Source of the DNA: Mucilaginibacter sp. PPCGB 2223
Lineage (GTDB): Bacteria > Bacteroidota > Bacteroidia > Sphingobacteriales > Sphingobacteriaceae
NCBI RefSeq assembly: GCF_001705515.1
Contig: NZ_MDJS01000004.1
Span: 434,001 to 498,000 of the forward strand
Reading direction: 5' to 3'
Length of the DNA: 64,000 nucleotides
In this document: positions 1 to 64,000 of the stretch, piece after piece
How the letters are laid out: the number at the start of each line of letters is the position of its first letter
Numbering within the stretch: position 1 is the first letter of the stretch
The notes under the pieces: generated by a model
Database searches by the model: none
Told to the model about the DNA's origin: nothing
Seen by the model: only the letters and a program-made list of their open reading frames with translations
Position numbers and translations under genes: made by a program

Positions 1-86
1 GCAAAACACCCGTGTAGTTATAAATTGCATGCATAATAGTTCGAAATCAGGAGGAACTTCGAACAGCTTTTAAAGTTTTATCAGAC

Positions 87-935
87 CTATTTCGAGATCA
101 AATTATACAGCTCATCCAGCTTCGGCGTGAGCACGATCTCGATGCGGCGGTTTTTGGCCAGCGCTTCGGGTGTGTTACCGGTATCGATTGGCTGGAACTC
201 GCTTTTACCGGTGGCGGTTAAACGTACCGGGTCGATCTTTTCGACTTCGGTTAAGTAACGGGTTACCGAGGTGGCGCGCAGCACGCTCAGGTCCCAGTTA
301 TCTTTGATCTGGCCGAGGTTGATCACCTTTTTGTTATCGGTATTGCCTTCAACCGAGATGTTGATATCGGGCTCCTTATTTAATACCACGGCCAGTTGTT
401 TTAAAGCGGCTTTGCCTTTTTCGTCGATCACGATACTGCCCGAAGGGAAAAGCAGTTTATCGGTAAGCGAAACGTATACCTTGCCGTTGCGGATATCGAC
501 ACTCAAGCCACTTTGCTGAAAGCCCAGTAAAGCTTTTTGCAGTTTCTCTTTCAGGGCGTTGGTAGCGGCATCGCGTTTACGCAAAATTTCTTCCACTTCT
601 TTTAAGCGGGCTTCGCGGGCCTGCAGATCGCTGGATAGCTGATTTACTTTTGAGGTGGTCGATGTCAGGTTATTATTCAGTGAGCTGTATTTATCGCTCA
701 GGGCGTTATAGCTATCCTTTGCCGCAGCCAGTTGGCCCTGCAGGTCGGCTATTTCGCGGTGCAGTTTGGCGGTATCGCTTTGCAGGCGCGAAACCTGTGC
801 TTCGAGCGTGCCGGTGCGGGTGGTGAGCGAATCCTGAGTAGCTAATAAGGCTTTATATTTTTTTGGCGAAAGCACCACGCAGGAGTGCAGTACAAAGCAT
901 GCGGAAATCAGACAAAGGATGTGTTTTACTTTCAT
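87..935 (-). CDS. OmpA-family outer-membrane lipoprotein
   Basis: 282 aa starting at the ATG whose first base is 935. The N-terminus is a lipoprotein signal ending in LHSC (Cys19). Residues about 30-130 are a heptad-like coiled coil rich in Gln, Leu and Ser. Residues about 150-280 form an OmpA peptidoglycan-binding domain, including a GNTDN segment and the late NRRIEI motif. It probably tethers the outer membrane to peptidoglycan. A longer reading to 962 would place extra residues before the signal peptide and is less likely. It lies 43 nt after the DUF2461 gene on the same strand, so it may be read through from the respiratory operon, but nothing ties it to respiration. Confidence 0.88.
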   Translation of the reverse strand: MKVKHILCLISACFVLHSCVVLSPKKYKALLATQDSLTTRTGTLEAQVSRLQSDTAKLHREIADLQGQLAAAKDSYNALSDKYSSLNNNLTSTTSKVNQLSSDLQAREARLKEVEEILRKRDAATNALKEKLQKALLGFQQSGLSVDIRNGKVYVSLTDKLLFPSGSIVIDEKGKAALKQLAVVLNKEPDINISVEGNTDNKKVINLGQIKDNWDLSVLRATSVTRYLTEVEKIDPVRLTATGKSEFQPIDTGNTPEALAKNRRIEIVLTPKLDELYNLISK

Positions 936-978
936 GGGCCGGTAGTGTTTGCGTATATGCAATAATAACGATTAAATA

Positions 979-1635
979 TTAAGCCAATGCGTTTTTTAAG
1001 AAAGTTGTGAGCGGGTAAATATAGCCCAGCACCTCGGCTACCCGTTTAGGCGAATCTTTCTTCATCATCTCGGCATCGGTTAGCTGATGCAGGGCGGCAA
1101 AGCTTTTGAGCTTGATGAGGCTGATGTTTTCGTTATCAGGTTCATATTCGCGCGGGGCGCCTTTGAGCTGTTCCTGATGGCGGAACTCGCCGAAGAGCTT
1201 TTTGAATTCGGGCCGGTCGATGATCTTTTTCAGGTCGTCGCCATTATAATCTATCTCCTGGCGGATGAGCTTGAGGTGATCGCCTTCGGGCATCCAGTAG
1301 CCGCCGCCGGCCAGGTTACGGCCGGGCTGTACCTGCACATAGTAACCGATATGCACTTTGGTATTGCGCAGGTTACCGATACCGAAATTATCTTTATACG
1401 GCGTTTTATCTTTACTGAAGCGGATATCGCGGTAGATGCGCATCACGCACTTTTTAGGGTCGAGATCGGCAGCTACGGCTTTATCAAAACGGTTGAGCTC
1501 TTTGATGAGCTCGCCGGTAAAATCCTGTACGTTTTCTTTAGCTTCTTCGTAGCGTTGTTTGTTATCGGTAAACCACTCGCGGTTATTGTTTGCGGCCAGA
1601 TCGGATAAAAAGTTAAACGTGCTTTGGGTTATCAT
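979..1635 (-). CDS. DUF2461 family protein
   Basis: 218 aa. The N-terminal NNREWFTDNKQRYEEAK and the central MRIYRDIRFSKDKTPYKDN are hallmarks of DUF2461 (TIGR02453), a family of unknown function found in bacteria and fungi. There is no signal peptide or membrane segment, so it is predicted to be cytosolic. The start codon lies inside the end of the DUF983 gene (23-nt overlap), so the two are probably translated from one message. Confidence 0.88.
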   Translation of the reverse strand: MITQSTFNFLSDLAANNNREWFTDNKQRYEEAKENVQDFTGELIKELNRFDKAVAADLDPKKCVMRIYRDIRFSKDKTPYKDNFGIGNLRNTKVHIGYYVQVQPGRNLAGGGYWMPEGDHLKLIRQEIDYNGDDLKKIIDRPEFKKLFGEFRHQEQLKGAPREYEPDNENISLIKLKSFAALHQLTDAEMMKKDSPKRVAEVLGYIYPLTTFLKNALA

Positions 1636-2020
1636 CGGTATCTAAGTGTGGTTGGTAGTGCACTTTGGGCGAGAGCCAATATAGCAAAAACACACGCGAG
1701 TAACGAAACGTTAAGGGCGATAACAGGAAACATCCACCTAAAATTACGGCGATATACAACCAGGGCGAATCGGTATTGTGGGTAAGGAGGTAAGTACCCG
1801 TCCACAAGGCACCGGCATACATCACATTGAGCGCGTAGCTTACATACATGGCGGCATAAAAATAGCCCGGTTCGATCTCGAAGCGCATACCGCAATGCGG
1901 GCAAAACTCATTTATTTTATTCGAACCAAAATTGTATGCGCCACCCTGAAACATATTGCCGCGGCGGCAACGGGGGCATTTGGCATGGAGCATAGCCCAC
2001 GATTTTGAAGTTTGGGGCAT
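1613..2020 (-). CDS. DUF983 membrane protein with paired Cys motifs
   Basis: 135 aa. Two Cys pairs, CPRC near residue 15 and CPHC near residue 41, form a zinc-ribbon-like N-terminus. Two hydrophobic segments follow (about 55-75 and 85-110). This matches the DUF983 family, which often accompanies heme-copper oxidase genes. Its position at the distal end of the oxidase run fits an accessory or assembly role. That role is inferred from context only. It overlaps the next gene by 23 nt. Confidence 0.85.
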   Translation of the reverse strand: MPQTSKSWAMLHAKCPRCRRGNMFQGGAYNFGSNKINEFCPHCGMRFEIEPGYFYAAMYVSYALNVMYAGALWTGTYLLTHNTDSPWLYIAVILGGCFLLSPLTFRYSRVFLLYWLSPKVHYQPHLDTDDNPKHV

Positions 2021-2050
2021 TGGAGTGTTATTTAATCCCCGTAAGGGAAA

Positions 2051-2323
2051 TTAGTTAAGATTAAGTTTTTCGCTGCGCATGTTGAGTTCAACATTTTTGC
2101 GGCGGTATTTTTTATACCATAAAAAGCCAACAGCTGCAACTGCGAGATAAGGAGCTGCCAGCAAATACATAATACCATGATTAAGGCCGTTGGCCTGTTT
2201 GCCGCCGTTTTGCTTATTACTCTCCACATTAACCGAACACACGGTGCACTGGGCCTTTACCGGCTTACCCGGCAGGGTTAAACCTAATACGGCTACAAAC
2301 AGCAATAGCTTTAAGTATTTCAT
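2051..2323 (-). CDS. Small exported or membrane protein with a CxxC pair
   Basis: 90 aa, not recognised as a named family. It has an N-terminal signal peptide ending about residue 24, followed at once by CTVC, then a polar Asn/Gly/Lys segment, one hydrophobic helix (about 50-70) and a basic, Lys/Arg-rich C-terminus. The predicted topology puts the Cys pair outside the cytoplasmic membrane. It sits between the DUF420 and DUF983 genes in the oxidase cluster, so a redox or copper-related assembly role is possible but unproven. Confidence 0.7.
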   Translation of the reverse strand: MKYLKLLLFVAVLGLTLPGKPVKAQCTVCSVNVESNKQNGGKQANGLNHGIMYLLAAPYLAVAAVGFLWYKKYRRKNVELNMRSEKLNLN

Positions 2324-2348
2324 GCAGCAAATTTACCAAAAATTAAAC

Positions 2349-2921
2349 TTAAAAATGGTAATACGGCGATATCAATAAATAAACGATAACACCGGTCACG
2401 GTTACATAGAGCCAGATAGGGAACGTCCACCGTACGAGTTTTTTATGCTTTTCGACCTGCATCTGCAAACCGCGGTAAAAGCTCAACAAAATTAAGGGCA
2501 ATACCGCGGCGGCCAGTACGATGTGCGTTATCAGGATGAAATAATAAACATACCGGAAACTGCCTACCGCGCCAATCTCCAGGGCCGATAGCTGGCCATC
2601 GCCATCCAGGTCGCCATAACGTGTTTCGGGCGCGAGGTAATGAAACACTATATACGATACCAGGAATAAGGCCGACAGGCAAAAAGCTGCGATGTTGATA
2701 CGTTTATGTACAGCAATATTGCCTTTGCGGATAAAATATAAAGATACTACCAATAGTACGCTGCACGTGCCGTTCAGCATAGCATTAAGCTTTGGCAAAA
2801 AGTAAGTGAATGACGGCAATACCTCTGGCGCCGGGATAAGTTTACGGTTGAGTATCAAAACCACTAAAAAAACAAATATGGAAACGCCTGCTATAAAACG
2901 GAATATAAGTTTATCGTTCAT
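2349..2921 (-). CDS. DUF420 (CtaM-like) membrane protein
   Basis: 190 aa with about five hydrophobic segments and a polar, GDLDGDGQ-containing loop in the middle. It fits DUF420, the family of Staphylococcus aureus CtaM and Bacillus YozB, which is needed for making active heme-A oxidases. It lies 43 nt downstream of the SCO1 gene, as expected for an oxidase assembly factor. Exact function in Bacteroidota is not established from sequence. Confidence 0.85.
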   Translation of the reverse strand: MNDKLIFRFIAGVSIFVFLVVLILNRKLIPAPEVLPSFTYFLPKLNAMLNGTCSVLLVVSLYFIRKGNIAVHKRINIAAFCLSALFLVSYIVFHYLAPETRYGDLDGDGQLSALEIGAVGSFRYVYYFILITHIVLAAAVLPLILLSFYRGLQMQVEKHKKLVRWTFPIWLYVTVTGVIVYLLISPYYHF

Positions 2922-2964
2922 TGTATTATTGAGCTAAAAGCCAATTATCTGATTAAGCTGTTTA

Positions 2965-3681
2965 CTACATCTCCGGTGTTTCGACCTTGCGGAGCTCTTC
3001 GGTTATCTGTACCCGGATCTCGTCGTCAAGGCGTTGCATATCGGTAACCGATGTGCCCGAATAATACCCCCGTATGCGGCGACTGGCATCAACCATGATC
3101 ACTTTATCACTGTAGATGAAATCATCTTTACCCGGGCCCGACTTTAGGGCGTTTACCAGCAATCCCTGCCTTGCCAGGCGGTAGATGTTGGTGGTATCGC
3201 CGGTTAAAAAACTCCATTTATTACTGCTAAGGCCGTACTGCGCTGCATATTTTTTCAAAGCTCCCGGCGTATCGCGATCGGGATCGACGGTAACAGATAC
3301 AAACTGTATCAGCTTATTTTTCTGATACCCTTTCGCCAGCGAATCGAGGTTGCTGTTAACCTGTGCGCAAACAGTCGGGCAGTTAGAGAAAAAGAATGAA
3401 AAGATGACGATCTTTTTTTCGAAGGTTTTTAAAGTTACCGGCCGGCCATCCTGATCGGTCAAATTAAAATCGCTTACCTCGTGATAGATGGTATCGGGTA
3501 TACGTTTACCGTGAAAACCCTTGTGGGTGGTTTTGGCCACTATTTTAGGGCCGTAAATGGGCAGCGGCTTATACCTGTTTTTACCTTTCGCGGTAAGTAA
3601 ATAATATAAAAATCCCGGCACTGCTAAAATGAGCGCCAGGATTACTATGTTTTTAATACCCTTTAAGATAGGGGATGCCAT
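2965..3681 (-). CDS. SCO1/SenC-family protein, copper-ligand His replaced
   Basis: 238 aa. An N-terminal membrane anchor (about 11-30) precedes a thioredoxin-like domain. The metal-binding CxxxC is present as CPTVC (Cys101 and Cys105), and DPDRDTP follows. SCO1 proteins deliver copper to, or reduce, the CuA site of oxidase subunit II. The third copper ligand, a His in the late segment before a hydrophobic strand, appears to be Tyr here (FIYSDKVIMVD). Its start overlaps the subunit IV gene by 19 nt, indicating coupling. Confidence 0.88.
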   Translation of the reverse strand: MASPILKGIKNIVILALILAVPGFLYYLLTAKGKNRYKPLPIYGPKIVAKTTHKGFHGKRIPDTIYHEVSDFNLTDQDGRPVTLKTFEKKIVIFSFFFSNCPTVCAQVNSNLDSLAKGYQKNKLIQFVSVTVDPDRDTPGALKKYAAQYGLSSNKWSFLTGDTTNIYRLARQGLLVNALKSGPGKDDFIYSDKVIMVDASRRIRGYYSGTSVTDMQRLDDEIRVQITEELRKVETPEM

Positions 3682-4016
3682 ACATCAAACCAGTGATGGC
3701 TTTCGTTAGTTAACACTAATATCAAACCGATAATAAACAGCGTAGGCACTACTATGGCATAGATTAAAGTGATCTTTTCGAACTTTAAATGCATAAAGAA
3801 AGCCACGATATAGAAAGCCTTGGCCAGGGTTAACACAATGTAAACCGGGTTTGCGCTGTGGTAAGTCATTTTACCATGCGGTACCAGGTAAAGTGCGATA
3901 AAGAATTCGATACAGGTAATGGCCGAAAGGATAAGCGCCACTTTAACGATCCTTCCTTTGGTCATGGTATCGCCGTGCTCTTCGCCGGCGTGTATATGTG
4001 TTGGTTCTGTAGACAT
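3663..4016 (-). CDS. Cytochrome c oxidase subunit IV (COX4_pro type)
   Basis: 117 aa with three hydrophobic helices and a His-containing N-terminus (HIHAGEEHGD). Size, helix pattern and position directly after the subunit III gene match bacterial oxidase subunit IV, a small non-catalytic membrane subunit. The 3' end overlaps the SCO1 start by 19 nt. Confidence 0.85.
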   Translation of the reverse strand: MSTEPTHIHAGEEHGDTMTKGRIVKVALILSAITCIEFFIALYLVPHGKMTYHSANPVYIVLTLAKAFYIVAFFMHLKFEKITLIYAIVVPTLFIIGLILVLTNESHHWFDVWHPLS

Positions 4017-4036
4017 GATATACGATGTTTAAGAGA

Positions 4037-4759
4037 TTATACTAAATAGAAGAAGGTAAATACGAATACCCAAACCAGATCTACAAAGTGCCAGTACAGA
4101 CCAACTTTTTCGATCATCAGGTAGCTGCCGCGCTTTTCGTAAGTGCCCAGCAACACATTGATGGTAATAATGATATTGATAATAACCCCGGTGAATACGT
4201 GGAAACCGTGGAAACCGGTAATGGTAAAGAACAGGTTTGCAAACTGGTGCGTAGATACGGATGATGCCGCAGTTATCGGATCGTTAAAAAACTCCTTTAG
4301 TTTTTCGGCATCCGGGATATGGCCCCACCAGAAGCCTTCGCCATGCAGGTGAGTCCACTCTAAAGCCTGGCAGCCCAGGAACATGAAACCGCCTATTACG
4401 GTAGCGATCATCCACCAGGTTACCTCCTTTTTAGCCATACGATGGCCGGCTTCAACAGCCAATACCATGGTCACGGAGCTCAGGATGAGGATGAACGTCA
4501 TGATACCTACGAACACCAGGGGCGCGCCTTCGTTAACAGATGTTCCGGGTATCGACTGAAATACTTTATCGGCCGCAGGCCAGGTTGTGGCGCTAAAACG
4601 TAACGCCCCGTAGGAAATTAGTAGTGATGAAAAAGTAAACGCATCCGACAACAGGAAAAACCACATCATCAGCTTTCCATACTCTACCGAGAAAGGAGAC
4701 CTTCCGCCTGCCCATGGGGTTGTTTTAACTTCGTCAATTTCTGAAACTGCTGTGCTCAT
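4037..4759 (-). CDS. ctaE: Cytochrome c oxidase subunit III (long form)
   Basis: 240 aa, about six or seven transmembrane helices. Typical subunit III features are WTHLHGEGFWW in the middle, GFHGFHVFTG, and a final helix with YWHFVDLVWVFVF. Subunit III stabilises the oxidase and its proton pumping. It is one of two consecutive subunit III-type genes, lying 19 nt after the shorter one. This pairing is usual in Bacteroidota aa3-type clusters. Confidence 0.92.
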   Translation of the reverse strand: MSTAVSEIDEVKTTPWAGGRSPFSVEYGKLMMWFFLLSDAFTFSSLLISYGALRFSATTWPAADKVFQSIPGTSVNEGAPLVFVGIMTFILILSSVTMVLAVEAGHRMAKKEVTWWMIATVIGGFMFLGCQALEWTHLHGEGFWWGHIPDAEKLKEFFNDPITAASSVSTHQFANLFFTITGFHGFHVFTGVIINIIITINVLLGTYEKRGSYLMIEKVGLYWHFVDLVWVFVFTFFYLV

Positions 4760-4778
4760 TGCAATTAAATTGTAATTT

Positions 4779-5363
4779 TTAATATTGGTTCAAAAGTAAA
4801 AAAACATACAGATAAATCCATATAATATCGATAAAATGCCAAAAAATCGAAGCGAACTCCATTCTGAACAAATTTCGCACCTGGGGTATGTTTTTATAGC
4901 TGCCCGAAAGCGCGTTAAAAATTAAACCGAGGCCCGCTATTATATGCAGCAAATGCATGCCGGTAAATACGTAAATAAAAGATTGCGAAGCGTTTGGGTT
5001 AACAAAGTAAACTCCCATTTTAACCAATACGCTCCAGCCATAAATCTGTATGGCAAAAAAGGCTATGCCTAAAACAGCCGTGAGCCACAAAAACAAGCGT
5101 TGCTTATCGAACTGCAGGCGCTTTGCAGCGCGGCTTGCCATAAACAAAGTAACACTGCTTACCACAATTACCCCGGTGCTGTACATAAAAGCATGGGGCA
5201 AAATAATTTTTATGCCACGGCTGGTACTACCGCCGCTGTATACGATAAAGCCACTGGTTAAGGCCGCAAAAAACATAAATGAGGTAAAAATGAACAACCA
5301 CATATTAAATTTTTTGGGCGCCAGGTTAAGCTTGTCTTTATCTTGTTGTAACTGAGCCATCAT
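4779..5363 (-). CDS. Heme-copper oxidase subunit III family (short form)
   Basis: 194 aa, five predicted transmembrane helices. The GMHLLHIIAGL and FWHFIDIIWIYLY segments are typical of subunit III. It is shorter than its neighbour and probably contributes a second subunit III-like module to the oxidase. Two adjacent ATG codons (5363 and 5360) are possible starts. It lies just after ctaB. Confidence 0.9.
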   Translation of the reverse strand: MMAQLQQDKDKLNLAPKKFNMWLFIFTSFMFFAALTSGFIVYSGGSTSRGIKIILPHAFMYSTGVIVVSSVTLFMASRAAKRLQFDKQRLFLWLTAVLGIAFFAIQIYGWSVLVKMGVYFVNPNASQSFIYVFTGMHLLHIIAGLGLIFNALSGSYKNIPQVRNLFRMEFASIFWHFIDIIWIYLYVFLLLNQY

Positions 5364-5367
5364 TCAA

Positions 5368-6228
5368 CTAAACTTTTCCTAAAAAATTAAACAACAAAAC
5401 TAATTGTACTACCGGCAAAACAAAGAATGAGCAATACATCAATTTTTTTGCCGAAGGTATATCCAACGTCCGCACTAAATTGAACGCAAGGTATAAAAAT
5501 ATTACGCTGCAAACGAGCGATACCCCCCCTATGATCCAACCGCCAAAACCCATGATTGTTGGCAGTAAACTTACGGGCACCCATATCAGGGTAGTGATAA
5601 AGGTGATCACGGCACTCGTTTTATCGCGCTTGCCGGTTGGCAGCAGCCTGAAACCGGCCAGTTTATAATCATCATCCAAAACCCATGCTATGGCCCAGAA
5701 ATGCGGGAACTGCCATACAAACTGGATACCGAACAAAACCAGGGCGATCTTATCGATCTGCGGGTGCGCGGCTACATAGCCGATAAGCGGGGGCAGTGCG
5801 CCGGGTATAGCGCCTACAAATACTGCTATAGGCGATTTACGCTTTAATGGCGTATAAGCAAAAGCGTAAAGCAAAATAGAGAATACCGACAGGTAGCCGG
5901 TGGTAAAATTGAGTTTGCCTAAAACATAAGTGCCCATTATCCCCATAAACAAACCTATTACGAGGCCCTGCCCGGTAGTCATCCGGCCCGAGGGCATTGG
6001 CCTGTCCATGGTACGCTTCATGAGCTTATCCAGGTCTTTTTCGATGATCTCGTTAAAACAATTGGCCGCACCGGTAACTAAAAAGCCGCCTAAGATCAAT
6101 AACCCCCAGTTTCCCCAATCGATAACCCCGTTCACTTTGCTGCCGATAAGGAAAGATATCGATGCCGAAAATACCACGAGGAATGTCAGCCTGAATTTGA
6201 TCAGTTTCGAAAAATCGCTCATCTTCAT
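5368..6228 (-). CDS. ctaB: Protoheme IX farnesyltransferase (heme O synthase)
   Basis: 286 aa UbiA-family prenyltransferase that farnesylates heme b to heme o. The Asp-rich prenyl-diphosphate site is visible as NCFNEIIEKDLDKLMKRT near residue 60, with MDRPMPSG following, and there are eight or nine membrane helices. The ATG at 6228 overlaps the ctaA stop codon as ATGA, so that start is chosen over a longer TTG reading to 6243. The product feeds CtaA encoded just upstream. Confidence 0.93.
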   Translation of the reverse strand: MKMSDFSKLIKFRLTFLVVFSASISFLIGSKVNGVIDWGNWGLLILGGFLVTGAANCFNEIIEKDLDKLMKRTMDRPMPSGRMTTGQGLVIGLFMGIMGTYVLGKLNFTTGYLSVFSILLYAFAYTPLKRKSPIAVFVGAIPGALPPLIGYVAAHPQIDKIALVLFGIQFVWQFPHFWAIAWVLDDDYKLAGFRLLPTGKRDKTSAVITFITTLIWVPVSLLPTIMGFGGWIIGGVSLVCSVIFLYLAFNLVRTLDIPSAKKLMYCSFFVLPVVQLVLLFNFLGKV

Positions 6229-7289
6229 ACTCTTGCCCCCCAAACTTTAGCCGTTTTTTGCAGGTTTAATGCCAGGTATACCTGTGCGCCAAACACCAGG
6301 CTGGCCAATACGATATGGATAGCCTGCGCAACCGGCGGTAGCCCCCAATAAGATAAAGCAATACCCGAAACAATCTGCAGCATGATCATCAGAAACGTAA
6401 AACTCATCAATTGCTGCTGTATAGAATGCCTGCTGAAACCTTTACGGATAAGCGCATATAACAATACGTTAACAACCAATACCAATATGGATAGTTCGCG
6501 GTGGTTAATAAATACCGAACCTGCGTCTGCCACCCAGCCTTCGCGGGGTTGTCCCGGGAAACGGCTTGCCGCCATATCTACCGCTTCGCGTACTTCGGTA
6601 CCCAGGGCGATCTGGAGAATGCTGATCGCAATAGCGATATAAGCCATAAACTTAGTGATAGATTTAGTTTGCACGGCGTCGGTATTGTTAACGATAACGG
6701 CTTCGTGATAGGTGTAAATAGCTATGGCCAAAATAGCCAAGGCTAACAACATGTGCACGGTAACCGTCCAGCTCACCAGGTTGGTCGACACGACGATACT
6801 GCCAAACCAAGCCTGGAAAACGATCAGCAAAAGGTTAATTATGCTTGCAGCCACAATACGTTTGCGAACACGCGCGTAAGCAAAGGAGAACACTACGGTA
6901 AGCACCATAAAAACACCGGTAACCTCGCCTACCAGGCGGTTTATATACTCCGTCCAGGTTTTGGCGGCGTTAAACTCTTCGGGAACGAGGATGGATTTAT
7001 CGTTGCGGATGCGTTGTGCCAGATCTTTAAAACCAAAAGCATCCAATGTGCGGGCAAATCGCTCGTTTTTTTTGCTGCGCTGGGCAACATACCTGGCTTT
7101 ATAATCCTTTGGTATCTGGCTTACGCTGGTTGGCGGTACCAGGCAATCGAAACATTTGGGCCAGTCGGGGCACCCCATACCTGAGCCTGTACTACGTACT
7201 ACTCCGCCGGCTAAAATCACCAGAAAAACCAAGAACACAGTGACTAAGTTGATAGTCTGGAACCGTTTTTTCGCCGGGGATATCTTCAT
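6225..7289 (-). CDS. ctaA: Heme A synthase (COX15/CtaA)
   Basis: 354 aa, about eight transmembrane helices. The N-terminal GGVVRSTGSGMGCPDWPKCF is the family signature, including its Cys pair, and conserved heme-binding His residues lie in the helices (NRLVGEVTG, VHMLLAL, NHRELSI, IHIVLASL). It oxidises heme o to heme a for the oxidase. It is coupled to ctaB by ATGA. Confidence 0.94.
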   Translation of the reverse strand: MKISPAKKRFQTINLVTVFLVFLVILAGGVVRSTGSGMGCPDWPKCFDCLVPPTSVSQIPKDYKARYVAQRSKKNERFARTLDAFGFKDLAQRIRNDKSILVPEEFNAAKTWTEYINRLVGEVTGVFMVLTVVFSFAYARVRKRIVAASIINLLLIVFQAWFGSIVVSTNLVSWTVTVHMLLALAILAIAIYTYHEAVIVNNTDAVQTKSITKFMAYIAIAISILQIALGTEVREAVDMAASRFPGQPREGWVADAGSVFINHRELSILVLVVNVLLYALIRKGFSRHSIQQQLMSFTFLMIMLQIVSGIALSYWGLPPVAQAIHIVLASLVFGAQVYLALNLQKTAKVWGARV

Positions 7290-7374
7290 TTAAAATACGT
7301 TTGTAAAAAAGTAGGGTACCTGCTTAGGAAAACTCCCGCTACAGATACCCCAAAATATCAGATCGCTTGCTCGC

Positions 7375-9264
7375 TTATTTTACTTCTTCCTGGGGCTTGT
7401 TTGCTAAGTCCCATTTGCTTTGCGCTTCAAGGCCAGCTTCATTGTCTTCAAAATCGTGAGGCAGGTTTGAGCTCATGGTTTGCGAGAAAGGTACCGTCTG
7501 CGGGATGAAATCCTCGTCGTGGCCAGGCTTGCTATAATCGTAAGGCCAGCGGTAAACGGTTGGTATTTCGCCGGGCCAGTTGCCGTGAATATGCTCAACG
7601 GGTGCTGTCCACTCCAAAGTATTTGAGTTCCATGGGTTTTGTGTTGTTTTCTTACCCCAGAAGATTGAATGTATAAAATTATACAGGAATGCTACCTGCG
7701 CCAATGCCGACATGATCGCTGCCCAGGTAATGAATGTATTAACTGATAACCAGCGCGCCATCGATTTAAACTCGGTAAAGGCGTAGTAACGGCGTGGTAC
7801 GCCATCCAGGCCCATAAAGTGCATCGGGAAGAACACCAGGTAAGCACCGATGAAAGTTAACCAGAAATGCAGGTAACCTAATTTTTCGTCCATCAAACGG
7901 CCGAACATTTTAGGGAACCAGTGATAAACCCCCGAAAGCATACCAAAGATGGCTGCCGAACCCATTACCAGGTGGAAGTGGGCAACCACGAAATAGGTAT
8001 CGTGCAGGTTGATATCCAAAGCAGCGTTACCCAGGAAGATACCTGTCAAACCACCGGAGATAAAGAAGGATACCAGGCCGATAGCGAATAACATAGCAGG
8101 TGTAAACCTGATGTTACCGCGCCACAAGGTAGCCAGGTAGTTGAATGTTTTTACAGCAGATGGTACCGCGATGATCAGTGTGGTGATCATGAACACCCCG
8201 CCCAGGAACGGGTTCATACCCGTAACGAACATGTGGTGCCCCCATACGATGAACGACAATACCGAGATACCGATCAGCGAGTAAACCATGGCATGGTAAC
8301 CAAAGATCGGTTTACGCGAGTTGGTGGCGATAACTTCGGATGAGATACCCAAAGCAGGCATAATTACGATATATACCTCGGGGTGGCCCAGGAACCAGAA
8401 CAAGTGCTGGAACAGGATTGGGCTGCCGCCTTCGAAAGGCATCACCTGGCCGTTAACCACAATCTCAGATAAATAGAAGCTGGTTCCGAAGCTGCGATCG
8501 AATATTAACAATACCACACCTGCAACCAGTACCGGGAACGCCAGTACGCCTAATACGGCGGTCAGGAAGAAAGCCCAAACGGTTAAAGGCATTTTCCAAA
8601 GGTCCATACCTTTGGTACGCATGTTCAATACGGTACTTACGTAGTTGATACCGCCCATTAAGGATGATGCTACGAAGCAGATCATGCTGATGAGCCAGAG
8701 CGTCATCCCCTCGCCCGAACCGGGCATCGCTTTTGGCAAAGCCGATAAAGGCGGATATATTGTCCAGCCGCCGCTTGCAGGGCCTTTTTGTACGAAGAAA
8801 GAGCTTAGCATGATAACGCTGGCTATAAAGAAGAACCAGTACGAAAGCATGTTCAGGAACGGAGAGGCCATATCGCGGGCGCCCACCTGTAACGGAATTA
8901 GCAGGTTACTGAAAGTACCGCTCAAACCTGCTGTTAACACAAAGAATACCATGATGGTACCATGGATGGTTACCAGCGACAGGTAAAAATCGGGCGATAA
9001 TTTGCCGCCCGGTGCAAAACGGCCCAATAAAGTTTCCAGCAGAGGGAAGGTCTTTTCAGGATAAGCCAGCTGAATACGGAACAGGATAGACAAGATCATG
9101 GCGATAACGGCCATAGTAATACCTGTGATGAGGAATTGCTTGGCGATCATCTTGTGATCCTGGCTAAAGATGTATTTAGTTATAAACGTATCATGATGGT
9201 GATGTTCGTGGTCGTCGTGACCATGGTGTGCAACCTCGTGACCGTGTACTGCTATTGTCGACAT
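7375..9264 (-). CDS. ctaD: Cytochrome c oxidase subunit I
   Basis: 629 aa catalytic subunit with about twelve helices. The CuB/heme a3 site is visible: HPEVYIVIMPALG carries the His-Tyr pair, then HHMFVTGMNP and HDTYFVVAHFHLVMG with the remaining heme and copper ligands. A His/Asp-rich N-terminal extension (HHGHDDHEHHHH) precedes the first helix. A cytosolic tail of about 90 residues follows the last helix. It lies 17 nt after ctaC. Confidence 0.96.
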   Translation of the reverse strand: MSTIAVHGHEVAHHGHDDHEHHHHDTFITKYIFSQDHKMIAKQFLITGITMAVIAMILSILFRIQLAYPEKTFPLLETLLGRFAPGGKLSPDFYLSLVTIHGTIMVFFVLTAGLSGTFSNLLIPLQVGARDMASPFLNMLSYWFFFIASVIMLSSFFVQKGPASGGWTIYPPLSALPKAMPGSGEGMTLWLISMICFVASSLMGGINYVSTVLNMRTKGMDLWKMPLTVWAFFLTAVLGVLAFPVLVAGVVLLIFDRSFGTSFYLSEIVVNGQVMPFEGGSPILFQHLFWFLGHPEVYIVIMPALGISSEVIATNSRKPIFGYHAMVYSLIGISVLSFIVWGHHMFVTGMNPFLGGVFMITTLIIAVPSAVKTFNYLATLWRGNIRFTPAMLFAIGLVSFFISGGLTGIFLGNAALDINLHDTYFVVAHFHLVMGSAAIFGMLSGVYHWFPKMFGRLMDEKLGYLHFWLTFIGAYLVFFPMHFMGLDGVPRRYYAFTEFKSMARWLSVNTFITWAAIMSALAQVAFLYNFIHSIFWGKKTTQNPWNSNTLEWTAPVEHIHGNWPGEIPTVYRWPYDYSKPGHDEDFIPQTVPFSQTMSSNLPHDFEDNEAGLEAQSKWDLANKPQEEVK

Positions 9265-9281
9265 ATTCTCTCTTCTTGAAA

Positions 9282-10493
9282 TTAATAATTTAAAGCTAAT
9301 TTTTTCTCAGCAGGAGCCGGTGCAGGCACTGCTGGTTTAGGTGTGGTATCAACCGGCATTTTCAATTCTTTTTTCAAAGCATCGCTCAGATAAGGTTTTT
9401 GTTTTGCCAGCCATTGCTGATACTCACTATCGGTAACTACGCGTACAACTTTTTGCATGTTATAGTGGCCCCCACCGCATATTTTGTTGCAGTAAAGGAG
9501 GTATTCAAACTCGGGGTTACCTGTTTCGCCCTTCATTGCCGAAGTGGTGATGGTAGGTGTGAATTTGAAGTAGGTTGGCAAGCCCGGCACGGCGTTAACC
9601 TGTACGCGGAAATGCGGCATATAAACGCTATGGATAACATCCTGCGCGATAATGTTTAACCTTACGGGGCGGTTAACAGGTAACACGATGGTATCGGCGG
9701 TTAAATCGTCGAAACTGTTTTTATCGGCATAATCGACGCCTAATTTGTTGATGCCGGTTACTTTTTTAAAGTCTTTTGCACCCAACACGCCATCGGCTCC
9801 GGGATAGCGTATCTCCCAGGCAAACTGGTGGCCGGTGATATCGATATTGATAGCTTTGGCTTCGCCTGGTCTGTCGCTGCTGTTTTCGATCTTGGTCCAG
9901 GTAAAGAAACCGGTGATCACCAATACGGTTAATACGATAGCCGGGATAACTGTCCAAACTTTTTCGATGGTGTTGTTATGCGGATAAAAGTAAGCTTTAC
10001 GTTTATCAGAACCTTTGTACCTGAAAGCAAAAGTGAACAGCAGGAACTGGGTAATGAAAAACACGATAACAGTAATACCAAAGGTCACAAAAAACATATT
10101 ATCGAGATCGACACCGTGTACCGAAGCTGCCCTCGGGAGGCTCATCGTACCCTGGTTGGTAAACTCCCAGTAAGCGCCGTAAAAACCTGCCACCAGGAAG
10201 ATGAGGAACAGAACGCCCATCACACGGTTCCAGTTGATCGGTTTTTTACCCTGGATTTGCAGGGTTAAATCGTAAACGCGTAATATTTTACCTACTACGC
10301 CCACTACAATAGCAGCAAGTATAAACAGCAACACGTAGTATCCGACACTTGTCCACATGGCCGAGCTGGCGGCATCAGCATCTGCAGCGGGGGCTGTTGC
10401 CGTTGCTGTTTGTGCCATTGCAGCGCCCGTAAATAGCAACGCGGCAAGCGATGTTGATAATGCTTTAAAATTTATTAGTTTTTTGAATGCCAT
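9282..10493 (-). CDS. ctaC: Cytochrome c oxidase subunit II (CuA subunit)
   Basis: 403 aa from the ATG at 10493. A signal peptide of about 28 residues is followed by two extra hydrophobic segments and then the usual two-helix hairpin. The cupredoxin domain holds the CuA motif CNKICGGGHYNM and the aromatic docking segment GHQFAWEIRYPG. No CXXCH motif is present, so there is no fused cytochrome c; electrons must come from a separate c-heme carrier, most simply ActA/ActE next door. The C-terminus is Pro/Ala-rich. Confidence 0.93.
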   Translation of the reverse strand: MAFKKLINFKALSTSLAALLFTGAAMAQTATATAPAADADAASSAMWTSVGYYVLLFILAAIVVGVVGKILRVYDLTLQIQGKKPINWNRVMGVLFLIFLVAGFYGAYWEFTNQGTMSLPRAASVHGVDLDNMFFVTFGITVIVFFITQFLLFTFAFRYKGSDKRKAYFYPHNNTIEKVWTVIPAIVLTVLVITGFFTWTKIENSSDRPGEAKAINIDITGHQFAWEIRYPGADGVLGAKDFKKVTGINKLGVDYADKNSFDDLTADTIVLPVNRPVRLNIIAQDVIHSVYMPHFRVQVNAVPGLPTYFKFTPTITTSAMKGETGNPEFEYLLYCNKICGGGHYNMQKVVRVVTDSEYQQWLAKQKPYLSDALKKELKMPVDTTPKPAVPAPAPAEKKLALNY

Positions 10494-10543
10494 TATTAAA
10501 TGTGTTTGGTATTCCTTTTTATTGTGCAAAATTAAACTTTTTG

Positions 10544-11812
10544 TTAGATATGGTGGTGTAAGCTTTCCTGTAAGAACGGGTGGTTCTTTGGTGCCAGGGC
10601 TTTAAATTTGCTTAAAGCGGTAAGCATCAGGAAAGTGAACAAACCTGCAAAACCTACGGCTACGCCGGCTTCTATCCAACCTATCTGGCTATACCAGTGT
10701 GCCTGCGGACCTATTGTGCTTGGGCTTACCATCATATAGTAATCCAGCCAGTGGCCAACCAGTACCAGTATACATACATATTTTAACCTGTTGATCATGC
10801 GTTTGTAGTCGCGGGCCATCAGGAACAATATCGGTAATGCAAAGTTAACTACGATGTTTAACCAGAACCATGGTTTAAACTCGGGCTCCCAACGGCGGAA
10901 GAAGTAAACTGCTTCTTCGGGTAAGTTAGCGTAGTAGATCAACAGGAACTGCGCGAACCAGGTATAAGTCCAGAACACGGAGAAACCGAAAATTAGCTGG
11001 CCGAAGTTGTGGAAGTGGTTTTCGTTGACCCATGACAGGTAACCGTTTTGTTTGAGCAGGATGATAACCAAAGTAATGGCAGCCAAACCGCTAACCCACA
11101 TGGCGGCGAAGTTGTACCAGCCGAACATGGTTGAGAACCACCGTGCTTCTAACGACATGATGGTATCGAAAGCGAAGATCGGGGTTGTGAAACCGAAGAT
11201 CACCAAGAAGATACAAGCCATTTTAAAGCTGTTGTTGTAGTTGCTCATGCCGCCGATCTCATCCTCGTTGGTTGAGTATTTAACCAGCAGGAAGCCGAAC
11301 AGGCTATAAACACCCAGGAATACTACTAAACGGGTTAAAAAGAAACCTATGTTTAGGAACGAAGACTTACCGGCGATGATGGCATCGTAAGCCTCGCTTT
11401 TAGGATCGGTAACGCCGTGTGCGCCCCATATTTTATACAGGTATGGTATTACAATTTGTTTACCCTCTTCGTTGGTAACGGTATGGGTCATATTCAAACC
11501 GGCCAAAACAATTGCAATCAGTACAACGGCTGCAATTGGTAATGTTTTTGCAAAAGCCTGCGGTATACGGATAAGCGATGCCGACCAGCCAGCCTGAGCC
11601 ACGTATTGTACAGCGCAGAAGAAGATACCAGCCATACATACGCAGGCAAAGTAATAACCCATCAGCAGCATATTGGCGAATGTGCGTTCGATGGCGCCGG
11701 TAGCAAAGCCCAAGGCAATAGCTACCACACCGATAGCGATGCCCGCTAAACTCAGGGTTTTTGCTTTTCCTGCAAACTCGAACTTCTGGTCAAAATTATT
11801 GTGAGTTTCCAT
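10544..11812 (-). CDS. actF: Alternative complex III subunit ActF
   Basis: 422 aa, about ten transmembrane helices, of the ACIII quinone-binding membrane subunit type (PSR-like), paralogous to ActC in fold. It is the last act gene before ctaC (50-nt gap). The ATG at 11812 is preferred to a TTG one codon upstream. With ActC it forms the membrane core of quinol:cytochrome c oxidoreductase. Confidence 0.92.
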   Translation of the reverse strand: METHNNFDQKFEFAGKAKTLSLAGIAIGVVAIALGFATGAIERTFANMLLMGYYFACVCMAGIFFCAVQYVAQAGWSASLIRIPQAFAKTLPIAAVVLIAIVLAGLNMTHTVTNEEGKQIVIPYLYKIWGAHGVTDPKSEAYDAIIAGKSSFLNIGFFLTRLVVFLGVYSLFGFLLVKYSTNEDEIGGMSNYNNSFKMACIFLVIFGFTTPIFAFDTIMSLEARWFSTMFGWYNFAAMWVSGLAAITLVIILLKQNGYLSWVNENHFHNFGQLIFGFSVFWTYTWFAQFLLIYYANLPEEAVYFFRRWEPEFKPWFWLNIVVNFALPILFLMARDYKRMINRLKYVCILVLVGHWLDYYMMVSPSTIGPQAHWYSQIGWIEAGVAVGFAGLFTFLMLTALSKFKALAPKNHPFLQESLHHHI

Positions 11813-11826
11813 CAATATAAATATTC

Positions 11827-12396
11827 TTATAAGGTTTGTAAATGGTGAACATACATCACTACTTTCCAGCGCTCATCGGGCGCCAGTTGCGATGCGTATG
11901 AACCCATGGCGTTTAGGCCATAAGTAATGGTATGATAAATTTTTCCGTCGGTAAGGTCCTTCATAGCCCCGCCGCGCGATGACTGCCCTTTTGAGTAACT
12001 TGGCGGAGCAGGGAAACCGTGCGCAACCACTGTACCATCGCCCTGACCGGTAACGCCGTGGCATGGCGAGCAAAAATGCGAGAACAGCACCGCTGCACCA
12101 GCTGTATCGGCAGTTGTTAACGGGTTTTTTACTTCAAGGCCTGCCTTATCGTAACCGTCGCGGGTGTTCGGGTAATCGAACTTTACGAACCCAACCGGGA
12201 TAGTGCCCTTTGGCGGTACCTGAGCGGTTTGGCCGTTGGCAAAATTTTTATTCGGTTGATCGGGATCATAAGCAATATGCTCGTACATATTAGGGGCATA
12301 CTCCCAGCCTGTACTGCGCTTATCACTGCAAGAGGTAATGATTGCCGAAGCAATAATGGTGATCAGCGTTAAGCCTAATATTTTATATTTATTCAT
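11827..12396 (-). CDS. actE: Alternative complex III subunit ActE, monoheme c lipoprotein
   Basis: 189 aa from the ATG at 12396, which overlaps the actD stop as ATGAATAA. A lipoprotein signal ends in ITSC, and one heme c motif CSPCH lies in the C-terminal half, with a likely axial Met in GLNAMGSYASQL. ActE passes electrons out of the Act complex towards the oxidase. An ATG at 12405 is an alternative start. Confidence 0.92.
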   Translation of the reverse strand: MNKYKILGLTLITIIASAIITSCSDKRSTGWEYAPNMYEHIAYDPDQPNKNFANGQTAQVPPKGTIPVGFVKFDYPNTRDGYDKAGLEVKNPLTTADTAGAAVLFSHFCSPCHGVTGQGDGTVVAHGFPAPPSYSKGQSSRGGAMKDLTDGKIYHTITYGLNAMGSYASQLAPDERWKVVMYVHHLQTL

Positions 12397-12925
12397 AGCT
12401 AACATATTTTCTCTCGTTGTGCTTAACTTCAACAGCACCTGCTTCTTTTAATATATTGGTAATATCCGCATGCGGAGTGTTGCCTTTTGCATCGATGGCG
12501 ATCACAAAGCGATCGTCGGTCGCTCTAAGGTCCATCACCCTTGGGGCACGGCCCGGGAACAGGTGCGTTGCGTAAAAAAACGTTGCAACCATACCAAAGG
12601 CGGTGAACAACACGGTCCACTCGAAAGTGATCGGTACAAAATCGGGGATGGCGAACGATGGTTTACCACCGATGTTCATCGGCCAATCGTGCACCAGCAT
12701 GTAATACAACATACTGAAAGCTACGGTACCACCAGTACAACCGAATAAAAACGCAGCGTATCCGAGGCGCGAATCCTTGATGCCTAACTTAGCTTCGATG
12801 CCGTGGATTGGCATAGGCGTATACACATCATAAATAGGCACGCTGTTTTGCTGTAATTTATGTATCCCATCCATCATTGCGTCGGGATCGTCAAATAAGC
12901 CTAATATAAATTTTGTTTTACTCAT
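12389..12925 (-). CDS. actD: Alternative complex III subunit ActD (DUF3341)
   Basis: 178 aa, DUF3341. It has an N-terminal ferredoxin-like soluble part opening with ILGLFDDPDAMMDGI, then two membrane helices (about 60-80 and 100-120) and a C-terminal soluble segment. It is a structural membrane subunit of ACIII with no cofactor motif. It overlaps actE and lies 2 nt from actC. Confidence 0.93.
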   Translation of the reverse strand: MSKTKFILGLFDDPDAMMDGIHKLQQNSVPIYDVYTPMPIHGIEAKLGIKDSRLGYAAFLFGCTGGTVAFSMLYYMLVHDWPMNIGGKPSFAIPDFVPITFEWTVLFTAFGMVATFFYATHLFPGRAPRVMDLRATDDRFVIAIDAKGNTPHADITNILKEAGAVEVKHNERKYVSYE

Positions 12926-12927
12926 GG

Positions 12928-14397
<1,470 letters not shown>

Positions 14398-14428
14398 ATT
14401 TTAATCTCGTTATGTTTTTGTATAAAAA

Positions 14429-17400
14429 TTAAGCTACTGTTGGTTGTGTGTTGCGAACTTTAACCTGGTAACCGATACCTGGCTGTACGTCCAATTCTTC
14501 CAATACGTAATAGGTTCTTTCGCTCTTTAAAGCTTTTGCCACTTCCGATTCCGGATCGTTAACGTTACCGAAGATGATAGCGTTGGTTGGGCAGGTTTGC
14601 TGGCAGGCCACTTTGATGTCGCCATCTTTAACCGAGCGTTTTTCGATCTTGGCTTTCAGTTTACCGGCCTGGATACGCTGGATACACATCGAGCATTTTT
14701 CCATCACACCGCGGAAACGGGTAGTTACATCAGGGTTCAATACCAGTTGTGTGTGCTCGTTGTTAAGGTAGTTATCAAAGCGCGAATCGTTCCAGTAGTT
14801 AAACCAGTTAAAGCGGCGTACTTTGTACGGGCAGTTGTTAGCGCAGTAACGGGTACCGATACAACGGTTGTAAGCCATGTGGTTCAAACCTTCGCTCGAG
14901 TGTACGGTTGCGAGTACCGGGCAAACGGTTTCGCAGGGAGCGTGATCGCAATGCTGGCAAAGCATAGGCTGGTAAACTACCGATACATGATCTAAGTTAT
15001 CCAGTTTGTTGATCTCTTTCTCTTTGGTAACGTTATCGTTAAAGCTGTAGTAGCGGTCGATACGGATCCAGTGCATTTCGCGGCGGCGGCGTACCTCGTC
15101 TTTACCTACAACCGGGATGTTATTTTCGGCGTTACAAGCTACCACGCAGGCACCGCAACCGGTACAGGCGTTCAGGTCGATAGCCATCACCCAGTTGTAC
15201 TGAGGGCGCTCGTACTCATCCCACAACGTGTAAACTTTTTTCTCGTTGTTTTTGCGCGTACCTGCTGCAGGGTTCTTTTTATATTCGGCAAATGTAGTTT
15301 CCTGGATCACCGAACGGCCCTCGTACGAGTGGTGCGTTTGGGTTTGGGCCAGGATGGACACCTCGCCTGTCGACTCCATTTTAGCTACCGACGAGGTTTG
15401 GAAAGTACCGTTAACATTCGTCAGGAACGGGAAGGCGTTTTGCCCGACACCGTTACCTACCGGGCCCGCCAGTGTACGGCCGTAACCTAAGGCAACCGAA
15501 ACAGTGCCCTGCGCCTGGCCGGGCTGGAACAATACCGGCAACGATACGCTGTAACCATCAACGGTAATTTTAACTACATCCCCTTCTTTCAGGTTCAGTT
15601 TTTCGCCGTATTTTGGTGCGATAGCTGCAAAGTTATCCCAGGTAACTTTCGATACCGGCTCGGGCAACTCCTGCAACCACGGGTTGTTGGCTTTTTTACC
15701 ATCGCGCATAACCGAGCTTTGGTAAACCTGCAGTTCGACATCGCTGCCGCTTGCGGTAATCTTGTTGCTTTGGTTCAGTATGGTTGTTGCAACGGCGTTC
15801 AGATCTTTCGAGAAACTGTAGCTGCCGGCAGGCTTTTCGGCTGCTTTAACCGAACCTGTCTGCAACAGGGTTTCCCAGCCTTTCTGGCCCGATAAGCCGC
15901 CCTTCGCCAGGATACTGCTATCCCAGTTGTTGCGTACGTAAGTATAGTAATCCTTAACTGGTGCATCGGCCCATATTAGCAGGCTTTGTTCGGCCTGGCG
16001 GGTGTTGTAAACCGGGTTGATAGTTGGCTGTACAATGGTATAGTAACCGCTGATCACTTCGGCATCGCCCCACGACTCTAAATAGTGGTGGTTTGGTGCG
16101 ATCACATCGCATAATGATGATGTTTCGTCGCCGATGGTTTGGTTACCTTCGCCGTTACCGCCATGATCGCTGAAAGATACCTTCAGTTTCACCTTGGCCA
16201 GGGCCGCAGTAAAATCTTTTGCTTTATAATAATCGTAAGCAGGGTTAGCGTTGAGGAAGAAGATCGCGTCGACATCGCCTTTGGCCATATCGCTGATCAG
16301 TTCAACCATTTCGGCATCGTTACCTGCATATTGGTTCGATACGTTATCCAGATCGATAGTAGTACCGTAAGCGCCCAATTTAGCGTTGATGGCATTAACG
16401 AGCACCTGTGTAGCCACATCGTTGCTGCCGGCAACTACCAAAGCTTTACCCTTTGCAGCTAATAATTCCTTTGCGGCCAAAGTAATTGCAGTATCGGCAA
16501 TACTATTGTTAGCCAATTTTTTGCTGCCTGGCAGGGTAGTTCCCGAAATTTCGTTATACAGGTTGATCAGCGCTACGCCTTCTTCCGACGGTTTGATCGG
16601 GATGCGAACATCGGCATTGGTACCGGTTAAGCTCATACCTGTTTCAAACTGGATGTGGCGCGACATCTTTTTAGCCTCGAGCGATTTTGCGTTACGGTTG
16701 CTCACGTACTGGTTCATGAACTCGGCCTGCGATATCCATGAGCCTAAAAAGTCGGCGCCGAAGCTCACGATCACATCGGCTTTATCAAAGCGGTAATGCG
16801 GCAATACGGCTTTACCAAAGCTGTTTTGGTTGGCCTGTATGATACCGGTATACGATACCGCATCGTAGTTGATATGTTTTGCAGTTGGATAAGCCTTAAC
16901 AAAATCGTTAATAACGGCCAAAGTTGAAGGGCTGTTTACGGTTGAGGTTACCAAACGTATTTTTTTACCGCCTGCTTTAATTAATGATAACTGTTGTTTA
17001 ACAAAGCCATCAACAGCGCTCCACGAAGTTTCGGCTTTGTTGATAACCGGGTTTTGCAAACGGTTAACGTCATACAGCTCCAATACCGATGCCTGCGCCA
17101 AAGCGTTCACACCGCCTTTTGACAGGATATCGCTTGGGTTACCTTCGATTTTGATCGGGCGGCCTTCGCGGGTTTTAACCAAAATGGCATGCCCGTCGTA
17201 GCTCGAGGTATAGTAGTTGGCTACACCCGGGGTTACTTCTTCGGGTTTGATCAGGTAGGGTATCGATTTGTGAACAGGCACTTTTTCGCAGGCTGCCAGC
17301 GATACCGCACCGACCCCAAAGCCCAGGGCTTTCAAAAAGTTACGGCGAGGCGTTTTAGCCATCAGGCCGGTTCCGCTCAATATTTCTTCGATAGGTATAG

Positions 17401-17491
17401 GTTCGGCGAACTCGTGTTTGTTTTTCTCAACAAAATCGGGGGTATTGTTCAGCTCCTCTAAACCTTTCCAGTATTTTTTATTGCTTTCCAT
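14429..17491 (-). CDS. actB: Alternative complex III subunit ActB, Tat-exported iron-sulfur protein
   Basis: 1020 aa. The twin-Arg signal PRRNFLKALGFGVGA is internal (about 48), as usual for this TAT-variant family. The first two thirds resemble a molybdopterin oxidoreductase fold without a visible cofactor Cys site. The last third is a ferredoxin domain with cluster motifs CTGCGACVVAC, CQHCDHAPCETVCP, CANNCPY, CSMC and CQQTCP, enough for four iron-sulfur clusters. It relays electrons from ActC to ActA. Confidence 0.95.
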   Translation of the reverse strand: MESNKKYWKGLEELNNTPDFVEKNKHEFAEPIPIEEILSGTGLMAKTPRRNFLKALGFGVGAVSLAACEKVPVHKSIPYLIKPEEVTPGVANYYTSSYDGHAILVKTREGRPIKIEGNPSDILSKGGVNALAQASVLELYDVNRLQNPVINKAETSWSAVDGFVKQQLSLIKAGGKKIRLVTSTVNSPSTLAVINDFVKAYPTAKHINYDAVSYTGIIQANQNSFGKAVLPHYRFDKADVIVSFGADFLGSWISQAEFMNQYVSNRNAKSLEAKKMSRHIQFETGMSLTGTNADVRIPIKPSEEGVALINLYNEISGTTLPGSKKLANNSIADTAITLAAKELLAAKGKALVVAGSNDVATQVLVNAINAKLGAYGTTIDLDNVSNQYAGNDAEMVELISDMAKGDVDAIFFLNANPAYDYYKAKDFTAALAKVKLKVSFSDHGGNGEGNQTIGDETSSLCDVIAPNHHYLESWGDAEVISGYYTIVQPTINPVYNTRQAEQSLLIWADAPVKDYYTYVRNNWDSSILAKGGLSGQKGWETLLQTGSVKAAEKPAGSYSFSKDLNAVATTILNQSNKITASGSDVELQVYQSSVMRDGKKANNPWLQELPEPVSKVTWDNFAAIAPKYGEKLNLKEGDVVKITVDGYSVSLPVLFQPGQAQGTVSVALGYGRTLAGPVGNGVGQNAFPFLTNVNGTFQTSSVAKMESTGEVSILAQTQTHHSYEGRSVIQETTFAEYKKNPAAGTRKNNEKKVYTLWDEYERPQYNWVMAIDLNACTGCGACVVACNAENNIPVVGKDEVRRRREMHWIRIDRYYSFNDNVTKEKEINKLDNLDHVSVVYQPMLCQHCDHAPCETVCPVLATVHSSEGLNHMAYNRCIGTRYCANNCPYKVRRFNWFNYWNDSRFDNYLNNEHTQLVLNPDVTTRFRGVMEKCSMCIQRIQAGKLKAKIEKRSVKDGDIKVACQQTCPTNAIIFGNVNDPESEVAKALKSERTYYVLEELDVQPGIGYQVKVRNTQPTVA

Positions 17492-17533
17492 TTAAGCTAT
17501 ATAAAGTTATGCTGCTGATTTACTCTTTTATTA

Positions 17534-18802
17534 TTAATAGTGGCATTTACCGCACTCTAAACCGCCCATAGACGCTTCAGTTACTTTTTCGCCGCGTTTG
17601 ATTTTTTCGTGTACCTGAACCATGTTATCGTAGTACGCGTTGCCTTTGTAATCAACATCGGTACGTTTGTGGCACTGGATACACCATTTCATAGTTAAAG
17701 GCGAGTATTGGTACACCTCTTTCATGGTTTCGATCGGGCCATGGCAGGTCTGGCATTTTACCTTACCCACTTTTACGTGTTGCGAGTGGTTGAAGTAGGC
17801 AAAATCGGGCAGGTTATGTATACGTACCCACTGGATCGGGCGGGCCTTGGTCGAATCGTATTTGGTTGTAGCCGGATCGTAACCTAAAGCATCATAGATC
17901 TTGTGTATCTCGGGCGATTCGGTCTTCACTGTTTTGTGGCAGTTCATACAAACGTTGAGCGACGGGATAGACGCGTTTTTTGATTTGTATGCACCCGAGT
18001 GGCAGTACTGGCAATCGATCTTCATGATACCGGCATGCAACTCGTGCGAGTATTTGATAGGCTGTACCGGCTGGTAACCTGTGTGCACGTTGGTGTTCCA
18101 CAAAGTAACCCACTGCCATGTACCGCCTGCAATTACGCAGCACACTACAAAGAAACCCACCAGTTTTTTGTTTTTTAACAGTTTTTTGATGGTAGCCTTA
18201 CGTTTTTCGGCTTCCTCGTCAACAGCTTCGGTAACGGCTTCGGCAGGCAGGTCCTTACGGGCAAGCACCAAACGCTCTAAGCTGGCAATAACTTTATTTA
18301 ATACCAGGATAACGATGAAAGCGATGATGATAACGCCGATCAAACCCCAGATAACCAAAGTGCTCGGGCCGTTATCGGCTGCGGCAGCATCGCCACCTGC
18401 AGGCGTTTTTGGAGCCGATTGTTCCTTCTTCCATTCGGCACGTACATAACCGATGATGTTGGCAACATCCGCATCGGTCAGCTCGCTGAACACGGTCATG
18501 CCGGCCTGGTTAAATTCGTTGTAGATTTTTAATGCTTTAGGATCGTTAGCCTTAATTAAGGCCTGGTTGTTTTCGATCCAATGGGTGAGCCATTTGTCAT
18601 CGGTTTCTGATGTGATCAGCGGACCCAATGCGGGGCCGGTCATCCTCACATCAAGCTTGTGGCACGATGTACATTTTTGTTTAAAAAGGGCTTCACCTTT
18701 TGCTACGTCCTGGGCACGTACTGAAGTTGTGAGCAATGCAAGGCCTGCAAGGAGTAGTACCGACCGCGAAAATTGCTTAAAAATCAATGAGATATTTCTC
18801 AT
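17534..18802 (-). CDS. actA: Alternative complex III subunit ActA, multiheme cytochrome c
   Basis: 422 aa, first gene of the run. A signal peptide of about 31 residues is followed by a monoheme cytochrome c domain (CTSCH, Cys44), a membrane helix (about 147-175), a second hydrophobic segment, then a multiheme part with CQYCH, CMNCH, CQTCH, CIQCH and a last CGKCH at the very C-terminus. That makes six CXXCH motifs. The N-terminal monoheme domain appears to be an addition to the five-heme core. Confidence 0.94.
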   Translation of the reverse strand: MRNISLIFKQFSRSVLLLAGLALLTTSVRAQDVAKGEALFKQKCTSCHKLDVRMTGPALGPLITSETDDKWLTHWIENNQALIKANDPKALKIYNEFNQAGMTVFSELTDADVANIIGYVRAEWKKEQSAPKTPAGGDAAAADNGPSTLVIWGLIGVIIIAFIVILVLNKVIASLERLVLARKDLPAEAVTEAVDEEAEKRKATIKKLLKNKKLVGFFVVCCVIAGGTWQWVTLWNTNVHTGYQPVQPIKYSHELHAGIMKIDCQYCHSGAYKSKNASIPSLNVCMNCHKTVKTESPEIHKIYDALGYDPATTKYDSTKARPIQWVRIHNLPDFAYFNHSQHVKVGKVKCQTCHGPIETMKEVYQYSPLTMKWCIQCHKRTDVDYKGNAYYDNMVQVHEKIKRGEKVTEASMGGLECGKCHY

Positions 18803-19078
18803 AAAGTGTATTTATGCTGAATAATATTGTTTTTAGTGTTTGAAATTGTTGAAAACCGTTAACAGTTAGCCCTTCTTTCAGTCCACAAAAGTATAATTTA
18901 TTACAGTACCGCTGACAAATAAATGACAGTTATCTATAATTTATAATCATTCTAAACAAAGTTCAAAAACCTCTTAATTTCGATCAAAAACAACTTTTTT
19001 GAACCCGGCTATGATAGTTTGGTGTGCCATTTGTGATAACAATCACTAAAAAAGGCGACCAAAACATTTGTTTATTGT
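18803..19078. other. Intergenic region upstream of actA
   Basis: 276 nt, AT-rich, between the deoxyhypusine-synthase-like gene and actA. Apart from the promoter match described separately, nothing coding and no clear hairpin was seen. Confidence 0.5.
18886..18919 (-). promoter_or_regulatory. Predicted promoter of the act-cta operon
   Basis: Read on the minus strand, TACTTTTG (18893-18886) matches the Bacteroidota -7 element TAnnTTTG. An upstream ATTTG (18920-18916) lies about 22 nt away and could serve as the -33 element. The implied leader to actA is about 75 nt. No other good match lies between here and the far end of the run, so it may drive the whole cluster. Confidence 0.5.
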
Positions 19079-20059
19079 TTACTGTTTTAGTATCCACGCA
19101 AAAATGAGCGGGGCCACGATCGTCGCGTCGGACTCGACTATAAATTTAGGTGTATCGATATCGAGTTTACCCCAGGTTATCTTTTCGTTCGGTACCGCGC
19201 CCGAGTACGAGCCGTACGATGTGGTCGAATCGCTGATCTGGCAGAAATAGCTCCAGAAAGGTATTTCTGGCATCTCCATATCCTGGTAAAGCATAGGTAC
19301 CACGCAGATCGGGAAATCGCCGGCAATGCCGCCGCCGATCTGGAAAAAGCCGATGCCTTTACCTGCCGAATTCTTTACGTACCAGTCGGCCAGCCAGGCC
19401 ATGTATTCGATACCGCTTTTCATGGTCGATGCTTTAATTTCGCCTTTGATGACGTACGAAGCAAAGATATTGCCCATGGTGCTGTCTTCCCATCCCGGTA
19501 CCACGATAGGCAGGTTGCGCTCGGCTGCGGCCAGCATCCACGAGTTCTTCGGGTCGATCTCGTAGTATTGCTCCAGCTCGCCGCTCAGCAGTATTTTGTA
19601 CATATACTCGTGCGGGAAATAGCGCTCACCTTTATCGTCGGCATCTTTCCATATTTTATGGATGTGCTTTTGCAGGCGGCGGAAAGCCTCCTCTTCGGGG
19701 ATGCAGGTATCGGTAACGCGGTTGTAGTGGTTCTCTAACAGGTCCCACTCGTCCTGCGGACTCAGATCCCTGTAGTTTGGCACGCGTTTGTAGTGCGAGT
19801 GCGCTACCAGGTTCATGATATCTTCTTCGAGGTTGGCGCCGGTGCAGCTGATGATATCGATCTTGCCCTGGCGGATCATTTCGGCCAGCGAGATGCCCAG
19901 TTCGGCGGTGCTCATGGCGCCGGCCAGGGTAACCATCATTTTGCCGCCTTCCAAAAGGTGTTGCTCGTATCCTTTGGCTGCATCCATCAAGGCTGCTGCG
20001 TTGAAGTGCAGGTAATTTTTTTCGATGAATTGAGAGATCGGTCCGCGGGTAACGCTCAT
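19079..20059 (-). CDS. Deoxyhypusine synthase family protein
   Basis: 326 aa of the DHS family (NAD-dependent aminobutyl transferase fold). The SCTGANLEEDI segment, the GGGIAGDFPI stretch and the late TWGKLDID segment are recognisable. The last one contains the Lys that carries the covalent intermediate in eukaryotic DHS. Bacteria lack eIF5A, so the substrate is more likely a polyamine, as in homospermidine-type enzymes. No polyamine gene lies nearby. The ATG at 20059 is preceded by a good -7 element. Confidence 0.9.
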   Translation of the reverse strand: MSVTRGPISQFIEKNYLHFNAAALMDAAKGYEQHLLEGGKMMVTLAGAMSTAELGISLAEMIRQGKIDIISCTGANLEEDIMNLVAHSHYKRVPNYRDLSPQDEWDLLENHYNRVTDTCIPEEEAFRRLQKHIHKIWKDADDKGERYFPHEYMYKILLSGELEQYYEIDPKNSWMLAAAERNLPIVVPGWEDSTMGNIFASYVIKGEIKASTMKSGIEYMAWLADWYVKNSAGKGIGFFQIGGGIAGDFPICVVPMLYQDMEMPEIPFWSYFCQISDSTTSYGSYSGAVPNEKITWGKLDIDTPKFIVESDATIVAPLIFAWILKQ

Positions 20060-20085
20060 TGTTGTAGTGTTTTGGTTTTACGGCG

Positions 20086-20093
20086 CAAAAGTA
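20086..20093 (-). promoter_or_regulatory. Predicted -7 element for the DHS-like gene
   Basis: TACTTTTG on the minus strand, matching TAnnTTTG, 26 nt upstream of the start codon at 20059. Confidence 0.45.
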
Positions 20094-20094
20094 G

Positions 20095-20270
20095 GGAATT
20101 TTTTGATTTCGGAATTCGGAATTCGGAATTGGGATTTCGGATTTTTTTGATTTTGAATTTGTTGGAAGGTTGTAATGTTTGAAGGTTGAAAGGTTGGATG
20201 ATGGGGTACGCGTGCGTGTTGAATTGCCAGCGATGTCCGCTCATTTGAATTGCCAGCGACGTCTCAGTCC
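20095..20270. repeat. Low-complexity intergenic repeats (cggaatt units, gaattgccagcgat units)
   Basis: Short tandem units built on cggaatt/ttcggat occur at 20110-20150. From 20221 a unit beginning gaattgccagcgatgtccgc occurs three times with variation (20221, 20247 and 20276, the last belonging to the long repeat that follows). No coding capacity is credible here. Confidence 0.55.
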
Positions 20271-20275
20271 TGATT

Positions 20276-20671
20276 GAATTGCAACCGATGTCCGCTCATT
20301 TGCCGCGGGGGCTTGATACTTTTGAAGCCCAAAAGTATCCAAAAGGCTTGTCGGCAAAAGGCTTCTCTGCCGCACAGGGCCTTTACCCTGCAAAGCGGTG
20401 AGAAAACACGGGCTGGCACAGCTCTTGATCCGCTGCTGATGCCCCACCCGCATACCAAGATCTGTAAGGCCCCTGCCTACCCTCAGGGCCTGCTTTTTTC
20501 TCACCGCTTTCGGCCGAAGCTGTTTGCCGACGGGGTTGAACCGAAAATTTGTGATTTGATGGTGTTTGCGTGAGGGATAGTAGCGGATACCGGCCGTGCG
20601 GTGGGTTTGGCGTGAGCCGTGACTAATGCCTGCAGGCGTATGAGCGGATAGCCCGGCCGCAGGCAACGCCC
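20276..20671 (+). repeat. Long dispersed repeat, copy A
   Basis: About 395 bp. It aligns along most of its length with copy B at 25324-25655 in the same orientation. It carries about 70 extra bases (20308-20375) that include a hairpin around 20315-20338. Perfect 15-bp inverted arms occur inside it (20392-20406 and 20496-20510). The 3' part (from about 20565) is the core also found near 43.5 and 59.5 kb. Reading frames in it do not look like genes. Confidence 0.75.
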
Positions 20672-20770
20672 TTTTGAAAAAGAATCAAGAAGCAAGAGGC
20701 AGGAATCAAGACCCTTGCTCTTCCTTAAAAACACATTGCCTCTACCCGCGTTGTGGAACCTGCGAAACAG

Positions 20771-20819
20771 CGGACTTTCGGACTTCTGCGGACTTTCGGA
20801 CTAAATTCCATTATCTTCG
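20771..20819 (+). promoter_or_regulatory. Direct repeat and predicted -7 element before the outer-membrane protein gene
   Basis: GCGGACTTTCGGACT occurs twice (starting 20770 and 20788). TATCTTCG at 20812-20819 approximates TAnnTTTG and ends 11 nt before the ATG at 20831, predicting a very short leader. Confidence 0.4.
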
Positions 20820-20830
20820 CGAACTTACTT

Positions 20831-21964
20831 ATGAAAAAAATATCCATCCTCATTATATGTACTCTTTTTACATTGCAGCTATCCGCCCAATATAAAATAG
20901 TGCCCAAGTTTATCCGCCGCATTATTTTTGAGAAGGACAGCAGCAAGCGCAGCAGCATTATCCCCCTGCCCGTTTTGAGCAGCGCGCCCGAAACAGGCAT
21001 CGAGGTTGGGGGCTCGCTGCTGTACAGCTTTTATACCGATACGCTGCACAGCGGCACGCGGGTGAGCAATATTTTTGCGTACGGCACCATTACCACCAAG
21101 GGGCAAAACCGGGCGAGCATCAGCACCAGTTACTGGAGCCCGGGCAACCGCTACCATTATACCGCGGCGCTGAGCTACCTCAACTTCCCCTTCGATTTTT
21201 ACGGCATCGGCAACGATACCCGCAAGGCCGACGCCGAGCATATCGGCCAGAAGCGCTATAAATTCAACATCGGCGCCGAAGAACTGGTGGCGCCGCACCT
21301 GTACCTGGGGCTTAACGCCGGGCTTTATAAATACGCCTTTACCAGTACCAACACGGGCATTTTTGAGACGGACCCATTGGTGCACAACCAGGGCGGCGGC
21401 GATGGGCTGAGCGTTGGCCCGAGCTTCATCTTCGATACGCGGAACAACAATACGTATACCACCCGCGGCATCTTGTTCAACACGAGCTATAATTACCTGA
21501 AGGGCATCTTCGGCAGTAACGGTTACAGCGGCGGCCTGTTAACTGTTGAGTTTGCCGAATACTTTCGCCTGAGCAAGCATTTTGTTTTGGCGTACGACCT
21601 GTACGATAACAGCCTGTTCGGCAGCCAGACGCCTTTTTACCTCCTCCCCGCCATGGGCAGCGACAGCCGCATGCGCGGCTACTATAACGGCCGCTACCGC
21701 GATCAAAACTACGCTGCTGGCCAGGCCGAACTGCGCTACCGCATTAACGACCGCTTCGGCATCGTAGGCTTTGGCGGCACGGGCACCGTATGGCACGGCA
21801 GCTTTAGCGCCGACCTGCTGAAACCTAACTACGGCGGCGGCCTGCGCTATTTTTTCGACGTGGAGAAGGGGCTGAGCATCCGCGTCGACTACGGCGTGGG
21901 CGAGCAGCGGCCGGGCGAAGCCCGGCAGAGCGGGGTGTATATTGGGCTTGGAGAGGCTTTTTAA
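20831..21964 (+). CDS. BamA/TamA-like outer-membrane beta-barrel protein
   Basis: 377 aa from the ATG at 20831, which opens a clear signal peptide (MKKISILIICTLFTLQLSAQ). The rest is rich in alternating aromatic and polar residues and Gly, ending in Phe (GLGEAF), as for outer-membrane beta barrels. Late segments resemble the bacterial surface antigen (D15) domain: GSDSRMRGYYNGRYRDQN, like the VRGF/Y-type loop, and GFGGTGTVW. There is no POTRA domain, so it is a barrel-only member, possibly a porin or lipase-associated barrel. Its GC is high, unlike the AT-rich DUF4393 gene nearby. Confidence 0.8.
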   Translation: MKKISILIICTLFTLQLSAQYKIVPKFIRRIIFEKDSSKRSSIIPLPVLSSAPETGIEVGGSLLYSFYTDTLHSGTRVSNIFAYGTITTKGQNRASISTSYWSPGNRYHYTAALSYLNFPFDFYGIGNDTRKADAEHIGQKRYKFNIGAEELVAPHLYLGLNAGLYKYAFTSTNTGIFETDPLVHNQGGGDGLSVGPSFIFDTRNNNTYTTRGILFNTSYNYLKGIFGSNGYSGGLLTVEFAEYFRLSKHFVLAYDLYDNSLFGSQTPFYLLPAMGSDSRMRGYYNGRYRDQNYAAGQAELRYRINDRFGIVGFGGTGTVWHGSFSADLLKPNYGGGLRYFFDVEKGLSIRVDYGVGEQRPGEARQSGVYIGLGEAF

Positions 21965-22371
21965 CCCTCCAACCCCCTAAAGGGGGAGTTTGATTTCGGA
22001 TTTGTTTTTTAAGAAGTCATGCTGAACTTGTTTCAGCACCCCATGTACAGAGCGGATTTGCATGGCTTAACTTGTGCCTGGAATGGTATGCTTGCGATAG
22101 CATTCTGGTTCCCGCTCGCCGCCGCGGGAGGGCTCGTCACTTTTTTCTTGATAAAAAAGTAACCAAAAAATCAAGAGAATACGATCCTTCCTCCCGCCCT
22201 GCCGGTTCTTAACGCTTTTTGGGTTGCGGCCCCAAAAAACTAAACCGGCATTCCCGCCAACTCCCGGCCCGGCGTATTCTCAGGCCTGCGCTCCATTCAG
22301 TATTTATTTTATGGAACCGTGCCTGTATTTTTACTGGCGCAAGTTTAAGGGCTGGTGGTGTGAGTTAACTT
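21965..22371. repeat. Intergenic repeat region with a hairpin-plus-CCAAAAA element
   Basis: No gene seen. It holds a ccccctaaaggggg palindrome (about 21970), a catgctgaacttgtttcagc segment (about 22018-22037), and at 22139-22176 a hairpin of acttttttc and its complement followed by accaaaaaatcaaga. The last element resembles the hairpin inside copy A (20315-20345). Confidence 0.5.
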
Positions 22372-22507
22372 GTGCCTGAGGTTGATTAGCCTGTCGGAGA
22401 GGCACACGCGGCACGCGTGCGCCAGCATGGGGGGTGGGTTAACGTGCCTGAGGTTGATTAACCTGTCGAAGAGGCACACGCGGCACGCGTGCGCCAGCAT
22501 GGGGGGT
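22372..22507. repeat. Two 64-bp direct repeats
   Basis: Units at 22372-22435 and 22444-22507, 72 bp apart, differ at about three positions. Each begins gtgcctgaggttgatta and ends gccagcatggggggt. Each contains a GC-rich near-palindrome with 10-bp arms (ggcacacgcg and cgcgtgcgcc). They end just before the GIY-YIG gene stop. Confidence 0.8.
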
Positions 22508-22515
22508 ACGATTTA

Positions 22516-22812
22516 TCAATCATACCAACCCTCACTAAGATCTCTCCATTCGGGATTTTCCTTAATGATCAAATCTATCTTCTTCTGTCTCGAACCCGCC
22601 TTGAGTTGTTTTTCTCGTGCTATCGCATCATCTATCCATTGATATGTCTGGTAATAAACCAGCTTATTGCATTGATATTTTTTTGTAAAACCATTATTTA
22701 CACCAGTTTTATGTTGTAATACTCTATTTTTTACATCGTTGGTAACTCCGATGTATAATACAGAATCGTTTTTATTAGCGAGGATATAAACATAATACTG
22801 GTGCAATTTCAT
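22516..22812 (-). CDS. GIY-YIG domain protein
   Basis: 98 aa, a single-domain GIY-YIG nuclease-fold protein of the UPF0213/YhbQ-like size class. The signature is YYVYILANKNDSVLYIGVT, followed by an Arg in the KNRVLQHK helix and a late Glu (AREKQLKAGSR). Such stand-alone proteins are common and often multicopy in Bacteroidota. Function is unknown and may be a structure-specific nuclease. It is surrounded by intergenic repeats. Confidence 0.85.
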   Translation of the reverse strand: MKLHQYYVYILANKNDSVLYIGVTNDVKNRVLQHKTGVNNGFTKKYQCNKLVYYQTYQWIDDAIAREKQLKAGSRQKKIDLIIKENPEWRDLSEGWYD

Positions 22813-22866
22813 TTTGCAATATATTTATTATCATCGTGCTTTTTGTAAAACGACTAAATTATCCTC

Positions 22867-22978
22867 ATGTCATTGCGAGGCACGAAGCAATCCCTGAGGA
22901 CAAGCGAGTTTGCTAATCATGTTTGCAACTGTCCTCGGAGATTGCCGCGCTATCGCTCGCAATGACATGGCGTAGAGG
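22867..22978. repeat. TGTCATTGCGAG inverted-repeat element
   Basis: About 112 bp with near-identical outer arms atgtcattgcgag (22867-22879) and ctcgcaatgacat (22966-22978). Similar elements lie at 23963-24094 and 25734-25773. They are non-coding and probably fold as one long hairpin when transcribed. Confidence 0.7.
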
Positions 22979-23034
22979 TTAGGCTTGGGGTTGATAACCG
23001 TGTTAGCCGCTGTAAACGGTGTAACTACTTTTAT

Positions 23035-23052
23035 TTTGGTTAACAGGGTTAA
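23035..23052 (+). repeat. Left arm of inverted repeat framing the DUF4393 gene
   Basis: TTTGGTTAACAGGGTTAA, 18 bp, is the exact reverse complement of 23906-23923. It lies 57 nt before the DUF4393 start. Confidence 0.75.
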
Positions 23053-23109
23053 CAGAATATATATATATATCATTTATAATATCTTAATTTGGATATAAAT
23101 TAAGGATAT

Positions 23110-23871
23110 ATGGGCGAGAAACATTTGAATATTAAATCATCCACCATTGAGAAAGGTTTAGACTTAGCCAAAAGTTTTTTAGAAAAACTTATTTTCCCTA
23201 CTATAGAAGAGGTTGGGTTATTAATAGCTGACAATATCAAATTATTCAGGTACAAAAATCAAATTAAGATATTATTGAAAGCTGAAAAGTATGTAGCCGA
23301 TAATAATATAAAAATTAAGGAAATACCAACAAAAATCCTCGTTCCGTTATTAGAAAATGCTTCCTTAGAAGATAATGAAGATTTGCAGGATAAATGGGCA
23401 AAGATGATAGCGAATATGGCTGACTCTGACAGCAACCTGCAAAATCAGATTTTTCCGTATATCTTAAGTCAAATATCCATTAATGAATATAATGAACTTA
23501 AGGAATTATCATTAGGAGAATACAAATTTAAGTTATTGAGGAATGATTATAGTCGATTAATTAGAAAGGACAAATACGGAAATGCATATGACACCCAAGT
23601 CCTGCGTCAAGACATAAATAAAATAGAACAAGAGGGTTTTGATTTAAATTTGGTAGAATACGAAGCAGCAAATCTCATTAGACTTGGCTTAGTCAAACAA
23701 CTACCCCCTACAATAATTATTGACGAATTTAAAACAGGGGGAGAAAATGTGCCACTTTTTGATGAACAGTGGCATATGATTGGTGCTCAGTATGATCAAG
23801 ATGACAATGGTTATAGAATAACAGAGCTTGGCGAGAGGTTTCTGCAAATTTGTGAGATTAGCAAAAAGTAA
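23110..23871 (+). CDS. DUF4393 (Abi-alpha type) protein
   Basis: 253 aa. The order of features fits DUF4393/Abi-alpha: an amphipathic N-terminal helix region (LEKLIFPTIEEVGLLIADNI), then IPTKILVPLLENASLEDNEDLQDKWAKMIANM, then a winged-helix-like C-terminal half. Members have been linked to abortive phage infection, but that is family knowledge, not shown here. The gene is markedly AT-rich compared with its neighbours, which suggests transfer. It is enclosed by an 18-bp inverted repeat and, further out, by TGTCATTGCGAG elements. Confidence 0.8.
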   Translation: MGEKHLNIKSSTIEKGLDLAKSFLEKLIFPTIEEVGLLIADNIKLFRYKNQIKILLKAEKYVADNNIKIKEIPTKILVPLLENASLEDNEDLQDKWAKMIANMADSDSNLQNQIFPYILSQISINEYNELKELSLGEYKFKLLRNDYSRLIRKDKYGNAYDTQVLRQDINKIEQEGFDLNLVEYEAANLIRLGLVKQLPPTIIIDEFKTGGENVPLFDEQWHMIGAQYDQDDNGYRITELGERFLQICEISKK

Positions 23872-23905
23872 ATGCAGTAACGTGTTTACAGTTTGTTAAC
23901 TACTT

Positions 23906-23923
23906 TTAACCCTGTTAACCAAA
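23906..23923 (-). repeat. Right arm of inverted repeat framing the DUF4393 gene
   Basis: TTAACCCTGTTAACCAAA, the exact reverse complement of 23035-23052, begins 34 nt after the DUF4393 stop codon. Confidence 0.75.
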
Positions 23924-23962
23924 TTCAAAACAGTTAACAGCATTTACAATTCACAGCACAAG

Positions 23963-24094
23963 GGATTGTCCTGAGAGATTGCTTCGTGCCTCGCAATGAC
24001 ATGATGGACACGGGGTTTGCTGCATAGCCGTTCTGCAAATCGGGGATTGCTTTACCGAAACAAGTTCGGCACAGGCTGTGCCTCGCAATGACAC
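23963..24094. repeat. TGTCATTGCGAG-family element, right of DUF4393
   Basis: It contains gattgcttcgtgcctcgcaatgacat (23978-24003, given here in part as a family match) and a second cctcgcaatgacac at 24081-24094. It is oriented opposite to the left arm of the element at 22867. The remaining sequence up to 24385 holds no gene. Confidence 0.6.
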
Positions 24095-24385
24095 AAAGTA
24101 GAATATCTATATTCCGTCTTAAAACTGTGAGACAATTTTGGGTGGGGTGTTTTGTAAATTTATGGCTTGCAGTGAGTAAGTGGTTGTTGGTGACAACACC
24201 AACAACGGCGCGGTGGGTAAGTCAATGCCTGGCTATCGTACTTTCCTGCAAGGCTTCTTTTAATTAGTCCATGGTCGCCGGACCGTGGAGTTTGACGTTT
24301 CCTGATACTTCATTTTGCTATCGACCATGGTCCATCGACTATGGACTTCCCTCCTTTCGTAAACTCTAATCCCAATAATACTATT

Positions 24386-25309
24386 ATGGAACCTATTATT
24401 TTAACTCCCAAACAGCAAAAATTTTGTGATGAATATCTGATTGATATGAACGCTACCAAGGCGGCTTTGCGGGCCGGGTATAGTGCAGGCACGGCGCTCA
24501 ACGGGCAGCTGATGCAGATACCTAAGATCCGTTATTATTTACAGCAGCGTACCGAAGAGGTGAGCCGCAAAACACAGATCAGCCACGAACAGGTTCTGGC
24601 CGAGCTGGGTAAGATCGCCTTTGCCAATATGCGCAACTATTACCATAGCGATGGCCGCCTGAAGGGGGCGCATGAGCTGACGGATGATGAGGCGGCGGCG
24701 CTATGGTGCATGAAGGTGACGGACGGTAAGGACGGGCAATCGTCGTTCATCAGGCTGGCCAGCAAGCTTTCGGCGCTGGAAAAAATTGCCAGGCACCTGC
24801 GGTTTTACGAACCTGAGGAGCAACAGCCCGAAAAGGTGTTTGTATACCTCGACCCGAAAACGCTCGACAATTACGATACTTTTGATGATGAGCTGTTTAA
24901 CCGCCTTGATTACGAGAACGCTTATTACGACGCCGACCATAAAGATTACTACCATTGGGATACCGAATGCAAGGTTGCCGTGGCGCAGGCCCGGGCGGCA
25001 TGCAGGCTGCGGAGAGCTGAGGTTGTTAGCCCTGAGCCTGGAGTCGATAGCCATGAGTTGGGAAGTGAGGAGGAAGAAGTGGCGGTGGCGGGAGAAAAAG
25101 TCGGGAGCCTGGAGCCGGGAGCAGGAAGCCTGGAGCAGGAAGCTTTTTTTGAAAGCCCGACGGACGGGGCTTTACCGATGACGGAAGGACCGGCAGCAGC
25201 GACTGGCGGGGAACGGGCCGGCGGGGTGATTGATTTTGGTTCGGGCAAGAAAGGGAGCTGTAAGGTACCGCTTATGATGGGGAATAGCCGGGAGTACAGA
25301 TATGATTGA
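24386..25309 (+). CDS. Terminase small subunit-like protein, orphan
   Basis: 307 aa from the ATG at 24386; an upstream ATG at 24341 is possible but gives a non-conserved extension. The N-terminal LTPKQQKFCDEYLIDMNATKAALRAGY and TAL...QLMQIPKIRYYLQQR match the terminase small subunit (Terminase_2) HTH domain, which recognises phage DNA for packaging. No large terminase, portal or capsid gene lies nearby. The C-terminal 90 residues are low complexity (many Glu, Gly, Ser) and read like a translated intergenic repeat. Confidence 0.72.
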   Translation: MEPIILTPKQQKFCDEYLIDMNATKAALRAGYSAGTALNGQLMQIPKIRYYLQQRTEEVSRKTQISHEQVLAELGKIAFANMRNYYHSDGRLKGAHELTDDEAAALWCMKVTDGKDGQSSFIRLASKLSALEKIARHLRFYEPEEQQPEKVFVYLDPKTLDNYDTFDDELFNRLDYENAYYDADHKDYYHWDTECKVAVAQARAACRLRRAEVVSPEPGVDSHELGSEEEEVAVAGEKVGSLEPGAGSLEQEAFFESPTDGALPMTEGPAAATGGERAGGVIDFGSGKKGSCKVPLMMGNSREYRYD

Positions 25310-25323
25310 ATGATTGAAAGATT

Positions 25324-25655
25324 GAATTGCAACCGATGTCCGCTCATTTGCCGCACGGGGCCTTGCCCTGCAAAGCAATGAGAAAACACGGGCTGGTACA
25401 GCTCTTGATCCGCTGCTCATACCCTGCCCGCATATCAAGATCTGTAAGGACCCTCCCCGCACTCAAGGCCTGCTTTTTTCTCACCGCTTTCGCCCGAAGC
25501 TGCTTGCCGACGGGGTTTGAACCGATATTTTTGCCAAAGACGGAATTTGCGTTAGGGATAGGAGTGTATACCGGCCGTGTAGTGGACCTTGGGCAGGCCG
25601 TGGCTAATGCCATGTGTAGTATGAGCGGATAGCCCGACCCATAGGGGCACGCCAC
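25324..25655 (+). repeat. Long dispersed repeat, copy B
   Basis: About 330 bp, same orientation as copy A (20276-20671) and lacking the 70-bp hairpin insert. Shared blocks include gaattgcaaccgatgtccgc, the cagctcttgatccgctgct block, the cttttttctcaccgctttcg block and gtatgagcggatagcccg. Confidence 0.75.
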
Positions 25656-25733
25656 AATAATAATTGATTGAATAGACAAGACCGCGATGTGAATACCCAT
25701 AAATACCCATGTGCCAAAACATTGCATGGTTGA

Positions 25734-25773
25734 TTGTCCTAAGTAGAGATTGCTTCGTGCCTCGCAATGACAT
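25734..25773. repeat. TGTCATTGCGAG-family fragment
   Basis: gattgcttcgtgcctcgcaa followed by tgacatg, the same half-element as at 23978-24003. The rest of 25656-25820 shows nothing coding. Confidence 0.55.
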
Positions 25774-25820
25774 GGTGGTGAGGCAAATCAAAAAAATTCG
25801 AAATTGAACATTCGAAATCC

Positions 25821-27368
25821 TTACAGCTTGATCTCTTCGCCTTTGGATGACAGGAAACGGTATTGGGTGATCTGGTAGGCGGGGTTGGCTTTTACCTTGA
25901 TCCACTGGCCGTATTTGAAATACCATTTCATTTGCAGGTTGACGAGGCCTTTTTTGATATAGGCTTCGATGTAGGGGTGTACGCAGAGGGTGATATTCTT
26001 CTCGTTCTGTTCTTTGAGGATGTAGTTGAAGTTGGTCTCGATATCGTCGATGAGGAGCACCGTCGGGCGGATGGTGCCGGTGCCGTTGCAGGCCGGGCAA
26101 ACTTCGGTGGTCACGATGTTCATCTCGGGGCGCACGCGCTGCCGGGTGATCTGTACCAGGCCGAACTTGCTTGGCGGCAGGATGGTGTGCTTGGCACGGT
26201 CGAGCGCCATTTCGTCGCGCAGGAAGTCGAACAGGTCCTTACGGTTGGTGGGTTTGTGCATGTCGATAAAATCGACCACCACGATGCCGCCCATATCGCG
26301 CAGGCGCAGCTGGCGGGCAATTTCCTTGGCGGCTTCCTTGTTTACCTGGAAGGCGTTTTGCTCCTGGTTCTCTTTGTTGGCGGTGCGGTTACCGCTGTTT
26401 ACGTCGATGACGTGCAGGGCCTCGGTATGCTCGATAACCAGGTAGGCGCCGCCGGCCAGGTTCACGGTTTTACCAAATGCGCCTTTGATCTGCTTATCGA
26501 CGCCGAAGTGCTCAAAAATAGGGTCCTTATGCTTGTGCAGTTTGACGATGTTTTCGAGATCGGGCGATATTTCGTGGATATACGAGCGTACTTCTTCGTA
26601 GATGCCCGTATCGTTCACGTAAATGTTCTGAAAATCGGAGTTGAGGATATCGCGCAGGATGGTGGAGGTACGGTCCATCTCGCCTAAAACCTTTTTAGCA
26701 GGGTCGGTCGAGGGCAAACGGGTAGTGAACGACTCCCATTTGGAGATGAGGTCGAGCAGGTCCTTCTGCAACTCGGCAACGCCCTTATCTTCGGATACGG
26801 TACGGATAATAACCCCGAAGTTTTTAGGTTTGATGCTCTCGATGATCTTGCGCAGGCGTGTACGCTCGGGGTTGCTCTTGATCTTTTTGGAGATGGAGAT
26901 CGTTTCGGAAAACGGCACCAGGATAACGTACCGGCCAGCGATAGACAGGTCGGAACTGAGGCGCGGGCCCTTGGTCGAAATAGGTTCTTTAGCTATCTGC
27001 ACCGGGATGAGCTGCCCTTTGGTAAGGATATCGGAGATCTTACCTGCTTTATCGATGTCGGCCTCGAGCTTGAAGGTATCCAGCAGTTTGGCCTGGTGGC
27101 CGCTGCGGATCTGCTTGGTGAGCTTCATGAGGCTTTGTACCTGCGGCCCAAGGTCGAGATAATGCAAAAAGGCGTCCTTCTCGTAGCCAACGTCAACAAA
27201 AGCAGCATTTAACCCGGGCATGATCTTCTTGATCCTGCCAAGGTAAATGTCACCAACAGCATAATTGTTGTTGATCTGCTCCTTGTTGAGTTCTACAAGT
27301 TGTTTATCCTGTAATAAAGCAATAGTAGCCCCGTTGGGGGATGCATCGATAATGAGTTCTTTTACCAA
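25821..27368 (-). CDS. rng: Ribonuclease G/E family endoribonuclease
   Basis: 515 aa. It opens with VKELIIDASPNGATIALLQD and an S1-like domain (about 35-125). The catalytic core contains the paired acidic motifs in VIDVNSGNR (about 320) and GGIVVVDFIDM (about 362), and the zinc-link CPACNGTG lies near 430. RNase G/E cleaves AU-rich single-stranded RNA in rRNA maturation and mRNA decay. The start appears to be TTG: a stop codon lies just upstream in frame and no ATG fits the conserved N-terminus. Confidence 0.93.
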   Translation of the reverse strand: MVKELIIDASPNGATIALLQDKQLVELNKEQINNNYAVGDIYLGRIKKIMPGLNAAFVDVGYEKDAFLHYLDLGPQVQSLMKLTKQIRSGHQAKLLDTFKLEADIDKAGKISDILTKGQLIPVQIAKEPISTKGPRLSSDLSIAGRYVILVPFSETISISKKIKSNPERTRLRKIIESIKPKNFGVIIRTVSEDKGVAELQKDLLDLISKWESFTTRLPSTDPAKKVLGEMDRTSTILRDILNSDFQNIYVNDTGIYEEVRSYIHEISPDLENIVKLHKHKDPIFEHFGVDKQIKGAFGKTVNLAGGAYLVIEHTEALHVIDVNSGNRTANKENQEQNAFQVNKEAAKEIARQLRLRDMGGIVVVDFIDMHKPTNRKDLFDFLRDEMALDRAKHTILPPSKFGLVQITRQRVRPEMNIVTTEVCPACNGTGTIRPTVLLIDDIETNFNYILKEQNEKNITLCVHPYIEAYIKKGLVNLQMKWYFKYGQWIKVKANPAYQITQYRFLSSKGEEIKL

Positions 27369-27479
27369 TGGCTACTCCATTTCTTCAAACGACATAAAAA
27401 GCCGTAATTTAAACGATACGAAGATTTAAACAATAGAAACCTATGCCCTTTGTAAAGGGCGGGCAATAGTTAAACCGGC

Positions 27480-27569
27480 TTATTTCTTTTTATGCCTGTT
27501 TTTTCTTAAACGTTTTTTACGTTTATGGGTGGCCATTTTATGTCTTTTTCTTTTTTTACCGCTTGGCAT
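27480..27569 (-). CDS. AURKAIP1/COX24-like small basic protein (29 aa)
   Basis: A 29-residue reading frame from ATG at 27569. Nearly two thirds of the residues are Lys, Arg or His, beginning MPSGKKRKRHKMATHKRKKR. The repeated KRK-HKM-KRKKRLRK pattern matches the small Bacteroidota protein annotated with the AURKAIP1/COX24 (mS38-like) C-terminal domain, whose mitochondrial relatives are small-subunit ribosomal proteins. It is probably ribosome-associated. It sits between the TPR gene and rng, a region rich in translation and RNA genes. Confidence 0.78.
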   Translation of the reverse strand: MPSGKKRKRHKMATHKRKKRLRKNRHKKK

Positions 27570-27591
27570 AATGATAAATTTTTAAATACTA

Positions 27592-28446
27592 TTAATTTTT
27601 TAACTCTTTGATATATTGATCAACCTGTGCTGTAAACGTTGGGTCGGGCATCAAAGCCTTACTTTTTTCGTAAGCGTCGATAGCTTCCTGTTTCTGGCCA
27701 AGCTGCTTGTAGCACTCGGCTAAGTAAAAGTAAGGCTCAAACTCGGGTTTAACGGCAATCATACCCTTAAACCTGTCGACACCTTTTTGAAACTGCCCCG
27801 ATTTGATGGCAAACAAACCTAAGTTGAGGTTTGCGTTGCGGTTCTTCGGGTCTTTAGCTACCACTTCGAGCAACAGGCTGATGCCCTGCATAGGGCTCGG
27901 CGCGCCGCCGTTTACATAGGCAACACCTAACCCGGTTTTGGCATCAAGCCCTTCGGGGTTAAGCTTTAAAGCGTTTTGAAAAGCGCTTACCGCGTTCGTC
28001 ACTAAAGCGGGTTGTGCAACGGTATCCTGCGATGAGCGGAAACCGTCGTTGAACCGGTCGCCTGCAGTCAGCCAGTCCTGGTAGGTGTTTTGCTTTTCGG
28101 CAATTGCCCGATAGTAAAACGCTGCCGGGGCAGGCTGGTTCACATCGTCCCATTTCTGGGCCAGTTGTTTTTGCAGTTTCAATTTGTCTGCATCGGTACC
28201 GGCTTTTTTCAAACTGCCTTCGAGGGCGGTTATTTCTGCAGCCAGGTTGTTACCGATGATGGTTTTGGCTGCGGCCGATACGTAATCGGCATTTACGCTG
28301 GTACTAACTGGCCTGCTCCCGGTAACGCCCGCATTGGCGCGCGTTTCCTTGGGCTTTATCAACCCTTTAGGTTGAAGCGAAAACAAATAGCCCATTATAG
28401 CAACAACTATAACAATTACGGCTATTTGTTTTTGCTTTGTTGCCAT
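27592..28446 (-). CDS. Tetratricopeptide repeat protein, membrane anchored
   Basis: 284 aa. An N-terminal hydrophobic anchor (about 8-24) is followed by a Ser/Thr/Ala linker and then TPR units from about residue 150 to the end (for example AFQNALKLNPEGLDAKTGLGVAYV, ANLNLGLFAIKSGQFQKGVDR and EPYFYLAECYKQLGQKQEAIDAYEKS, each seen as a helix pair). It is probably a periplasmic scaffold. It lies directly downstream of the HU gene (2-nt gap). Confidence 0.85.
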   Translation of the reverse strand: MATKQKQIAVIVIVVAIMGYLFSLQPKGLIKPKETRANAGVTGSRPVSTSVNADYVSAAAKTIIGNNLAAEITALEGSLKKAGTDADKLKLQKQLAQKWDDVNQPAPAAFYYRAIAEKQNTYQDWLTAGDRFNDGFRSSQDTVAQPALVTNAVSAFQNALKLNPEGLDAKTGLGVAYVNGGAPSPMQGISLLLEVVAKDPKNRNANLNLGLFAIKSGQFQKGVDRFKGMIAVKPEFEPYFYLAECYKQLGQKQEAIDAYEKSKALMPDPTFTAQVDQYIKELKN

Positions 28447-28448
28447 AA

Positions 28449-28748
28449 TTACTTGGCAGCTTTTGTTTTATTGCCGGTGCGAACTTTTTCAACAAAAGTT
28501 TTAGCCGGTTTAAAGCTTGGTACAAAATGTTCCGGGATGATGATGGCAGTATTTTTTGAGATGTTACGAGCGGTCTTTTTTGCTCTCTTTTTAACTACAA
28601 AACTACCGAAACCTCTAACGTATACGTTTTCGCCACCTACCATCGAAGTTTTTACAACTTTAAAAAACGCTTCAACAGTTTCCTGTACGTCAACTTTCTC
28701 GATGCCTGTCTTTGATGAGATTTCAGCTATTATTTCTGCCTTGGTCAT
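28449..28748 (-). CDS. HU-family DNA-binding protein
   Basis: 99 aa. It begins MTKAEIIAEISSKTGIEKVDV and has the typical beta-arm region (GRGF-type YVRGFGSFVVKKRAKKTARN) and the PAKTFVEKV end. Nucleoid-associated DNA-bending protein; the C-terminus has a short basic tail. A TACTTTTG element lies upstream (28806-28799). Confidence 0.94.
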   Translation of the reverse strand: MTKAEIIAEISSKTGIEKVDVQETVEAFFKVVKTSMVGGENVYVRGFGSFVVKKRAKKTARNISKNTAIIIPEHFVPSFKPAKTFVEKVRTGNKTKAAK

Positions 28749-28798
28749 ATCTGTTTTTCTTTATAAAATTATGTAAACACTTAACTGTTTTGGGGTTG

Positions 28799-28806
28799 CA
28801 AAAGTA
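28799..28806 (-). promoter_or_regulatory. Predicted -7 element for the HU-TPR unit
   Basis: TACTTTTG on the minus strand (TAnnTTTG), 50 nt before the HU start codon. Confidence 0.45.
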
Positions 28807-28895
28807 TTGGTTTAAAATGAAATTGAAAAATAAAAGATGATAAATTTTGCTTTTACATACGAAGTGGTTTGTAAACTATCCTGAAGTAAACCACG

Positions 28896-28903
28896 TACAT
28901 TTG
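28896..28903 (+). promoter_or_regulatory. Predicted -7 element for mutY
   Basis: TACATTTG (TAnnTTTG) ends 6 nt before the mutY ATG at 28910, so the transcript may be leaderless. Confidence 0.45.
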
Positions 28904-28909
28904 CATTTG

Positions 28910-29959
28910 ATGAATTTTAACCAAAGTTTAGCGCAGTGGTACAGGCATAACCGGCGCGACCTGCCCTGGCGCAATACTACCGATCCGTACGTTATCTGGC
29001 TGTCTGAGATTATCTTACAACAAACACGTGTTGAACAGGGTAAACCCTACTTTTACCGCTTCGCCGAGGCCTATCCTACTGTAACCCACTTTGCCGCCGC
29101 TACCGAAGATGAGGTGCTTAAACTATGGCAGGGGCTGGGTTATTACTCGCGTGGCCGCAACATGCTTACTACGGCCCGGCTGGTACAGCAAAAGTTCGGC
29201 GGCGTGTTCCCGGGTAATTATGACGACCTGATTGCGCTTAAAGGTATAGGCGAATATACTGCCGCAGCCATCTCTTCTTTTTCGACCAACCAGGCCAAAG
29301 CGGTGGTCGACGGGAATGTGAGCCGGGTGATAGCCCGTTACTTCGGCATTGCCGAACCCATCAACAGCACCAAGGGCAAAAAGCTCTTTCAGCAAATGGC
29401 CAACGAACTGCTCGACCCTGCCGAACCCGGCCTGCACAACCAGGCTATGATGGAGTTTGGCGCCATGCTGTGCAGGCCCCGCAACCCGCTTTGCGATGCT
29501 TGCCCGGTCAGAACAGGCTGCTATGCGTTGCAGCATAACCAGGTAAACCAGTTGCCGGTAAAGCTAAAGACGGTAAAGATCAGGAAACGTTATTTTAATT
29601 ATTGGTTAATTATCGATAACGGTGAAGTACTACTCAACAAGCGCGGTGAGACGGACATCTGGGCGAGCATGTACGACCTGCCCCTTACCGAAACGGCTGA
29701 AGACAAAAGTGTTGAAGAACTACTGGCATCGCCCGAAACCCTGGCCACATTAGGCTTTACACCCCAGATAAAGGCTGTTTACCCTACCCAAAAACATATT
29801 TTAACACACCAGCACATTTATTACAGGTTTATTTATATCCAAAATAATTTAAAAATTAAATTAAAACCATCATGGTTTTTCTTGAAAGTGGAAAATTTAA
29901 ATAACTTAGCGCTACCAAAAATAATTTTTCTATTTTTAACTAAATTTTTTGAATTATAA
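28910..29959 (+). CDS. mutY: A/G-specific adenine glycosylase MutY
   Basis: 349 aa from the ATG at 28910. The HhH-GPD glycosylase domain shows the catalytic Glu in LQQTRVEQ, the helix-hairpin-helix LKGIGEYTAAAI, the catalytic Asp in VVDGNVSRV and the 4Fe-4S loop CRPRNPLCDACPVRTGC. A NUDIX-like domain from about 230 recognises 8-oxoguanine. It removes adenine mispaired with 8-oxoG. The upstream in-frame extension to 28847 is not conserved-looking and lies before the promoter match. Confidence 0.94.
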   Translation: MNFNQSLAQWYRHNRRDLPWRNTTDPYVIWLSEIILQQTRVEQGKPYFYRFAEAYPTVTHFAAATEDEVLKLWQGLGYYSRGRNMLTTARLVQQKFGGVFPGNYDDLIALKGIGEYTAAAISSFSTNQAKAVVDGNVSRVIARYFGIAEPINSTKGKKLFQQMANELLDPAEPGLHNQAMMEFGAMLCRPRNPLCDACPVRTGCYALQHNQVNQLPVKLKTVKIRKRYFNYWLIIDNGEVLLNKRGETDIWASMYDLPLTETAEDKSVEELLASPETLATLGFTPQIKAVYPTQKHILTHQHIYYRFIYIQNNLKIKLKPSWFFLKVENLNNLALPKIIFLFLTKFFEL

Positions 29960-29985
29960 AATAATACAATTGCCCTAATTTAAGT

Positions 29986-30378
29986 ATGTCTGGAATTAAC
30001 AAAGTGATACTGGTAGGCCATCTGGGTAAAAACCCCGATATCCGGTATCTTGAAGGTGGCGTCTCGGTAGTGAGTTTTCCCCTGGCAACATCCGAAACGT
30101 TTAGCAAGGATGGCCGAAAAGTTGAACAAACCGAGTGGCACAACATCGTAATGTGGCGCGGCCTTGCGGATGTGGCTGCCAAATTTTTGCAGAAAGGCAA
30201 ACTGGTTTACATCGAAGGCAAATTAAGGACGCGGTCGTTCGAGGATAAGGATGGCAACAAAAAGTATACTACCGAGGTCGTAGCCGAAAACTTTACCATG
30301 CTTGGCCGCAAAACCGATTTTGAGGAGAACACCCCGCCAGACACAGGTGAGGGTTTCAATCCGGGCGAGGCAGTGTAA
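29986..30378 (+). CDS. ssb: Single-stranded DNA-binding protein, short tail
   Basis: 130 aa OB-fold SSB: MSGINKVILVGHLGKNPDIRY, WHNIVMWRGLADVAAKFLQKG and YIEGKLRTRSFEDKDG are characteristic. It ends in GEGFNPGEAV and lacks the acidic DDDIPF-type tip that recruits SSB partners. It lies 26 nt after mutY and is probably co-transcribed with it. It may be a secondary SSB paralogue; the genome would show whether another copy exists. Confidence 0.93.
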   Translation: MSGINKVILVGHLGKNPDIRYLEGGVSVVSFPLATSETFSKDGRKVEQTEWHNIVMWRGLADVAAKFLQKGKLVYIEGKLRTRSFEDKDGNKKYTTEVVAENFTMLGRKTDFEENTPPDTGEGFNPGEAV

Positions 30379-30392
30379 CTGCCGGAAACAAG

Positions 30393-30420
30393 GGAGGTTG
30401 TACTTAACCGTACAACTTCC
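30393..30420. other. Hairpin after ssb
   Basis: ggaggttgtac and gtacaacttcc form a near-perfect 11-bp stem with a 6-nt loop, 14 nt after the ssb stop. No U-tract follows on either strand, so it may stabilise the 3' end rather than terminate. Confidence 0.4.
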
Positions 30421-30436
30421 ATCTATGGTAATGGTT

Positions 30437-30586
30437 TTAGTATTTAATGTGATTGCGGCCATCGTGATCGTGGTGGTGATCGTCTTCTGCAACTTTACGA
30501 TGGCGCTCCCGGTATTCGATCGGGCAGCTTGTAAACAGCGCTGACGAAACATCGGCAGGGCTGTCAGCCTATATTCTCTCTTTCAT
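30437..30586 (-). pseudogene. Possible broken small His/Asp-rich gene
   Basis: Minus-strand frame of 50 codons from ATG (30586): five residues, an amber stop at 30571-30569, then about 43 codons without a stop ending in DDHHHDHDGRNHIKY. The His/Asp tail is like that of the secreted protein encoded at 30725-31228. It may be a degraded relative or a chance frame. Confidence 0.25.
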
Positions 30587-30724
30587 TATTTTGTTTTTGG
30601 TTTATGGCAACTACCGCTTACCTACCATAAAGCAAATCCGGCTTTTGTGAGGAACTTGTTACAGGTAATGAAACAAACCATTGGTACCTATGGTTGTTCA
30701 ATAAGTATACAACTCATACAAACC

Positions 30725-31228
30725 ATGAAAAAACTAATGTTAAGTGCCGCTATGTTATTAGCCGTACTGTCTTTCGGCCCCGCAAAGGCACAATTGAGGA
30801 TCAGTCTTAACCTTAATATAGGCTCACAGCCCGATTGGGGCCCGGTAGGGTACGACCATGCCGAATACTATTATATGCCCGATATCGGTGTTTATTATGA
30901 TGTACCGCATGCACAATATGTTTATCCGAACGGCAACACCTGGGTTCGCACTACCGTTTTGCCTCCCCGTTATCACAATTTCGACCTGTACAGCGGCTAT
31001 AAGGTAGTTATCAACGAACCTGCACCATACCTGCGCGATAATGTTTACCGTACGCGCTATGCACAATACAGGGGCCATCGCGGGCAGCCTGTTATCCGCG
31101 ATAGCCACGATCCTAAATACAGAAGGGACAATGACCGCGACGACCGTCATGATAACGGCCGCAGGCACGACGACCATCACGATAACGGACGTGGCCACGA
31201 CGACCACCACGATAACGGTCATCACTAA
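30725..31228 (+). CDS. Secreted protein with His/Asp-rich tail
   Basis: 167 aa from the ATG at 30725, which opens a signal peptide (MKKLMLSAAMLLAVLSFGPAKA). The middle (about 25-115) is Tyr/Pro-rich with YYYMPDIGVYYDVPHAQYVY, resembling small Bacteroidota exported proteins of unknown function. The last 45 residues are repeats of D-D-H-H-D-N-G-R/H type, a plausible metal-binding tail. The upstream in-frame extension to 30647 is not credible. Followed by a strong terminator. Confidence 0.8.
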   Translation: MKKLMLSAAMLLAVLSFGPAKAQLRISLNLNIGSQPDWGPVGYDHAEYYYMPDIGVYYDVPHAQYVYPNGNTWVRTTVLPPRYHNFDLYSGYKVVINEPAPYLRDNVYRTRYAQYRGHRGQPVIRDSHDPKYRRDNDRDDRHDNGRRHDDHHDNGRGHDDHHDNGHH

Positions 31229-31250
31229 AAAAACGTTACGGGATATTGAG

Positions 31251-31278
31251 GCCCTCCCATAACAGGGAGGGCTTTTTT
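31251..31278 (+). terminator. Rho-independent terminator
   Basis: gccctccc-ataaca-gggagggc stem-loop (31251-31272) followed by ttttttg. It lies 23 nt after the His/Asp-rich protein stop. Confidence 0.9.
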
Positions 31279-31409
31279 GTGCACTATATATCCGGTCATT
31301 GCGTCAAATTTTAAACATAACCGTTGTTTTATTAACCGAATTATTATTTTAGGATGCAGAACCATTTACGGTTCGCGTTTGTATAACCAGTACGTACTTT
31401 TTCCATTAT

Positions 31410-31417
31410 TATATTTG
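31410..31417 (+). promoter_or_regulatory. Predicted -7 element for the serine hydrolase gene
   Basis: TATATTTG (TAnnTTTG) ends 6 nt before the ATG at 31424, supporting that start and predicting a leaderless or near-leaderless mRNA. Confidence 0.45.
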
Positions 31418-31423
31418 TCTCCG

Positions 31424-32950
31424 ATGAAAAATCGCGCTAAGCTCATCTTACTTTATTTGCTATTCTTTTCTCCCGGGCTTTTTGCACAGAATGCCAACCG
31501 CGATCATTTTTTTAAGGATAGTATCGATACCTACATCAGCCGGGCATTGACCAACTGGCGCATACCAGGCGCCGCCGTTTGCGTGGTAAAGGATAATAAG
31601 ATTGTGCTGATGAAAGGCTACGGCGTAAAGGAGCTTGGCCTGAACAACAAGATTGACCAGAACACCTTGTTTATGATAGGCAGCAATACCAAAGCTTTTA
31701 CCGCTACTGCCCTGTGCATTTTAGAGAGCGAACATAAGCTTTCGCTGGATGATAAGGTAACCAAATATATGCCCGCTTTTAAACTCGAGAGCAATGCCGC
31801 TACCGAACTGGTTACCGTGCGCGACCTGCTTTGCCACCGCCTCGGTTTCGGCACTTTTCAGGGCGATTTTACTTACTGGACCAGCAACCTTACCCGCGAA
31901 CAGGTGATCGAAAAGATGGCGCATGTAAAAGCGCTGTACTCCTTCCGCAGCAAATGGGGTTATACCAACGCCGCATTTTTAACCGCCGGGCAGATCATCA
32001 CCGCTGCTACCGACCGCTCCTGGGAGTCGACCGTAAAGGACCGTATTTTTGCCCCGCTGGGCATGGGCAGCACGCTGGCGTTGAGCAAAGATCTGCCCGG
32101 GGCATATAACAAAGCCGCACCACATACCATTGTCGACGGACGTTTGATCGCCATACCCTTTTGCCAGATAGATAACTTGGCCCCAGCCGGCAGCATCAGC
32201 TCGAATGTGAACGACATGAGCAAATGGGTAATGGCGCTGCTCAACAACGGCAAGGTTGGCCCGCGGCAGTTCATCCCCGAATCGGCCGTGCTCGAACCGC
32301 GCCAGGCGCAGGATATCGTTTTCGACAACGGTGCCGGCAACAGCGAGTTTTATGGATTAGGATGGTTCCTGAAAGACTATAACGGCCACCGCGAGGTTTT
32401 TCATACCGGCGGCGTTAACGGCTACGTATCATCGGTAACGCTCGTGCCCGATCAGAACTTAGGCATCGTCATCCTCACCAATACCGATCAGAACAACGTG
32501 ATCGAAGCTCTGCGCGATGAGATCGTCGACGTATACATGAAAAAACCTTTCCGCGATTACAGCGATAAATACCTTACCCAATATAAAACCCGCGCGCTTA
32601 AAGAGCAGCAGGCCGATAAAAAACTGGCCGACTCGGCCGCTTTACACCTGCAGCCTGCCCTGCCCGTTTCGGCATATACCGGCAAGTACACCAGCGATCT
32701 GTATGGTAATATGACGATAGACCAGGGCGGCGAGAACGGCGAACTGCAGATCCGTTTTGAGCACCACCCAAAAATGTACGCCCTGATGCGCCCCATCGGC
32801 GGCAACCGCTTTTACGTCACCTTCAGCGACCCGGAGTTCGGCCGTGCCGTGTTCCCATTCACCGTGGCGAACGGCAAAGTAATAAGCGCCCGGGTAAAAG
32901 TGGCCGACTTTATTGAGTATACGCCATACGAGTTTAAGAAAGTGCAGTGA
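31424..32950 (+). CDS. Serine hydrolase, class C beta-lactamase fold
   Basis: 508 aa from the ATG at 31424, opening a signal peptide (MKNRAKLILLYLLFFSPGLFAQ). The catalytic SxxK is in GSNTKAFTA, the YxN motif is WGYTNAAF, and a late HTGGVNGY corresponds to the third motif. A C-terminal DUF3471-type beta domain follows from about 400. Such enzymes are usually D-amino-acid peptidases or esterases of the periplasm; beta-lactam hydrolysis is not implied. Confidence 0.88.
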   Translation: MKNRAKLILLYLLFFSPGLFAQNANRDHFFKDSIDTYISRALTNWRIPGAAVCVVKDNKIVLMKGYGVKELGLNNKIDQNTLFMIGSNTKAFTATALCILESEHKLSLDDKVTKYMPAFKLESNAATELVTVRDLLCHRLGFGTFQGDFTYWTSNLTREQVIEKMAHVKALYSFRSKWGYTNAAFLTAGQIITAATDRSWESTVKDRIFAPLGMGSTLALSKDLPGAYNKAAPHTIVDGRLIAIPFCQIDNLAPAGSISSNVNDMSKWVMALLNNGKVGPRQFIPESAVLEPRQAQDIVFDNGAGNSEFYGLGWFLKDYNGHREVFHTGGVNGYVSSVTLVPDQNLGIVILTNTDQNNVIEALRDEIVDVYMKKPFRDYSDKYLTQYKTRALKEQQADKKLADSAALHLQPALPVSAYTGKYTSDLYGNMTIDQGGENGELQIRFEHHPKMYALMRPIGGNRFYVTFSDPEFGRAVFPFTVANGKVISARVKVADFIEYTPYEFKKVQ

Positions 32951-32992
32951 GTTTTGATTTCGCAACCCGGGTTTGGGGTTGATAGTCGCTAA

Positions 32993-33238
32993 CTACTGAT
33001 CTTCTGAATCGCTCAATATTTTTATTAGACCGTCGGGCAGATGAAAAGTACCATCGCTGTCTTTAGGGAAAACCTCGAAATGATCGTTATATGCCCAATA
33101 ATAATTTGTTGTGATGCTGCCCGTATCTTCGTTGAAGAACGTCAACACCGATGGATCGATATCTTTGATCAGCTCTAAAACATCAGGGGTTTCTATCGGG
33201 TGAACGTAAGCTGTCCCCTTTGTTGGGATCGCAATCAT
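32993..33238 (-). CDS. Hypothetical protein, 81 aa
   Basis: Not recognised. Acidic, no signal peptide or membrane segment, with ILSDSEDQ at the end and an aromatic centre (TTNYYWAYNDHFEVFP). It lies 43 nt downstream of the 212-aa gene on the same strand and shares its AT-rich composition. Confidence 0.6.
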   Translation of the reverse strand: MIAIPTKGTAYVHPIETPDVLELIKDIDPSVLTFFNEDTGSITTNYYWAYNDHFEVFPKDSDGTFHLPDGLIKILSDSEDQ

Positions 33239-33281
33239 GCTGCCATAAAAACCAATACAAAAATCAGCCCTGTTTTTTAAA

Positions 33282-33920
33282 TCAAGTGTCAGCGTAGGAA
33301 TAATCGCCGCTTAGAAACAAAAAAACATCAAACTTATCTCTAAATTCATATTGTTCTATAGTTATCTCATCACTGGGCGTATTTGAGATGGCAATCTCGA
33401 AAAGAGTCTCGGTGCTTTCATTCCACTCAGCAACGTCTGTATGCTTAATATAGGTGAATTTATTATCAAAATCAAAAATCAAAAAGCTTTTAGTGAAAGG
33501 AAAATCGACACGATAAATAAAGTCATCTACATTAAGTTCGAGGTTACCAAGGTAGTCCTCGTGTTTTATTATGGCTCTTAAATATTGTGAGGCATATTCA
33601 AAATCCTTAAAAAAGTAATCGTAAGCGGGTTTATTTACCTTAAGCTTGTCAAAATGTTCAGTGACGAGTTGTTTCCAAAAAGTTTTATCATTTGATGACA
33701 GGGTTCTAACCAAATTGTCCAGATAGTAGCGTTGCTCTTCAGCGTTTATATCAACTACGATTTCACCATCACCTGTCCTCAAAACACGGAAGCCTTTTTC
33801 GGAGTGGTATTTAAGTATAATATTTATTATAAGGTTATATTCCTCTTGGGTGATAAAGTCCTGATAGCTGGTCGGTAAATCGTAATTCTTACGCTTTCTC
33901 AGAAAATCGAACAGGCCCAT
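33282..33920 (-). CDS. Hypothetical protein, 212 aa
   Basis: Not recognised. It begins MGLFDFLRKRKNYDLPTSYQ and is rich in Phe, Tyr, Asp and Glu, with no signal peptide, membrane helix or Cys motif. A short MGLFDFLRKRK-like opening is common among small cytosolic Bacteroidota proteins of toxin/immunity loci, but no toxin gene is near. AT-rich compared with flanking genes. Upstream 33921-34160 holds no gene. Confidence 0.65.
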   Translation of the reverse strand: MGLFDFLRKRKNYDLPTSYQDFITQEEYNLIINIILKYHSEKGFRVLRTGDGEIVVDINAEEQRYYLDNLVRTLSSNDKTFWKQLVTEHFDKLKVNKPAYDYFFKDFEYASQYLRAIIKHEDYLGNLELNVDDFIYRVDFPFTKSFLIFDFDNKFTYIKHTDVAEWNESTETLFEIAISNTPSDEITIEQYEFRDKFDVFLFLSGDYSYADT

Positions 33921-34160
33921 TTAGTTTAAGTTTTTGCCATCAATATATGCATTTTTATTCAATGCCGGTGAGTGCCAACTGGTATAGATCGGCTAACACA
34001 GCCTCGCTATCGCCCTCCCTTAAACCAGGTCGTCGCCTTCTCAGGGTCAATTTAAATGCTTTAGGCAAAACTTCGCCGCCAAACCGCGAATGTTGCCTGC
34101 CGAACCTGCACCCTGCGTAATTGCGTATAAAATGATATATTTATTGCCTGCCAGATCAAT

Positions 34161-35465
34161 ATGCTCACAAAACTAACCCGTAACCCGTTTTTAACCTTTT
34201 TGCCGTTCCTGCTTTATTATGTATATATTATCTTGCATAACAGGCAGCACGGCATGCATGGCGACGAGCTGCGCTACATAAACTTCGCCGATCACCTGAT
34301 CCATGGCTTTTACTCACCCCCGTGGCCTTTTGTTAACCTGTGGAACGGCCCGGGTTACCCGCTCATATTAACACCATTTGCCTGGTGGCATATTTCGCCT
34401 TTGTACCAGGCGCTGATGAACGCGCCTTTCCTGTACCTGGCGGTGGTGTTTTTATACCGCTCGCTGTGCCTGGTTTGCAAACCTGCAATTGCGCTCACAC
34501 TGTGCGTGTTACTGGCCATTTACCCTAATGCACTGGCTATGCTGGCCCTCGTCTATACCGAAACTTTTACCACGCTGCTGGTATCCATGTTTATTTATAC
34601 CACGCTGATGTATTACGTTGCCGGCAAGAAAAATTACGACCTCATTGCCGGCTTGATATTCGGTTACCTGGTGCTTACCAAAATTATTTTTGGTTATGTC
34701 ATCATCATTTGCACCATAGTGCTCGCCTTTGCTTTTGTTTGGAAAAAACGGGCGGTGTATGCCAAAAGCATTAAAATATTCGGGATTGCTTTTGTAATTA
34801 CCCTGCCTTATTTGTTTTATACCTGGCACATAACCGGCAGGTTGTTTTACTGGGGCAATTCGGGCGGGATGAGTTTGTACTGGATGAGCACGCCCTACGA
34901 CGATGAATACGGCGACTGGAAAGTGCCCGACCTCTCGAACACTCAATACCCGCGATCATATAAATCGGCCGAAGCCGATTCGCTTTTAAAAGTGCACCAC
35001 GCAAAAGATATGGCTTTTATTAAAAAGCAGACCAACTACATCGCGCAGGACGACCGGTATAAAGAGCTCGCCATTCAAAACATCAAACAGCACCCGGTAA
35101 AGTTTATCAAAAACTGTATCAATAACATCTCGCGGATGCTGTTCAACTTTCCATATTCCTATTCTTTCCAGGATGCGGGCATAGGGCGCAGTATCGTTAT
35201 CGGCTCTTCCATTGTATGGGCGGGCATCATCGCCATCATCATCAGCCTGCTCAACTGGCGCAGCATTGCTTTTGGCATTAAGTTTTTATTGTTTGCCACG
35301 GCAATTTACCTGTTGCTGAGCACCGTGCTGAGCGCCTACCCGCGGCAGCTGGATGTAGTGGTGCCGGTGCTGTTTGTGTGGTTTGGCTACCTGGCGCAGC
35401 GGCTTAACCGGGTAAATATAAAATTTAAGGGCAGCAGCGGGCTAAGCGAAAACCAACCGGCCTAA
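34161..35465 (+). CDS. GT-C-like polytopic membrane protein
   Basis: 434 aa, about ten hydrophobic segments. The first periplasmic loop has HGDELRYINFADHL (an acidic pair after helix 1, typical of GT-C glycosyltransferases) and GPGYPLILTPFAWW. A large soluble loop lies at about 235-320. Probably a lipid-linked sugar transferase for surface glycans. It is followed 36 nt later by the dehydrogenase gene, with a separate promoter match. Confidence 0.7.
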   Translation: MLTKLTRNPFLTFLPFLLYYVYIILHNRQHGMHGDELRYINFADHLIHGFYSPPWPFVNLWNGPGYPLILTPFAWWHISPLYQALMNAPFLYLAVVFLYRSLCLVCKPAIALTLCVLLAIYPNALAMLALVYTETFTTLLVSMFIYTTLMYYVAGKKNYDLIAGLIFGYLVLTKIIFGYVIIICTIVLAFAFVWKKRAVYAKSIKIFGIAFVITLPYLFYTWHITGRLFYWGNSGGMSLYWMSTPYDDEYGDWKVPDLSNTQYPRSYKSAEADSLLKVHHAKDMAFIKKQTNYIAQDDRYKELAIQNIKQHPVKFIKNCINNISRMLFNFPYSYSFQDAGIGRSIVIGSSIVWAGIIAIIISLLNWRSIAFGIKFLLFATAIYLLLSTVLSAYPRQLDVVVPVLFVWFGYLAQRLNRVNIKFKGSSGLSENQPA

Positions 35466-35484
35466 CCATATTTGCCGATATCTG

Positions 35485-35492
35485 TATCTTTG
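35485..35492 (+). promoter_or_regulatory. Predicted -7 element for the dehydrogenase gene
   Basis: TATCTTTG (TAnnTTTG) ends 9 nt before the ATG at 35502. Confidence 0.45.
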
Positions 35493-35501
35493 CACCCGAC
35501 A

Positions 35502-36431
35502 ATGAAAAAGAACATCTTAATTGTGGACGACCTGCACCCGGCGTTTATGGAGCTGGCCGAAGCACAGGGGTTCGCCTGCAACTATCATCCCGATTATACG
35601 TTAGCCGATACACTGGCTGTGATCAATAACTACCAGGGCCTGGCCGTGCGGTCGAAATTCCAGGTCGATAAAGCCTTTTTGGATACGGCGGTAAACCTGC
35701 GCTTTATCTGCCGAGCCGGCGCCGGGATGGATAATATCGACGAAGCTTACGCCCTGCAAAAGGGCATACAGCTCATCAACGCGCCCGAGGGCAATATGGA
35801 TGCCGTAGGCGAACACGCCGTGGGTATGCTGTTAAGTTTGATGAATAACCTGGACCGTGCCGACAGGCAGGTGCGCAGCGGCGTTTGGGATCGCGAGGGC
35901 AACCGGGGCTACGAACTGAAAGGCCGCACCGTTGGCATTATCGGTTATGGCTTTATGGGGCAAAGCTTTGCGCGCAAGCTGGCCGGTTTTGGCGTTACGG
36001 TTATTGCCTACGATAAATATAAAACAGGTTTTAGCGACAAGTACGCCAGCGAAGTAGCCATGGAAGAGATGGTGAAGCGCTGCGATATTTTAAGCCTGCA
36101 TGTGCCTTTAACCAACGAAACCAACGGCCTGGTCGACGATGAATACCTGTTCCACTTCCGCAAGCCGATATTTCTGATCAATACTTCGCGTGGTAAGGTG
36201 GTAAAAACACAGGCGGTTTTAAATGCGATAAAACAGGGCAAAATATTGGGCGCTTGTTTGGATGTGCTGGAGGTGGAAAAATTCCCTGCATTGGGAGAAC
36301 AGGCCTGGTTTGAGGAGTTAAAACAAAACGGCAAAGTAATGCTAAGCCCCCATGTGGCCGGCTGGACCTTTGAATCGTACCGTAAAATAAGCGAGGTGAT
36401 GGCCGGGAAATTAAAAGATTTGGAAATGTAA
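35502..36431 (+). CDS. D-2-hydroxyacid dehydrogenase (SerA-like)
   Basis: 309 aa. The Rossmann motif is GIIGYGFMGQSFARKLAGFG, the catalytic Arg is in INTSRGKVV, and the His is in SPHVAGWT. It is of phosphoglycerate-dehydrogenase type but short, with no ACT/regulatory domain, so its substrate could be another 2-hydroxyacid. ATG at 35502 is preferred to one 10 codons upstream because a promoter element lies between them. Confidence 0.88.
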   Translation: MKKNILIVDDLHPAFMELAEAQGFACNYHPDYTLADTLAVINNYQGLAVRSKFQVDKAFLDTAVNLRFICRAGAGMDNIDEAYALQKGIQLINAPEGNMDAVGEHAVGMLLSLMNNLDRADRQVRSGVWDREGNRGYELKGRTVGIIGYGFMGQSFARKLAGFGVTVIAYDKYKTGFSDKYASEVAMEEMVKRCDILSLHVPLTNETNGLVDDEYLFHFRKPIFLINTSRGKVVKTQAVLNAIKQGKILGACLDVLEVEKFPALGEQAWFEELKQNGKVMLSPHVAGWTFESYRKISEVMAGKLKDLEM

Positions 36432-36462
36432 ACTTAAATCCTTTATCTTCGTTTTACATTGA

Positions 36463-36506
36463 ACAAGACTATGTAGGCCTTGAGGCCCGTATAGTCTTGT
36501 TTGTTT
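36463..36506 (+). terminator. Terminator-like hairpin in front of greA
   Basis: acaagactatgtaggcc and ggcccgtatagtcttgt form a long stem (36463-36500), followed by ttgttttt. TATCTTCG at 36444-36451 could be a promoter for greA. The hairpin may end the dehydrogenase transcript or attenuate greA. Confidence 0.75.
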
Positions 36507-36595
36507 TTAATAACCAGTTGATGTCCTTCTCAAAAACGGGAGGGCAATTTTTTTTAAAAGCTTTAAAGAATAAATTTTATAATAATCAGTGCGTT

Positions 36596-37069
36596 ATGGC
36601 AGAGGTTGCATATTACACCAAAGAAGGATTACAAAAACTAAAAGACGAACTTCAATATTTAAAAACTGAGGGGCGCGCGCAGATAGCAAAAGCTATTGCC
36701 GAGGCCCGCGACAAGGGCGATTTATCTGAAAACGCCGAATACGATGCCGCAAAAGATGCGCAAGGCCACCACGAAGCAAAAATAGCCAAGTTGGAAGAGG
36801 CCTTATCAGGCGCGCGTTTGCTGGATGATTCGAAACTGGATACATCGAAGGTTTTGGCTCTTTCGTTTGTGAAGATCAAAAACTTAAAGAACGGCGCTAC
36901 CATGAGCTACCAATTGGTATCCGAAAGCGAAGCTGACATGAAAGCCGGTAAGATATCGGTAACATCGCCTATCGCTAAAGGCCTCCTGGGCAAAAAAGTA
37001 GGCGAAAAAACCGAGATCACCGTTCCGGCCGGGAAAATTGAATTTGAGATATTAGAGATCAGCAGATAG
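36596..37069 (+). CDS. greA: Transcription elongation factor GreA
   Basis: 157 aa from the ATG at 36596. The N-terminal coiled coil has YYTKEGLQKLKDELQ and the catalytic-tip motif GDLSENAEYDAAKDAQ. The C-terminal FKBP-like domain has SPIAKGLLGKKVGE. GreA reactivates backtracked RNA polymerase. The leader includes a terminator-like hairpin 96 nt upstream. Confidence 0.95.
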   Translation: MAEVAYYTKEGLQKLKDELQYLKTEGRAQIAKAIAEARDKGDLSENAEYDAAKDAQGHHEAKIAKLEEALSGARLLDDSKLDTSKVLALSFVKIKNLKNGATMSYQLVSESEADMKAGKISVTSPIAKGLLGKKVGEKTEITVPAGKIEFEILEISR

Positions 37070-37082
37070 TTACTAACCAAAT

Positions 37083-37168
37083 TGTCATTTCGAGCGATAG
37101 GGAGAAACCCTTTAACAGGTGCTTACCGGCATGTCGAAGAAGATCCCTCACTATCGTTCGAGATGACA
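37083..37168. repeat. TGTCATTTCGAG inverted-repeat element
   Basis: Arms tgtcatttcgagcgatag (37083-37100) and ctatcgttcgagatgaca (37151-37168) differ at two positions. It lies between greA and the HIT gene, and is a relative of the TGTCATTGCGAG elements. Confidence 0.7.
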
Positions 37169-37190
37169 TCTAAAAATAAGTTGTCATCCA

Positions 37191-37598
37191 ATGGCGTCAA
37201 TCTTCTCAAAAATAGTGGCGGGTGAAATACCGGCCTATAAGGTTGCCGAAACCACCGGGTTTCTGGCTTTTCTGGATATTAACCCGTTGGCCGAGGGCCA
37301 TGTGCTGGTGATACCGAAAAAGGAAGTTGATGAGCTTTTTGACCTGGATGATGAAACCTATACCGGTTTACAGATATTCGCCAAGATAGTCGCCACCGGC
37401 ATGAAAAAAGTATTGCCCTGCAAGCGTATCGGCGTTACCGTGATCGGCCTCGAAGTGCCGCATGCGCATATACACCTTATCCCTATTAACGGGGTAAACG
37501 ATATGAACTTTACCAAACCCAAGCTAAAATTTACCCCGGAAGAGTTTTCGGCTACGGCCGAAAAAATAAAAGCTGCGCTGCGTACCACCGAAGGCTGA
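37191..37598 (+). CDS. HIT-family nucleotide hydrolase
   Basis: 135 aa Hint-type protein. The histidine triad is HAHIHLIPI, preceded by EVP. It begins ASIFSKIVAGEIPAYKV, typical of the family. It hydrolyses nucleoside phosphoramidates or related substrates. Its stop lies 6 nt from the stop of the convergent M56-amidase gene. Confidence 0.93.
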   Translation: MASIFSKIVAGEIPAYKVAETTGFLAFLDINPLAEGHVLVIPKKEVDELFDLDDETYTGLQIFAKIVATGMKKVLPCKRIGVTVIGLEVPHAHIHLIPINGVNDMNFTKPKLKFTPEEFSATAEKIKAALRTTEG

Positions 37599-37604
37599 AA
37601 GCGG

Positions 37605-39575
37605 TCAGTGCCGGTTGATGGCTGGCCTGTAGGGGTGGTTCCTCAGGTCGACGGTCAGCGAATCGGTATCAATTACCGTAGGCGCCTGCCCGGCTTTTTT
37701 ACTGTCGTTCATTTTAACCCTAACGTTACCGTTTGCCGATATCAGGCTATCGGTTAAACTATAGGTAATATTCCTGGCCTTAATATCGTATTTGTCTGTC
37801 ACCAGCTCGCCATCGTAAAGGTGTAAATCTTTACTGTTAGGGTCCATCCTTACACTTTCGAATTTTAATCGTGCGGTTTTAAACTCGTTGTATAAATTAT
37901 CTTTCGTTTCGTTCATCCCGTCATTCATATACGACATGGCAAGTTTGCTGATATGGCCCTTTGGCGATTTTGCCACTGTGTCGTTAACACCTGTTTTTAC
38001 GCCTTTGCCTTTAATGGCTGTATCGCTTATTGCTCTAATGACAGCGGATTTTAGGTTGTTCATAAAACCAGCTTTAGCATGAGCTGGCAAAGTGCCTGGA
38101 TTCAGGCTTGCTTTTTCGCTTATTTTTGTCCGGATAGCATTTTGATAAGCAATTATCGCATCAACAAACCGTCCGGCAATGGTATGCTGGTTTTGTGGAT
38201 CGGCAATGTACTTTAAGTCGTTTGTATTGGTAAGGTAACCCAGTTCAAGCAAAACAGCCGGGGCCTTATTGTCGCGCAATACGGTTATACCCTGCCGGTA
38301 AACCTGGCTGCTCATGGTAATGCCATTTAACTTCTGCATTTCGCGAATCAAAGCCGCGGCCAGTTTTTGTGTTTCGGGTTTTGTATTTAGCCTGTCGGTG
38401 ATTACCTCCATACCGGTTGCAGGCGTTGCCGGCTTTCCGCTTACGCTGTTTACATGTATCGATACAAAAGCATCGCCCTGCAGGCTTGCCCGAGCGGCTA
38501 AAGGCACATCAGTGTTGTCGGTACGGGTTAGCAGGGTTTTAATGCCGCGCTGTTCGGCGATGGTTTTAATTTGTTTCACCATAGCGAGGGCTATATCGCT
38601 CTCTAAAACCTTACCTACCCGGGCACCACTGTTGCCGCCGTGCCCGGCATCTAACACTAACACAAAATCTTTACCCTCGTAGGTGTCATCCGCGAAAGCG
38701 TAAACATGCTCCACTGCTAAAAAGTAAACCAGCATTGCCATTAATGGTACGGCCAACAGGTACCCCAATTTTTTAGCTGCCGCGGATTGTTTGCCGAAAA
38801 GCATTTGTATGCGTGTTTTTAAACCATAAGCGCTAAACTGGTTGCTGATGCCCACCCGTGCCGGGTTTGATAGCTTGAGCAGCAAACTTGCATAGCTTTT
38901 CGAATTATATTGCAATGCCAGGTGCCTGTCGACCTCAAACTCGTGCGATTGGTGCAACGCTTTAGAAAACAGGTACACAAACGGGTTAAACCATAATATC
39001 GCTTTTAGTAGTTCGGTAAATAAATTATCGGCCGAATGCATTAGCCGGGCGTGTACCAGTTCGTGCGTAATTACCTGCTTCAGCTCGCTGCTGTCAAGGC
39101 CGTTGCTGTCCAAAAATATATAGTTAAAAAAGGAGGAGTTGTTTGGCGAATGCCCGCTTACCAGGCTATACCCGTTTTCGCGCTTGCCGTATTTTATGCC
39201 TTTGTAAAGTATCTTACCCAATGCGATCAAAAGTTTTAATAACAACAAACCCGCAATTGTACAATAGGCTGTGTTGGCTATCAAAAACCAGTCGGCAGGT
39301 TGTTGCTGACGGGTGACGGCAACCGGGGCGATGCTGCCTTGTGCCGTGTTAGCTTCGGTAGTATTTACCACCGCCGGCTTAACCCGGGCAGGTGCGGGTA
39401 AAGTGGTTTTGATATCGATGTGCGCCAATGGTATCAACAGGCTGATCGCTAAGGCCGATAACAAATACCACCTGTTTAAAGTGAAAAAAGTAAGCTTTCG
39501 GAATAACAGGTGATACACAACGTAAAAAGCCGCTGTGCAGCCGGTTACTTTGATCAGGTAGGTGAAAAGTTCCAT
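37605..39575 (-). CDS. M56 (BlaR1-like) peptidase fused to N-acetylmuramoyl-L-alanine amidase
   Basis: 656 aa. Residues 1-55 and 97-118 give three helices; a cytosolic M56 zinc peptidase follows with HELVH at 171-175 and a likely third ligand Glu in HEFEVDRH (211-218). A fourth helix (about 272-290) leads to an amidase_3 domain (about 303-480) with zinc ligands H312, E325 and H374 and catalytic Glu444 in LLELGYLTN. All key residues are present. The last 90 residues (about 565-645) resemble an OstA/LptA-like beta repeat. In BlaR1 the outer domain binds beta-lactams; here it is a cell-wall hydrolase domain. The start lies 2 nt after the blaI-type stop. Confidence 0.9.
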   Translation of the reverse strand: MELFTYLIKVTGCTAAFYVVYHLLFRKLTFFTLNRWYLLSALAISLLIPLAHIDIKTTLPAPARVKPAVVNTTEANTAQGSIAPVAVTRQQQPADWFLIANTAYCTIAGLLLLKLLIALGKILYKGIKYGKRENGYSLVSGHSPNNSSFFNYIFLDSNGLDSSELKQVITHELVHARLMHSADNLFTELLKAILWFNPFVYLFSKALHQSHEFEVDRHLALQYNSKSYASLLLKLSNPARVGISNQFSAYGLKTRIQMLFGKQSAAAKKLGYLLAVPLMAMLVYFLAVEHVYAFADDTYEGKDFVLVLDAGHGGNSGARVGKVLESDIALAMVKQIKTIAEQRGIKTLLTRTDNTDVPLAARASLQGDAFVSIHVNSVSGKPATPATGMEVITDRLNTKPETQKLAAALIREMQKLNGITMSSQVYRQGITVLRDNKAPAVLLELGYLTNTNDLKYIADPQNQHTIAGRFVDAIIAYQNAIRTKISEKASLNPGTLPAHAKAGFMNNLKSAVIRAISDTAIKGKGVKTGVNDTVAKSPKGHISKLAMSYMNDGMNETKDNLYNEFKTARLKFESVRMDPNSKDLHLYDGELVTDKYDIKARNITYSLTDSLISANGNVRVKMNDSKKAGQAPTVIDTDSLTVDLRNHPYRPAINRH

Positions 39576-39577
39576 AA

Positions 39578-39937
39578 TTATTGCTTGTTGATCAGGTTTT
39601 TAATGCTGTTGATATCGGCCTCGCTCAGGTTTTCTTCTTTTACCATAAACGAGAGCAGGCTTTGCGCCGAGCCGTCGAAATACTCGTTGAAGAATTTACC
39701 GAACGAGTGCCTGCGATAATCGGCTTTGTTGATGAGCGGAAAGTATTCGTAGGTTTTGCCATAGGCTTTATATCCTACATAACCTTTCTTTTCGAGCAGG
39801 CGCACTACCGACGAAATGGTATTGTATGGCGGCTTAGGTTCATCAGGCAGCTTATCGATAATATCTTTAACAAATGCCGATTGCAGATCCCACAATATCT
39901 GCATAATGCGTTCTTCGGTTTTGGTTAATTCTTCCAT
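39578..39937 (-). CDS. BlaI/MecI-type transcriptional repressor
   Basis: 119 aa winged-helix protein: LTKTEERIMQILWDLQSAFVKDIIDKL and YNTISSVVRLLEKKGYVGY are the BlaI/MecI/CopY family signature. It probably represses its own operon and is inactivated by the M56 peptidase encoded 2 nt downstream. The ATG at 39937 has a -7 element only 4 nt upstream. Confidence 0.93.
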   Translation of the reverse strand: MEELTKTEERIMQILWDLQSAFVKDIIDKLPDEPKPPYNTISSVVRLLEKKGYVGYKAYGKTYEYFPLINKADYRRHSFGKFFNEYFDGSAQSLLSFMVKEENLSEADINSIKNLINKQ

Positions 39938-39941
39938 AATC

Positions 39942-40011
39942 CAAACTTAAAACTTATTTTTCAGTTTTAAAACTGCTTTTACAGTTATTTAACTTATTTT
40001 TCAGTTTTAAA
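39942..40011 (-). promoter_or_regulatory. Promoter and double operator of the blaI-M56 operon
   Basis: TAAGTTTG on the minus strand (39949-39942) matches TAnnTTTG and ends 4 nt before the ATG. A perfect 21-bp direct repeat, starting aacttatttttcagttttaa, lies at 39951-39971 and 39991-40011. The first copy abuts the -7 element and continues into the 14-bp palindrome CAGTTTTAAAACTG (39962-39975). This arrangement fits repressor binding that blocks polymerase. The rest of 40012-40278 is AT-rich and shows no gene. Confidence 0.6.
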
Positions 40012-40278
40012 TTATAACCAGCTCATTATCAATTAGTTTATTTTTAATTGATTGCCCTTTATTTGATTACAGGCTATTAACAAAAAACTATCTTCGTCCA
40101 GAGAGGTATCGGGCAATTGTCAGGCTATCTTCATTATCACCGGTCGGCAGTAACATTATTCATTCAAATTCCATCATAAACAAACTTTTTAGCGTTACTT
40201 AGCTTATTAAGTTTAAGCAGGTTACCCTTTTACAGGATAAGTTAATTTTTATTTAAGTTTGTATTTTATTTGAGGGCA

Positions 40279-40530
40279 ATGGAAATTATTGATTTCATTA
40301 TTATAGCGGGGTTGATATTGTATGTGGTGCCGCTGCTGTTCCGCATAGTTACACGCATGTTACTGCAAAGGCTGGTAAGCAAGGCACAACAGCAAGGTCA
40401 GCAACACTTCAGGCAGCAAAGCAACAGCCGCCCTGCCGACGGCCGTGTACGGGTTGATTATGCCCCGAAAGTAAAAAGCCAGATACCCGATTCGGAAGGC
40501 GACTTTATCGATTACGAAGAAATAAAATAG
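40279..40530 (+). CDS. DUF4834 family protein
   Basis: 83 aa from the ATG at 40279; the frame can be extended to a TTG at 40270. An N-terminal helix (IIAGLILYVVPLLFRIV) is followed by a Gln-rich stretch and a C-terminus ending SEGDFIDYEEIK, the pattern of DUF4834, a Bacteroidota family of unknown function. It is 2 nt from the next gene. Confidence 0.8.
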   Translation: MEIIDFIIIAGLILYVVPLLFRIVTRMLLQRLVSKAQQQGQQHFRQQSNSRPADGRVRVDYAPKVKSQIPDSEGDFIDYEEIK

Positions 40531-40532
40531 CC

Positions 40533-40823
40533 ATGCTGCCCGAAGAAGTATATAAACGCAGGCACTACGGTACGCCGCAATCCTTCTTCCTCATGATTAC
40601 CAATTATGTGGTGCTGGTATTGGCTATGCAGTTTTTTGCCCAATGCACCCAAATAAGCCCCTACTTCTGGGTAACGACGGGCCTACTCGCCGCCTATAAT
40701 TTTTACAAGATCCGCCGCGAACGCGAAGAGTACGATAGGCCAAAAGTCATTGCCTACATAGTGAGTTTAGCAGGCCTGGTGCTGCTGTTTTTTGCCTTGC
40801 GCAGCGGCGCGCAGCATTGTTAA
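40533..40823 (+). CDS. Small membrane protein, 96 aa
   Basis: Not recognised as a named family. Three hydrophobic segments (about 18-36, 44-58 and 74-91) separated by a basic RREREEYDRPK loop. It is co-transcribed with the DUF4834 gene, and precedes the YfhO-type gene by 72 nt. Confidence 0.7.
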   Translation: MLPEEVYKRRHYGTPQSFFLMITNYVVLVLAMQFFAQCTQISPYFWVTTGLLAAYNFYKIRREREEYDRPKVIAYIVSLAGLVLLFFALRSGAQHC

Positions 40824-40866
40824 ACCGCCGCCATTAATTAAATCTTTCTTTTCCCGCCTAAATTTC

Positions 40867-40874
40867 TATTTTTG
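40867..40874 (+). promoter_or_regulatory. Predicted -7 element for the YfhO-family gene
   Basis: TATTTTTG (TAnnTTTG), 21 nt before the ATG at 40896. Confidence 0.4.
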
Positions 40875-40895
40875 AAGATCATATTTCAAAATTGA

Positions 40896-43379
40896 ATGAA
40901 CAATTGGTTTAAACAGAATGGCATTCACTTAGCCATCGGAGCGCTTTTTTTTGTACTGGCGTTCTTTTATTTTACGCCCGCTTTCCAGGGCAAGGTACTT
41001 AACCAGGGCGACGTATTGCACGCCACCGCCATGGCTAAAGAGGTTAACGACTATAAGGCTAAAGACACAACCATACTTTGGACGAACCAGTTATTTGGCG
41101 GTATGCCAACCTATCAAATCTGGGTACCTTACAGCAATAACGTTACCACTTATGTGATCAAAGCCCTGAAAGCAATTTTCCCGGTACCTATCGATACCGT
41201 GTTGCTGTTGTTGTTCGGCTCGTACCTGTTGTTCTGTGTTTTAAAAATCAGGCCATGGCTAGCCGCCGCAGGCGCCATAGCTTTTGCATTCTCGTCTTAT
41301 AATGTTATTTATTTAGGGGCAGGGCATGCCAACCAGGAATTTGCTATTGCTTTTTTTGCGCCGATACTGGCAGGCATCATACTCACACTACGCGGCCGGT
41401 ATTGGGTGGGCGGTTCGTTAACGGCCTTGTTCCTGGCTATGGAGCTTAGGGCCAACCACATCCAAATGACCTATTACCTGTTGTTGGGTATCATTATACT
41501 GGTAGGCGTTGAGCTTTACCATGCCATTAAAAATAAAACCACCAAAAGCTTTTTTACAGCTATCGCTTACCTGGCTGTGGCCACTGTACTGGCTATCGCG
41601 GTAAACGCCTCGATGCTGTGGAGTACGTATGAGTATGGTAAGGAAAGTAACCGCGGCAAGTCAAATCTGACTAATCATGCTACCGCCAATCCCGAACCCG
41701 ATAATGGCTTAAACCGGGATTATGCCTATGCCTGGAGCGAGGGCGTAAGCGAAAGTTTAACTTTTTTGGTGCCCAACCTTTACGGCGGAGGCTACAGCAC
41801 TACCCTTGATCAGGATTCGAAAGCGGTAAAAGCGCTGACCGATAAAGGTGTTGATGCTAACCAGGCCATGGGTTTTGTACAGCAATCGCTGTCTGTTTAC
41901 TGGGGCGAAAAACAATTTACCGGCGGCCCGTGGTATTTTGGGGCGGCCATCTGCTTTTTATTTATAGCTGGTTTATTGATTGTTAAAGACCGGCTGAAGT
42001 GGTGGCTTGCAGGCACGGTATTACTGGTCATGCTGCTTTCGTTCGGCAAAAACTGGCCATATGTATCCGATATTTTCTTTAACTATTTCCCGCTGTACAA
42101 CAAGTTCCGTACGGTCGAGTCTATACTTACTGTAGCCACTTTGTGCTTCCCGCTGCTGGCGTTCATGGCCGTGCGCGAGATCATCGATACAACCGACAGG
42201 GCGGCTATCCTGAAAAAGGTATATATTGCTTTTTATATTACCGGTGGCCTGTGTTTGATTTTGGCTGCCATGCCCGATCTGTTCCTGTCATTCAGAGCAA
42301 GCAACCACCAAAGTATTGTAGATGGCTTAACACAGGCTTTTAAGGGCGACGGTGCAATGGCCAGTGCAGTAATGAACGGTTTGGTGCAGGACAGGATTTC
42401 GCTGGCCCGTGCCGATGCTTTACGGTCGTTAATATTCGTGGTGTTAACCTTTGGTATTGTTTGGGCGTTTATTAAACAAAAACTGAATATTACCGTGTTA
42501 TCCATTGGTTTACTGGCCTTGGTACTTGCCGACCTGTGGATGGTTGATAAACGCTATGTAAAAGAGGATAGCTTTGTAGCCAAAGAAGATATGCAGCAGC
42601 CACAGCCGCGCGAAGTGGACAAGCTGATCTTGCGTGACCCGGACCCGGACTACCGGGTGTTCGATATGACCTCCGGATCTCCGTTTACCGACTCGAACCC
42701 ATCGTTCTTCTACAAATCGATAGGCGGTTATCATGCCGCTAAATTGAAACGTTTTGACGAGGTGCAGGAAAAACAATTCAGCGGAAGCATTAACCAGGAT
42801 GTGCTGGATATGCTGAACACCAAATACATTATTACTGCCGACCCGAAAACACAGGCCCAAACTATGCATGCCAACCCAACCGCATGCGGCAACGCCTGGT
42901 TTGTAAAAAGTGTGAAATTTGCCGATAACGCCGATGCCGAAATGCAGGCTATCAGCAGCTTTAACCCTAAACAGGAAGCCATCGTCGACAAACAATATAA
43001 AAGCATGATCGAGGATAAGCAAACCGCCATAGATACCATGGGCAGCATTAAACTGGTAAGCTATAACCCCGACCATATGATCTATCAAAGCGGCTCGGTA
43101 ACACCACAGATAGCTGTATTCTCGGAAGTGTATTACAAGGAAGGCTGGAAAATGCTGATTGATGGCGTTGAAAAACCATACTTCCGCGCCGATTATTTAT
43201 TGCGCGCTGCGCAGATACCGGTAGGTAACCACAAGATCGAATTTATCTTCCACCCGGCATCGTACTATACCGGCGAGAAAATTTCGCTGGCAGGTTCGGT
43301 GTTGCTGGTACTCGCATTGGGCGGTGCTTTCTTTGCAGAGAATAAGAAGAAAAGTGTGAAACCTGCAGCGAAAGCATAA
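40896..43379 (+). CDS. YfhO-family polytopic membrane protein
   Basis: 827 aa with about twelve N-terminal and two C-terminal hydrophobic helices and a large outer domain (about 550-780). GKVLNQGDVLHATAM and TILWTNQLFGGMPTYQI are typical of the Bacteroidota YfhO family, related to GT-C glycosyltransferases such as those that modify lipoteichoic acid in Gram-positive bacteria. The substrate here is unknown. A terminator follows. Confidence 0.82.
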   Translation: MNNWFKQNGIHLAIGALFFVLAFFYFTPAFQGKVLNQGDVLHATAMAKEVNDYKAKDTTILWTNQLFGGMPTYQIWVPYSNNVTTYVIKALKAIFPVPIDTVLLLLFGSYLLFCVLKIRPWLAAAGAIAFAFSSYNVIYLGAGHANQEFAIAFFAPILAGIILTLRGRYWVGGSLTALFLAMELRANHIQMTYYLLLGIIILVGVELYHAIKNKTTKSFFTAIAYLAVATVLAIAVNASMLWSTYEYGKESNRGKSNLTNHATANPEPDNGLNRDYAYAWSEGVSESLTFLVPNLYGGGYSTTLDQDSKAVKALTDKGVDANQAMGFVQQSLSVYWGEKQFTGGPWYFGAAICFLFIAGLLIVKDRLKWWLAGTVLLVMLLSFGKNWPYVSDIFFNYFPLYNKFRTVESILTVATLCFPLLAFMAVREIIDTTDRAAILKKVYIAFYITGGLCLILAAMPDLFLSFRASNHQSIVDGLTQAFKGDGAMASAVMNGLVQDRISLARADALRSLIFVVLTFGIVWAFIKQKLNITVLSIGLLALVLADLWMVDKRYVKEDSFVAKEDMQQPQPREVDKLILRDPDPDYRVFDMTSGSPFTDSNPSFFYKSIGGYHAAKLKRFDEVQEKQFSGSINQDVLDMLNTKYIITADPKTQAQTMHANPTACGNAWFVKSVKFADNADAEMQAISSFNPKQEAIVDKQYKSMIEDKQTAIDTMGSIKLVSYNPDHMIYQSGSVTPQIAVFSEVYYKEGWKMLIDGVEKPYFRADYLLRAAQIPVGNHKIEFIFHPASYYTGEKISLAGSVLLVLALGGAFFAENKKKSVKPAAKA

Positions 43380-43403
43380 AGATTTCACCTCTGATATAAA
43401 AAA

Positions 43404-43434
43404 GCCTTTGCTGTTTAACGGCAAAGGCTTTTTT
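43404..43434 (+). terminator. Rho-independent terminator after the YfhO-family gene
   Basis: gcctttgc and gcaaaggc form a stem (43404-43428) preceded by A residues and followed by ttttttg. The A-rich left flank pairs with the T-tract, so it may work in both directions, although the esterase gene on the other strand ends 200 nt away. Confidence 0.88.
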
Positions 43435-43486
43435 GTTAGCGTTGGAGTAACTTTATAAATGCTTTTAGCTCTCTTAGTTTAAATAG

Positions 43487-43610
43487 GGGCGTTTCCCTGC
43501 GGGCCGGGCTTTCCCTGCCCGTCCGGCAGGCGGGCGCTCATACTACACAGGCATTAGCCACTGGCCGGTATCCCTGCCTGCCGGCAGGCAGGCGCTGCCA
43601 TCCCTAACGC
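43487..43610 (-). repeat. Dispersed repeat core, copy C
   Basis: About 124 bp, reverse-oriented relative to copies A, B and D. It contains gcgttagggat, ggataccggccagtggctaa, gtatgagcgcccgcctgccg and ggaaacgcccc when read on the minus strand. An internal cctgcctgccggcaggcagg palindrome occurs at about 43574-43593. Confidence 0.7.
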
Positions 43611-43635
43611 TTCATTCGGATAAAATGAATGACTT

Positions 43636-44703
43636 TTATTTCTTCGCCAACCACCTCTCAAACCAATCCAGCGCCATTTGCACGTGGTACTCGGGAGTGG
43701 TGTGCCCCAGCTTTGGTGCAACATCTATTTTTAGTTTATCGGCGTTGGCTGTGCCATAGGCAGCTTGCGCTGATGCGAAAGCGATTTGAGCGCCGGGCAA
43801 TGGATTATTGCCATCATTCTCGGTACTTAGGATGAGTAATGGCCTGGGCGCAAAAAGGCGGATCATCGAGGGGCAATCAAACTCGCCGGTAATGCCGGGC
43901 AATAACTTATCCCAAACGGCTTTAATGTTATGCTGGTTGATGGCGGTATCGCCCAGATCTTTAGCGGCTTGTTCATGTGCTCCTTTGACGGTGCCAACCC
44001 GGCCCTGCCACCTGTCGTGCTCTAACGACCATTTGAAACTCTGTACGGCGATATCGGGCACGGCAACTTTAATCCGCGGATCGGCCGAGGCCGCCATCCA
44101 GGTTTCGATACCGCCCATGGATATACCGCCCATGCCTAAACGGCTGGTATCAACATCAGGCCGGGTGCACAGGTAATCGGTTACCTGCCACAGGTCATAA
44201 CTGGTATCCCACAAAAAGGGATGCGTTTGATGGGCCTTATCGGTATTCTCCCAGGCCCGGGTTACAGCTTCTACATATTCTTTAGAGCCATGCGCACCGC
44301 CGACGATGCGCTCGCCGTGGAAGCGCGCATCGATGGCTACACCAATCATGCCGCGCCTGGTTAACCGGTAAAGTATGCTTTTGATACGCGCCTCATCTTT
44401 TTTACCGCCGGTACCATGTAGAAAGATAACGGCAGGCAGTTTGCCTTTTGTATTAGCGGGTTTATAGATCAGCATCGGTACTTTTTCATCCGCCTCGCTG
44501 TAGATATAACCATGCTCAATAATTACCGAGTCGGTCTTAGTGACCTGGAATGAAGGCTTGGGATCGGCATGCGGCCGCTCAAGTATCTTGCGGAAATCGG
44601 CCGCGACCTGTGCCGGCGGCGGATAGCTTTCGGTTTGGGCAAGGGCACTTAGGCATACTAACAAGGCGCTTACCGCGCAAAGCAAATGGTTTTTATTGAA
44701 CAT
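43636..44703 (-). CDS. Secreted alpha/beta hydrolase (acetyl esterase or dienelactone hydrolase type)
   Basis: 355 aa from the ATG at 44703, which opens a signal peptide ending LSALAQ. The nucleophile elbow is GISMGG, the oxyanion segment is VIFLHGTGG, and a likely Asp and His lie in ENDGNN and GHTTPEY. The substrate is unknown; similar enzymes deacetylate glycans or cleave esters. Upstream ATG at 44745 would precede the signal peptide. Confidence 0.82.
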   Translation of the reverse strand: MFNKNHLLCAVSALLVCLSALAQTESYPPPAQVAADFRKILERPHADPKPSFQVTKTDSVIIEHGYIYSEADEKVPMLIYKPANTKGKLPAVIFLHGTGGKKDEARIKSILYRLTRRGMIGVAIDARFHGERIVGGAHGSKEYVEAVTRAWENTDKAHQTHPFLWDTSYDLWQVTDYLCTRPDVDTSRLGMGGISMGGIETWMAASADPRIKVAVPDIAVQSFKWSLEHDRWQGRVGTVKGAHEQAAKDLGDTAINQHNIKAVWDKLLPGITGEFDCPSMIRLFAPRPLLILSTENDGNNPLPGAQIAFASAQAAYGTANADKLKIDVAPKLGHTTPEYHVQMALDWFERWLAKK

Positions 44704-44779
44704 TGATATAGGTTTATTAGTGTGTAAAAGCAGTACTTTTATCAATACAAATATTGGTTATTCAATTGATTATTAAGGC

Positions 44780-45280
44780 ATGCTGATTGAAATTGCAAAT
44801 ACCGGGGATATAGATGAGCTAACGATGGTTGAAATAAGGTCGAAACAAGAATCTATACCCGAATGTATAGGTGCAGTCGATGTCGACCCTGCGATAAGAC
44901 GTTTTCGCTGGCAAACGTATTTCGCAGCCGGGTCGCCCGCTACCTCAAAACCCGAGCGTATAGTCTTAAAAGCGGTTGAAGATGGCCGGATAATTGGTTT
45001 TATAGCCGGACATTTGACTACCCGGTTCGGTAAGGACGCAGAAATTCAAAATTTTTATATTTTAAAAGATCACCAAAGAAAAGGTATTGGTTATGCTTTG
45101 CTTAATAAACTGGTCGAATGGCTGGTGCAAAACAAAGTCAATAGTCTATGTGTCGGCGTTGCACTGAACAACCCATACCAGGCCTTTTATTTAAAATATT
45201 TTGGACAATATTTAAATGAGCATTGGATATTTTGGGATAATATCCAAGTTATTTCAGCCCGACGCAATACCCCCCGTTAA
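44780..45280 (+). CDS. GNAT-family N-acetyltransferase
   Basis: 166 aa. The acetyl-CoA site is YILKDHQRKGIGYALLNKLVEW, with the late AFYLKYFGQ helix. The acceptor is unknown. It is divergent from the hydrolase gene. Confidence 0.88.
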   Translation: MLIEIANTGDIDELTMVEIRSKQESIPECIGAVDVDPAIRRFRWQTYFAAGSPATSKPERIVLKAVEDGRIIGFIAGHLTTRFGKDAEIQNFYILKDHQRKGIGYALLNKLVEWLVQNKVNSLCVGVALNNPYQAFYLKYFGQYLNEHWIFWDNIQVISARRNTPR

Positions 45281-45320
45281 ATGCCGGGTTTACACCGTAC
45301 GGCTACAGCGGCGTTACCCT

Positions 45321-45328
45321 TATATTTG
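45321..45328 (+). promoter_or_regulatory. Predicted -7 element for the VOC protein gene
   Basis: TATATTTG (TAnnTTTG), 17 nt before the ATG at 45346. Confidence 0.4.
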
Positions 45329-45345
45329 CTTAAACCAATTTAAAC

Positions 45346-45810
45346 ATGAAAGCTATGCAAAAGATAACCCCGTTTTTATGGTTCGACAATAATATTGAAG
45401 AAGCCATTGAACTGTATACTTCGGTATTTAAAAATTCCAAAGTGCACAACATTAACCATATGCCGGGTATGGACAAAGCGTTTTCGGCAACCTTCGAACT
45501 GGAGGGACAGGAATTTATGGCGCTGAACGGCGGCCCGATGTTTAAATTTACCGAGGCCGTATCTTTTTATGTAAATTGCCAGGATCAGCAGGAAATAGAC
45601 TACTACTGGGAAAAACTGACTGCAAATGGCGGCAGCGAATCGCGTTGCGGCTGGCTGAAGGATAAGTTTGGCCTTTCGTGGCAGATCATACCTGCCAACC
45701 TGGGCGAACTGCTGCACAATCCCGATCCCGCCAAAGCGCAAAAGGCAATGAATGCCATGATGCAGATGGGCAAACTGGATATCGCCACTCTTGAAGCGGC
45801 AGGGAAATAA
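45346..45810 (+). CDS. VOC-family protein (PhnB-like)
   Basis: 154 aa. It opens MQKITPFLWFDNNIEEAIELY and ends in an alpha-helical tail after SWQIIPANL, the pattern of the PhnB-like glyoxalase fold. Catalytic function in this subgroup is uncertain. An ATG three codons downstream is also possible. Confidence 0.85.
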   Translation: MKAMQKITPFLWFDNNIEEAIELYTSVFKNSKVHNINHMPGMDKAFSATFELEGQEFMALNGGPMFKFTEAVSFYVNCQDQQEIDYYWEKLTANGGSESRCGWLKDKFGLSWQIIPANLGELLHNPDPAKAQKAMNAMMQMGKLDIATLEAAGK

Positions 45811-45881
45811 CAGCTGCTGCCGAAGTTTGAAAGTTGAATAATAACTATAGCCCTTACGAAGCAAAATAATCAATATTTGAT

Positions 45882-46313
45882 ATGGACGTACAAGAACAGA
45901 TCAAAGCGTTTATTGTTAGCCAACCCGAGCCAAAGCGCAGCGAATTGCAGGAATTGCACCAGCATATACTACAGGTATTGCCAAACTGTAAATTATGGTT
46001 CCTGGACGGTAAAGACGATAGCGGTAAAGCTGTTACTAATCCTGATATCGGGTACGGGTTTCAAACCATGAAATATGCCGGCGGAAAAACCAGGGAGTTC
46101 TATCAAATTGGCATCAGCCCAAACACAAGTGGCATCTCGGTCTATATCATTGGTCTGAAAGATAAGAAATACTTAGCCCGGGCATACGGCGAAAAAATAG
46201 GCAAGGCAAGCGTAACTGGGTATTGCATTAAATTCAAAACACTAAAAGATATCCATATTGATATCCTGGAAGCAGCGATACGGTACGGGGTTGAGGCTAC
46301 GAGCGGATCATAA
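45882..46313 (+). CDS. DUF1801 domain protein
   Basis: 143 aa. VQEQIKAFIVSQPEPKRSEL and a late IDILEAAIRYGVEA fit the YdhG-like/DUF1801 fold, a small cytosolic domain of unknown function. Its end overlaps the convergent cytochrome-b5-like gene by 6 nt. Confidence 0.75.
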   Translation: MDVQEQIKAFIVSQPEPKRSELQELHQHILQVLPNCKLWFLDGKDDSGKAVTNPDIGYGFQTMKYAGGKTREFYQIGISPNTSGISVYIIGLKDKKYLARAYGEKIGKASVTGYCIKFKTLKDIHIDILEAAIRYGVEATSGS

Positions 46314-46544
46314 TAAGCGGCCAACCGCTGTAAATTTTTCGAAGACGCCTTCGGTATGCGGGGCATCTTTCAGTTCGTCGGTCAAATCCTGTCCGGCCCA
46401 GTGTTCGTAGTGTTTACCGTTGCGCCATAAGCGGCTTTCGGTAACGTCATAAATTACCCCAAGATAAGCCACCCATATCTGCGGCTTATCCTGCCCGTTG
46501 CGCAGGGCCAGCTGGCTTTTGGTGTATACCGGTAATTCATTCAC
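46308..46544 (-). CDS. Cytochrome b5-like heme protein
   Basis: 78 aa from GTG at 46544, which overlaps the cyclase stop as GTGAATGA; the frame could extend upstream to 46577. YTKSQLALRNGQ, WVAYLGVIYDVTES, HYEHWAGQDLTDEL and PHTEGVFEKF follow the cytochrome b5 pattern, with the two heme His in HYEHWAG and PHTE. HPGG is replaced by a divergent form. It could donate electrons to a carotenoid or lipid oxygenase, but none is encoded here. Confidence 0.82.
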   Translation of the reverse strand: MNELPVYTKSQLALRNGQDKPQIWVAYLGVIYDVTESRLWRNGKHYEHWAGQDLTDELKDAPHTEGVFEKFTAVGRLL

Positions 46545-47223
46545 CGCTCGCCACCCCCTTCTTACTAAAATATTCAAAAAAACCTACGTTCATTAGCAGT
46601 AAGGCCATCAGGTAAAAATGATCCTCGAAAGGGATGGCCCATACCCTGTTGCCCAGGGTTTGGGTTTTGCTGTATAATACCACCGGTATTGAGGTAAGTG
46701 CGCCATTAACCATATAGAACGGTACGAGCGCTACTACGTACATGATGTAAAAACGGTTGAGCCAGCGCCGGCGCAAAACGTATTCGAACAAAATGATCAG
46801 CACCAGCAGCAGGCTGAAAGTAACCAGGGGGTATAACCTGCCATAATCGAAGATGATGATAAGTATGGATAATATCCCCAGCGCTCCCGAGATGACCTCG
46901 CATACCATATCGCTCAGCATGTATTTGAGGTAATGATTAAGGCAGGCATAAATAAATATGCAGGCAAAAGGCACGGTTAAAAAGAACAGCACTTCTTCGA
47001 CCGGGAGTTGAAAAACAGTGATGCCCAAAATGTATTTCGGGTTAAAACTCCACACGCCTTTAAGCGTAAACAGTACATCCCACACTAAAAAAAACAAACC
47101 GGTGATGGCCATACCCGGCCAGATGAACTTCCAGCTTTTATAAAAGGCCACCCGCTTATCAAACGATAACGCCACCGGGAATACGATGGTTAAAAGGTTG
47201 ATGAGCAGGTAAGTGTACTTCAT
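46537..47223 (-). CDS. Lycopene cyclase, CrtYcd-type
   Basis: 228 aa with about seven helices and two copies of the lycopene cyclase domain: the first with WDVLFTLKGVWSFNPKYILG and PVEEVLFFL, the second with WAIPFEDHFYLM. The CrtYc and CrtYd halves are fused in one chain. It cyclises lycopene ends towards beta-carotene. The start overlaps the preceding stop as ATGA. Confidence 0.9.
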   Translation of the reverse strand: MKYTYLLINLLTIVFPVALSFDKRVAFYKSWKFIWPGMAITGLFFLVWDVLFTLKGVWSFNPKYILGITVFQLPVEEVLFFLTVPFACIFIYACLNHYLKYMLSDMVCEVISGALGILSILIIIFDYGRLYPLVTFSLLLVLIILFEYVLRRRWLNRFYIMYVVALVPFYMVNGALTSIPVVLYSKTQTLGNRVWAIPFEDHFYLMALLLMNVGFFEYFSKKGVASGE

Positions 47224-47762
47224 GAGATAGCAGCTAAGTGTTTATGCAAGGTTTCAATTTCGGCCGGGCTGCACTGCTTCGAATCTATCAAAAACTTGAT
47301 CAGCTGAATAGTAAGCGGCTTGTTGGCCGTGCCGTAATTCTGTGCATTAAGCTGCCTGATCATCTCGTCCTTATCAGCCGTCAGATTTTTATTGTACCCT
47401 AAAAAGCCGGGAGCATTATGCTCGATAGAGAAGCGCAAAAAGCGGATCTCGATGTTATGCGGGTCGGCATCGACGGCTTGTTTTAAAACTTTTTCGGCAG
47501 CACCTAAATATTTGAGCTTGCTGTAGGGGTTCCAGCTGTGTTTGGCCTTTAACCCATCTAAAATACCCAGGTAGGCCACATATACCGGGGGCTTGTTGGG
47601 CATTTTATCCAGGGTGTTGTATAACGAATCGGTGGTTTTGCCGCTGTTAAGTGCAAGCACCATTTTTTGGCGCAGCTGTTTGAGTTCGGCGGGCGAATCA
47701 GCCTGGGCGTAAGCATCTGCGGCAAACGCGGTAATTAAGAATAAACATAAAAGCCTCTTCAT
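47220..47762 (-). CDS. Exported protein of unknown function in the carotenoid locus
   Basis: 180 aa. A signal peptide ends AADAYA; the rest is helical and Lys/Leu-rich with no recognised motif (KLKYLGAAEKVLKQAVDADP reads like a TPR-like helix pair). It overlaps crtB and the cyclase by ATGA on both sides, so it is translated with them. A role in carotenoid handling is inferred only from position. Confidence 0.75.
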   Translation of the reverse strand: MKRLLCLFLITAFAADAYAQADSPAELKQLRQKMVLALNSGKTTDSLYNTLDKMPNKPPVYVAYLGILDGLKAKHSWNPYSKLKYLGAAEKVLKQAVDADPHNIEIRFLRFSIEHNAPGFLGYNKNLTADKDEMIRQLNAQNYGTANKPLTIQLIKFLIDSKQCSPAEIETLHKHLAAIS

Positions 47763-48625
47763 ATCCTATTCAGTTTTTGCTGTACCAGGGCTTTTATATA
47801 AAGCGCCATTTTTTGCCCATCCGGTATGCGGATACGTTTTTGCAGGACGATGCTGGCTGGTGTCAGCCTGATCTTTTTAAATAACTCAAGATAATAAACG
47901 TAAGCTATATAAACACCAAGTTTGGCTCCATCCGGCAACTGCCTGATGCCGCTAAGAGCATCGTCGAGATCGGTTTGGATATCGGCCTCGATGATCTTTT
48001 TATCGCTTTCGCCAAAGCGGCCCAGATCGACGCCCGGGAAATATACCCGGCCACGCTCCCCGAAATCCGCTTTAATATCGCGCAAAAAGTTGATCTTTTG
48101 AAAAGCCGAACCCAGGCTGCGTGCTTTAGGTATCAGCGCGCTGTACAGGGTTTTATCATCCTCGCAAAAAATGCGCAGGCACATCAATCCGATCACCTCT
48201 GCCGAACCGTAAATATATTGCTGATAACCTTCTTCATTATAAATGGTTTTATCCAGGTCCATCTCCATTGAGAGCAGGAAAGCCTCTATCAGGCCGGGCT
48301 CTAACCGGTAACGATGAACGGTGAGCTGGAAAGCCTGCAGTACCGGGTTAAGGCTGATGCGTTGTTGAATTGCACTGAAAGTAGCCTCTCGGAAGCCGGC
48401 AATTAAAGTTGCTTTATCCTGGTCGTGAAAGGTATCCACAATTTCATCGGCATAGCGTACAAAGCCGTAAATGGCATAAATGGCATCGCGAAAGCGTTTA
48501 TCAAAAGCTTTGATACCCAAACTGAACGAGGTGCTGTAATTATTGGTTATCAGCTTACTGCACTCGAAACAGGTTTTGTTGAACAGGTCAATTTGATTGG
48601 GCATGCTGTGTACAAATTTAGCCAT
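47759..48625 (-). CDS. crtB: Phytoene synthase
   Basis: 288 aa trans-isoprenyl-diphosphate synthase head-to-head family. The Asp-rich motifs are DEIVD (YADEIVDTF, about 61) and DIKAD (LRDIKADF, about 185). It joins two geranylgeranyl diphosphates to phytoene. A later ATG at 48604 is an alternative start. It is first in a four-gene coupled unit. Confidence 0.93.
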   Translation of the reverse strand: MAKFVHSMPNQIDLFNKTCFECSKLITNNYSTSFSLGIKAFDKRFRDAIYAIYGFVRYADEIVDTFHDQDKATLIAGFREATFSAIQQRISLNPVLQAFQLTVHRYRLEPGLIEAFLLSMEMDLDKTIYNEEGYQQYIYGSAEVIGLMCLRIFCEDDKTLYSALIPKARSLGSAFQKINFLRDIKADFGERGRVYFPGVDLGRFGESDKKIIEADIQTDLDDALSGIRQLPDGAKLGVYIAYVYYLELFKKIRLTPASIVLQKRIRIPDGQKMALYIKALVQQKLNRI

Positions 48626-48673
48626 AAATTGTGCATATTTTTTGCCTTAGGTGCGATGACCGCGTAAAAGTGA

Positions 48674-48693
48674 TATAACATAAATATGTCATA
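48674..48693. promoter_or_regulatory. Imperfect palindrome between divergent carotenoid transcripts
   Basis: TATAACATAAATATGTCATA, 9-bp arms around AA, one mismatch. It lies 49 nt upstream of crtB and 64 nt upstream of the thioredoxin gene, a place for a shared regulator. Confidence 0.35.
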
Positions 48694-48756
48694 GTTTATT
48701 ATTGCGGATGAACGGGTTTAAATTATACCTAACTTGCTTTATCAAAACGATTTATC

Positions 48757-49353
48757 ATGAAAAAATTATTGGTATTACTCACCGTTTTTAGTTTCGCGTT
48801 TGTGGCTGGGGCCCTTGCGCAAACTGCAATGCCATCGTCCGAAAGTGTTTTAAAACAGGCCTATGCGCAGGCCACTAAAGAAAATAAAAAGGTAATGCTT
48901 ATTTTCCACGCTTCGTGGTGCGGCTGGTGTAAAAAAATGGAAGCCAGCTTGAACGACCCGGCCTGCAAGAAGTTTTTCGACGATAATTATGTGATAACCA
49001 CGCTTGATGTGATGGAGCAACCAGCCAAGGCGAGCCTCGAAAACCCCGGATCGTTAGATGTGCTCAAAAAATTTAAAGGCGAAAAATCAGGTTTGCCGTT
49101 TTGGACGATACTCGACGCAAACGGTACTTTACTGGCCGATAGCCAGATGCGCCCGGCAGGAGCATCATTAGATACACCTGGCGAAAGCGTGGGCTGCCCT
49201 GCCAGCGAAAAAGAGGTTGCTTATTTTAGCGGCATACTGAAAAAGACATCGAACCTGAACGACGATCAACTGGCCGTTATTGCCAAACGCTTTGCGCAAA
49301 ACAAACCGGTGCCCACACCACGTACCGCGGCAACAACGCCATCACCAAATTGA
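48757..49353 (+). CDS. Exported thioredoxin-family protein
   Basis: 198 aa with a signal peptide ending AGALAQ. The active site is CGWC (Cys55 and Cys58) in HASWCGWCKKMEASL, of the thioredoxin_7/DUF255-like type. It has a Pro/Thr-rich tail. A periplasmic thiol-disulfide role is likely. It precedes crtI by 53 nt on the same strand. Confidence 0.88.
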   Translation: MKKLLVLLTVFSFAFVAGALAQTAMPSSESVLKQAYAQATKENKKVMLIFHASWCGWCKKMEASLNDPACKKFFDDNYVITTLDVMEQPAKASLENPGSLDVLKKFKGEKSGLPFWTILDANGTLLADSQMRPAGASLDTPGESVGCPASEKEVAYFSGILKKTSNLNDDQLAVIAKRFAQNKPVPTPRTAATTPSPN

Positions 49354-49406
49354 TTTATTGCAGGCACATACACTAACAAATTGCTACTTTAGGCTCGTTG
49401 TAGCCT

Positions 49407-50897
49407 ATGGATAAGCCCAAACATATTATCGTTATCGGCGCCGGTTTTGCCGGGTTATCGGCAGCTTCGGTTTTGGCCAAAGCAGGTAATAAAGTAACTG
49501 TTTTAGAAAAGAACGACCAGCCCGGCGGCCGTGCGCGCGTCTGGAAAAAAGATGGTTTTACTTTTGATATGGGGCCAAGCTGGTACTGGATGCCCGATGT
49601 TTTTGAGAACTATTTTGCGCTGTTCGGCAAAAAGATTTCCGATTATTATGAGTTGAAAAGGCTCGACCCGGGCTACCATATTTATTTTGGAGAGGACGAC
49701 CAGATGGATATCCCGGCAGATATGCAGGTGCTGGAAGTTTTGTTTGAGGAGATAGAGCCGGGCAGCAGCATGGCTCTGCGCGAATTTTTAAAACAGGCCG
49801 GGTACAAGTACAAAGTTGCCATGGGCGACTATGTTTTCAGGCCGTCGCACTCCATTACCGAATTTATTGATCTGAAGCTGATCATCCAGAGTTTGCGGAT
49901 ACAGATGCTGGGCAATATGAGCAAACATGTGCGCCGGCATTTTAAAAACCCGAAGCTGGTAAAATTGCTGGAGTTCCCGGTATTGTTTTTGGGCGCAACG
50001 CCGCAAAATACCCCGGCCATGTACAGCCTGATGAACTACGCCGACCTGGTATTGGGCACCTGGTACCCCATGGGTGGCATGCACGAAATTGTAAAAGCCA
50101 TGGTTGCTGTTGCGGAGGAACTGGGCGTGGAGATCAGGCTAAATACCGAAGTAACAAAGATCAATATCTACAACAAACGCGCGCGAAGTGTGGAGACAAC
50201 GCAAGGCATGATCGAAGCCGATTTCATTATCGCCGGAGCTGATTATGCACATGTAGACCAGCAGTTGGTTGAGAAGAAGCATCGCAATTACGATGAGCAA
50301 TACTGGGATACACGGACTATGTCGCCTTCAAGTTTGCTGTTTTATATCGGCACCAATAAAAAAGTAGCAGATATACAGCATCATAACCTGTTTTTTGACG
50401 AAGACTTTGAGCAGCATGCGGCCGATATTTACGCCGACCCGAAATGGCCGGGTAAACCGCTGTTTTATGTTTGCTGCCCATCAAAAACTGATACCACGGT
50501 AGCGCCTGCAGGTTGCGAAAACCTGTTCTTTTTAATGCCCATTGCTCCGGGCCTGACCGATGATGAACAAACCCGCGAAAAGTATTTTGGAGTGATGATG
50601 GACCGCTTTGAAAAGGTAACCGGGCAAAACATCCGCGAAAACATTATTGTAAAACGAAGCTATGCATTGAACGATTTTCAATCGGATTATCACTCGTACA
50701 AAGGCAATGCCTATGGCCTGGCTAATACCTTAAAACAAACTGCGTTTTTAAAACCGGCCATGCGTGCAAAGCATATCCGGAATATGCTGTATACCGGCCA
50801 GCTTACCGTGCCCGGGCCGGGTGTGCCACCGGCTATTATATCGGGGCAGGTGGCGGCTAAGGAGGCTATGAAGTTGCTTTTAATGTGCAAACGATAA
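49407..50897 (+). CDS. crtI: Phytoene desaturase
   Basis: 496 aa FAD-dependent CrtI. The dinucleotide-binding motif is IVIGAGFAGLSAASVLAKAG, followed by GGRARVW and FDMGPSWYWMPD. The C-terminal TVPGPGVPPAIISGQ is the family's end motif. It converts phytoene to lycopene for the cyclase encoded on the other strand. Confidence 0.94.
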   Translation: MDKPKHIIVIGAGFAGLSAASVLAKAGNKVTVLEKNDQPGGRARVWKKDGFTFDMGPSWYWMPDVFENYFALFGKKISDYYELKRLDPGYHIYFGEDDQMDIPADMQVLEVLFEEIEPGSSMALREFLKQAGYKYKVAMGDYVFRPSHSITEFIDLKLIIQSLRIQMLGNMSKHVRRHFKNPKLVKLLEFPVLFLGATPQNTPAMYSLMNYADLVLGTWYPMGGMHEIVKAMVAVAEELGVEIRLNTEVTKINIYNKRARSVETTQGMIEADFIIAGADYAHVDQQLVEKKHRNYDEQYWDTRTMSPSSLLFYIGTNKKVADIQHHNLFFDEDFEQHAADIYADPKWPGKPLFYVCCPSKTDTTVAPAGCENLFFLMPIAPGLTDDEQTREKYFGVMMDRFEKVTGQNIRENIIVKRSYALNDFQSDYHSYKGNAYGLANTLKQTAFLKPAMRAKHIRNMLYTGQLTVPGPGVPPAIISGQVAAKEAMKLLLMCKR

Positions 50898-51054
50898 GAT
50901 GTGCAAATTGCGTCAGGAAGCGTCTGCTTGTCGGCAGACAGGGATACCGTTTATGCCCGGTAAAACCAGTATCTGTTATAAAAATTAACTTGATCATGGT
51001 TTTAACAATATGTTGACAGAAACAATGAGTATAGTGCCAATCCATCCCTTAAAC

Positions 51055-51087
51055 GACAAATGCCCGCTATGTTCGCGGGCATTTGTC
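51055..51087. terminator. Strong hairpin between crtI and the sigma factor gene
   Basis: gacaaatgcccgc and gcgggcatttgtc form a perfect 13-bp stem with a 7-nt loop. It lies between convergent genes, so a shared bidirectional terminator is likely, although the U-tract is weak on both strands. Confidence 0.65.
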
Positions 51088-51121
51088 TATATGCAGATAT
51101 ATTGAGTTTAGTTTCAGGGGA

Positions 51122-51661
51122 TCAGTCTTCCTCGGCATATACTGGTCTTTTAATACCGTTATCGTAAGCTTTTAAATTCTTTTTTAGCAGCTTGCGTGCT
51201 ACGTGGATGCGGGTTTTAACGGTACCGATAGGGATATCCAGTTCGTCGGCAATTTCGTGGTATTTATGCCCTTCAAAATACATCGTAAAGGGTACGTAGT
51301 AGTCTTCGGGTAAGCGATCTAAAGCTTTTTTGATATCGTCCATCACAAATTTGGCTTCGCCCTGATTTTTGGTTGAGCTGAATACCAGGTTTGGCGATGA
51401 TATCTCGTCAGACTTGGTAACAAAGGTGCTCATCTTAACAAAACGACGGTAATTGTTGATGAAAGTATTTTTCATGATGGTATATAACCAGCCTTTAAGG
51501 TTAGTGCCTTCTTTAAACTTATTATAATAAGTTATGGCTTTCAACATTGTATCCTGAACAAGGTCGTTAGCATCATCGGCGTCGTGAGTGAAGTGAAGTG
51601 CGTATGACCGCAATGAACCAGCCTGACGCAGTACCATGGTGTTAAACTCAATCTTTGTCAT
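51122..51661 (-). CDS. ECF-type RNA polymerase sigma factor
   Basis: 179 aa. Region 2 has FTHDADDANDLVQDTMLKA and region 4 has DIPIGTVKTRIHVARKLLKK. A single-TM anti-sigma gene is not adjacent. An AT-rich 264-nt region upstream (51662-51925) precedes it, with no further gene. Confidence 0.93.
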   Translation of the reverse strand: MTKIEFNTMVLRQAGSLRSYALHFTHDADDANDLVQDTMLKAITYYNKFKEGTNLKGWLYTIMKNTFINNYRRFVKMSTFVTKSDEISSPNLVFSSTKNQGEAKFVMDDIKKALDRLPEDYYVPFTMYFEGHKYHEIADELDIPIGTVKTRIHVARKLLKKNLKAYDNGIKRPVYAEED

Positions 51662-51925
51662 GTTGTTAATGTTTTAGTGATCAACTCTAAAACAAACATG
51701 ATACCGCTTTATTTAATAAGGAAACCAGGCGGTGTTACAATAGAGGCAAAAGCTCTTTTACAGCTTGTTTCTCAACTTATATAAAATTACAATTTGTTGA
51801 TAATTAGGCTATTTTTAAAAAAGTCAGCTAAAAACCGGACAGTGCAGGAGACACGATGTTCACAAAAACAGAATTTTTATACAGTGTATAGTTTTCTGTA
51901 TACTTTTTAAAACAGTTGGCTTTTA

Positions 51926-52939
51926 TTACAGAATATTTACTTCGCGCTGCAGGGTAACGCCGAATTTGGCCTGTACACTATCAATAATAGCTGCCGACAG
52001 GTCGAAGATCTCCTGCCCTGTTGCGCCGCCATGATTAACCAGCACCAGGGCCTGGTTTTTCCAGGTGCCGGTATGGCCTATTATCTTACCTTTCCAGCCG
52101 CATTGCTCGATGAGCCAGCCGGCCGCCAGTTTAACCAGGCCATCTCCGGCAGGGTAATGTACCACTTCGGGAAAGTTTGTCTTTACGGTTTCAAACTCTT
52201 CGCTGCTGATGACCGGGTTTTTAAAAAAGCTGCCCGCGTTGCCTATGGTCGACGGGTCGGGGAGTTTGGATACGCGGATATGCGATACCACATCGGATAT
52301 ATCTTTGATCGTTGGCGCGGTAATACCACGGTTAGTAAGTTCCTGTGCGATAGCGCCGTAACGGGTATTGATATCGGGAATGAGCGACAGTTTGAATTTT
52401 ACTCTGACAATAATGTACTGACCGGGCAGCTGTTTAAATATGCTTTCGCGATAAGCAAAATGGCAATCGGCTTTGCTGAAGGTTTTAAAGGTACCGGTAG
52501 CGATCTCGAATGCCTCGCACGAATCGAATACATCTTTGAGTTCCACACCGTACGCGCCGATGTTTTGGATGGGCGATGCGCCGACCGAACCTGGTATGAG
52601 GCTCAGGTTTTCGACACCGGCAAATTGCCATTTAACGCAGTACTGTACAAATTCGTTCCAAACTTCGCCTGCGCCGGCTTCTACAAAAACTTCGTTGTGA
52701 TTGATGCGGTGTTCGATGCCGCGGATATTCATCCGGATAACCAGTCCGTCGAAATCCCGGGTAAGTAGCAGATTGCTGCCGCCACCCAGTACCAGGCGCC
52801 CGGTGGTTTTCCATTGCGGGTCCATAAAAAGCTCAACCAGGTCGCCGGCATGATCGATCTCTACAAAATAACGGGCATTGGCGTCGATACCAAAGGTGTT
52901 AAAGTTTTTAAGCGATACGTTTTGGTGGATCTGCAGCAT
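51926..52939 (-). CDS. murB: UDP-N-acetylenolpyruvoylglucosamine reductase
   Basis: 337 aa. FAD-binding signs are LVLGGGSNLLLT and IPGSVGASPIQNIGAYG, and the catalytic Ser lies in GNAGSFFKNP. MurB makes UDP-MurNAc for peptidoglycan. It starts NTFGIDANARYF after a short lead, and its length matches type I MurB. Confidence 0.95.
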   Translation of the reverse strand: MLQIHQNVSLKNFNTFGIDANARYFVEIDHAGDLVELFMDPQWKTTGRLVLGGGSNLLLTRDFDGLVIRMNIRGIEHRINHNEVFVEAGAGEVWNEFVQYCVKWQFAGVENLSLIPGSVGASPIQNIGAYGVELKDVFDSCEAFEIATGTFKTFSKADCHFAYRESIFKQLPGQYIIVRVKFKLSLIPDINTRYGAIAQELTNRGITAPTIKDISDVVSHIRVSKLPDPSTIGNAGSFFKNPVISSEEFETVKTNFPEVVHYPAGDGLVKLAAGWLIEQCGWKGKIIGHTGTWKNQALVLVNHGGATGQEIFDLSAAIIDSVQAKFGVTLQREVNIL

Positions 52940-52974
52940 AGTATCTAAAATATAAATTTATAACAAAGCTTTTC

Positions 52975-53092
52975 AATTCCCTCCTCGGGGAGGGGTGCGA
53001 TGGGCTGTGATGTGGCAGGGAGGGGTTTATTTGTGGCTATGACGTAGAAACCCCTCCCTACACCCTCCCAAGGGAGGGAATCGCACATGCCA
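52975..53092. repeat. Palindromic cccctcc-type intergenic element
   Basis: attccctcctcggggagggg at the left and ccctcccaagggagggaat at the right frame an inner ggaggggttt and aaacccctcc pair. The whole can fold as a long hairpin between murB and the GT39 gene. Confidence 0.6.
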
Positions 53093-53117
53093 ATGCTTTT
53101 ATCGTGATTTAATCTTT

Positions 53118-54848
53118 TTAATTCTTGTCCTTTTTTACTGATAATATATTGACCAAATAAAAATGATCGAGCGTTTTGTAGCGCTGTTTCTCTAAAATAA
53201 ACGGTAAAGTTAAGTTCTCCTGCGGATAGTCGTCAAAAGCCTTGATCACCGTATAGTTAACCTTCTGATAATCCATTTGTTTAACCAGATTATCGTCGAT
53301 CAGGACGACCGCGTTTGGGTCGACAGGTTTTGCCAGTAACCTGCTTAGCGATGTTACCTCGATGGGCCTTGGTATATAAAACGGAAAAGCGTTAGGGATA
53401 GCGCAGATCACGATGATTGGCTTATCGGCCAGGTGCTCGTTAACATAGGCTGACGCCTGTACTTCGGGCTTGTAACGGAGCAGAACCGGATAAACCACCG
53501 ATATAAAATAAGCATTTAGCCAAACGGCCACGCAACAGGTAAATAAAAACAGGCTGTAATATACCGATCGCCCGTTTTTATAAATGTACCAGGTTAATAA
53601 ACCCAAGGCGAGCGTAATGGCCGAAAACGTTAAAAACCGCCCGGGCGAGAAAATAAAGTTGAGCCCGATAAAGGCTATGATCAATAAACCTGTAACAATA
53701 TACTGCGTGATCTTGAAAAATTTACCCTTGTTTGTGCTGATGACGTTTTGTACGTAAACCGCTGTGATAATGGAAAATAACGGGAACAGGATATTGGTAT
53801 AAAAAGGCAGCTGGAATGCAGAAATAGAGAAGATGAACAGCATTACCCCGGCGCCGGAGATGCATACATACTCGGGCATCCGGATGCGGCTGACCATTTT
53901 TTTGATGGTAAAGAACACCGACGCATAAAACAGGAAGCACCAGGGCGCATAGGCCCAGAGCAGCGTGTGTAAAAAGAAGAAATAGCTGCCATCATCGCGC
54001 TTAATATAACCAGTGCTGTTAAAGCGGCCGAACTGGCTATCCCACAAAAACCATTTGATACCCGATACGCCCTTGCGATGAAATACCGTTTTTTCGGGGT
54101 GCAGGTCGAACTGGGTATATAAAGTGTATATCTCGGGCAAAACAAATATCGCGGTAAGCGCCACGGCAAACAGCCATCGCCATTGAAACAGGCCTTTAAA
54201 ATCGCCTTTAAAAATATAATCGCCGATGATGGCAAAACCGATGGGGATGAGCAGGTAGATACCCTTGGTCATCACCGCGCAGCCGGCAAACAGCGAGCCT
54301 AAAAGCAGATCGCGTAAGCCAAACTTTTCCTTCAACCCATAAAAATGATAAACACTGCCCATCAGCAGGCCCATAATATAAGGCTCGGCACGCACATCGG
54401 TGTTCGACATGATGGTGTGCTGGGCGGTGAGCAGGATGAGCACGGCGATCAGCGCGGTTTCGACACCGTAAAACTTTTTGGCCAGTTTATAGGTGTAGAT
54501 AACCGACATAAAATAGAAACAGAGCGCGGGCAGCTTATAAGCCACGGTATTAATGCCAAATATTTTAAAGCTGACAGCAATAACCCAGAACGGGAAATGC
54601 GGCTTATCCAGCCAGTCGACTCCCTGGAACATCAGGTTGGCGTAATTATGGCTCTCCACCATATTACGGGCAATCAACCCGTACAGGCCCGGATCATCAG
54701 TAAAAAATTTAGTGGTAATGCCCGCAATGTTGATCAGGATGCCTAAGATGAAAACCAGCAAGAATGGCCGGTTTTTAGCTGATAACAGGTATTGATACGC
54801 TGAGCTGTAAGCGAATAAAGAATGATTGATTGAAGGCTGATCGTTCAC
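53118..54848 (-). CDS. Glycosyltransferase family 39-like (PMT/ArnT) membrane protein
   Basis: 576 aa, about twelve helices. The first outer loop has FFTDDPGLYG (acidic pair), the next LDKPHFPFW, then DVRAEPYIMG, the PMT/ArnT pattern. It probably transfers a lipid-linked sugar to a surface acceptor such as lipid A. The likely start is GTG at 54848. Confidence 0.85.
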   Translation of the reverse strand: MNDQPSINHSLFAYSSAYQYLLSAKNRPFLLVFILGILINIAGITTKFFTDDPGLYGLIARNMVESHNYANLMFQGVDWLDKPHFPFWVIAVSFKIFGINTVAYKLPALCFYFMSVIYTYKLAKKFYGVETALIAVLILLTAQHTIMSNTDVRAEPYIMGLLMGSVYHFYGLKEKFGLRDLLLGSLFAGCAVMTKGIYLLIPIGFAIIGDYIFKGDFKGLFQWRWLFAVALTAIFVLPEIYTLYTQFDLHPEKTVFHRKGVSGIKWFLWDSQFGRFNSTGYIKRDDGSYFFFLHTLLWAYAPWCFLFYASVFFTIKKMVSRIRMPEYVCISGAGVMLFIFSISAFQLPFYTNILFPLFSIITAVYVQNVISTNKGKFFKITQYIVTGLLIIAFIGLNFIFSPGRFLTFSAITLALGLLTWYIYKNGRSVYYSLFLFTCCVAVWLNAYFISVVYPVLLRYKPEVQASAYVNEHLADKPIIVICAIPNAFPFYIPRPIEVTSLSRLLAKPVDPNAVVLIDDNLVKQMDYQKVNYTVIKAFDDYPQENLTLPFILEKQRYKTLDHFYLVNILSVKKDKN

Positions 54849-54930
54849 TGCCTCAAAGATAACGGGATTGCATTGATTACTGAAAAATGATTATACGGAT
54901 TATTGAAAGCGGTTAAATGTACGGCAGATA

Positions 54931-55782
54931 TTATGACGACGATTTAAAAAGGCTTTTAAAAGCGTTTTTAATCTTCTTAAAAATATCTTGCTTACGGGGT
55001 TTGGGCTGCCCGTCATGCGTAATGCCGTGTTCAAAATTATATTCCAGAACTAACCCATATTGCCGCGTTGCTTCGTCGTCGGCTTGTTTAAGGCCCTCGA
55101 TAAAGGGGCGTGCCGAGCTGTTAAGCTGTGCATTTTGCGAAACGGTATAATAACGGCTCGGCTTTAAATACTTGCCATTATTATTGATCGGAAACTGGCC
55201 GTTCTCGCTAAACAGATCGATGTGGTAAATTTTAGGGTTAAGGGCCCGCAGGCGTTTGGTGCCTTCGCGCTCGTTACGCCAGGGGTGTTCTTTATATTTG
55301 AGCTGCTCGGCCAGGAATGACTTTTTCCAGACAGATACCTGGTGCGACATCAGGAACTTGCTTTCTTCATTATTCAATACCGAAACCGAAAGCCCATCGA
55401 TATAATTGCCTGTTGATGTGGTTTGGTATACATCGTTGCTGGAAAGCTTAAACAGGTTAATGTCTTTATCCAATGCCAAAGAAATAACCTTATTAATGGT
55501 TTCTGCCGATACAGGCCGGCTTAACCACATATCTTCCTGGAAATAGATAACGAACTCCTCGGGTATCTGGTTCAGGCCGTTCAACAGCCTGTCGCTCCAC
55601 TCGCCCTTACCGGTTTTAATGTTGGTAAAAAGGTCAGACGGATAATCAGTTTCTTCGGTAAGGAAATAATATTTGATGCCGATCTCATCAAAAGGCCAGT
55701 TGCGTTTAAAGAAATACTCAAAACCCCGGTACAACAGCTGGTACCTGTCGCAAGCGTGAACGATCAGGGCAATATTATTCAT
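54931..55782 (-). CDS. Glycosyltransferase-like protein
   Basis: 283 aa, not confidently named. NNIALIVHACDRYQLLYRGFEYF and EEFVIYFQEDMWLSRPV (a DxD-like EDMW site) suggest a GT-A-type transferase, and a basic tail (KKIKNAFKSLFKSSS) may bind the membrane. A TACATTTG element lies 7 nt before the ATG. Confidence 0.6.
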   Translation of the reverse strand: MNNIALIVHACDRYQLLYRGFEYFFKRNWPFDEIGIKYYFLTEETDYPSDLFTNIKTGKGEWSDRLLNGLNQIPEEFVIYFQEDMWLSRPVSAETINKVISLALDKDINLFKLSSNDVYQTTSTGNYIDGLSVSVLNNEESKFLMSHQVSVWKKSFLAEQLKYKEHPWRNEREGTKRLRALNPKIYHIDLFSENGQFPINNNGKYLKPSRYYTVSQNAQLNSSARPFIEGLKQADDEATRQYGLVLEYNFEHGITHDGQPKPRKQDIFKKIKNAFKSLFKSSS

Positions 55783-55789
55783 TAGGTTA

Positions 55790-55797
55790 CAAATGTA
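55790..55797 (-). promoter_or_regulatory. Predicted -7 element for the glycosyltransferase-like gene
   Basis: TACATTTG (TAnnTTTG) on the minus strand, ending 7 nt before the start codon at 55782. Confidence 0.4.
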
Positions 55798-55896
55798 ACT
55801 GATTGGTGATTTTGGTCAAGGAGAAATAGTTTATATATGTAAAGTCCCGGACAAACCAGGCCGGCTGCTTACTCAAAATGAAAAATCTTGTTTAAA

Positions 55897-56880
55897 TTAT
55901 CTCGCGTACTTTTTCACCATGCCCTCAACAATTGCAGCTGTTTCATCCGGAAAATCTACTTTCACACGTTCGCTGCCCGCTACCCATTTTTTGAGTTCGG
56001 GTACAAAGTTATCGTCTATTTCTTTGATTACCGGCACACCTAACTTTGAAGCGGCAAGAGCGTTGCATTGCTGTTCGTACTGGTCGGTCATGGGTATCAT
56101 CAGCACCTTTTTTTGCAGGAACAGCGCCTCAGCCGGACCCTCAAAGCCACCACCGGTAAGCAGCCCCTCGCAATTGGCCATACTGGTATTAAAGCCCTCG
56201 TTGTTTACCCGGCTTACCGTTACATTGCCCTCGGTATAAGTGCTGGTTGCACGTTTCGAAAACACCTGCCAGGGCACATCGATCTGCTTCAGGTATCTCA
56301 CCAGCGTTTTATCATCGTAAGCAGGCAGGTAAACGCTGTAATGGCCTTTATTCTGCGGTTCGAGTGCGCGTATCTCGCTGCGGATAACCGGGGTATGGAT
56401 AAAATCGTCGTACCTGTCGAAGTGGAAGCCAATATGGTAGTCGGTTGGCGAATAGTATTTTAACAGCAGTTCGGCAAAATTCCATTTGTCGGGGCGCGGG
56501 GTTTTAGGCGAAATAAATGAACACTGGTGGCTCAACGATACCGATTGTACCTTTTGAAGTTTACAGGCCCAGGCCGTGACCGGTTCAAAATCGTTAACGA
56601 TCAGATCGTATTGCTTTAATGGGATATGGCGCATATCGCGCCACAGCTGCCGCAGGTCCATCAATTTGTAGGTGGCCCATTTATCGATACCACCCTTTTT
56701 ACCGAAAACAAAGCTGGCACCATGCAGGCGATATTTTAAAGCCTGAGGAAGTGATACTTCGGCTTCGGTACCACTGATAAGTAAATCGAGCTCGCCATAT
56801 TGCTGCAATAGCGGAACAATTTCGCGCGCGCGGCTGATGTGTCCGTTACCTGTACCTTGTATAGCGAAAAGTATCTTCAT
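55897..56880 (-). CDS. MurG-like glycosyltransferase
   Basis: 327 aa of GT-B type. It begins MKILFAIQGTGNGHISRA, and the donor-binding half has LLTGGGFEGPAEALFLQKKV and MTDQYEQQCNA. Similar Bacteroidota proteins lie next to LpxH-like phosphatases, as here (gene at 56965), and are probably involved in glycolipid synthesis. Confidence 0.85.
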   Translation of the reverse strand: MKILFAIQGTGNGHISRAREIVPLLQQYGELDLLISGTEAEVSLPQALKYRLHGASFVFGKKGGIDKWATYKLMDLRQLWRDMRHIPLKQYDLIVNDFEPVTAWACKLQKVQSVSLSHQCSFISPKTPRPDKWNFAELLLKYYSPTDYHIGFHFDRYDDFIHTPVIRSEIRALEPQNKGHYSVYLPAYDDKTLVRYLKQIDVPWQVFSKRATSTYTEGNVTVSRVNNEGFNTSMANCEGLLTGGGFEGPAEALFLQKKVLMIPMTDQYEQQCNALAASKLGVPVIKEIDDNFVPELKKWVAGSERVKVDFPDETAAIVEGMVKKYAR

Positions 56881-56964
56881 TTGCTGATGCCGGTGGTAAA
56901 TATAGATAGTTTAACCGCAAATGCGGCTCCGGCTGTATTATATTAATGTAAAATGTGACGGTAA

Positions 56965-57819
56965 TTAATGCGCTTCCTGTTTAAAGCGCTCCAGCAGGTC
57001 GATCACATTCATCTTGGCATCAAGGTCTTCCGAATCGGTTTTGTCGTCATCTTCAACCTCAATAATATAATGCGCAGGCTCGTATTTATAAATACCCCAT
57101 TGCCCGTTATTGTATTCGAGCGCGGTGAGGCTCTCCACCCAATCGCCCGAGTTAAGGTATAGCACCGAACCGGTTTTATCGGTATTGGGTATCTCGCGTA
57201 TCTCAGAGTGATGGATATGGCCGCAGATTACGTAGTCGTATTTTTTATCCACGGCCAGGTCGGCAGCAGTTTGTTCAAACTGATTGATAAAAGCCACAGC
57301 ATCTTTAAATTTAGCCTTTACCTTTTGCGAAAAGCTCATTTTTTGCCTGCCGATGGCGGTCAGGAACCAGTTGACCATACTGTTGATGATGATGAGCGTA
57401 TCGTACCCAACCGCGCCCAGCTTAGCCAGCCATTTGGAGTGCTGCATGGTTACGTCGAACACGTCGCCATGAAATATCCAGGCTTTTTTGCCATCGATGT
57501 TAAGTACCACCTTATTTAAAAGCTGGAAACTGCCCAGGTTAAAATCGGCAAACTTGCGCAGCATTTCATCGTGGTTGCCGGTAAGGTAGTAAACAGGGAT
57601 GCCGTCGGTCACAAACTTCAGGATACGGCGCAGTACCTTGGTATGTGCTTCGGGGAAGTAGGATTTACTAAACTGCCAGATATCGATGATATCGCCGTTA
57701 AGGATCAATATCTTGGGTTTGATGCTTTTCAGATAGCGTAAAAGCTCCTTAGCCTGGCAGCCGTATGTGCCCAGGTGCACATCAGAAACCACTACAATAT
57801 CAACCTCGCGCTTTGCCAT
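56965..57819 (-). CDS. UDP-2,3-diacylglucosamine diphosphatase-like metallophosphoesterase
   Basis: 284 aa. Metal-binding motifs appear in order: SDVHLGTYG, LNGDIIDIWQ, GNHDEM, HGDVFD and GHIHHSEI. This is the LpxH-like calcineurin fold. The reaction may be lipid A precursor cleavage or a related one. Transcription runs towards the glycosyltransferase 84 nt away. Confidence 0.88.
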   Translation of the reverse strand: MAKREVDIVVVSDVHLGTYGCQAKELLRYLKSIKPKILILNGDIIDIWQFSKSYFPEAHTKVLRRILKFVTDGIPVYYLTGNHDEMLRKFADFNLGSFQLLNKVVLNIDGKKAWIFHGDVFDVTMQHSKWLAKLGAVGYDTLIIINSMVNWFLTAIGRQKMSFSQKVKAKFKDAVAFINQFEQTAADLAVDKKYDYVICGHIHHSEIREIPNTDKTGSVLYLNSGDWVESLTALEYNNGQWGIYKYEPAHYIIEVEDDDKTDSEDLDAKMNVIDLLERFKQEAH

Positions 57820-57908
57820 TACAATAAGTATTTGGGGTACATTTTAAGGGTGAGGCTTGCGTTACGGCGGGGAGAGCGCCGGTTAGAGCTTGAGTTAGCG
57901 CCGGGAGG

Positions 57909-58022
57909 TTACTCGTCGTCGTCTTCCTCATCAACTCTTAGATCGAAAGGGCTGATGTAAAATATACCCACCAGGATGAGTAAAAAGCCCACTTCGAATA
58001 AATGTATTAACTCCTGATTCAT
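57909..58022 (-). CDS. Small membrane protein with acidic tail (37 aa)
   Basis: 37-residue frame from ATG at 58022: NQELIHLFEVGFLLILVGIF is a single helix, followed by SPFDLRVDEEDDDE. Two features, a well-formed helix and a charged tail, suggest a real gene. It lies between the DinB and phosphatase genes. Confidence 0.5.
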   Translation of the reverse strand: MNQELIHLFEVGFLLILVGIFYISPFDLRVDEEDDDE

Positions 58023-58096
58023 TGCCTCGAATATTAGGTGCAAATATCTGAATGCCAGATTATCTGAATATTAAGACAACGTTAAATGACAAATGT

Positions 58097-58621
58097 TTAG
58101 TGCCTGCCGAATTTTTTTTCGATACGCTCCAGTTGCCGCAGGTGATGGCGGGTATGGATGCTGATAAAACGCAGCCACTGCCGGGCATTAAGTAAACCCA
58201 GGCGCGGATGTTTTACTTTGATGAACGAGGACGATTTGCTGATGGCTCCGGCTAACTGTTCGACGCGTTTTTTAACTTTAACGATGTTGTTGCGCGCCTC
58301 TTCCTTATCGATATTGGTAACCATAGCGGCAAATTTGGCCGGGGCCTTGATCTTTACCGGCGGGAAGCGCCCTGTTAAAAACACCAGGCTTGCCAGCAGG
58401 CCCAGGCGTTTGTTGTCTATCTGGCCGGTACCGTTGATACACCTTTCGATCGCGACGAGCGAACCCATGTTAGCCTGCATAATGTGGCAGTATACTTCGC
58501 CGCAGCTCCAGCCGCCGCCTGGCGGCGTTTGGTTGAACAGATCGTCGGGCAGTTCGTCCAGCTTACGACGGTACTCGGCCAAACTTTCTTCCAATGCCTT
58601 TTTATCCGAAGCGATGCTCAT
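58097..58621 (-). CDS. DinB-family protein
   Basis: 174 aa four-helix protein. Metal-ligand His residues occur in GEVYCHIMQ and HTRHHLRQLERIEKKF. DinB/YfiT members are thiol-dependent transferases or of unknown function. It overlaps the yjjG-type stop as ATGA. Confidence 0.82.
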   Translation of the reverse strand: MSIASDKKALEESLAEYRRKLDELPDDLFNQTPPGGGWSCGEVYCHIMQANMGSLVAIERCINGTGQIDNKRLGLLASLVFLTGRFPPVKIKAPAKFAAMVTNIDKEEARNNIVKVKKRVEQLAGAISKSSSFIKVKHPRLGLLNARQWLRFISIHTRHHLRQLERIEKKFGRH

Positions 58622-59313
58622 AGCAACAAAGTTAACTCATTTAAATTGCTTATCTGCAAGGCAATATGCTCTGGCTTAGGTAACCCGGCCGGGTTAAAAT
58701 AAATGGCATCCATCCCAAAGTTCAGGGCGCCCATCACATCCGCTTCCAGGCTGTCGCCTATCATGATACTTGTCTCCTTCTCAGCTCCGGCGGCATCCAA
58801 AGCGTGCTGAAAAATTGCCGGGTCGGGTTTGTTCGCGCCTACATCTTCCGAGCAAATTACCTGGTCGAAATATTTGCCGATATCCGTACCGTTTATTTTT
58901 TGCCCCTGCGATTCTTTAAACCCGTTGGTTATCAAATGAAGCGTGTATTTACCGTGCAGGTATTGCAGGGTTTCGTGCGCGCCTTCGAACAAATTGGTTT
59001 TGGTTGGGCATATACGCACGTAGTCGTCCTCAAACCGTACCGGTATCAGCTCCGGGCTCAGGCCCATCTCTAAAAAGGTTTTTTTAAAACGCATTTCGCG
59101 CAGGGTGACCTTGGTTATTTTACCCAGATGATAATCGGCCCAAAGCTGGTGGTTGTTCTTAGTATAGGTTTCGATAAACGCTTCGGCGGAGGGCAAACCT
59201 AATTCGCTCAATTTATAAACCGCATAAAGTTCCTGAAGGGTTTCTTCGGCGTTTTTATCAAAATCCCAGATGGTATGGTCGAGGTCGAAGAATAGGTGAC
59301 GGTAGATTTTCAT
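58618..59313 (-). CDS. YjjG-type HAD nucleotidase
   Basis: 231 aa. HAD motifs: FFDLDHTIWDFD, LITNGFKESQ, and GDSLEADVMGALNFGMDAI. Typical of YjjG, which dephosphorylates non-canonical pyrimidine nucleotides. Confidence 0.9.
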   Translation of the reverse strand: MKIYRHLFFDLDHTIWDFDKNAEETLQELYAVYKLSELGLPSAEAFIETYTKNNHQLWADYHLGKITKVTLREMRFKKTFLEMGLSPELIPVRFEDDYVRICPTKTNLFEGAHETLQYLHGKYTLHLITNGFKESQGQKINGTDIGKYFDQVICSEDVGANKPDPAIFQHALDAAGAEKETSIMIGDSLEADVMGALNFGMDAIYFNPAGLPKPEHIALQISNLNELTLLL

Positions 59314-59481
59314 TTCGGATTTTTCGCTATTGTTTGTTTTTAGCGGCGCTCAAGAGGGCTGCGCCGTTTCGGATGTTCGATTTTGGATTTATCATGATGT
59401 GCAAAGCTAATTGGATTTCGGATGCTGATGCTCGATTTTTGGATTTTTCTTCAGCCCCTAAGGGGGCAGCAATACAAAACC

Positions 59482-59608
59482 GCGTTAGGGATAGCAGCGC
59501 CCGCCTGCCGGACGGGCAGGGATACCGGCCTTGTGGCTAATGCCTCGTGCAGTATGAGCGCCCGCCTGCCGCACGGGCAGGGATAGCCCGCCCGCAGGGA
59601 ACGCCCTC
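59482..59608 (+). repeat. Dispersed repeat core, copy D
   Basis: About 127 bp: gcgttagggatagcagcgcc, ggataccggccttgtggctaa (partial), gtatgagcgcccgcctgccg and cgcagggaacgccc, each matching copies A-C. It lies in a 700-nt stretch without genes between the HAD gene and uvrB. Confidence 0.7.
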
Positions 59609-59856
59609 TTTTATTAAAAAGCCCCGAAAAAGCTACTTAACCTCCAAAAAAATTCGTTCACTCAACAGTTCAAATTAAAATAAACGTTTTAATAATCCAA
59701 ATACCCCTGCTCCTTCTGTCTTACCTTATCCATTTTCACCCACTCCCCATATCACCCTTTTGTAAAAAACTGCTGACCTTAAACTATTTACGCATTTGGA
59801 GCGTATAGTACATATCGACGTTAGTTTTTACTAATGTTTATATAAGGTTTGATTTT

Positions 59857-59887
59857 AGGGGGAACCACGGGTTGGCTCCCCTTTTTT
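59857..59887 (+). terminator. Terminator-like hairpin without an upstream plus-strand gene
   Basis: aggggg-aacc and gg-tt-ctcccct with a bulge form a stem (59857-59881), followed by tttttt. No plus-strand gene ends nearby, so it may belong to a small RNA of unknown start. Confidence 0.45.
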
Positions 59888-59904
59888 ATGTTTGCTAATT
59901 TTTG

Positions 59905-60008
59905 TAGTTTTGTTTTGGTCGGGATTGCACCGATTACCATTTGATTTCACCGATGGTTTTTATCGATGTTATCCTCCGCGATATCGCAATACGCATATCG
60001 CAATACGC
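59905..60008 (+). promoter_or_regulatory. Predicted uvrB promoter and leader
   Basis: TAGTTTTG at 59905-59912 (TAnnTTTG). A 14-bp unit, atatcgcaatacgc, is tandemly duplicated at 59981-59994 and 59995-60008, just before the ATG at 60020. Confidence 0.45.
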
Positions 60009-60019
60009 ACTTCTCTACT

Positions 60020-62050
60020 ATGGAATTTAAACTAACCTCGAACTATCAACCCACCGGCGATCAGCCCGAAGCCATCCGCCAGTTGGTTGAAGGTGTAAAC
60101 AACGGCGATAATTACCAAACCCTGCTGGGCGTTACCGGCTCGGGCAAAACTTTCACGGTAGCCAACGTGATACAGCAAACGCAAAGGCCCACGCTCATTT
60201 TGAGCCACAATAAAACACTGGCCGCGCAATTATACGGCGAGTTTAAGCAGTTCTTCCCCGAAAACGCGGTGAACTACTTTGTAAGCTATTACGATTATTA
60301 CCAGCCCGAGGCGTTTATCCCATCGTCGAACACGTATATCGAAAAGGACCTGCAGATCAACGACGAGATCGAGAAACTGCGTATCCGTACCACTTCGGCG
60401 CTCATGTCGGGCCGCAGGGATGTGATCGTGGTATCGTCCATTTCGTGTATATACGGTATGGGAAACCCGGAAGATTTTGCCAATTCGGTGTTCCGTTTTG
60501 CGGTAGGCACGCGCATTAGCCGTAATGCTTTTTTACACCGCCTGGTGGAAATTTTATACGCCCGCACCACTGCCGATTTTACCCGCGGCAGTTTCAGGGT
60601 TAAAGGCGATGTGGTGGATGTGTACCCTGCCAATATGGATGTGGGTTACCGCATATCGTTCTTTGGCGATGATATTGAGGAGCTGAGCACTTTCGATCTG
60701 AAATCGGGTAAGACCATCGAGAAAATGAAAGATATGGTGATCTACCCGGCCAACCTGTATGTTGCCCCGCGCGAGCGTTTCCAACAGTCGGTCTGGGCCA
60801 TACAGGAAGAACTGGAAGTGCGCAAAAAGCAGTTTATTGATGATGGCCGCTTTTTGGAAGCCAAACGCCTGGAAGAGCGGGTGAACTACGACCTGGAAAT
60901 GATACGCGAACTGGGTTATTGCTCGGGCATCGAGAATTACTCGCGGTTTTTCGATGGGCGCAAGCCCGGCGCAAGGCCGTTCTGCCTTTTGGATTACTTC
61001 CCGGACGATTACCTGATGGTGATTGACGAGAGCCACGTTACCGTACCGCAGATACGCGCCATGTATGGCGGCGACCGTTCGCGTAAGATATCGCTGGTTG
61101 ACTATGGCTTCCGTTTGCCGGCGGCTTTGGATAACCGGCCTTTAAACTTCCAGGAGTTTGAGCGCCTGGCGCCGCAGACTTTATACGTGAGCGCTACGCC
61201 CGGCGATTTTGAATTGGAGAAAAGCGGCGGCGTAGTGGTGGAGCAGGTGATACGCCCGACGGGCCTCCTGGACCCAAGCATCGAGATACGCCCGGTAATT
61301 AACCAGGTGGATGACCTACTGGATGAGGTAGATAAGACCATTAAGTTAGGCGACCGCGTTTTGGTGACCACCCTCACCAAACGCATGGCCGAAGAGCTGG
61401 CTAAATATATGGACAGGTTGGGCATCAAATGCCGCTACATCCACTCGGAAGTGAAAACTTTGGAGCGCGTAGAGATTTTGCGCGGGCTGCGCCTGGGCGA
61501 GTTTGATGTGCTGATCGGCATTAACCTGCTGCGCGAGGGGCTCGATTTGCCCGAAGTAAGTTTAGTGGCGATTTTGGATGCGGATAAGGAAGGTTTCCTG
61601 CGCTCTGAGCGATCACTGATACAAACCATCGGGCGCGCCGCCCGTAACGACCGCGGCCGGGTGATTATGTACGCCGATAAGATAACCGACTCGATGCAGG
61701 TAACCATCGAAGAGACCGACCGTCGTCGCGATAAACAGATAGCTTATAATCAGGCGCACGGCATCGTACCTAAAACTGTTGGTAAAAGCAAGGAAGGTAT
61801 CATCGAGCAAACATCGGTGGTAGACTTTAAAGGCGGCGTGCAGCGCGCTTATGTTGAAGAAAATACCACAGCAAGCCTGGCTGCCGACCCGATAGTGCAG
61901 TATATGACCAAGGCCGAGCTGAAAAAATCGATAGAGAACACCAAAAAAGATATGCTGGCAGCCGCCAAAGACATGGATTTTTTACTGGCCGCACGCCTGC
62001 GCGACGAGATGTTTGCGCTTGAGAAAATGATGGAAGAGAAGTTTTCTTAG
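60020..62050 (+). CDS. uvrB: Excinuclease ABC subunit B
   Basis: 676 aa from the ATG at 60020. Walker A is GVTGSGKT, the beta-hairpin is YFVSYYDYYQPEAFIP, the DEAH-like box is DESHVTVPQ, and motifs V/VI are IGINLLREGLDLPEVSL and QTIGRAARN. The UVR tail is at the end (DMDFLLAARLRDEMFALE). It handles damage verification in nucleotide excision repair. An earlier ATG at 59966 lies before the tandem duplication and is less likely. Confidence 0.96.
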   Translation: MEFKLTSNYQPTGDQPEAIRQLVEGVNNGDNYQTLLGVTGSGKTFTVANVIQQTQRPTLILSHNKTLAAQLYGEFKQFFPENAVNYFVSYYDYYQPEAFIPSSNTYIEKDLQINDEIEKLRIRTTSALMSGRRDVIVVSSISCIYGMGNPEDFANSVFRFAVGTRISRNAFLHRLVEILYARTTADFTRGSFRVKGDVVDVYPANMDVGYRISFFGDDIEELSTFDLKSGKTIEKMKDMVIYPANLYVAPRERFQQSVWAIQEELEVRKKQFIDDGRFLEAKRLEERVNYDLEMIRELGYCSGIENYSRFFDGRKPGARPFCLLDYFPDDYLMVIDESHVTVPQIRAMYGGDRSRKISLVDYGFRLPAALDNRPLNFQEFERLAPQTLYVSATPGDFELEKSGGVVVEQVIRPTGLLDPSIEIRPVINQVDDLLDEVDKTIKLGDRVLVTTLTKRMAEELAKYMDRLGIKCRYIHSEVKTLERVEILRGLRLGEFDVLIGINLLREGLDLPEVSLVAILDADKEGFLRSERSLIQTIGRAARNDRGRVIMYADKITDSMQVTIEETDRRRDKQIAYNQAHGIVPKTVGKSKEGIIEQTSVVDFKGGVQRAYVEENTTASLAADPIVQYMTKAELKKSIENTKKDMLAAAKDMDFLLAARLRDEMFALEKMMEEKFS

Positions 62051-62051
62051 T

Positions 62052-62133
62052 AGTCCGGAAAGTCGGGAAGTCAGAAAAGCCGAAAGACAGAGATCAGGAA
62101 GTACATGCAAATATCTTGCGGACTTTCCGGACT
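62052..62133. repeat. Inverted repeat after uvrB
   Basis: agtccggaaagtc (62052-62064) and gactttccggact (62121-62133) are perfect 13-bp arms. The intervening sequence contains gtcgggaagtcagaaaagcc-type units. Similar gcggactttcggact units lie near 20.77 kb. Confidence 0.65.
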
Positions 62134-62244
62134 AAAAACCTTTCGGACCAGAATACGTAACAAACTTGTTATAAACAAGATAGCTGGATTAAAGCAGGAT
62201 GTTTGTTACCTTTAGGTTGAAACAATAACTGACCCCTTCTTATC

Positions 62245-63024
62245 ATGAAACGTAAAATCCCATGCGGCTTCGCGGTGCTCTTCAGCACGTTGTGGCTGCT
62301 TAACGCAACTGCTCAAACTACCGCCCCCACTGCACAAATCTTACCTAAGGCCCCGGCAGATGTAAATATCGACGGGCAACTGGGCGAATGGAACGAAACA
62401 TCATTCATCTATAACAACGAAAGCAAGATCAAATACATCGTTAGCAGTGATGATAACTACCTGTACCTGACAGCTAATCTCGACCAGCGTGCCATCAGGC
62501 AAAAAGTATTGGGCGCAGGTGTTACATTATCGATAAATACCGAGGGCAAAAAGAAAAAATCATTCAGCCTTACTTATCCTGTGCCGGTTACCGACGATAA
62601 CCTGAATTATATGGAAAAGCAGCATGCACGGCAAACCCATGCCAAAGCCAGTGGCTTTAAAGGGGTTGACGATGACATGGTACTGCCCGACCCGCATGGC
62701 TTTAAAGCAGCCTTTGCCTTTAAAGACGAAGGCGGAATGGGCTATGAGGTGGCCATACCACTAAAAGCCCTCAATATGAAGCCCGGAACAAGTAGCCTGA
62801 ATATCAATATCACGATAAACGCGTTGGATAAACCGTCGATGGGTGGTGATGCACCTGCGACTTCGCCGGCTGGCGGAGGCGGGCGGGGCGGATCGCGCGG
62901 CGGGGGCGGACGGGGCGGATCGCGGCCGCCATCAGGAGCTCCCGGCGATGCACGTGACGATACGCCCGCGGATTTATACACCGCTACCGAGTTTTGGCTA
63001 ACTTACACTTTGCCAGGTAAATAA
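62245..63024 (+). CDS. Secreted CBM9-like protein with glycine-rich loop (paralogue 1)
   Basis: 259 aa. A signal peptide ends LNATAQ. PADVNIDGQLGEWNETSF and DNYLYLTANLD are the start of a CBM9/DOMON-like beta sandwich. Residues about 210-240 form a GGGGRGGSRGGGGRGG-type loop before the last strand (TEFWLTYTL). Function unknown. It lies 97 nt before its paralogue and shares its layout. Confidence 0.8.
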   Translation: MKRKIPCGFAVLFSTLWLLNATAQTTAPTAQILPKAPADVNIDGQLGEWNETSFIYNNESKIKYIVSSDDNYLYLTANLDQRAIRQKVLGAGVTLSINTEGKKKKSFSLTYPVPVTDDNLNYMEKQHARQTHAKASGFKGVDDDMVLPDPHGFKAAFAFKDEGGMGYEVAIPLKALNMKPGTSSLNINITINALDKPSMGGDAPATSPAGGGGRGGSRGGGGRGGSRPPSGAPGDARDDTPADLYTATEFWLTYTLPGK

Positions 63025-63120
63025 CAGCCTGACGGCCAGTTTGTAACAAAACTGTTGCGCGCCTGATATTCATCCAAATTTCATTTTGAGCGGGTATTGT
63101 TGCCATACATCTGTATCGCA

Positions 63121-63948
63121 ATGAAAATTAACTTTACCTGTTCCCTGCTCCTATCCGGTTTAATCATATCGGCCATCAGTTGTTTTGCCCAAAAAGACAG
63201 TAAACAATATATGCAAAAAGCTCCTGCCGATGTGAATATCGACGGCAAATTAACCGAATGGGGCGATTCGCTGGCTTTATACGATATCAAAACCAAACTG
63301 AATTATACCATAGCCAATAACGACACCGACCTGTATGTAATAGCCTATGTAACCGACCCGAAGTTACGGCGCAAGATCATGGCGGCGGGTATTACGGTTT
63401 CGGTAAATCCGGAAGGCAAAAAACATAAAACCTACAGCCTGACCTATCCTGTTCCGGATGGTTCGGCGATATTTAAACCCCATACAGGCGACGAGGATGG
63501 CGAGGATATCAGGAAACCTACCCTGTTGCAGTCAACCAGTATCAGGGTAACCGGCTTTAAAAATGTGGAGAGCGATGTGATCACCACCGCTAACACTTAT
63601 GGTTTTAAAGCCGCCGTTAAATTTGACGATAAGCATAACCTGGTTTACGAGACGGCCATCCCCATCAAAATGCTGAACATTAAGCCCGGCAAAAACGAGG
63701 AGTTAGAGATCAATATCCAGGTTAACGGTGTTGAGCGCCCTGTCAAAGGCGGGGGCGTGGAAAGCGGCGGTATGAGTGGCGGAGGCCGCGGCATGGGCGG
63801 AGGCGGAATGGGTGCTGGCGGCATGGGCGGAGGCCGCGGAGGCAGGCACGGCGGTGGCAACATGGCCGGAGGCCTGGGCCGTCCGGATGCTTCGGGCATG
63901 AGCGAAGCGAGCGATTTTTGGGTTAAACTGGCCCTGAATACCCATTGA
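63121..63948 (+). CDS. Secreted CBM9-like protein with glycine-rich loop (paralogue 2)
   Basis: 275 aa from the ATG at 63121; the frame can extend to 63097. A signal peptide ends ISCFAQ. PADVNIDGKLTEWGDSLALY, NDTDLYVIAYVTDPKLRRKI and GITVSVNPEGKKHKTYSLTY match paralogue 1. A loop of about 50 residues rich in Gly, Met, Arg and Ser (about 215-262) precedes the last strand (SDFWVKLAL). The two genes are a tandem duplication that has diverged mainly in the loop. Confidence 0.8.
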   Translation: MKINFTCSLLLSGLIISAISCFAQKDSKQYMQKAPADVNIDGKLTEWGDSLALYDIKTKLNYTIANNDTDLYVIAYVTDPKLRRKIMAAGITVSVNPEGKKHKTYSLTYPVPDGSAIFKPHTGDEDGEDIRKPTLLQSTSIRVTGFKNVESDVITTANTYGFKAAVKFDDKHNLVYETAIPIKMLNIKPGKNEELEINIQVNGVERPVKGGGVESGGMSGGGRGMGGGGMGAGGMGGGRGGRHGGGNMAGGLGRPDASGMSEASDFWVKLALNTH

Positions 63949-64000
63949 TTTCTTTGCAGAAATGATTTAAAATTAGTATATTGTGATGATATGGGTAACC

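Follow-up and report, generated by a model that had tools for sequence, protein, structure and literature searches.

A 64,000-nt stretch of the 5.48-Mb genome of Mucilaginibacter sp. PPCGB 2223 (referred to here as the window) contains an Abi_alpha (DUF4393) gene that is surrounded by two layers of inverted repeats. This arrangement raises the question of whether the gene and both layers form one cassette, possibly a non-autonomous mobile unit carrying a defense gene, as an earlier note on this sequence proposed, or whether elements of different origin adjoin. We consider the latter likely: a foreign Abi_alpha unit with its own inverted repeat probably lies next to members of an unrelated hairpin family that is linked to GIY-YIG genes.

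The locus comprises a D15-like gene (named by eye; Pfam gave no match), a stand-alone GIY-YIG protein gene on the minus strand (22516–22812), the Abi_alpha gene on the plus strand (23110–23871) and a terminase-small-subunit-like gene (24341–25309), with RNase G bounding the other side. The terminase-like gene (PF03592, 104 bits) adjoins the Abi_alpha gene, stands alone and is possibly a prophage remnant. A separate dispersed repeat family occupies 22110–22300, and pieces of it, up to 94% identical, were found by DNA search in many genomes of the genus.

The Abi_alpha Gene and Its Inner Inverted Repeat

The open reading frame of the Abi_alpha gene encodes 253 aa and matches the Pfam profile PF14337 (Abi_alpha/DUF4393) over residues 46–248 with 93.1 bits against a gathering cut-off of 29 (E 2.9e-26), which bears out the family assignment previously made from the letters alone. 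The match to the PADLOC model PDC-S47 is weak (E 6.5e-6), and NCBIfam holds no model for Abi_alpha/DUF4393. The gene had also been described as AT-rich, and its GC content is indeed 32.3% (about 31% for the unit) as opposed to 46.9% for the whole window and 52–53% for the neighboring genes. A homologue is present in 10 of 149 genomes of the genus, own copy counted, and the other nine are at most 52% identical; the locus is not fixed among relatives. The closest proteins found in a collection of 84,980 species belong to Daejeonella, Dokdonia and Aquimarina (56–60% identity). Due to this sporadic distribution in the genus, the nearest relatives in other genera and the foreign GC content, the gene was probably acquired horizontally. 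Searches outside chromosomes identified homologues on one plasmid (a weak match), in three Vibrio phage records and in three viral contigs. Small phage-type elements of Vibrio cyclitrophicus (PQ189387, PQ189294, and PQ189339; 8.6–10.9 kb) carry a homologue that covers 92% of the query at 28% identity.

The window gene adds an unremarkable new member to an established defense family. Like Abi-alpha (EF2833) of prophage 6 in Enterococcus faecalis V583, it belongs to DUF4393/PF14337 and is a putative single-gene defense. In contrast to EF2833, it is chromosomal, lies outside any recognized prophage, possesses inverted repeats of its own and is known from its sequence, the two being related via the family profile only. 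Early lysis and an abortive-infection phenotype are described for Abi_alpha of the Enterococcus prophage 6 (PMC6356687). By analogy with this namesake, the window protein would be an abortive-infection protein which kills or prematurely lyses infected cells.

The gene is flanked by a perfect 18-bp inverted repeat at 23035–23052 and 23906–23923, located exactly where the earlier note had placed it. This repeat is the core of a longer, gapped inverted repeat of 46 columns with a left arm at 23011–23055 (plus strand) and a right arm at 23903–23948 (minus strand). Its score of 50 was reached by none of 5000 dinucleotide-shuffled versions of these flanks, in which the maximum was 36, and the gene therefore lies between terminal inverted repeats beyond chance, as looked for in MITEs or mobile insertion cassettes. 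A direct recurrence of short flanking sequences had been reported as well. The 12-mer TAACTACTTTTA does recur at 23022 and 23897; however, its score of 24 was attained in 31 of 5000 shuffles and the repeat lies partly inside the inverted arms. As a candidate attachment core, TAACTACTTTTA was rejected, with 77 matches in the own genome (at most one mismatch) against 96 for the reversed control. An imperfect palindrome at 23868–23947 (plus strand) overlaps the stop codon, includes the right arm and has an 8-bp outer stem formed by GTAAATGC and GCATTTAC. As single-stranded DNA it folds with −12.9 kcal/mol, a value that none of 200 shuffles matched; its z is −3.24, compared with −1.1 for the left arm.

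As a pair the arms are genuine, but they do not form a repeat family. In the own genome, the 18-bp arm has no further exact copy and one extra match at two mismatches. Allowing up to one mismatch, 3 of the 149 genus genomes besides the own one contain a match, one each, as opposed to six matches for the reversed control. Two exact single matches in viral contigs are unrepeated, lie in apparently coding sequence and are apparently due to chance. A mobile repeat family was accordingly rejected for the arm, and neither further copies nor an autonomous relative with such ends were found in the own genome, the genus or the viral contigs. The suggested search for the arm with different cargo came back empty in the own genome and at control level in the genus; by the same counts, the arms are not frequent unpaired repeats. 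Since there is no second copy in the genome and matches in the genus are at chance level, there is no sign that the arms mobilise anything. No transposase lies between them, as had been stated, and no target-site duplication around them is evident by eye. Among 11 other Abi_alpha loci of the genus, no exact inverted repeats of this kind (at least 12 bp) were found. Furthermore, of 20 stretches from relatives downstream of RNase G, 19 were informative (the remaining one, L091, has only 260 bases), and in these RNase G was found and no D15-like, GIY-YIG, Abi_alpha or terminase-small-subunit gene. An empty site of the Abi_alpha unit can therefore not be defined.

The arms might instead serve regulation, either as GTTAAC-type operator arrays or as folded transcript ends. 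Within each arm, a 9-mer of the type GGTTAACAG that includes the 6-bp palindrome GTTAAC is repeated in tandem, and the right arm folds. This explanation appears rather unlikely to us, as an arm homology of 46 columns exceeds what an operator needs, Rfam gives no match and no terminator is predicted within the arms (one terminator-like site in the region, equal to the shuffle mean of 1.0). It is still less likely that the inner repeats are recombination sites by which the gene is flipped in phase variation. A perfect 18-bp core in opposite orientation is one geometry found at invertible segments in Bacteroidota, and the left arm is situated between the divergent GIY-YIG and Abi_alpha genes; however, the arms enclose the whole gene and not a promoter, the segment contains no recombinase gene, and a family of such sites is absent elsewhere in the genome. 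In the mechanism we propose, Abi_alpha would be a single-gene unit that was acquired horizontally and parked in a repeat-rich intergenic region within its own imperfect inverted repeat. The chances seem about even that the 46-column arms served as the ends of the unit when it was brought in by a trans-acting recombinase or transposase.

Other Abi_alpha homologues were inspected for repeats as well. Of 61 loci, 57 were tested (L192, L205, L207, and L208 were dropped for a short flank or a partial gene), and in 12 of the 57, direct or inverted repeats beside the gene outscored their own shuffles; 8 loci reached a score of at least 45. The controls gave three direct and one inverted repeat in 96 neighbor genes and one direct and no inverted repeat in 58 genus genes, these being the members with sufficiently long flanks of control sets of up to 120 random open reading frames each. 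A Dokdonia homologue (L150) lies between 66-bp direct repeats (4855–4920 and 5745–5810) which are 95% identical and palindromic themselves, and 25 bp of the upstream gene’s end are repeated beyond the homologue. A second Abi_alpha gene of the genus, from a lichen MAG (L158) and among the 11 other genus loci mentioned above, has gapped inverted ends of the TTTGTCATTC type at 4875–4904 and 5912–5944.

In five further loci (L156, L187, L189, L196, and L209, from Psychroserpens, Aequorivita, Jejuia, Chryseobacterium, and Thiothrix), the homologues are part of gene arrays separated by a repeated element, which look integron-like. Chromosomal integron cassettes are stores of phage-defense genes, and such repeat-separated arrays with Abi_alpha genes resemble them. 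The window gene could likewise be an integron-type cassette with attC-like sites, a reading to which these arrays of genes and repeated elements lend some support, as does the palindrome over the stop codon, which lies where an attC would sit. Yet there is no array in the window, and an integrase above the curated TIGR02249 cut-off is found in 0 of the 149 genus genomes. Weaker integrase matches in the genus are presumably other tyrosine recombinases; control genomes give them too. The attC core motifs (consensus RYYYAAC/GTTRRRY) are absent as a pair, judged by eye. Without an integron integrase above the cut-off in the genus, integron arrays do not explain the window, and we regard this origin as highly improbable.

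The Outer Repeats

Outside the inner arms, the earlier note had recognized elements in opposing orientation. These are not simply two opposing elements, as the span (22867–24094) contains four exact TGTCATTGCGAG ends, at 22868 (plus strand) and at 22956, 23990, and 24082 (minus strand), with a fifth at 25761. The left two are the ends of one complete hairpin (22866–22969; DNA fold z −6.5). On the right lies half a hairpin (23955–24004, minus strand) whose partner half is missing, and a further TGTCATTGCGAGGCAC end is located at 24078–24093 (minus strand).

The TGTCATTGCGAG 12-mer has 31 exact copies in the own genome and its reversed control has none. In many cases two ends point inward at a distance of 70–140 bp and form a hairpin; other copies are remnants with a single end. 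A total of 67 ends and about 22 hairpins were counted, very weak or duplicate rows being left out. The outer repeats are hence dispersed, many-copy intergenic hairpins, as looked for in a REP-type element. Because the left element makes up a full hairpin, only half of one lies on the right, and exact copies occur genome-wide, the outer “second layer” consists of two members of a dispersed family and does not represent the outer ends of a cassette.

A single composite mobile cassette, in which both repeat layers are the ends and the Abi_alpha gene moves as a unit, would account for the nested geometry, for the foreign composition of the gene and for the 86% complementarity of the outer left and right halves over 50 bp. 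It is nevertheless very unlikely, given that the left outer element is already a hairpin by itself and that the outer repeats accompany GIY-YIG genes genus-wide. Moreover, apart from the hairpins, no adjacent inward pair within 5 kb among the 67 ends of the own genome encloses a gene. The half hairpin on the right starts 6 bp past the end of the inner arm, and our guess would be that the Abi_alpha unit may have settled inside a hairpin loop and that this hairpin lost its left half.

The idea of a cassette or non-autonomous mobile unit is therefore retained in part. A foreign and sporadic gene of a defense family, significant inverted repeats and the lack of a transposase agree with it; in the genomes and viral contigs searched, the arms occur without other cargo, and the outer repeats belong to the GIY-YIG-linked family. 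For Abi_alpha between its inner arms, a mobile unit is neither refuted nor shown.

Association of the Hairpins With a Small GIY-YIG Gene

The gene at 22516–22812 encodes a 98-aa protein matching PF01541 (E 4.7e-17; 62.5 bits). It is intact and 77% identical to its nearest relative, and the GIY-YIG residues Y9, Y20, R30, E67, and N86, which we take to be of the catalytic type, are invariant in nine aligned sequences. A DNA search with positions 22000–24340 returned many loci because of this gene. All 16 fetched loci with a match to the GIY-YIG protein carry repeat ends, nearly all of them near the gene, whereas control loci totalling 199 kb contain three ends. A protein search identified homologues in all 149 genomes of the genus. 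Of these, 90 loci from the best-scoring part of the longer list, with a few rows of that part absent, were divided into 61 close and 29 distant homologues at 115 bits, a threshold set after the list was seen; L271, L275, and L277 among the distant loci match only partially, over no more than 77 residues, and are perhaps misfiled.

Among the close homologues, taken from the best-scoring loci, a TGTCATT.CGA end lies within 400 bp of the gene in 60 of 61. Ends are found on both sides in 48 loci, and in 41 each side has an inward-facing end no more than 200 bp away. Near the close genes, 186 ends were counted in 48.8 kb, compared with 36 in the remaining 129 kb of those loci. In 27 of the 41 loci a single hairpin encloses the gene in its loop, and at every one of these 27 the pairing of the arms exceeds that of all 100 shuffles. 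At L213 (1280–1870), the gene in the hairpin loop was traced base by base. Distant homologues are flanked by inverted repeats in 24 of 28 loci (the 29 minus L271), many of which start with CGTCATTGCGAG.

The first base of the hairpin follows the GIY-YIG subfamily. The 61 close loci comprise 55 with T only, none with C only and 3 with both, as opposed to 3, 16, and 1, respectively, of the 29 distant loci. When the 90 loci were collapsed to 61 distinct sites, the close homologues accounted for 32 T and 0 C sites and the distant ones for 3 T and 15 C sites (Fisher 3.6e-10 for 32:0 vs. 3:15), and 3 close and 8 distant sites showed no T- or C-type GTCATTGCGAG majority within 250 bp. The background in 600 kb of three genomes consists of 48 T and 29 C ends.

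For the GIY-YIG gene of the window, only the 5′ side bears a hairpin, and the other arm appears to have been lost. Just past the 3′ end of the gene, a perfect 36-bp direct repeat (22400–22435 and 22472–22507; 72 bp from start to start) occupies the place where the second arm would be expected. Another copy in the own genome (C2:869041) matches residues 1–73 only and also has its hairpin on the 5′ side. In the genome G099 (L112 and L230), hairpin ends carrying TGTCATTGCGA-type motifs form a tandem array directly beside a GIY-YIG gene. The Abi_alpha unit of the window sits just beyond the hairpin of the GIY-YIG gene, and no GIY-YIG match was obtained in the 64 Abi_alpha homologue loci examined, some of them from the genus itself.

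Comparison of related genomes shows how the hairpins vary in position and content. At the site orthologous to L213, G032 and G053 have the hairpin with the gene, G090 has the hairpin alone, and G015, G025, and G026 have other repeats. Hairpins of G053, G032, and G015 are mostly at shared positions, with a few missing or replaced, so their spread is old or slow. The 34 comparisons in which both flanks could be placed (200 kb of each of these three genomes) contain no clean empty hairpin site. These comparisons reveal hairpins with and without the gene but no insertion.

In our proposal, the autonomous form would be a hairpin whose loop holds a small GIY-YIG nuclease gene, and hairpins devoid of the gene would be non-autonomous, MITE- or REP-like copies. 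The linkage of gene and hairpin, the position in the loop, the complementary arms and the match of subfamily to end are features of the loci themselves; that the GIY-YIG nuclease recognizes the hairpin and drives its spread is what we infer. Tentatively, and with slightly less than even confidence, we suggest that the TGTCATTGCGAG and CGTCATTGCGAG hairpins are a class of bacterial mobile elements driven by a minimal GIY-YIG nuclease. Such a class would comprise an autonomous hairpin unit of about 450 bp whose loop contains the nuclease gene, and short gene-less hairpins spreading in trans; each nuclease subfamily would recognize hairpins by a terminal base of their own, and Abi_alpha would be foreign cargo which settled in this repeat-rich gap.

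Known Systems and Implications

In proteobacteria, REP elements are intergenic hairpins scattered over the genome and partnered by a single gene, that of the RAYT (Y1 HUH) transposase. The outer repeats resemble them in being dispersed and intergenic and in having a single-gene partner in their midst; here, however, the partner is a 98-aa GIY-YIG protein whose gene is often inside the loop of one hairpin, whereas a Y1 transposase would lie beside one. MITEs and mobile insertion cassettes are non-autonomous units which share the ends of an autonomous one. The window resembles these in that a gene lies between inverted repeats without a transposase, but no autonomous partner of the inner arms turned up in any data set searched, and the outer hairpins are partnered by the GIY-YIG gene. 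In our reading, the outer repeats are a family similar to REPs and MITEs, with a GIY-YIG nuclease encoded by its autonomous form. To our knowledge, the GIY-YIG family is not known as a bacterial transposition enzyme. A literature search on GIY-YIG together with REP, REPIN, MITE or palindromic repeats revealed nothing relevant at the level of titles and abstracts, in a coverage that left out most subscription papers, and a search for the letters of the repeat gave no paper about repeats by title among the matches listed.

If the GIY-YIG gene drives the hairpins, they would constitute a REP/MITE-like system based on a nuclease family not known for transposition. The code between nuclease and hairpin, with T or C as the first base, would then be directly testable in vitro. 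For “nested repeat cassettes” in these genomes, the locus means that hairpins near a gene need not be the ends of that gene’s unit. The GIY-YIG hairpin family appears to be the more interesting element compared with the Abi_alpha unit and is worth pursuing.

Follow-up and report, generated by a model that had tools for sequence, protein, structure and literature searches.

The window, that is the whole stretch of 64,000 nucleotides analysed here, carries on its minus strand a gene for a BlaI/MecI-type repressor of 119 aa (blaI, 39578..39937) and a gene for a 656 aa receptor in which M56, Amidase_3 and Lpt-like modules are fused (37605..39575); all of the window features described below are also on the minus strand. 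The fusion is one open frame, supported by Pfam and by the AF2 model. blaI is directly upstream of it with 2 nt between them and, judged by position, the two genes are taken to be cotranscribed. In Pfam the fusion matches Peptidase_M56 (E 1e-12, 48 bits, cut-off 31) and Amidase_3 (E 1e-34, 120 bits, cut-off 27), and the blaI product matches Penicillinase_R (E 4e-30). The pairing of a BlaI-type repressor with an M56-amidase protein in the initial annotation therefore stands, with exact coordinates and Pfam support for all three domains. The search for M56 plus Amidase_3 beside a blaI gene that it had proposed found this architecture in many genomes, and because of this recurrence the fusion is not regarded as a sequencing artefact. 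The host genome, 5.5 Mb and from a soil-type member of the Bacteroidota in the same family group as many Pedobacter-like and Mucilaginibacter-like genomes, contains four M56 genes and one Amidase_3 gene besides the fusion. A scan of the genes on either side of the pair in the window showed no beta-lactamase or PBP target gene. A phage origin of the locus was rejected, the PHROGs matches being to generic endolysin and regulator families alone.

The repressor aligns over its full length, winged helix and dimer domain, with MecI (1okr; phmmer E 2e-13). BlaR1 cuts BlaI and MecI at an N-F bond, and the S96-F97 bond of the window BlaI aligns with it. Among 68 BlaI homologues S96 is kept in 64 and F97 in 62. 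The parts for direct cleavage of BlaI by the M56 protein are thus present, and S96-F97 is quite probably the bond at which it is cut.

The M56 membrane protease module, residues 1–288 (38712..39575), has four predicted membrane helices and a gluzincin site, as indicated by the BlaR1 profile, AF2 and Foldseek, in which it also matches BlaR1. Staphylococcus aureus BlaR1 (8exp) is matched across the whole membrane domain by a profile built from 20 relatives (E 7e-14). The zinc motif H171ELVH (39051..39065) is at the position first reported for it and the protease motifs are intact. The third zinc ligand, not named in the earlier work, is E212, 41 residues past H171 within the motif E212xxxD216 (38928..38942), a spacing as in BlaR1 H201/E242 (PMC9834060). 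H171, E172, H175, E212 and D216 are conserved in the M56 family, the E212 and D216 columns being invariant, and Y228 and F247 are nearly so. In the 8exp alignment Y228 falls on Tyr261 and F247 (38835..38837) on Phe284, which occupies P1' in the autocleavage of BlaR1.

Helices in the AF2 model are at 2–25, 31–50, 96–129 and 265–287, in addition to the protease core, with pLDDT mostly >90 across the module. The last of these, TM4 (residues 265–287, 38715..38783), is the final membrane helix before the periplasmic part; hydropathy reaches 2.25 at 270–288, the inner flank is K/R-rich and the outer flank is acidic. Positively charged flanks separate TM1 from TM2, follow TM3 and precede TM4; the segment past TM4 is acidic. 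The outer loop between TM2 and TM3 is roughly 40 residues (EL1 of BlaR1 is residues 56–96). An N-out/C-out topology like that of BlaR1 is predicted. From the charge pattern and this BlaR1-like topology the amidase is therefore predicted to be periplasmic and not cytosolic, in keeping with the outer location first proposed.

The Amidase_3 domain, residues 305–480 (38136..38663), was assigned from Pfam, from PDB sequence matches to LytH, AmiC2 and CwlV, from Foldseek and from a tally of its active site residues; its pLDDT is mostly >90. LytH is nearest both by phmmer, as the best match, and by Foldseek (TMt 0.87). It is a canonical Amidase_3 near LytH, CwlV, CwlD and AmiC2, and not of the AmiA/B/C type with a regulatory insertion. 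The zinc ligands H312, E325 and H374 and the catalytic E444 are all intact where the initial annotation had read them, and 25 out of 29 fused amidases keep all four. The window amidase is likely to be active. The other four are without the catalytic Glu, which is Ser in Sphingobacterium detergens (L070) and in Marivirga (L072), Asn in a Flammeovirgaceae genome (L071) and Val in the second copy at locus L037, where the third zinc ligand is also lost; zinc ligands are mostly retained in this group. All 43 free amidases, a set found through a motif search, keep the four residues, and loss of the Glu in 4/29 fused against 0/43 free domains would occur by chance in about 2% of cases by our own calculation, which is modest statistics. 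With the Glu lost in four lineages or copies, hydrolysis is therefore not required for signalling everywhere. These domains may represent occasional conversion to binding domains, such that in some lineages binding suffices for signalling. The L037 case (L037:523-2973, G241) is a tandem duplicate whose amidase is degraded, next to a first copy that is intact, and would represent a natural split of sensor and enzyme.

The C-terminal tail, residues 557–649 (37629..37907), is a short and divergent LptA/LptC-like beta-jellyroll module, as judged by profiles, an AF2 model and fold matches. A Pfam search with the window tail alone gave no match. A profile of the homologous C-terminal modules from sister M56 proteins, with the window sequence excluded, detects residues 557–649 at 18.6 bits, and also detects LptD N-terminal domains, including that of the LptD beside the housekeeping amidase of this genome. 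In the full-length AF2 model the tail has a pLDDT of about 33 and it was therefore remodelled alone from its own alignment, giving a pLDDT of 80 and a pTM of 0.72 with LptC, LptA, LptH and LptD as top fold matches. LptD rows being part of that alignment, a second profile was built with them left out; its best PDB matches are LptA structures (E 8.7e-6). The tail is therefore a predicted LptA/LptC-type beta-jellyroll of partial length (about 90 residues). The OstA/LptA-like resemblance noted from the sequence at the outset is borne out by both profiles and by the structure prediction that had been called for. The housekeeping Amidase_3 gene of this genome (C1:646901-647581, L201) adjoins lptD, as does that of several other Bacteroidota (L085, L098, L106, L114 and L127). 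The LptD N-terminal jellyroll is related to the fusion tail, and the fusion mirrors this amidase-lptD neighbourhood.

Upstream of blaI there is an operator array of three dyads, AACTGAAAAATAAGTT, AACTGTAAAAGCAGTT and AACTGAAAAATAAGTT, with a 20 bp period (39951..40006), identified through conservation and a genome scan. The last dyad begins about 28 bp upstream of the blaI ATG and is abutted by a -7 promoter element, TAAGTTTG (39942..39949), found through a composite search and its conserved position. TAnnTTTG is the -7 promoter consensus of the Bacteroidota type. This class of blaI has two to four upstream dyads of the form AACT-N8-AGTT, ending at the TAnnTTTG element. All 39 rows, from 38 distinct loci, have such dyads; the total is 114 against 6.9 expected in shuffles, and the spacing is exactly 20 bp in 69 of 71 cases. 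Successive dyads are separated by a gap of 4 nt; scanning with a 5 nt gap gave nothing above control. No classical TACA/TGTA bla operator was found upstream of blaI. The element ends 4 nt before the ATG, and this 4 nt spacing (window 39937-39949) is conserved across loci; the blaI-M56 transcript may therefore be leaderless.

Exact tandem arrays occur at two places in this genome, 5' of this blaI and, with a variant core, 5' of the blaI of a paralogous M56-TonB pair. The composite of operator and promoter has an exact match at this locus alone, with one- and two-mismatch matches at control level. Of the 15 tandem arrays found in 12 relatives that carry the fusion, 14 are upstream of a blaI-M56 pair. 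The array is thus almost exclusively found before such pairs; the switch therefore looks self-regulating, and the amidase itself is therefore the likely output, a point missed in the initial annotation. Self-regulation of the pair is regarded as very probable. As far as tandem arrays go, the sequence points to the operon of this BlaI itself as its main target, and weak single sites are possible. Single-dyad matches elsewhere in the genome are weak candidates near control level; the best of these, at C2:775868 with one mismatch, was rejected, since its neighbours, an aldo/keto reductase gene on one side and other frames on the other, form no clear operon.

The paralogous blaI-M56-TonB pair (L168, C3:276557-276592) has the same 20 bp tandem layout with the core AACTA-N6-TAGTT, which suggests insulated paralogous repressors sharing one geometry. 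The sole exception among the 15 arrays (L245:749-784) has the TonB-class core and is directly before a gene for a thioredoxin-like secreted protein, TlpA-type by eye (830-1609, G047), a possible non-self target of the TonB-class BlaI. An apparent stop codon in this gene is its natural end.

The combination of BlaI and M56-amidase is found in the Sphingobacteriaceae, Chitinophagaceae, Flammeovirgaceae, Marivirga and one further family. Same-genus genomes carry it (3 of 61 sampled, with 57% and 46% identity), as do many genomes from a second genus in the family; named carriers are Pedobacter rhodius, P. zeae and S. detergens. It is present in a single genome each of the Chitinophagaceae and Flammeovirgaceae, in Marivirga and in four genomes of the further family of the class. 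At every fusion locus whose upstream side is in the sequence compared, blaI is directly upstream. One genus has the operon order blaI, M56-amidase, M56-Lpt-like. No third operon gene is common to the relatives, a PF00144 serine hydrolase gene being upstream in S. detergens alone.

Sister M56 proteins of the same operator class have Lpt-like modules or repeats, or M23, replacing the amidase. No degenerate, hidden amidase was found when sought in other sister M56 proteins. On the M56 tree, the Mucilaginibacter locus L066 groups with same-genus rows, which makes Mucilaginibacter or a near relative the likely host. At least five changes of the amidase label are needed on this tree, four of them forced by well-supported branches. 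A single origin of the fusion was rejected, as one clade is rejected on this tree; the amidase domains of the fusions group together with weak support. From these trees, the amidase module has repeatedly been lost or exchanged. The M56 ectodomain as read from its domain content is modular, with envelope remodelling as the theme (amidase, M23, M23 plus amidase, Lpt-like repeats), which the initial annotation had also missed. In a same-genus sister M56 protein with the same operator class (L038:1441-3660), the amidase is replaced by an M23-like domain at the C-terminus (E 8.5e-7). Marivirga sericea (L072:3980-5950) has M56, M23 (E 4e-30) and Amidase_3 (E 4e-35) in one chain beside blaI, with Ser for the catalytic Glu. 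In E. coli, M23-like domains are amidase activators, and the Marivirga protein may, by analogy, combine a regulator and the domain it regulates in one receptor.

Proteases of the BlaR1 kind are membrane proteins that induce penicillin resistance through cleavage of a repressor bound to DNA. As in BlaR1-BlaI and MecR1-MecI of S. aureus and Bacillus licheniformis, the window has a BlaI-type repressor gene in the same operon as an M56 gluzincin that is an N-out/C-out receptor, with the zinc motifs, autocleavage Phe and BlaI cleavage bond all conserved. There are likewise multiple operators at the repressor's own promoter, of which B. licheniformis has three (PMC3305447), although the operator AACT-N8-AGTT differs. 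Unlike BlaR1 and MecR1, the fusion is without a penicillin-binding, class D sensor in Pfam and NCBIfam, having the amidase and Lpt-like module instead, and no beta-lactamase or PBP2a target is seen nearby. Because that sensor and a beta-lactamase or PBP target are absent, and because the score against the NCBIfam BlaR1 model is 26 bits with a cut-off of 400, the fusion appears to work like BlaR1-BlaI yet is no BlaR1.

LytH of S. aureus, with ActH, is similar in being the nearest amidase by sequence and fold and in being tied to a polytopic membrane protein, but LytH and ActH are two separate proteins, without an M56 protease or BlaI. The E. coli amidases AmiA/B/C with EnvC, NlpD and ActS show the same linkage of Amidase_3 with M23-like domains, as in the Marivirga fusion, and with stress of the outer membrane and LPS export (ActS, PMC8360153). 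The E. coli activators are however separate proteins with no repressor cleavage, and the fused domain is of the LytH/CwlV type. LptA, LptC and LptD, including the LptD N-terminal domain, are matched by the tail in profile and predicted fold, whereas the tail is about 90 residues, divergent and attached to a receptor; the likeness is one of profile and predicted fold.

These features are combined in a model of a BlaR1/BlaI-like pair with its penicillin-binding sensor replaced by a peptidoglycan amidase and an Lpt-like module; the chances of the full loop are judged to be about even. BlaI dimers would repress their own operon by occupying the two to four tandem dyads that overlap its promoter. 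The periplasmic part would meet a particular state of the envelope, in the form of uncrosslinked or damaged peptidoglycan or possibly a disturbed lipopolysaccharide-transport bridge. The signal would cross via TM4 to the cytosolic M56 site, which would cut BlaI at S96-F97, and the derepressed operon would produce more membrane-anchored amidase, adding amidase capacity at the inner membrane. The fusion would be the sensor and, with an intact active site as here, also the main effector, trimming stem peptides off peptidoglycan. Such a positive loop would be limited once the signal is lost.

Because presence of the amidase varies across the M56 tree, the M56 module can signal without it, and because the catalytic Glu is lost in 4/29 fused amidases, enzymatic output is not universal. 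It is somewhat unlikely that the amidase does no sensing and is a dose-controlled, membrane-anchored trimmer like LytH, with M56 and BlaI setting its level or release. The closest structures are indeed those of LytH, a membrane-linked amidase needing ActH (PMC8496864), the active site is intact in most fusions (25/29), the tandem operator is confined to its own operon and the genome has just one further Amidase_3. Relatives sharing the operator and M56 nevertheless carry no amidase, and four fusions are without the catalytic Glu, therefore something beyond amidase output is under selection. The substitutions in these four (Ser, Ser, Asn and Val, with zinc ligands mostly kept, and 0/43 in free amidases) are consistent with a pure sensor, the amidase and Lpt-like parts binding peptidoglycan stems or lipopolysaccharide intermediates and hydrolysis being irrelevant or residual. 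The modular exchange of the amidase with Lpt-like and M23 modules is also in line with this, as is the use by BlaR1 of a beta-lactamase-like fold, its sensor being related to class D beta-lactamases (PMC9834060). Retention of all four residues in the great majority, the window protein included, argues against it, and a pure sensor is considered unlikely.

Ordinary domain shuffling within the large and diverse M56 family, with the amidase a passenger uncoupled from BlaI, would fit the many different C-terminal parts borne by M56 genes of the family and the four other M56 genes of this genome. The fusion has however been retained in several families together with blaI and, at the loci examined, the operator, and a passenger would not keep its catalytic residues; this explanation is very improbable.

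The fusion might, as suggested in the initial annotation, sense muropeptides by processing them. Depletion of LPS export in E. coli induces peptidoglycan remodelling, and ActS activates amidases in outer-membrane stress (PMC8360153), which gives a natural reason for the coupling of amidases with LPS export. For B. licheniformis, the peptidoglycan dipeptide gamma-D-Glu-mDAP is described as a coactivator that inactivates BlaI; a cell-wall hydrolase ('BlaR2') has been proposed as its source (PMC3305447). A receptor bearing a hydrolase would join these two ideas. A further extension, which is rather doubtful, is that the fusion unites the BlaR1-type protease with the 'BlaR2' hydrolase, such that freed stem peptides, taken up and trimmed, would inactivate the same BlaI that M56 cuts, and the Lpt-like tail would monitor LPS export.

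No published description of an M56 and amidase combination was found in the open-access papers searched, in agreement with the initial annotation, which knew of no system with this architecture. Rare M23 proteins have been reviewed as also having M56, a role in peptidoglycan cleavage not having been shown for them (PMC9662197). The conserved tandem operator AACT-N8-AGTT abutting the promoter is new here. What is new in the system, on the best reading, is the ectodomain of a BlaR1-like envelope sensor that is probably also an effector. It is probable that a single protein monitors the cell wall, perhaps trimming it as well, and governs its own gene. To our knowledge, BlaR1-type proteases are known almost solely as beta-lactam receptors. 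The same chassis would here serve as a general envelope receptor family of the Bacteroidota, its sensor slot filled by peptidoglycan hydrolases and Lpt-like modules and wired to its own promoter. Should the amidase signal, a single protein would link peptidoglycan cleavage to repressor cleavage. This would make testable both a natural wall signal read by BlaI/BlaR-type systems and a tie of peptidoglycan amidases to LPS-export stress, with the relatives that carry a catalytically dead amidase as natural controls.
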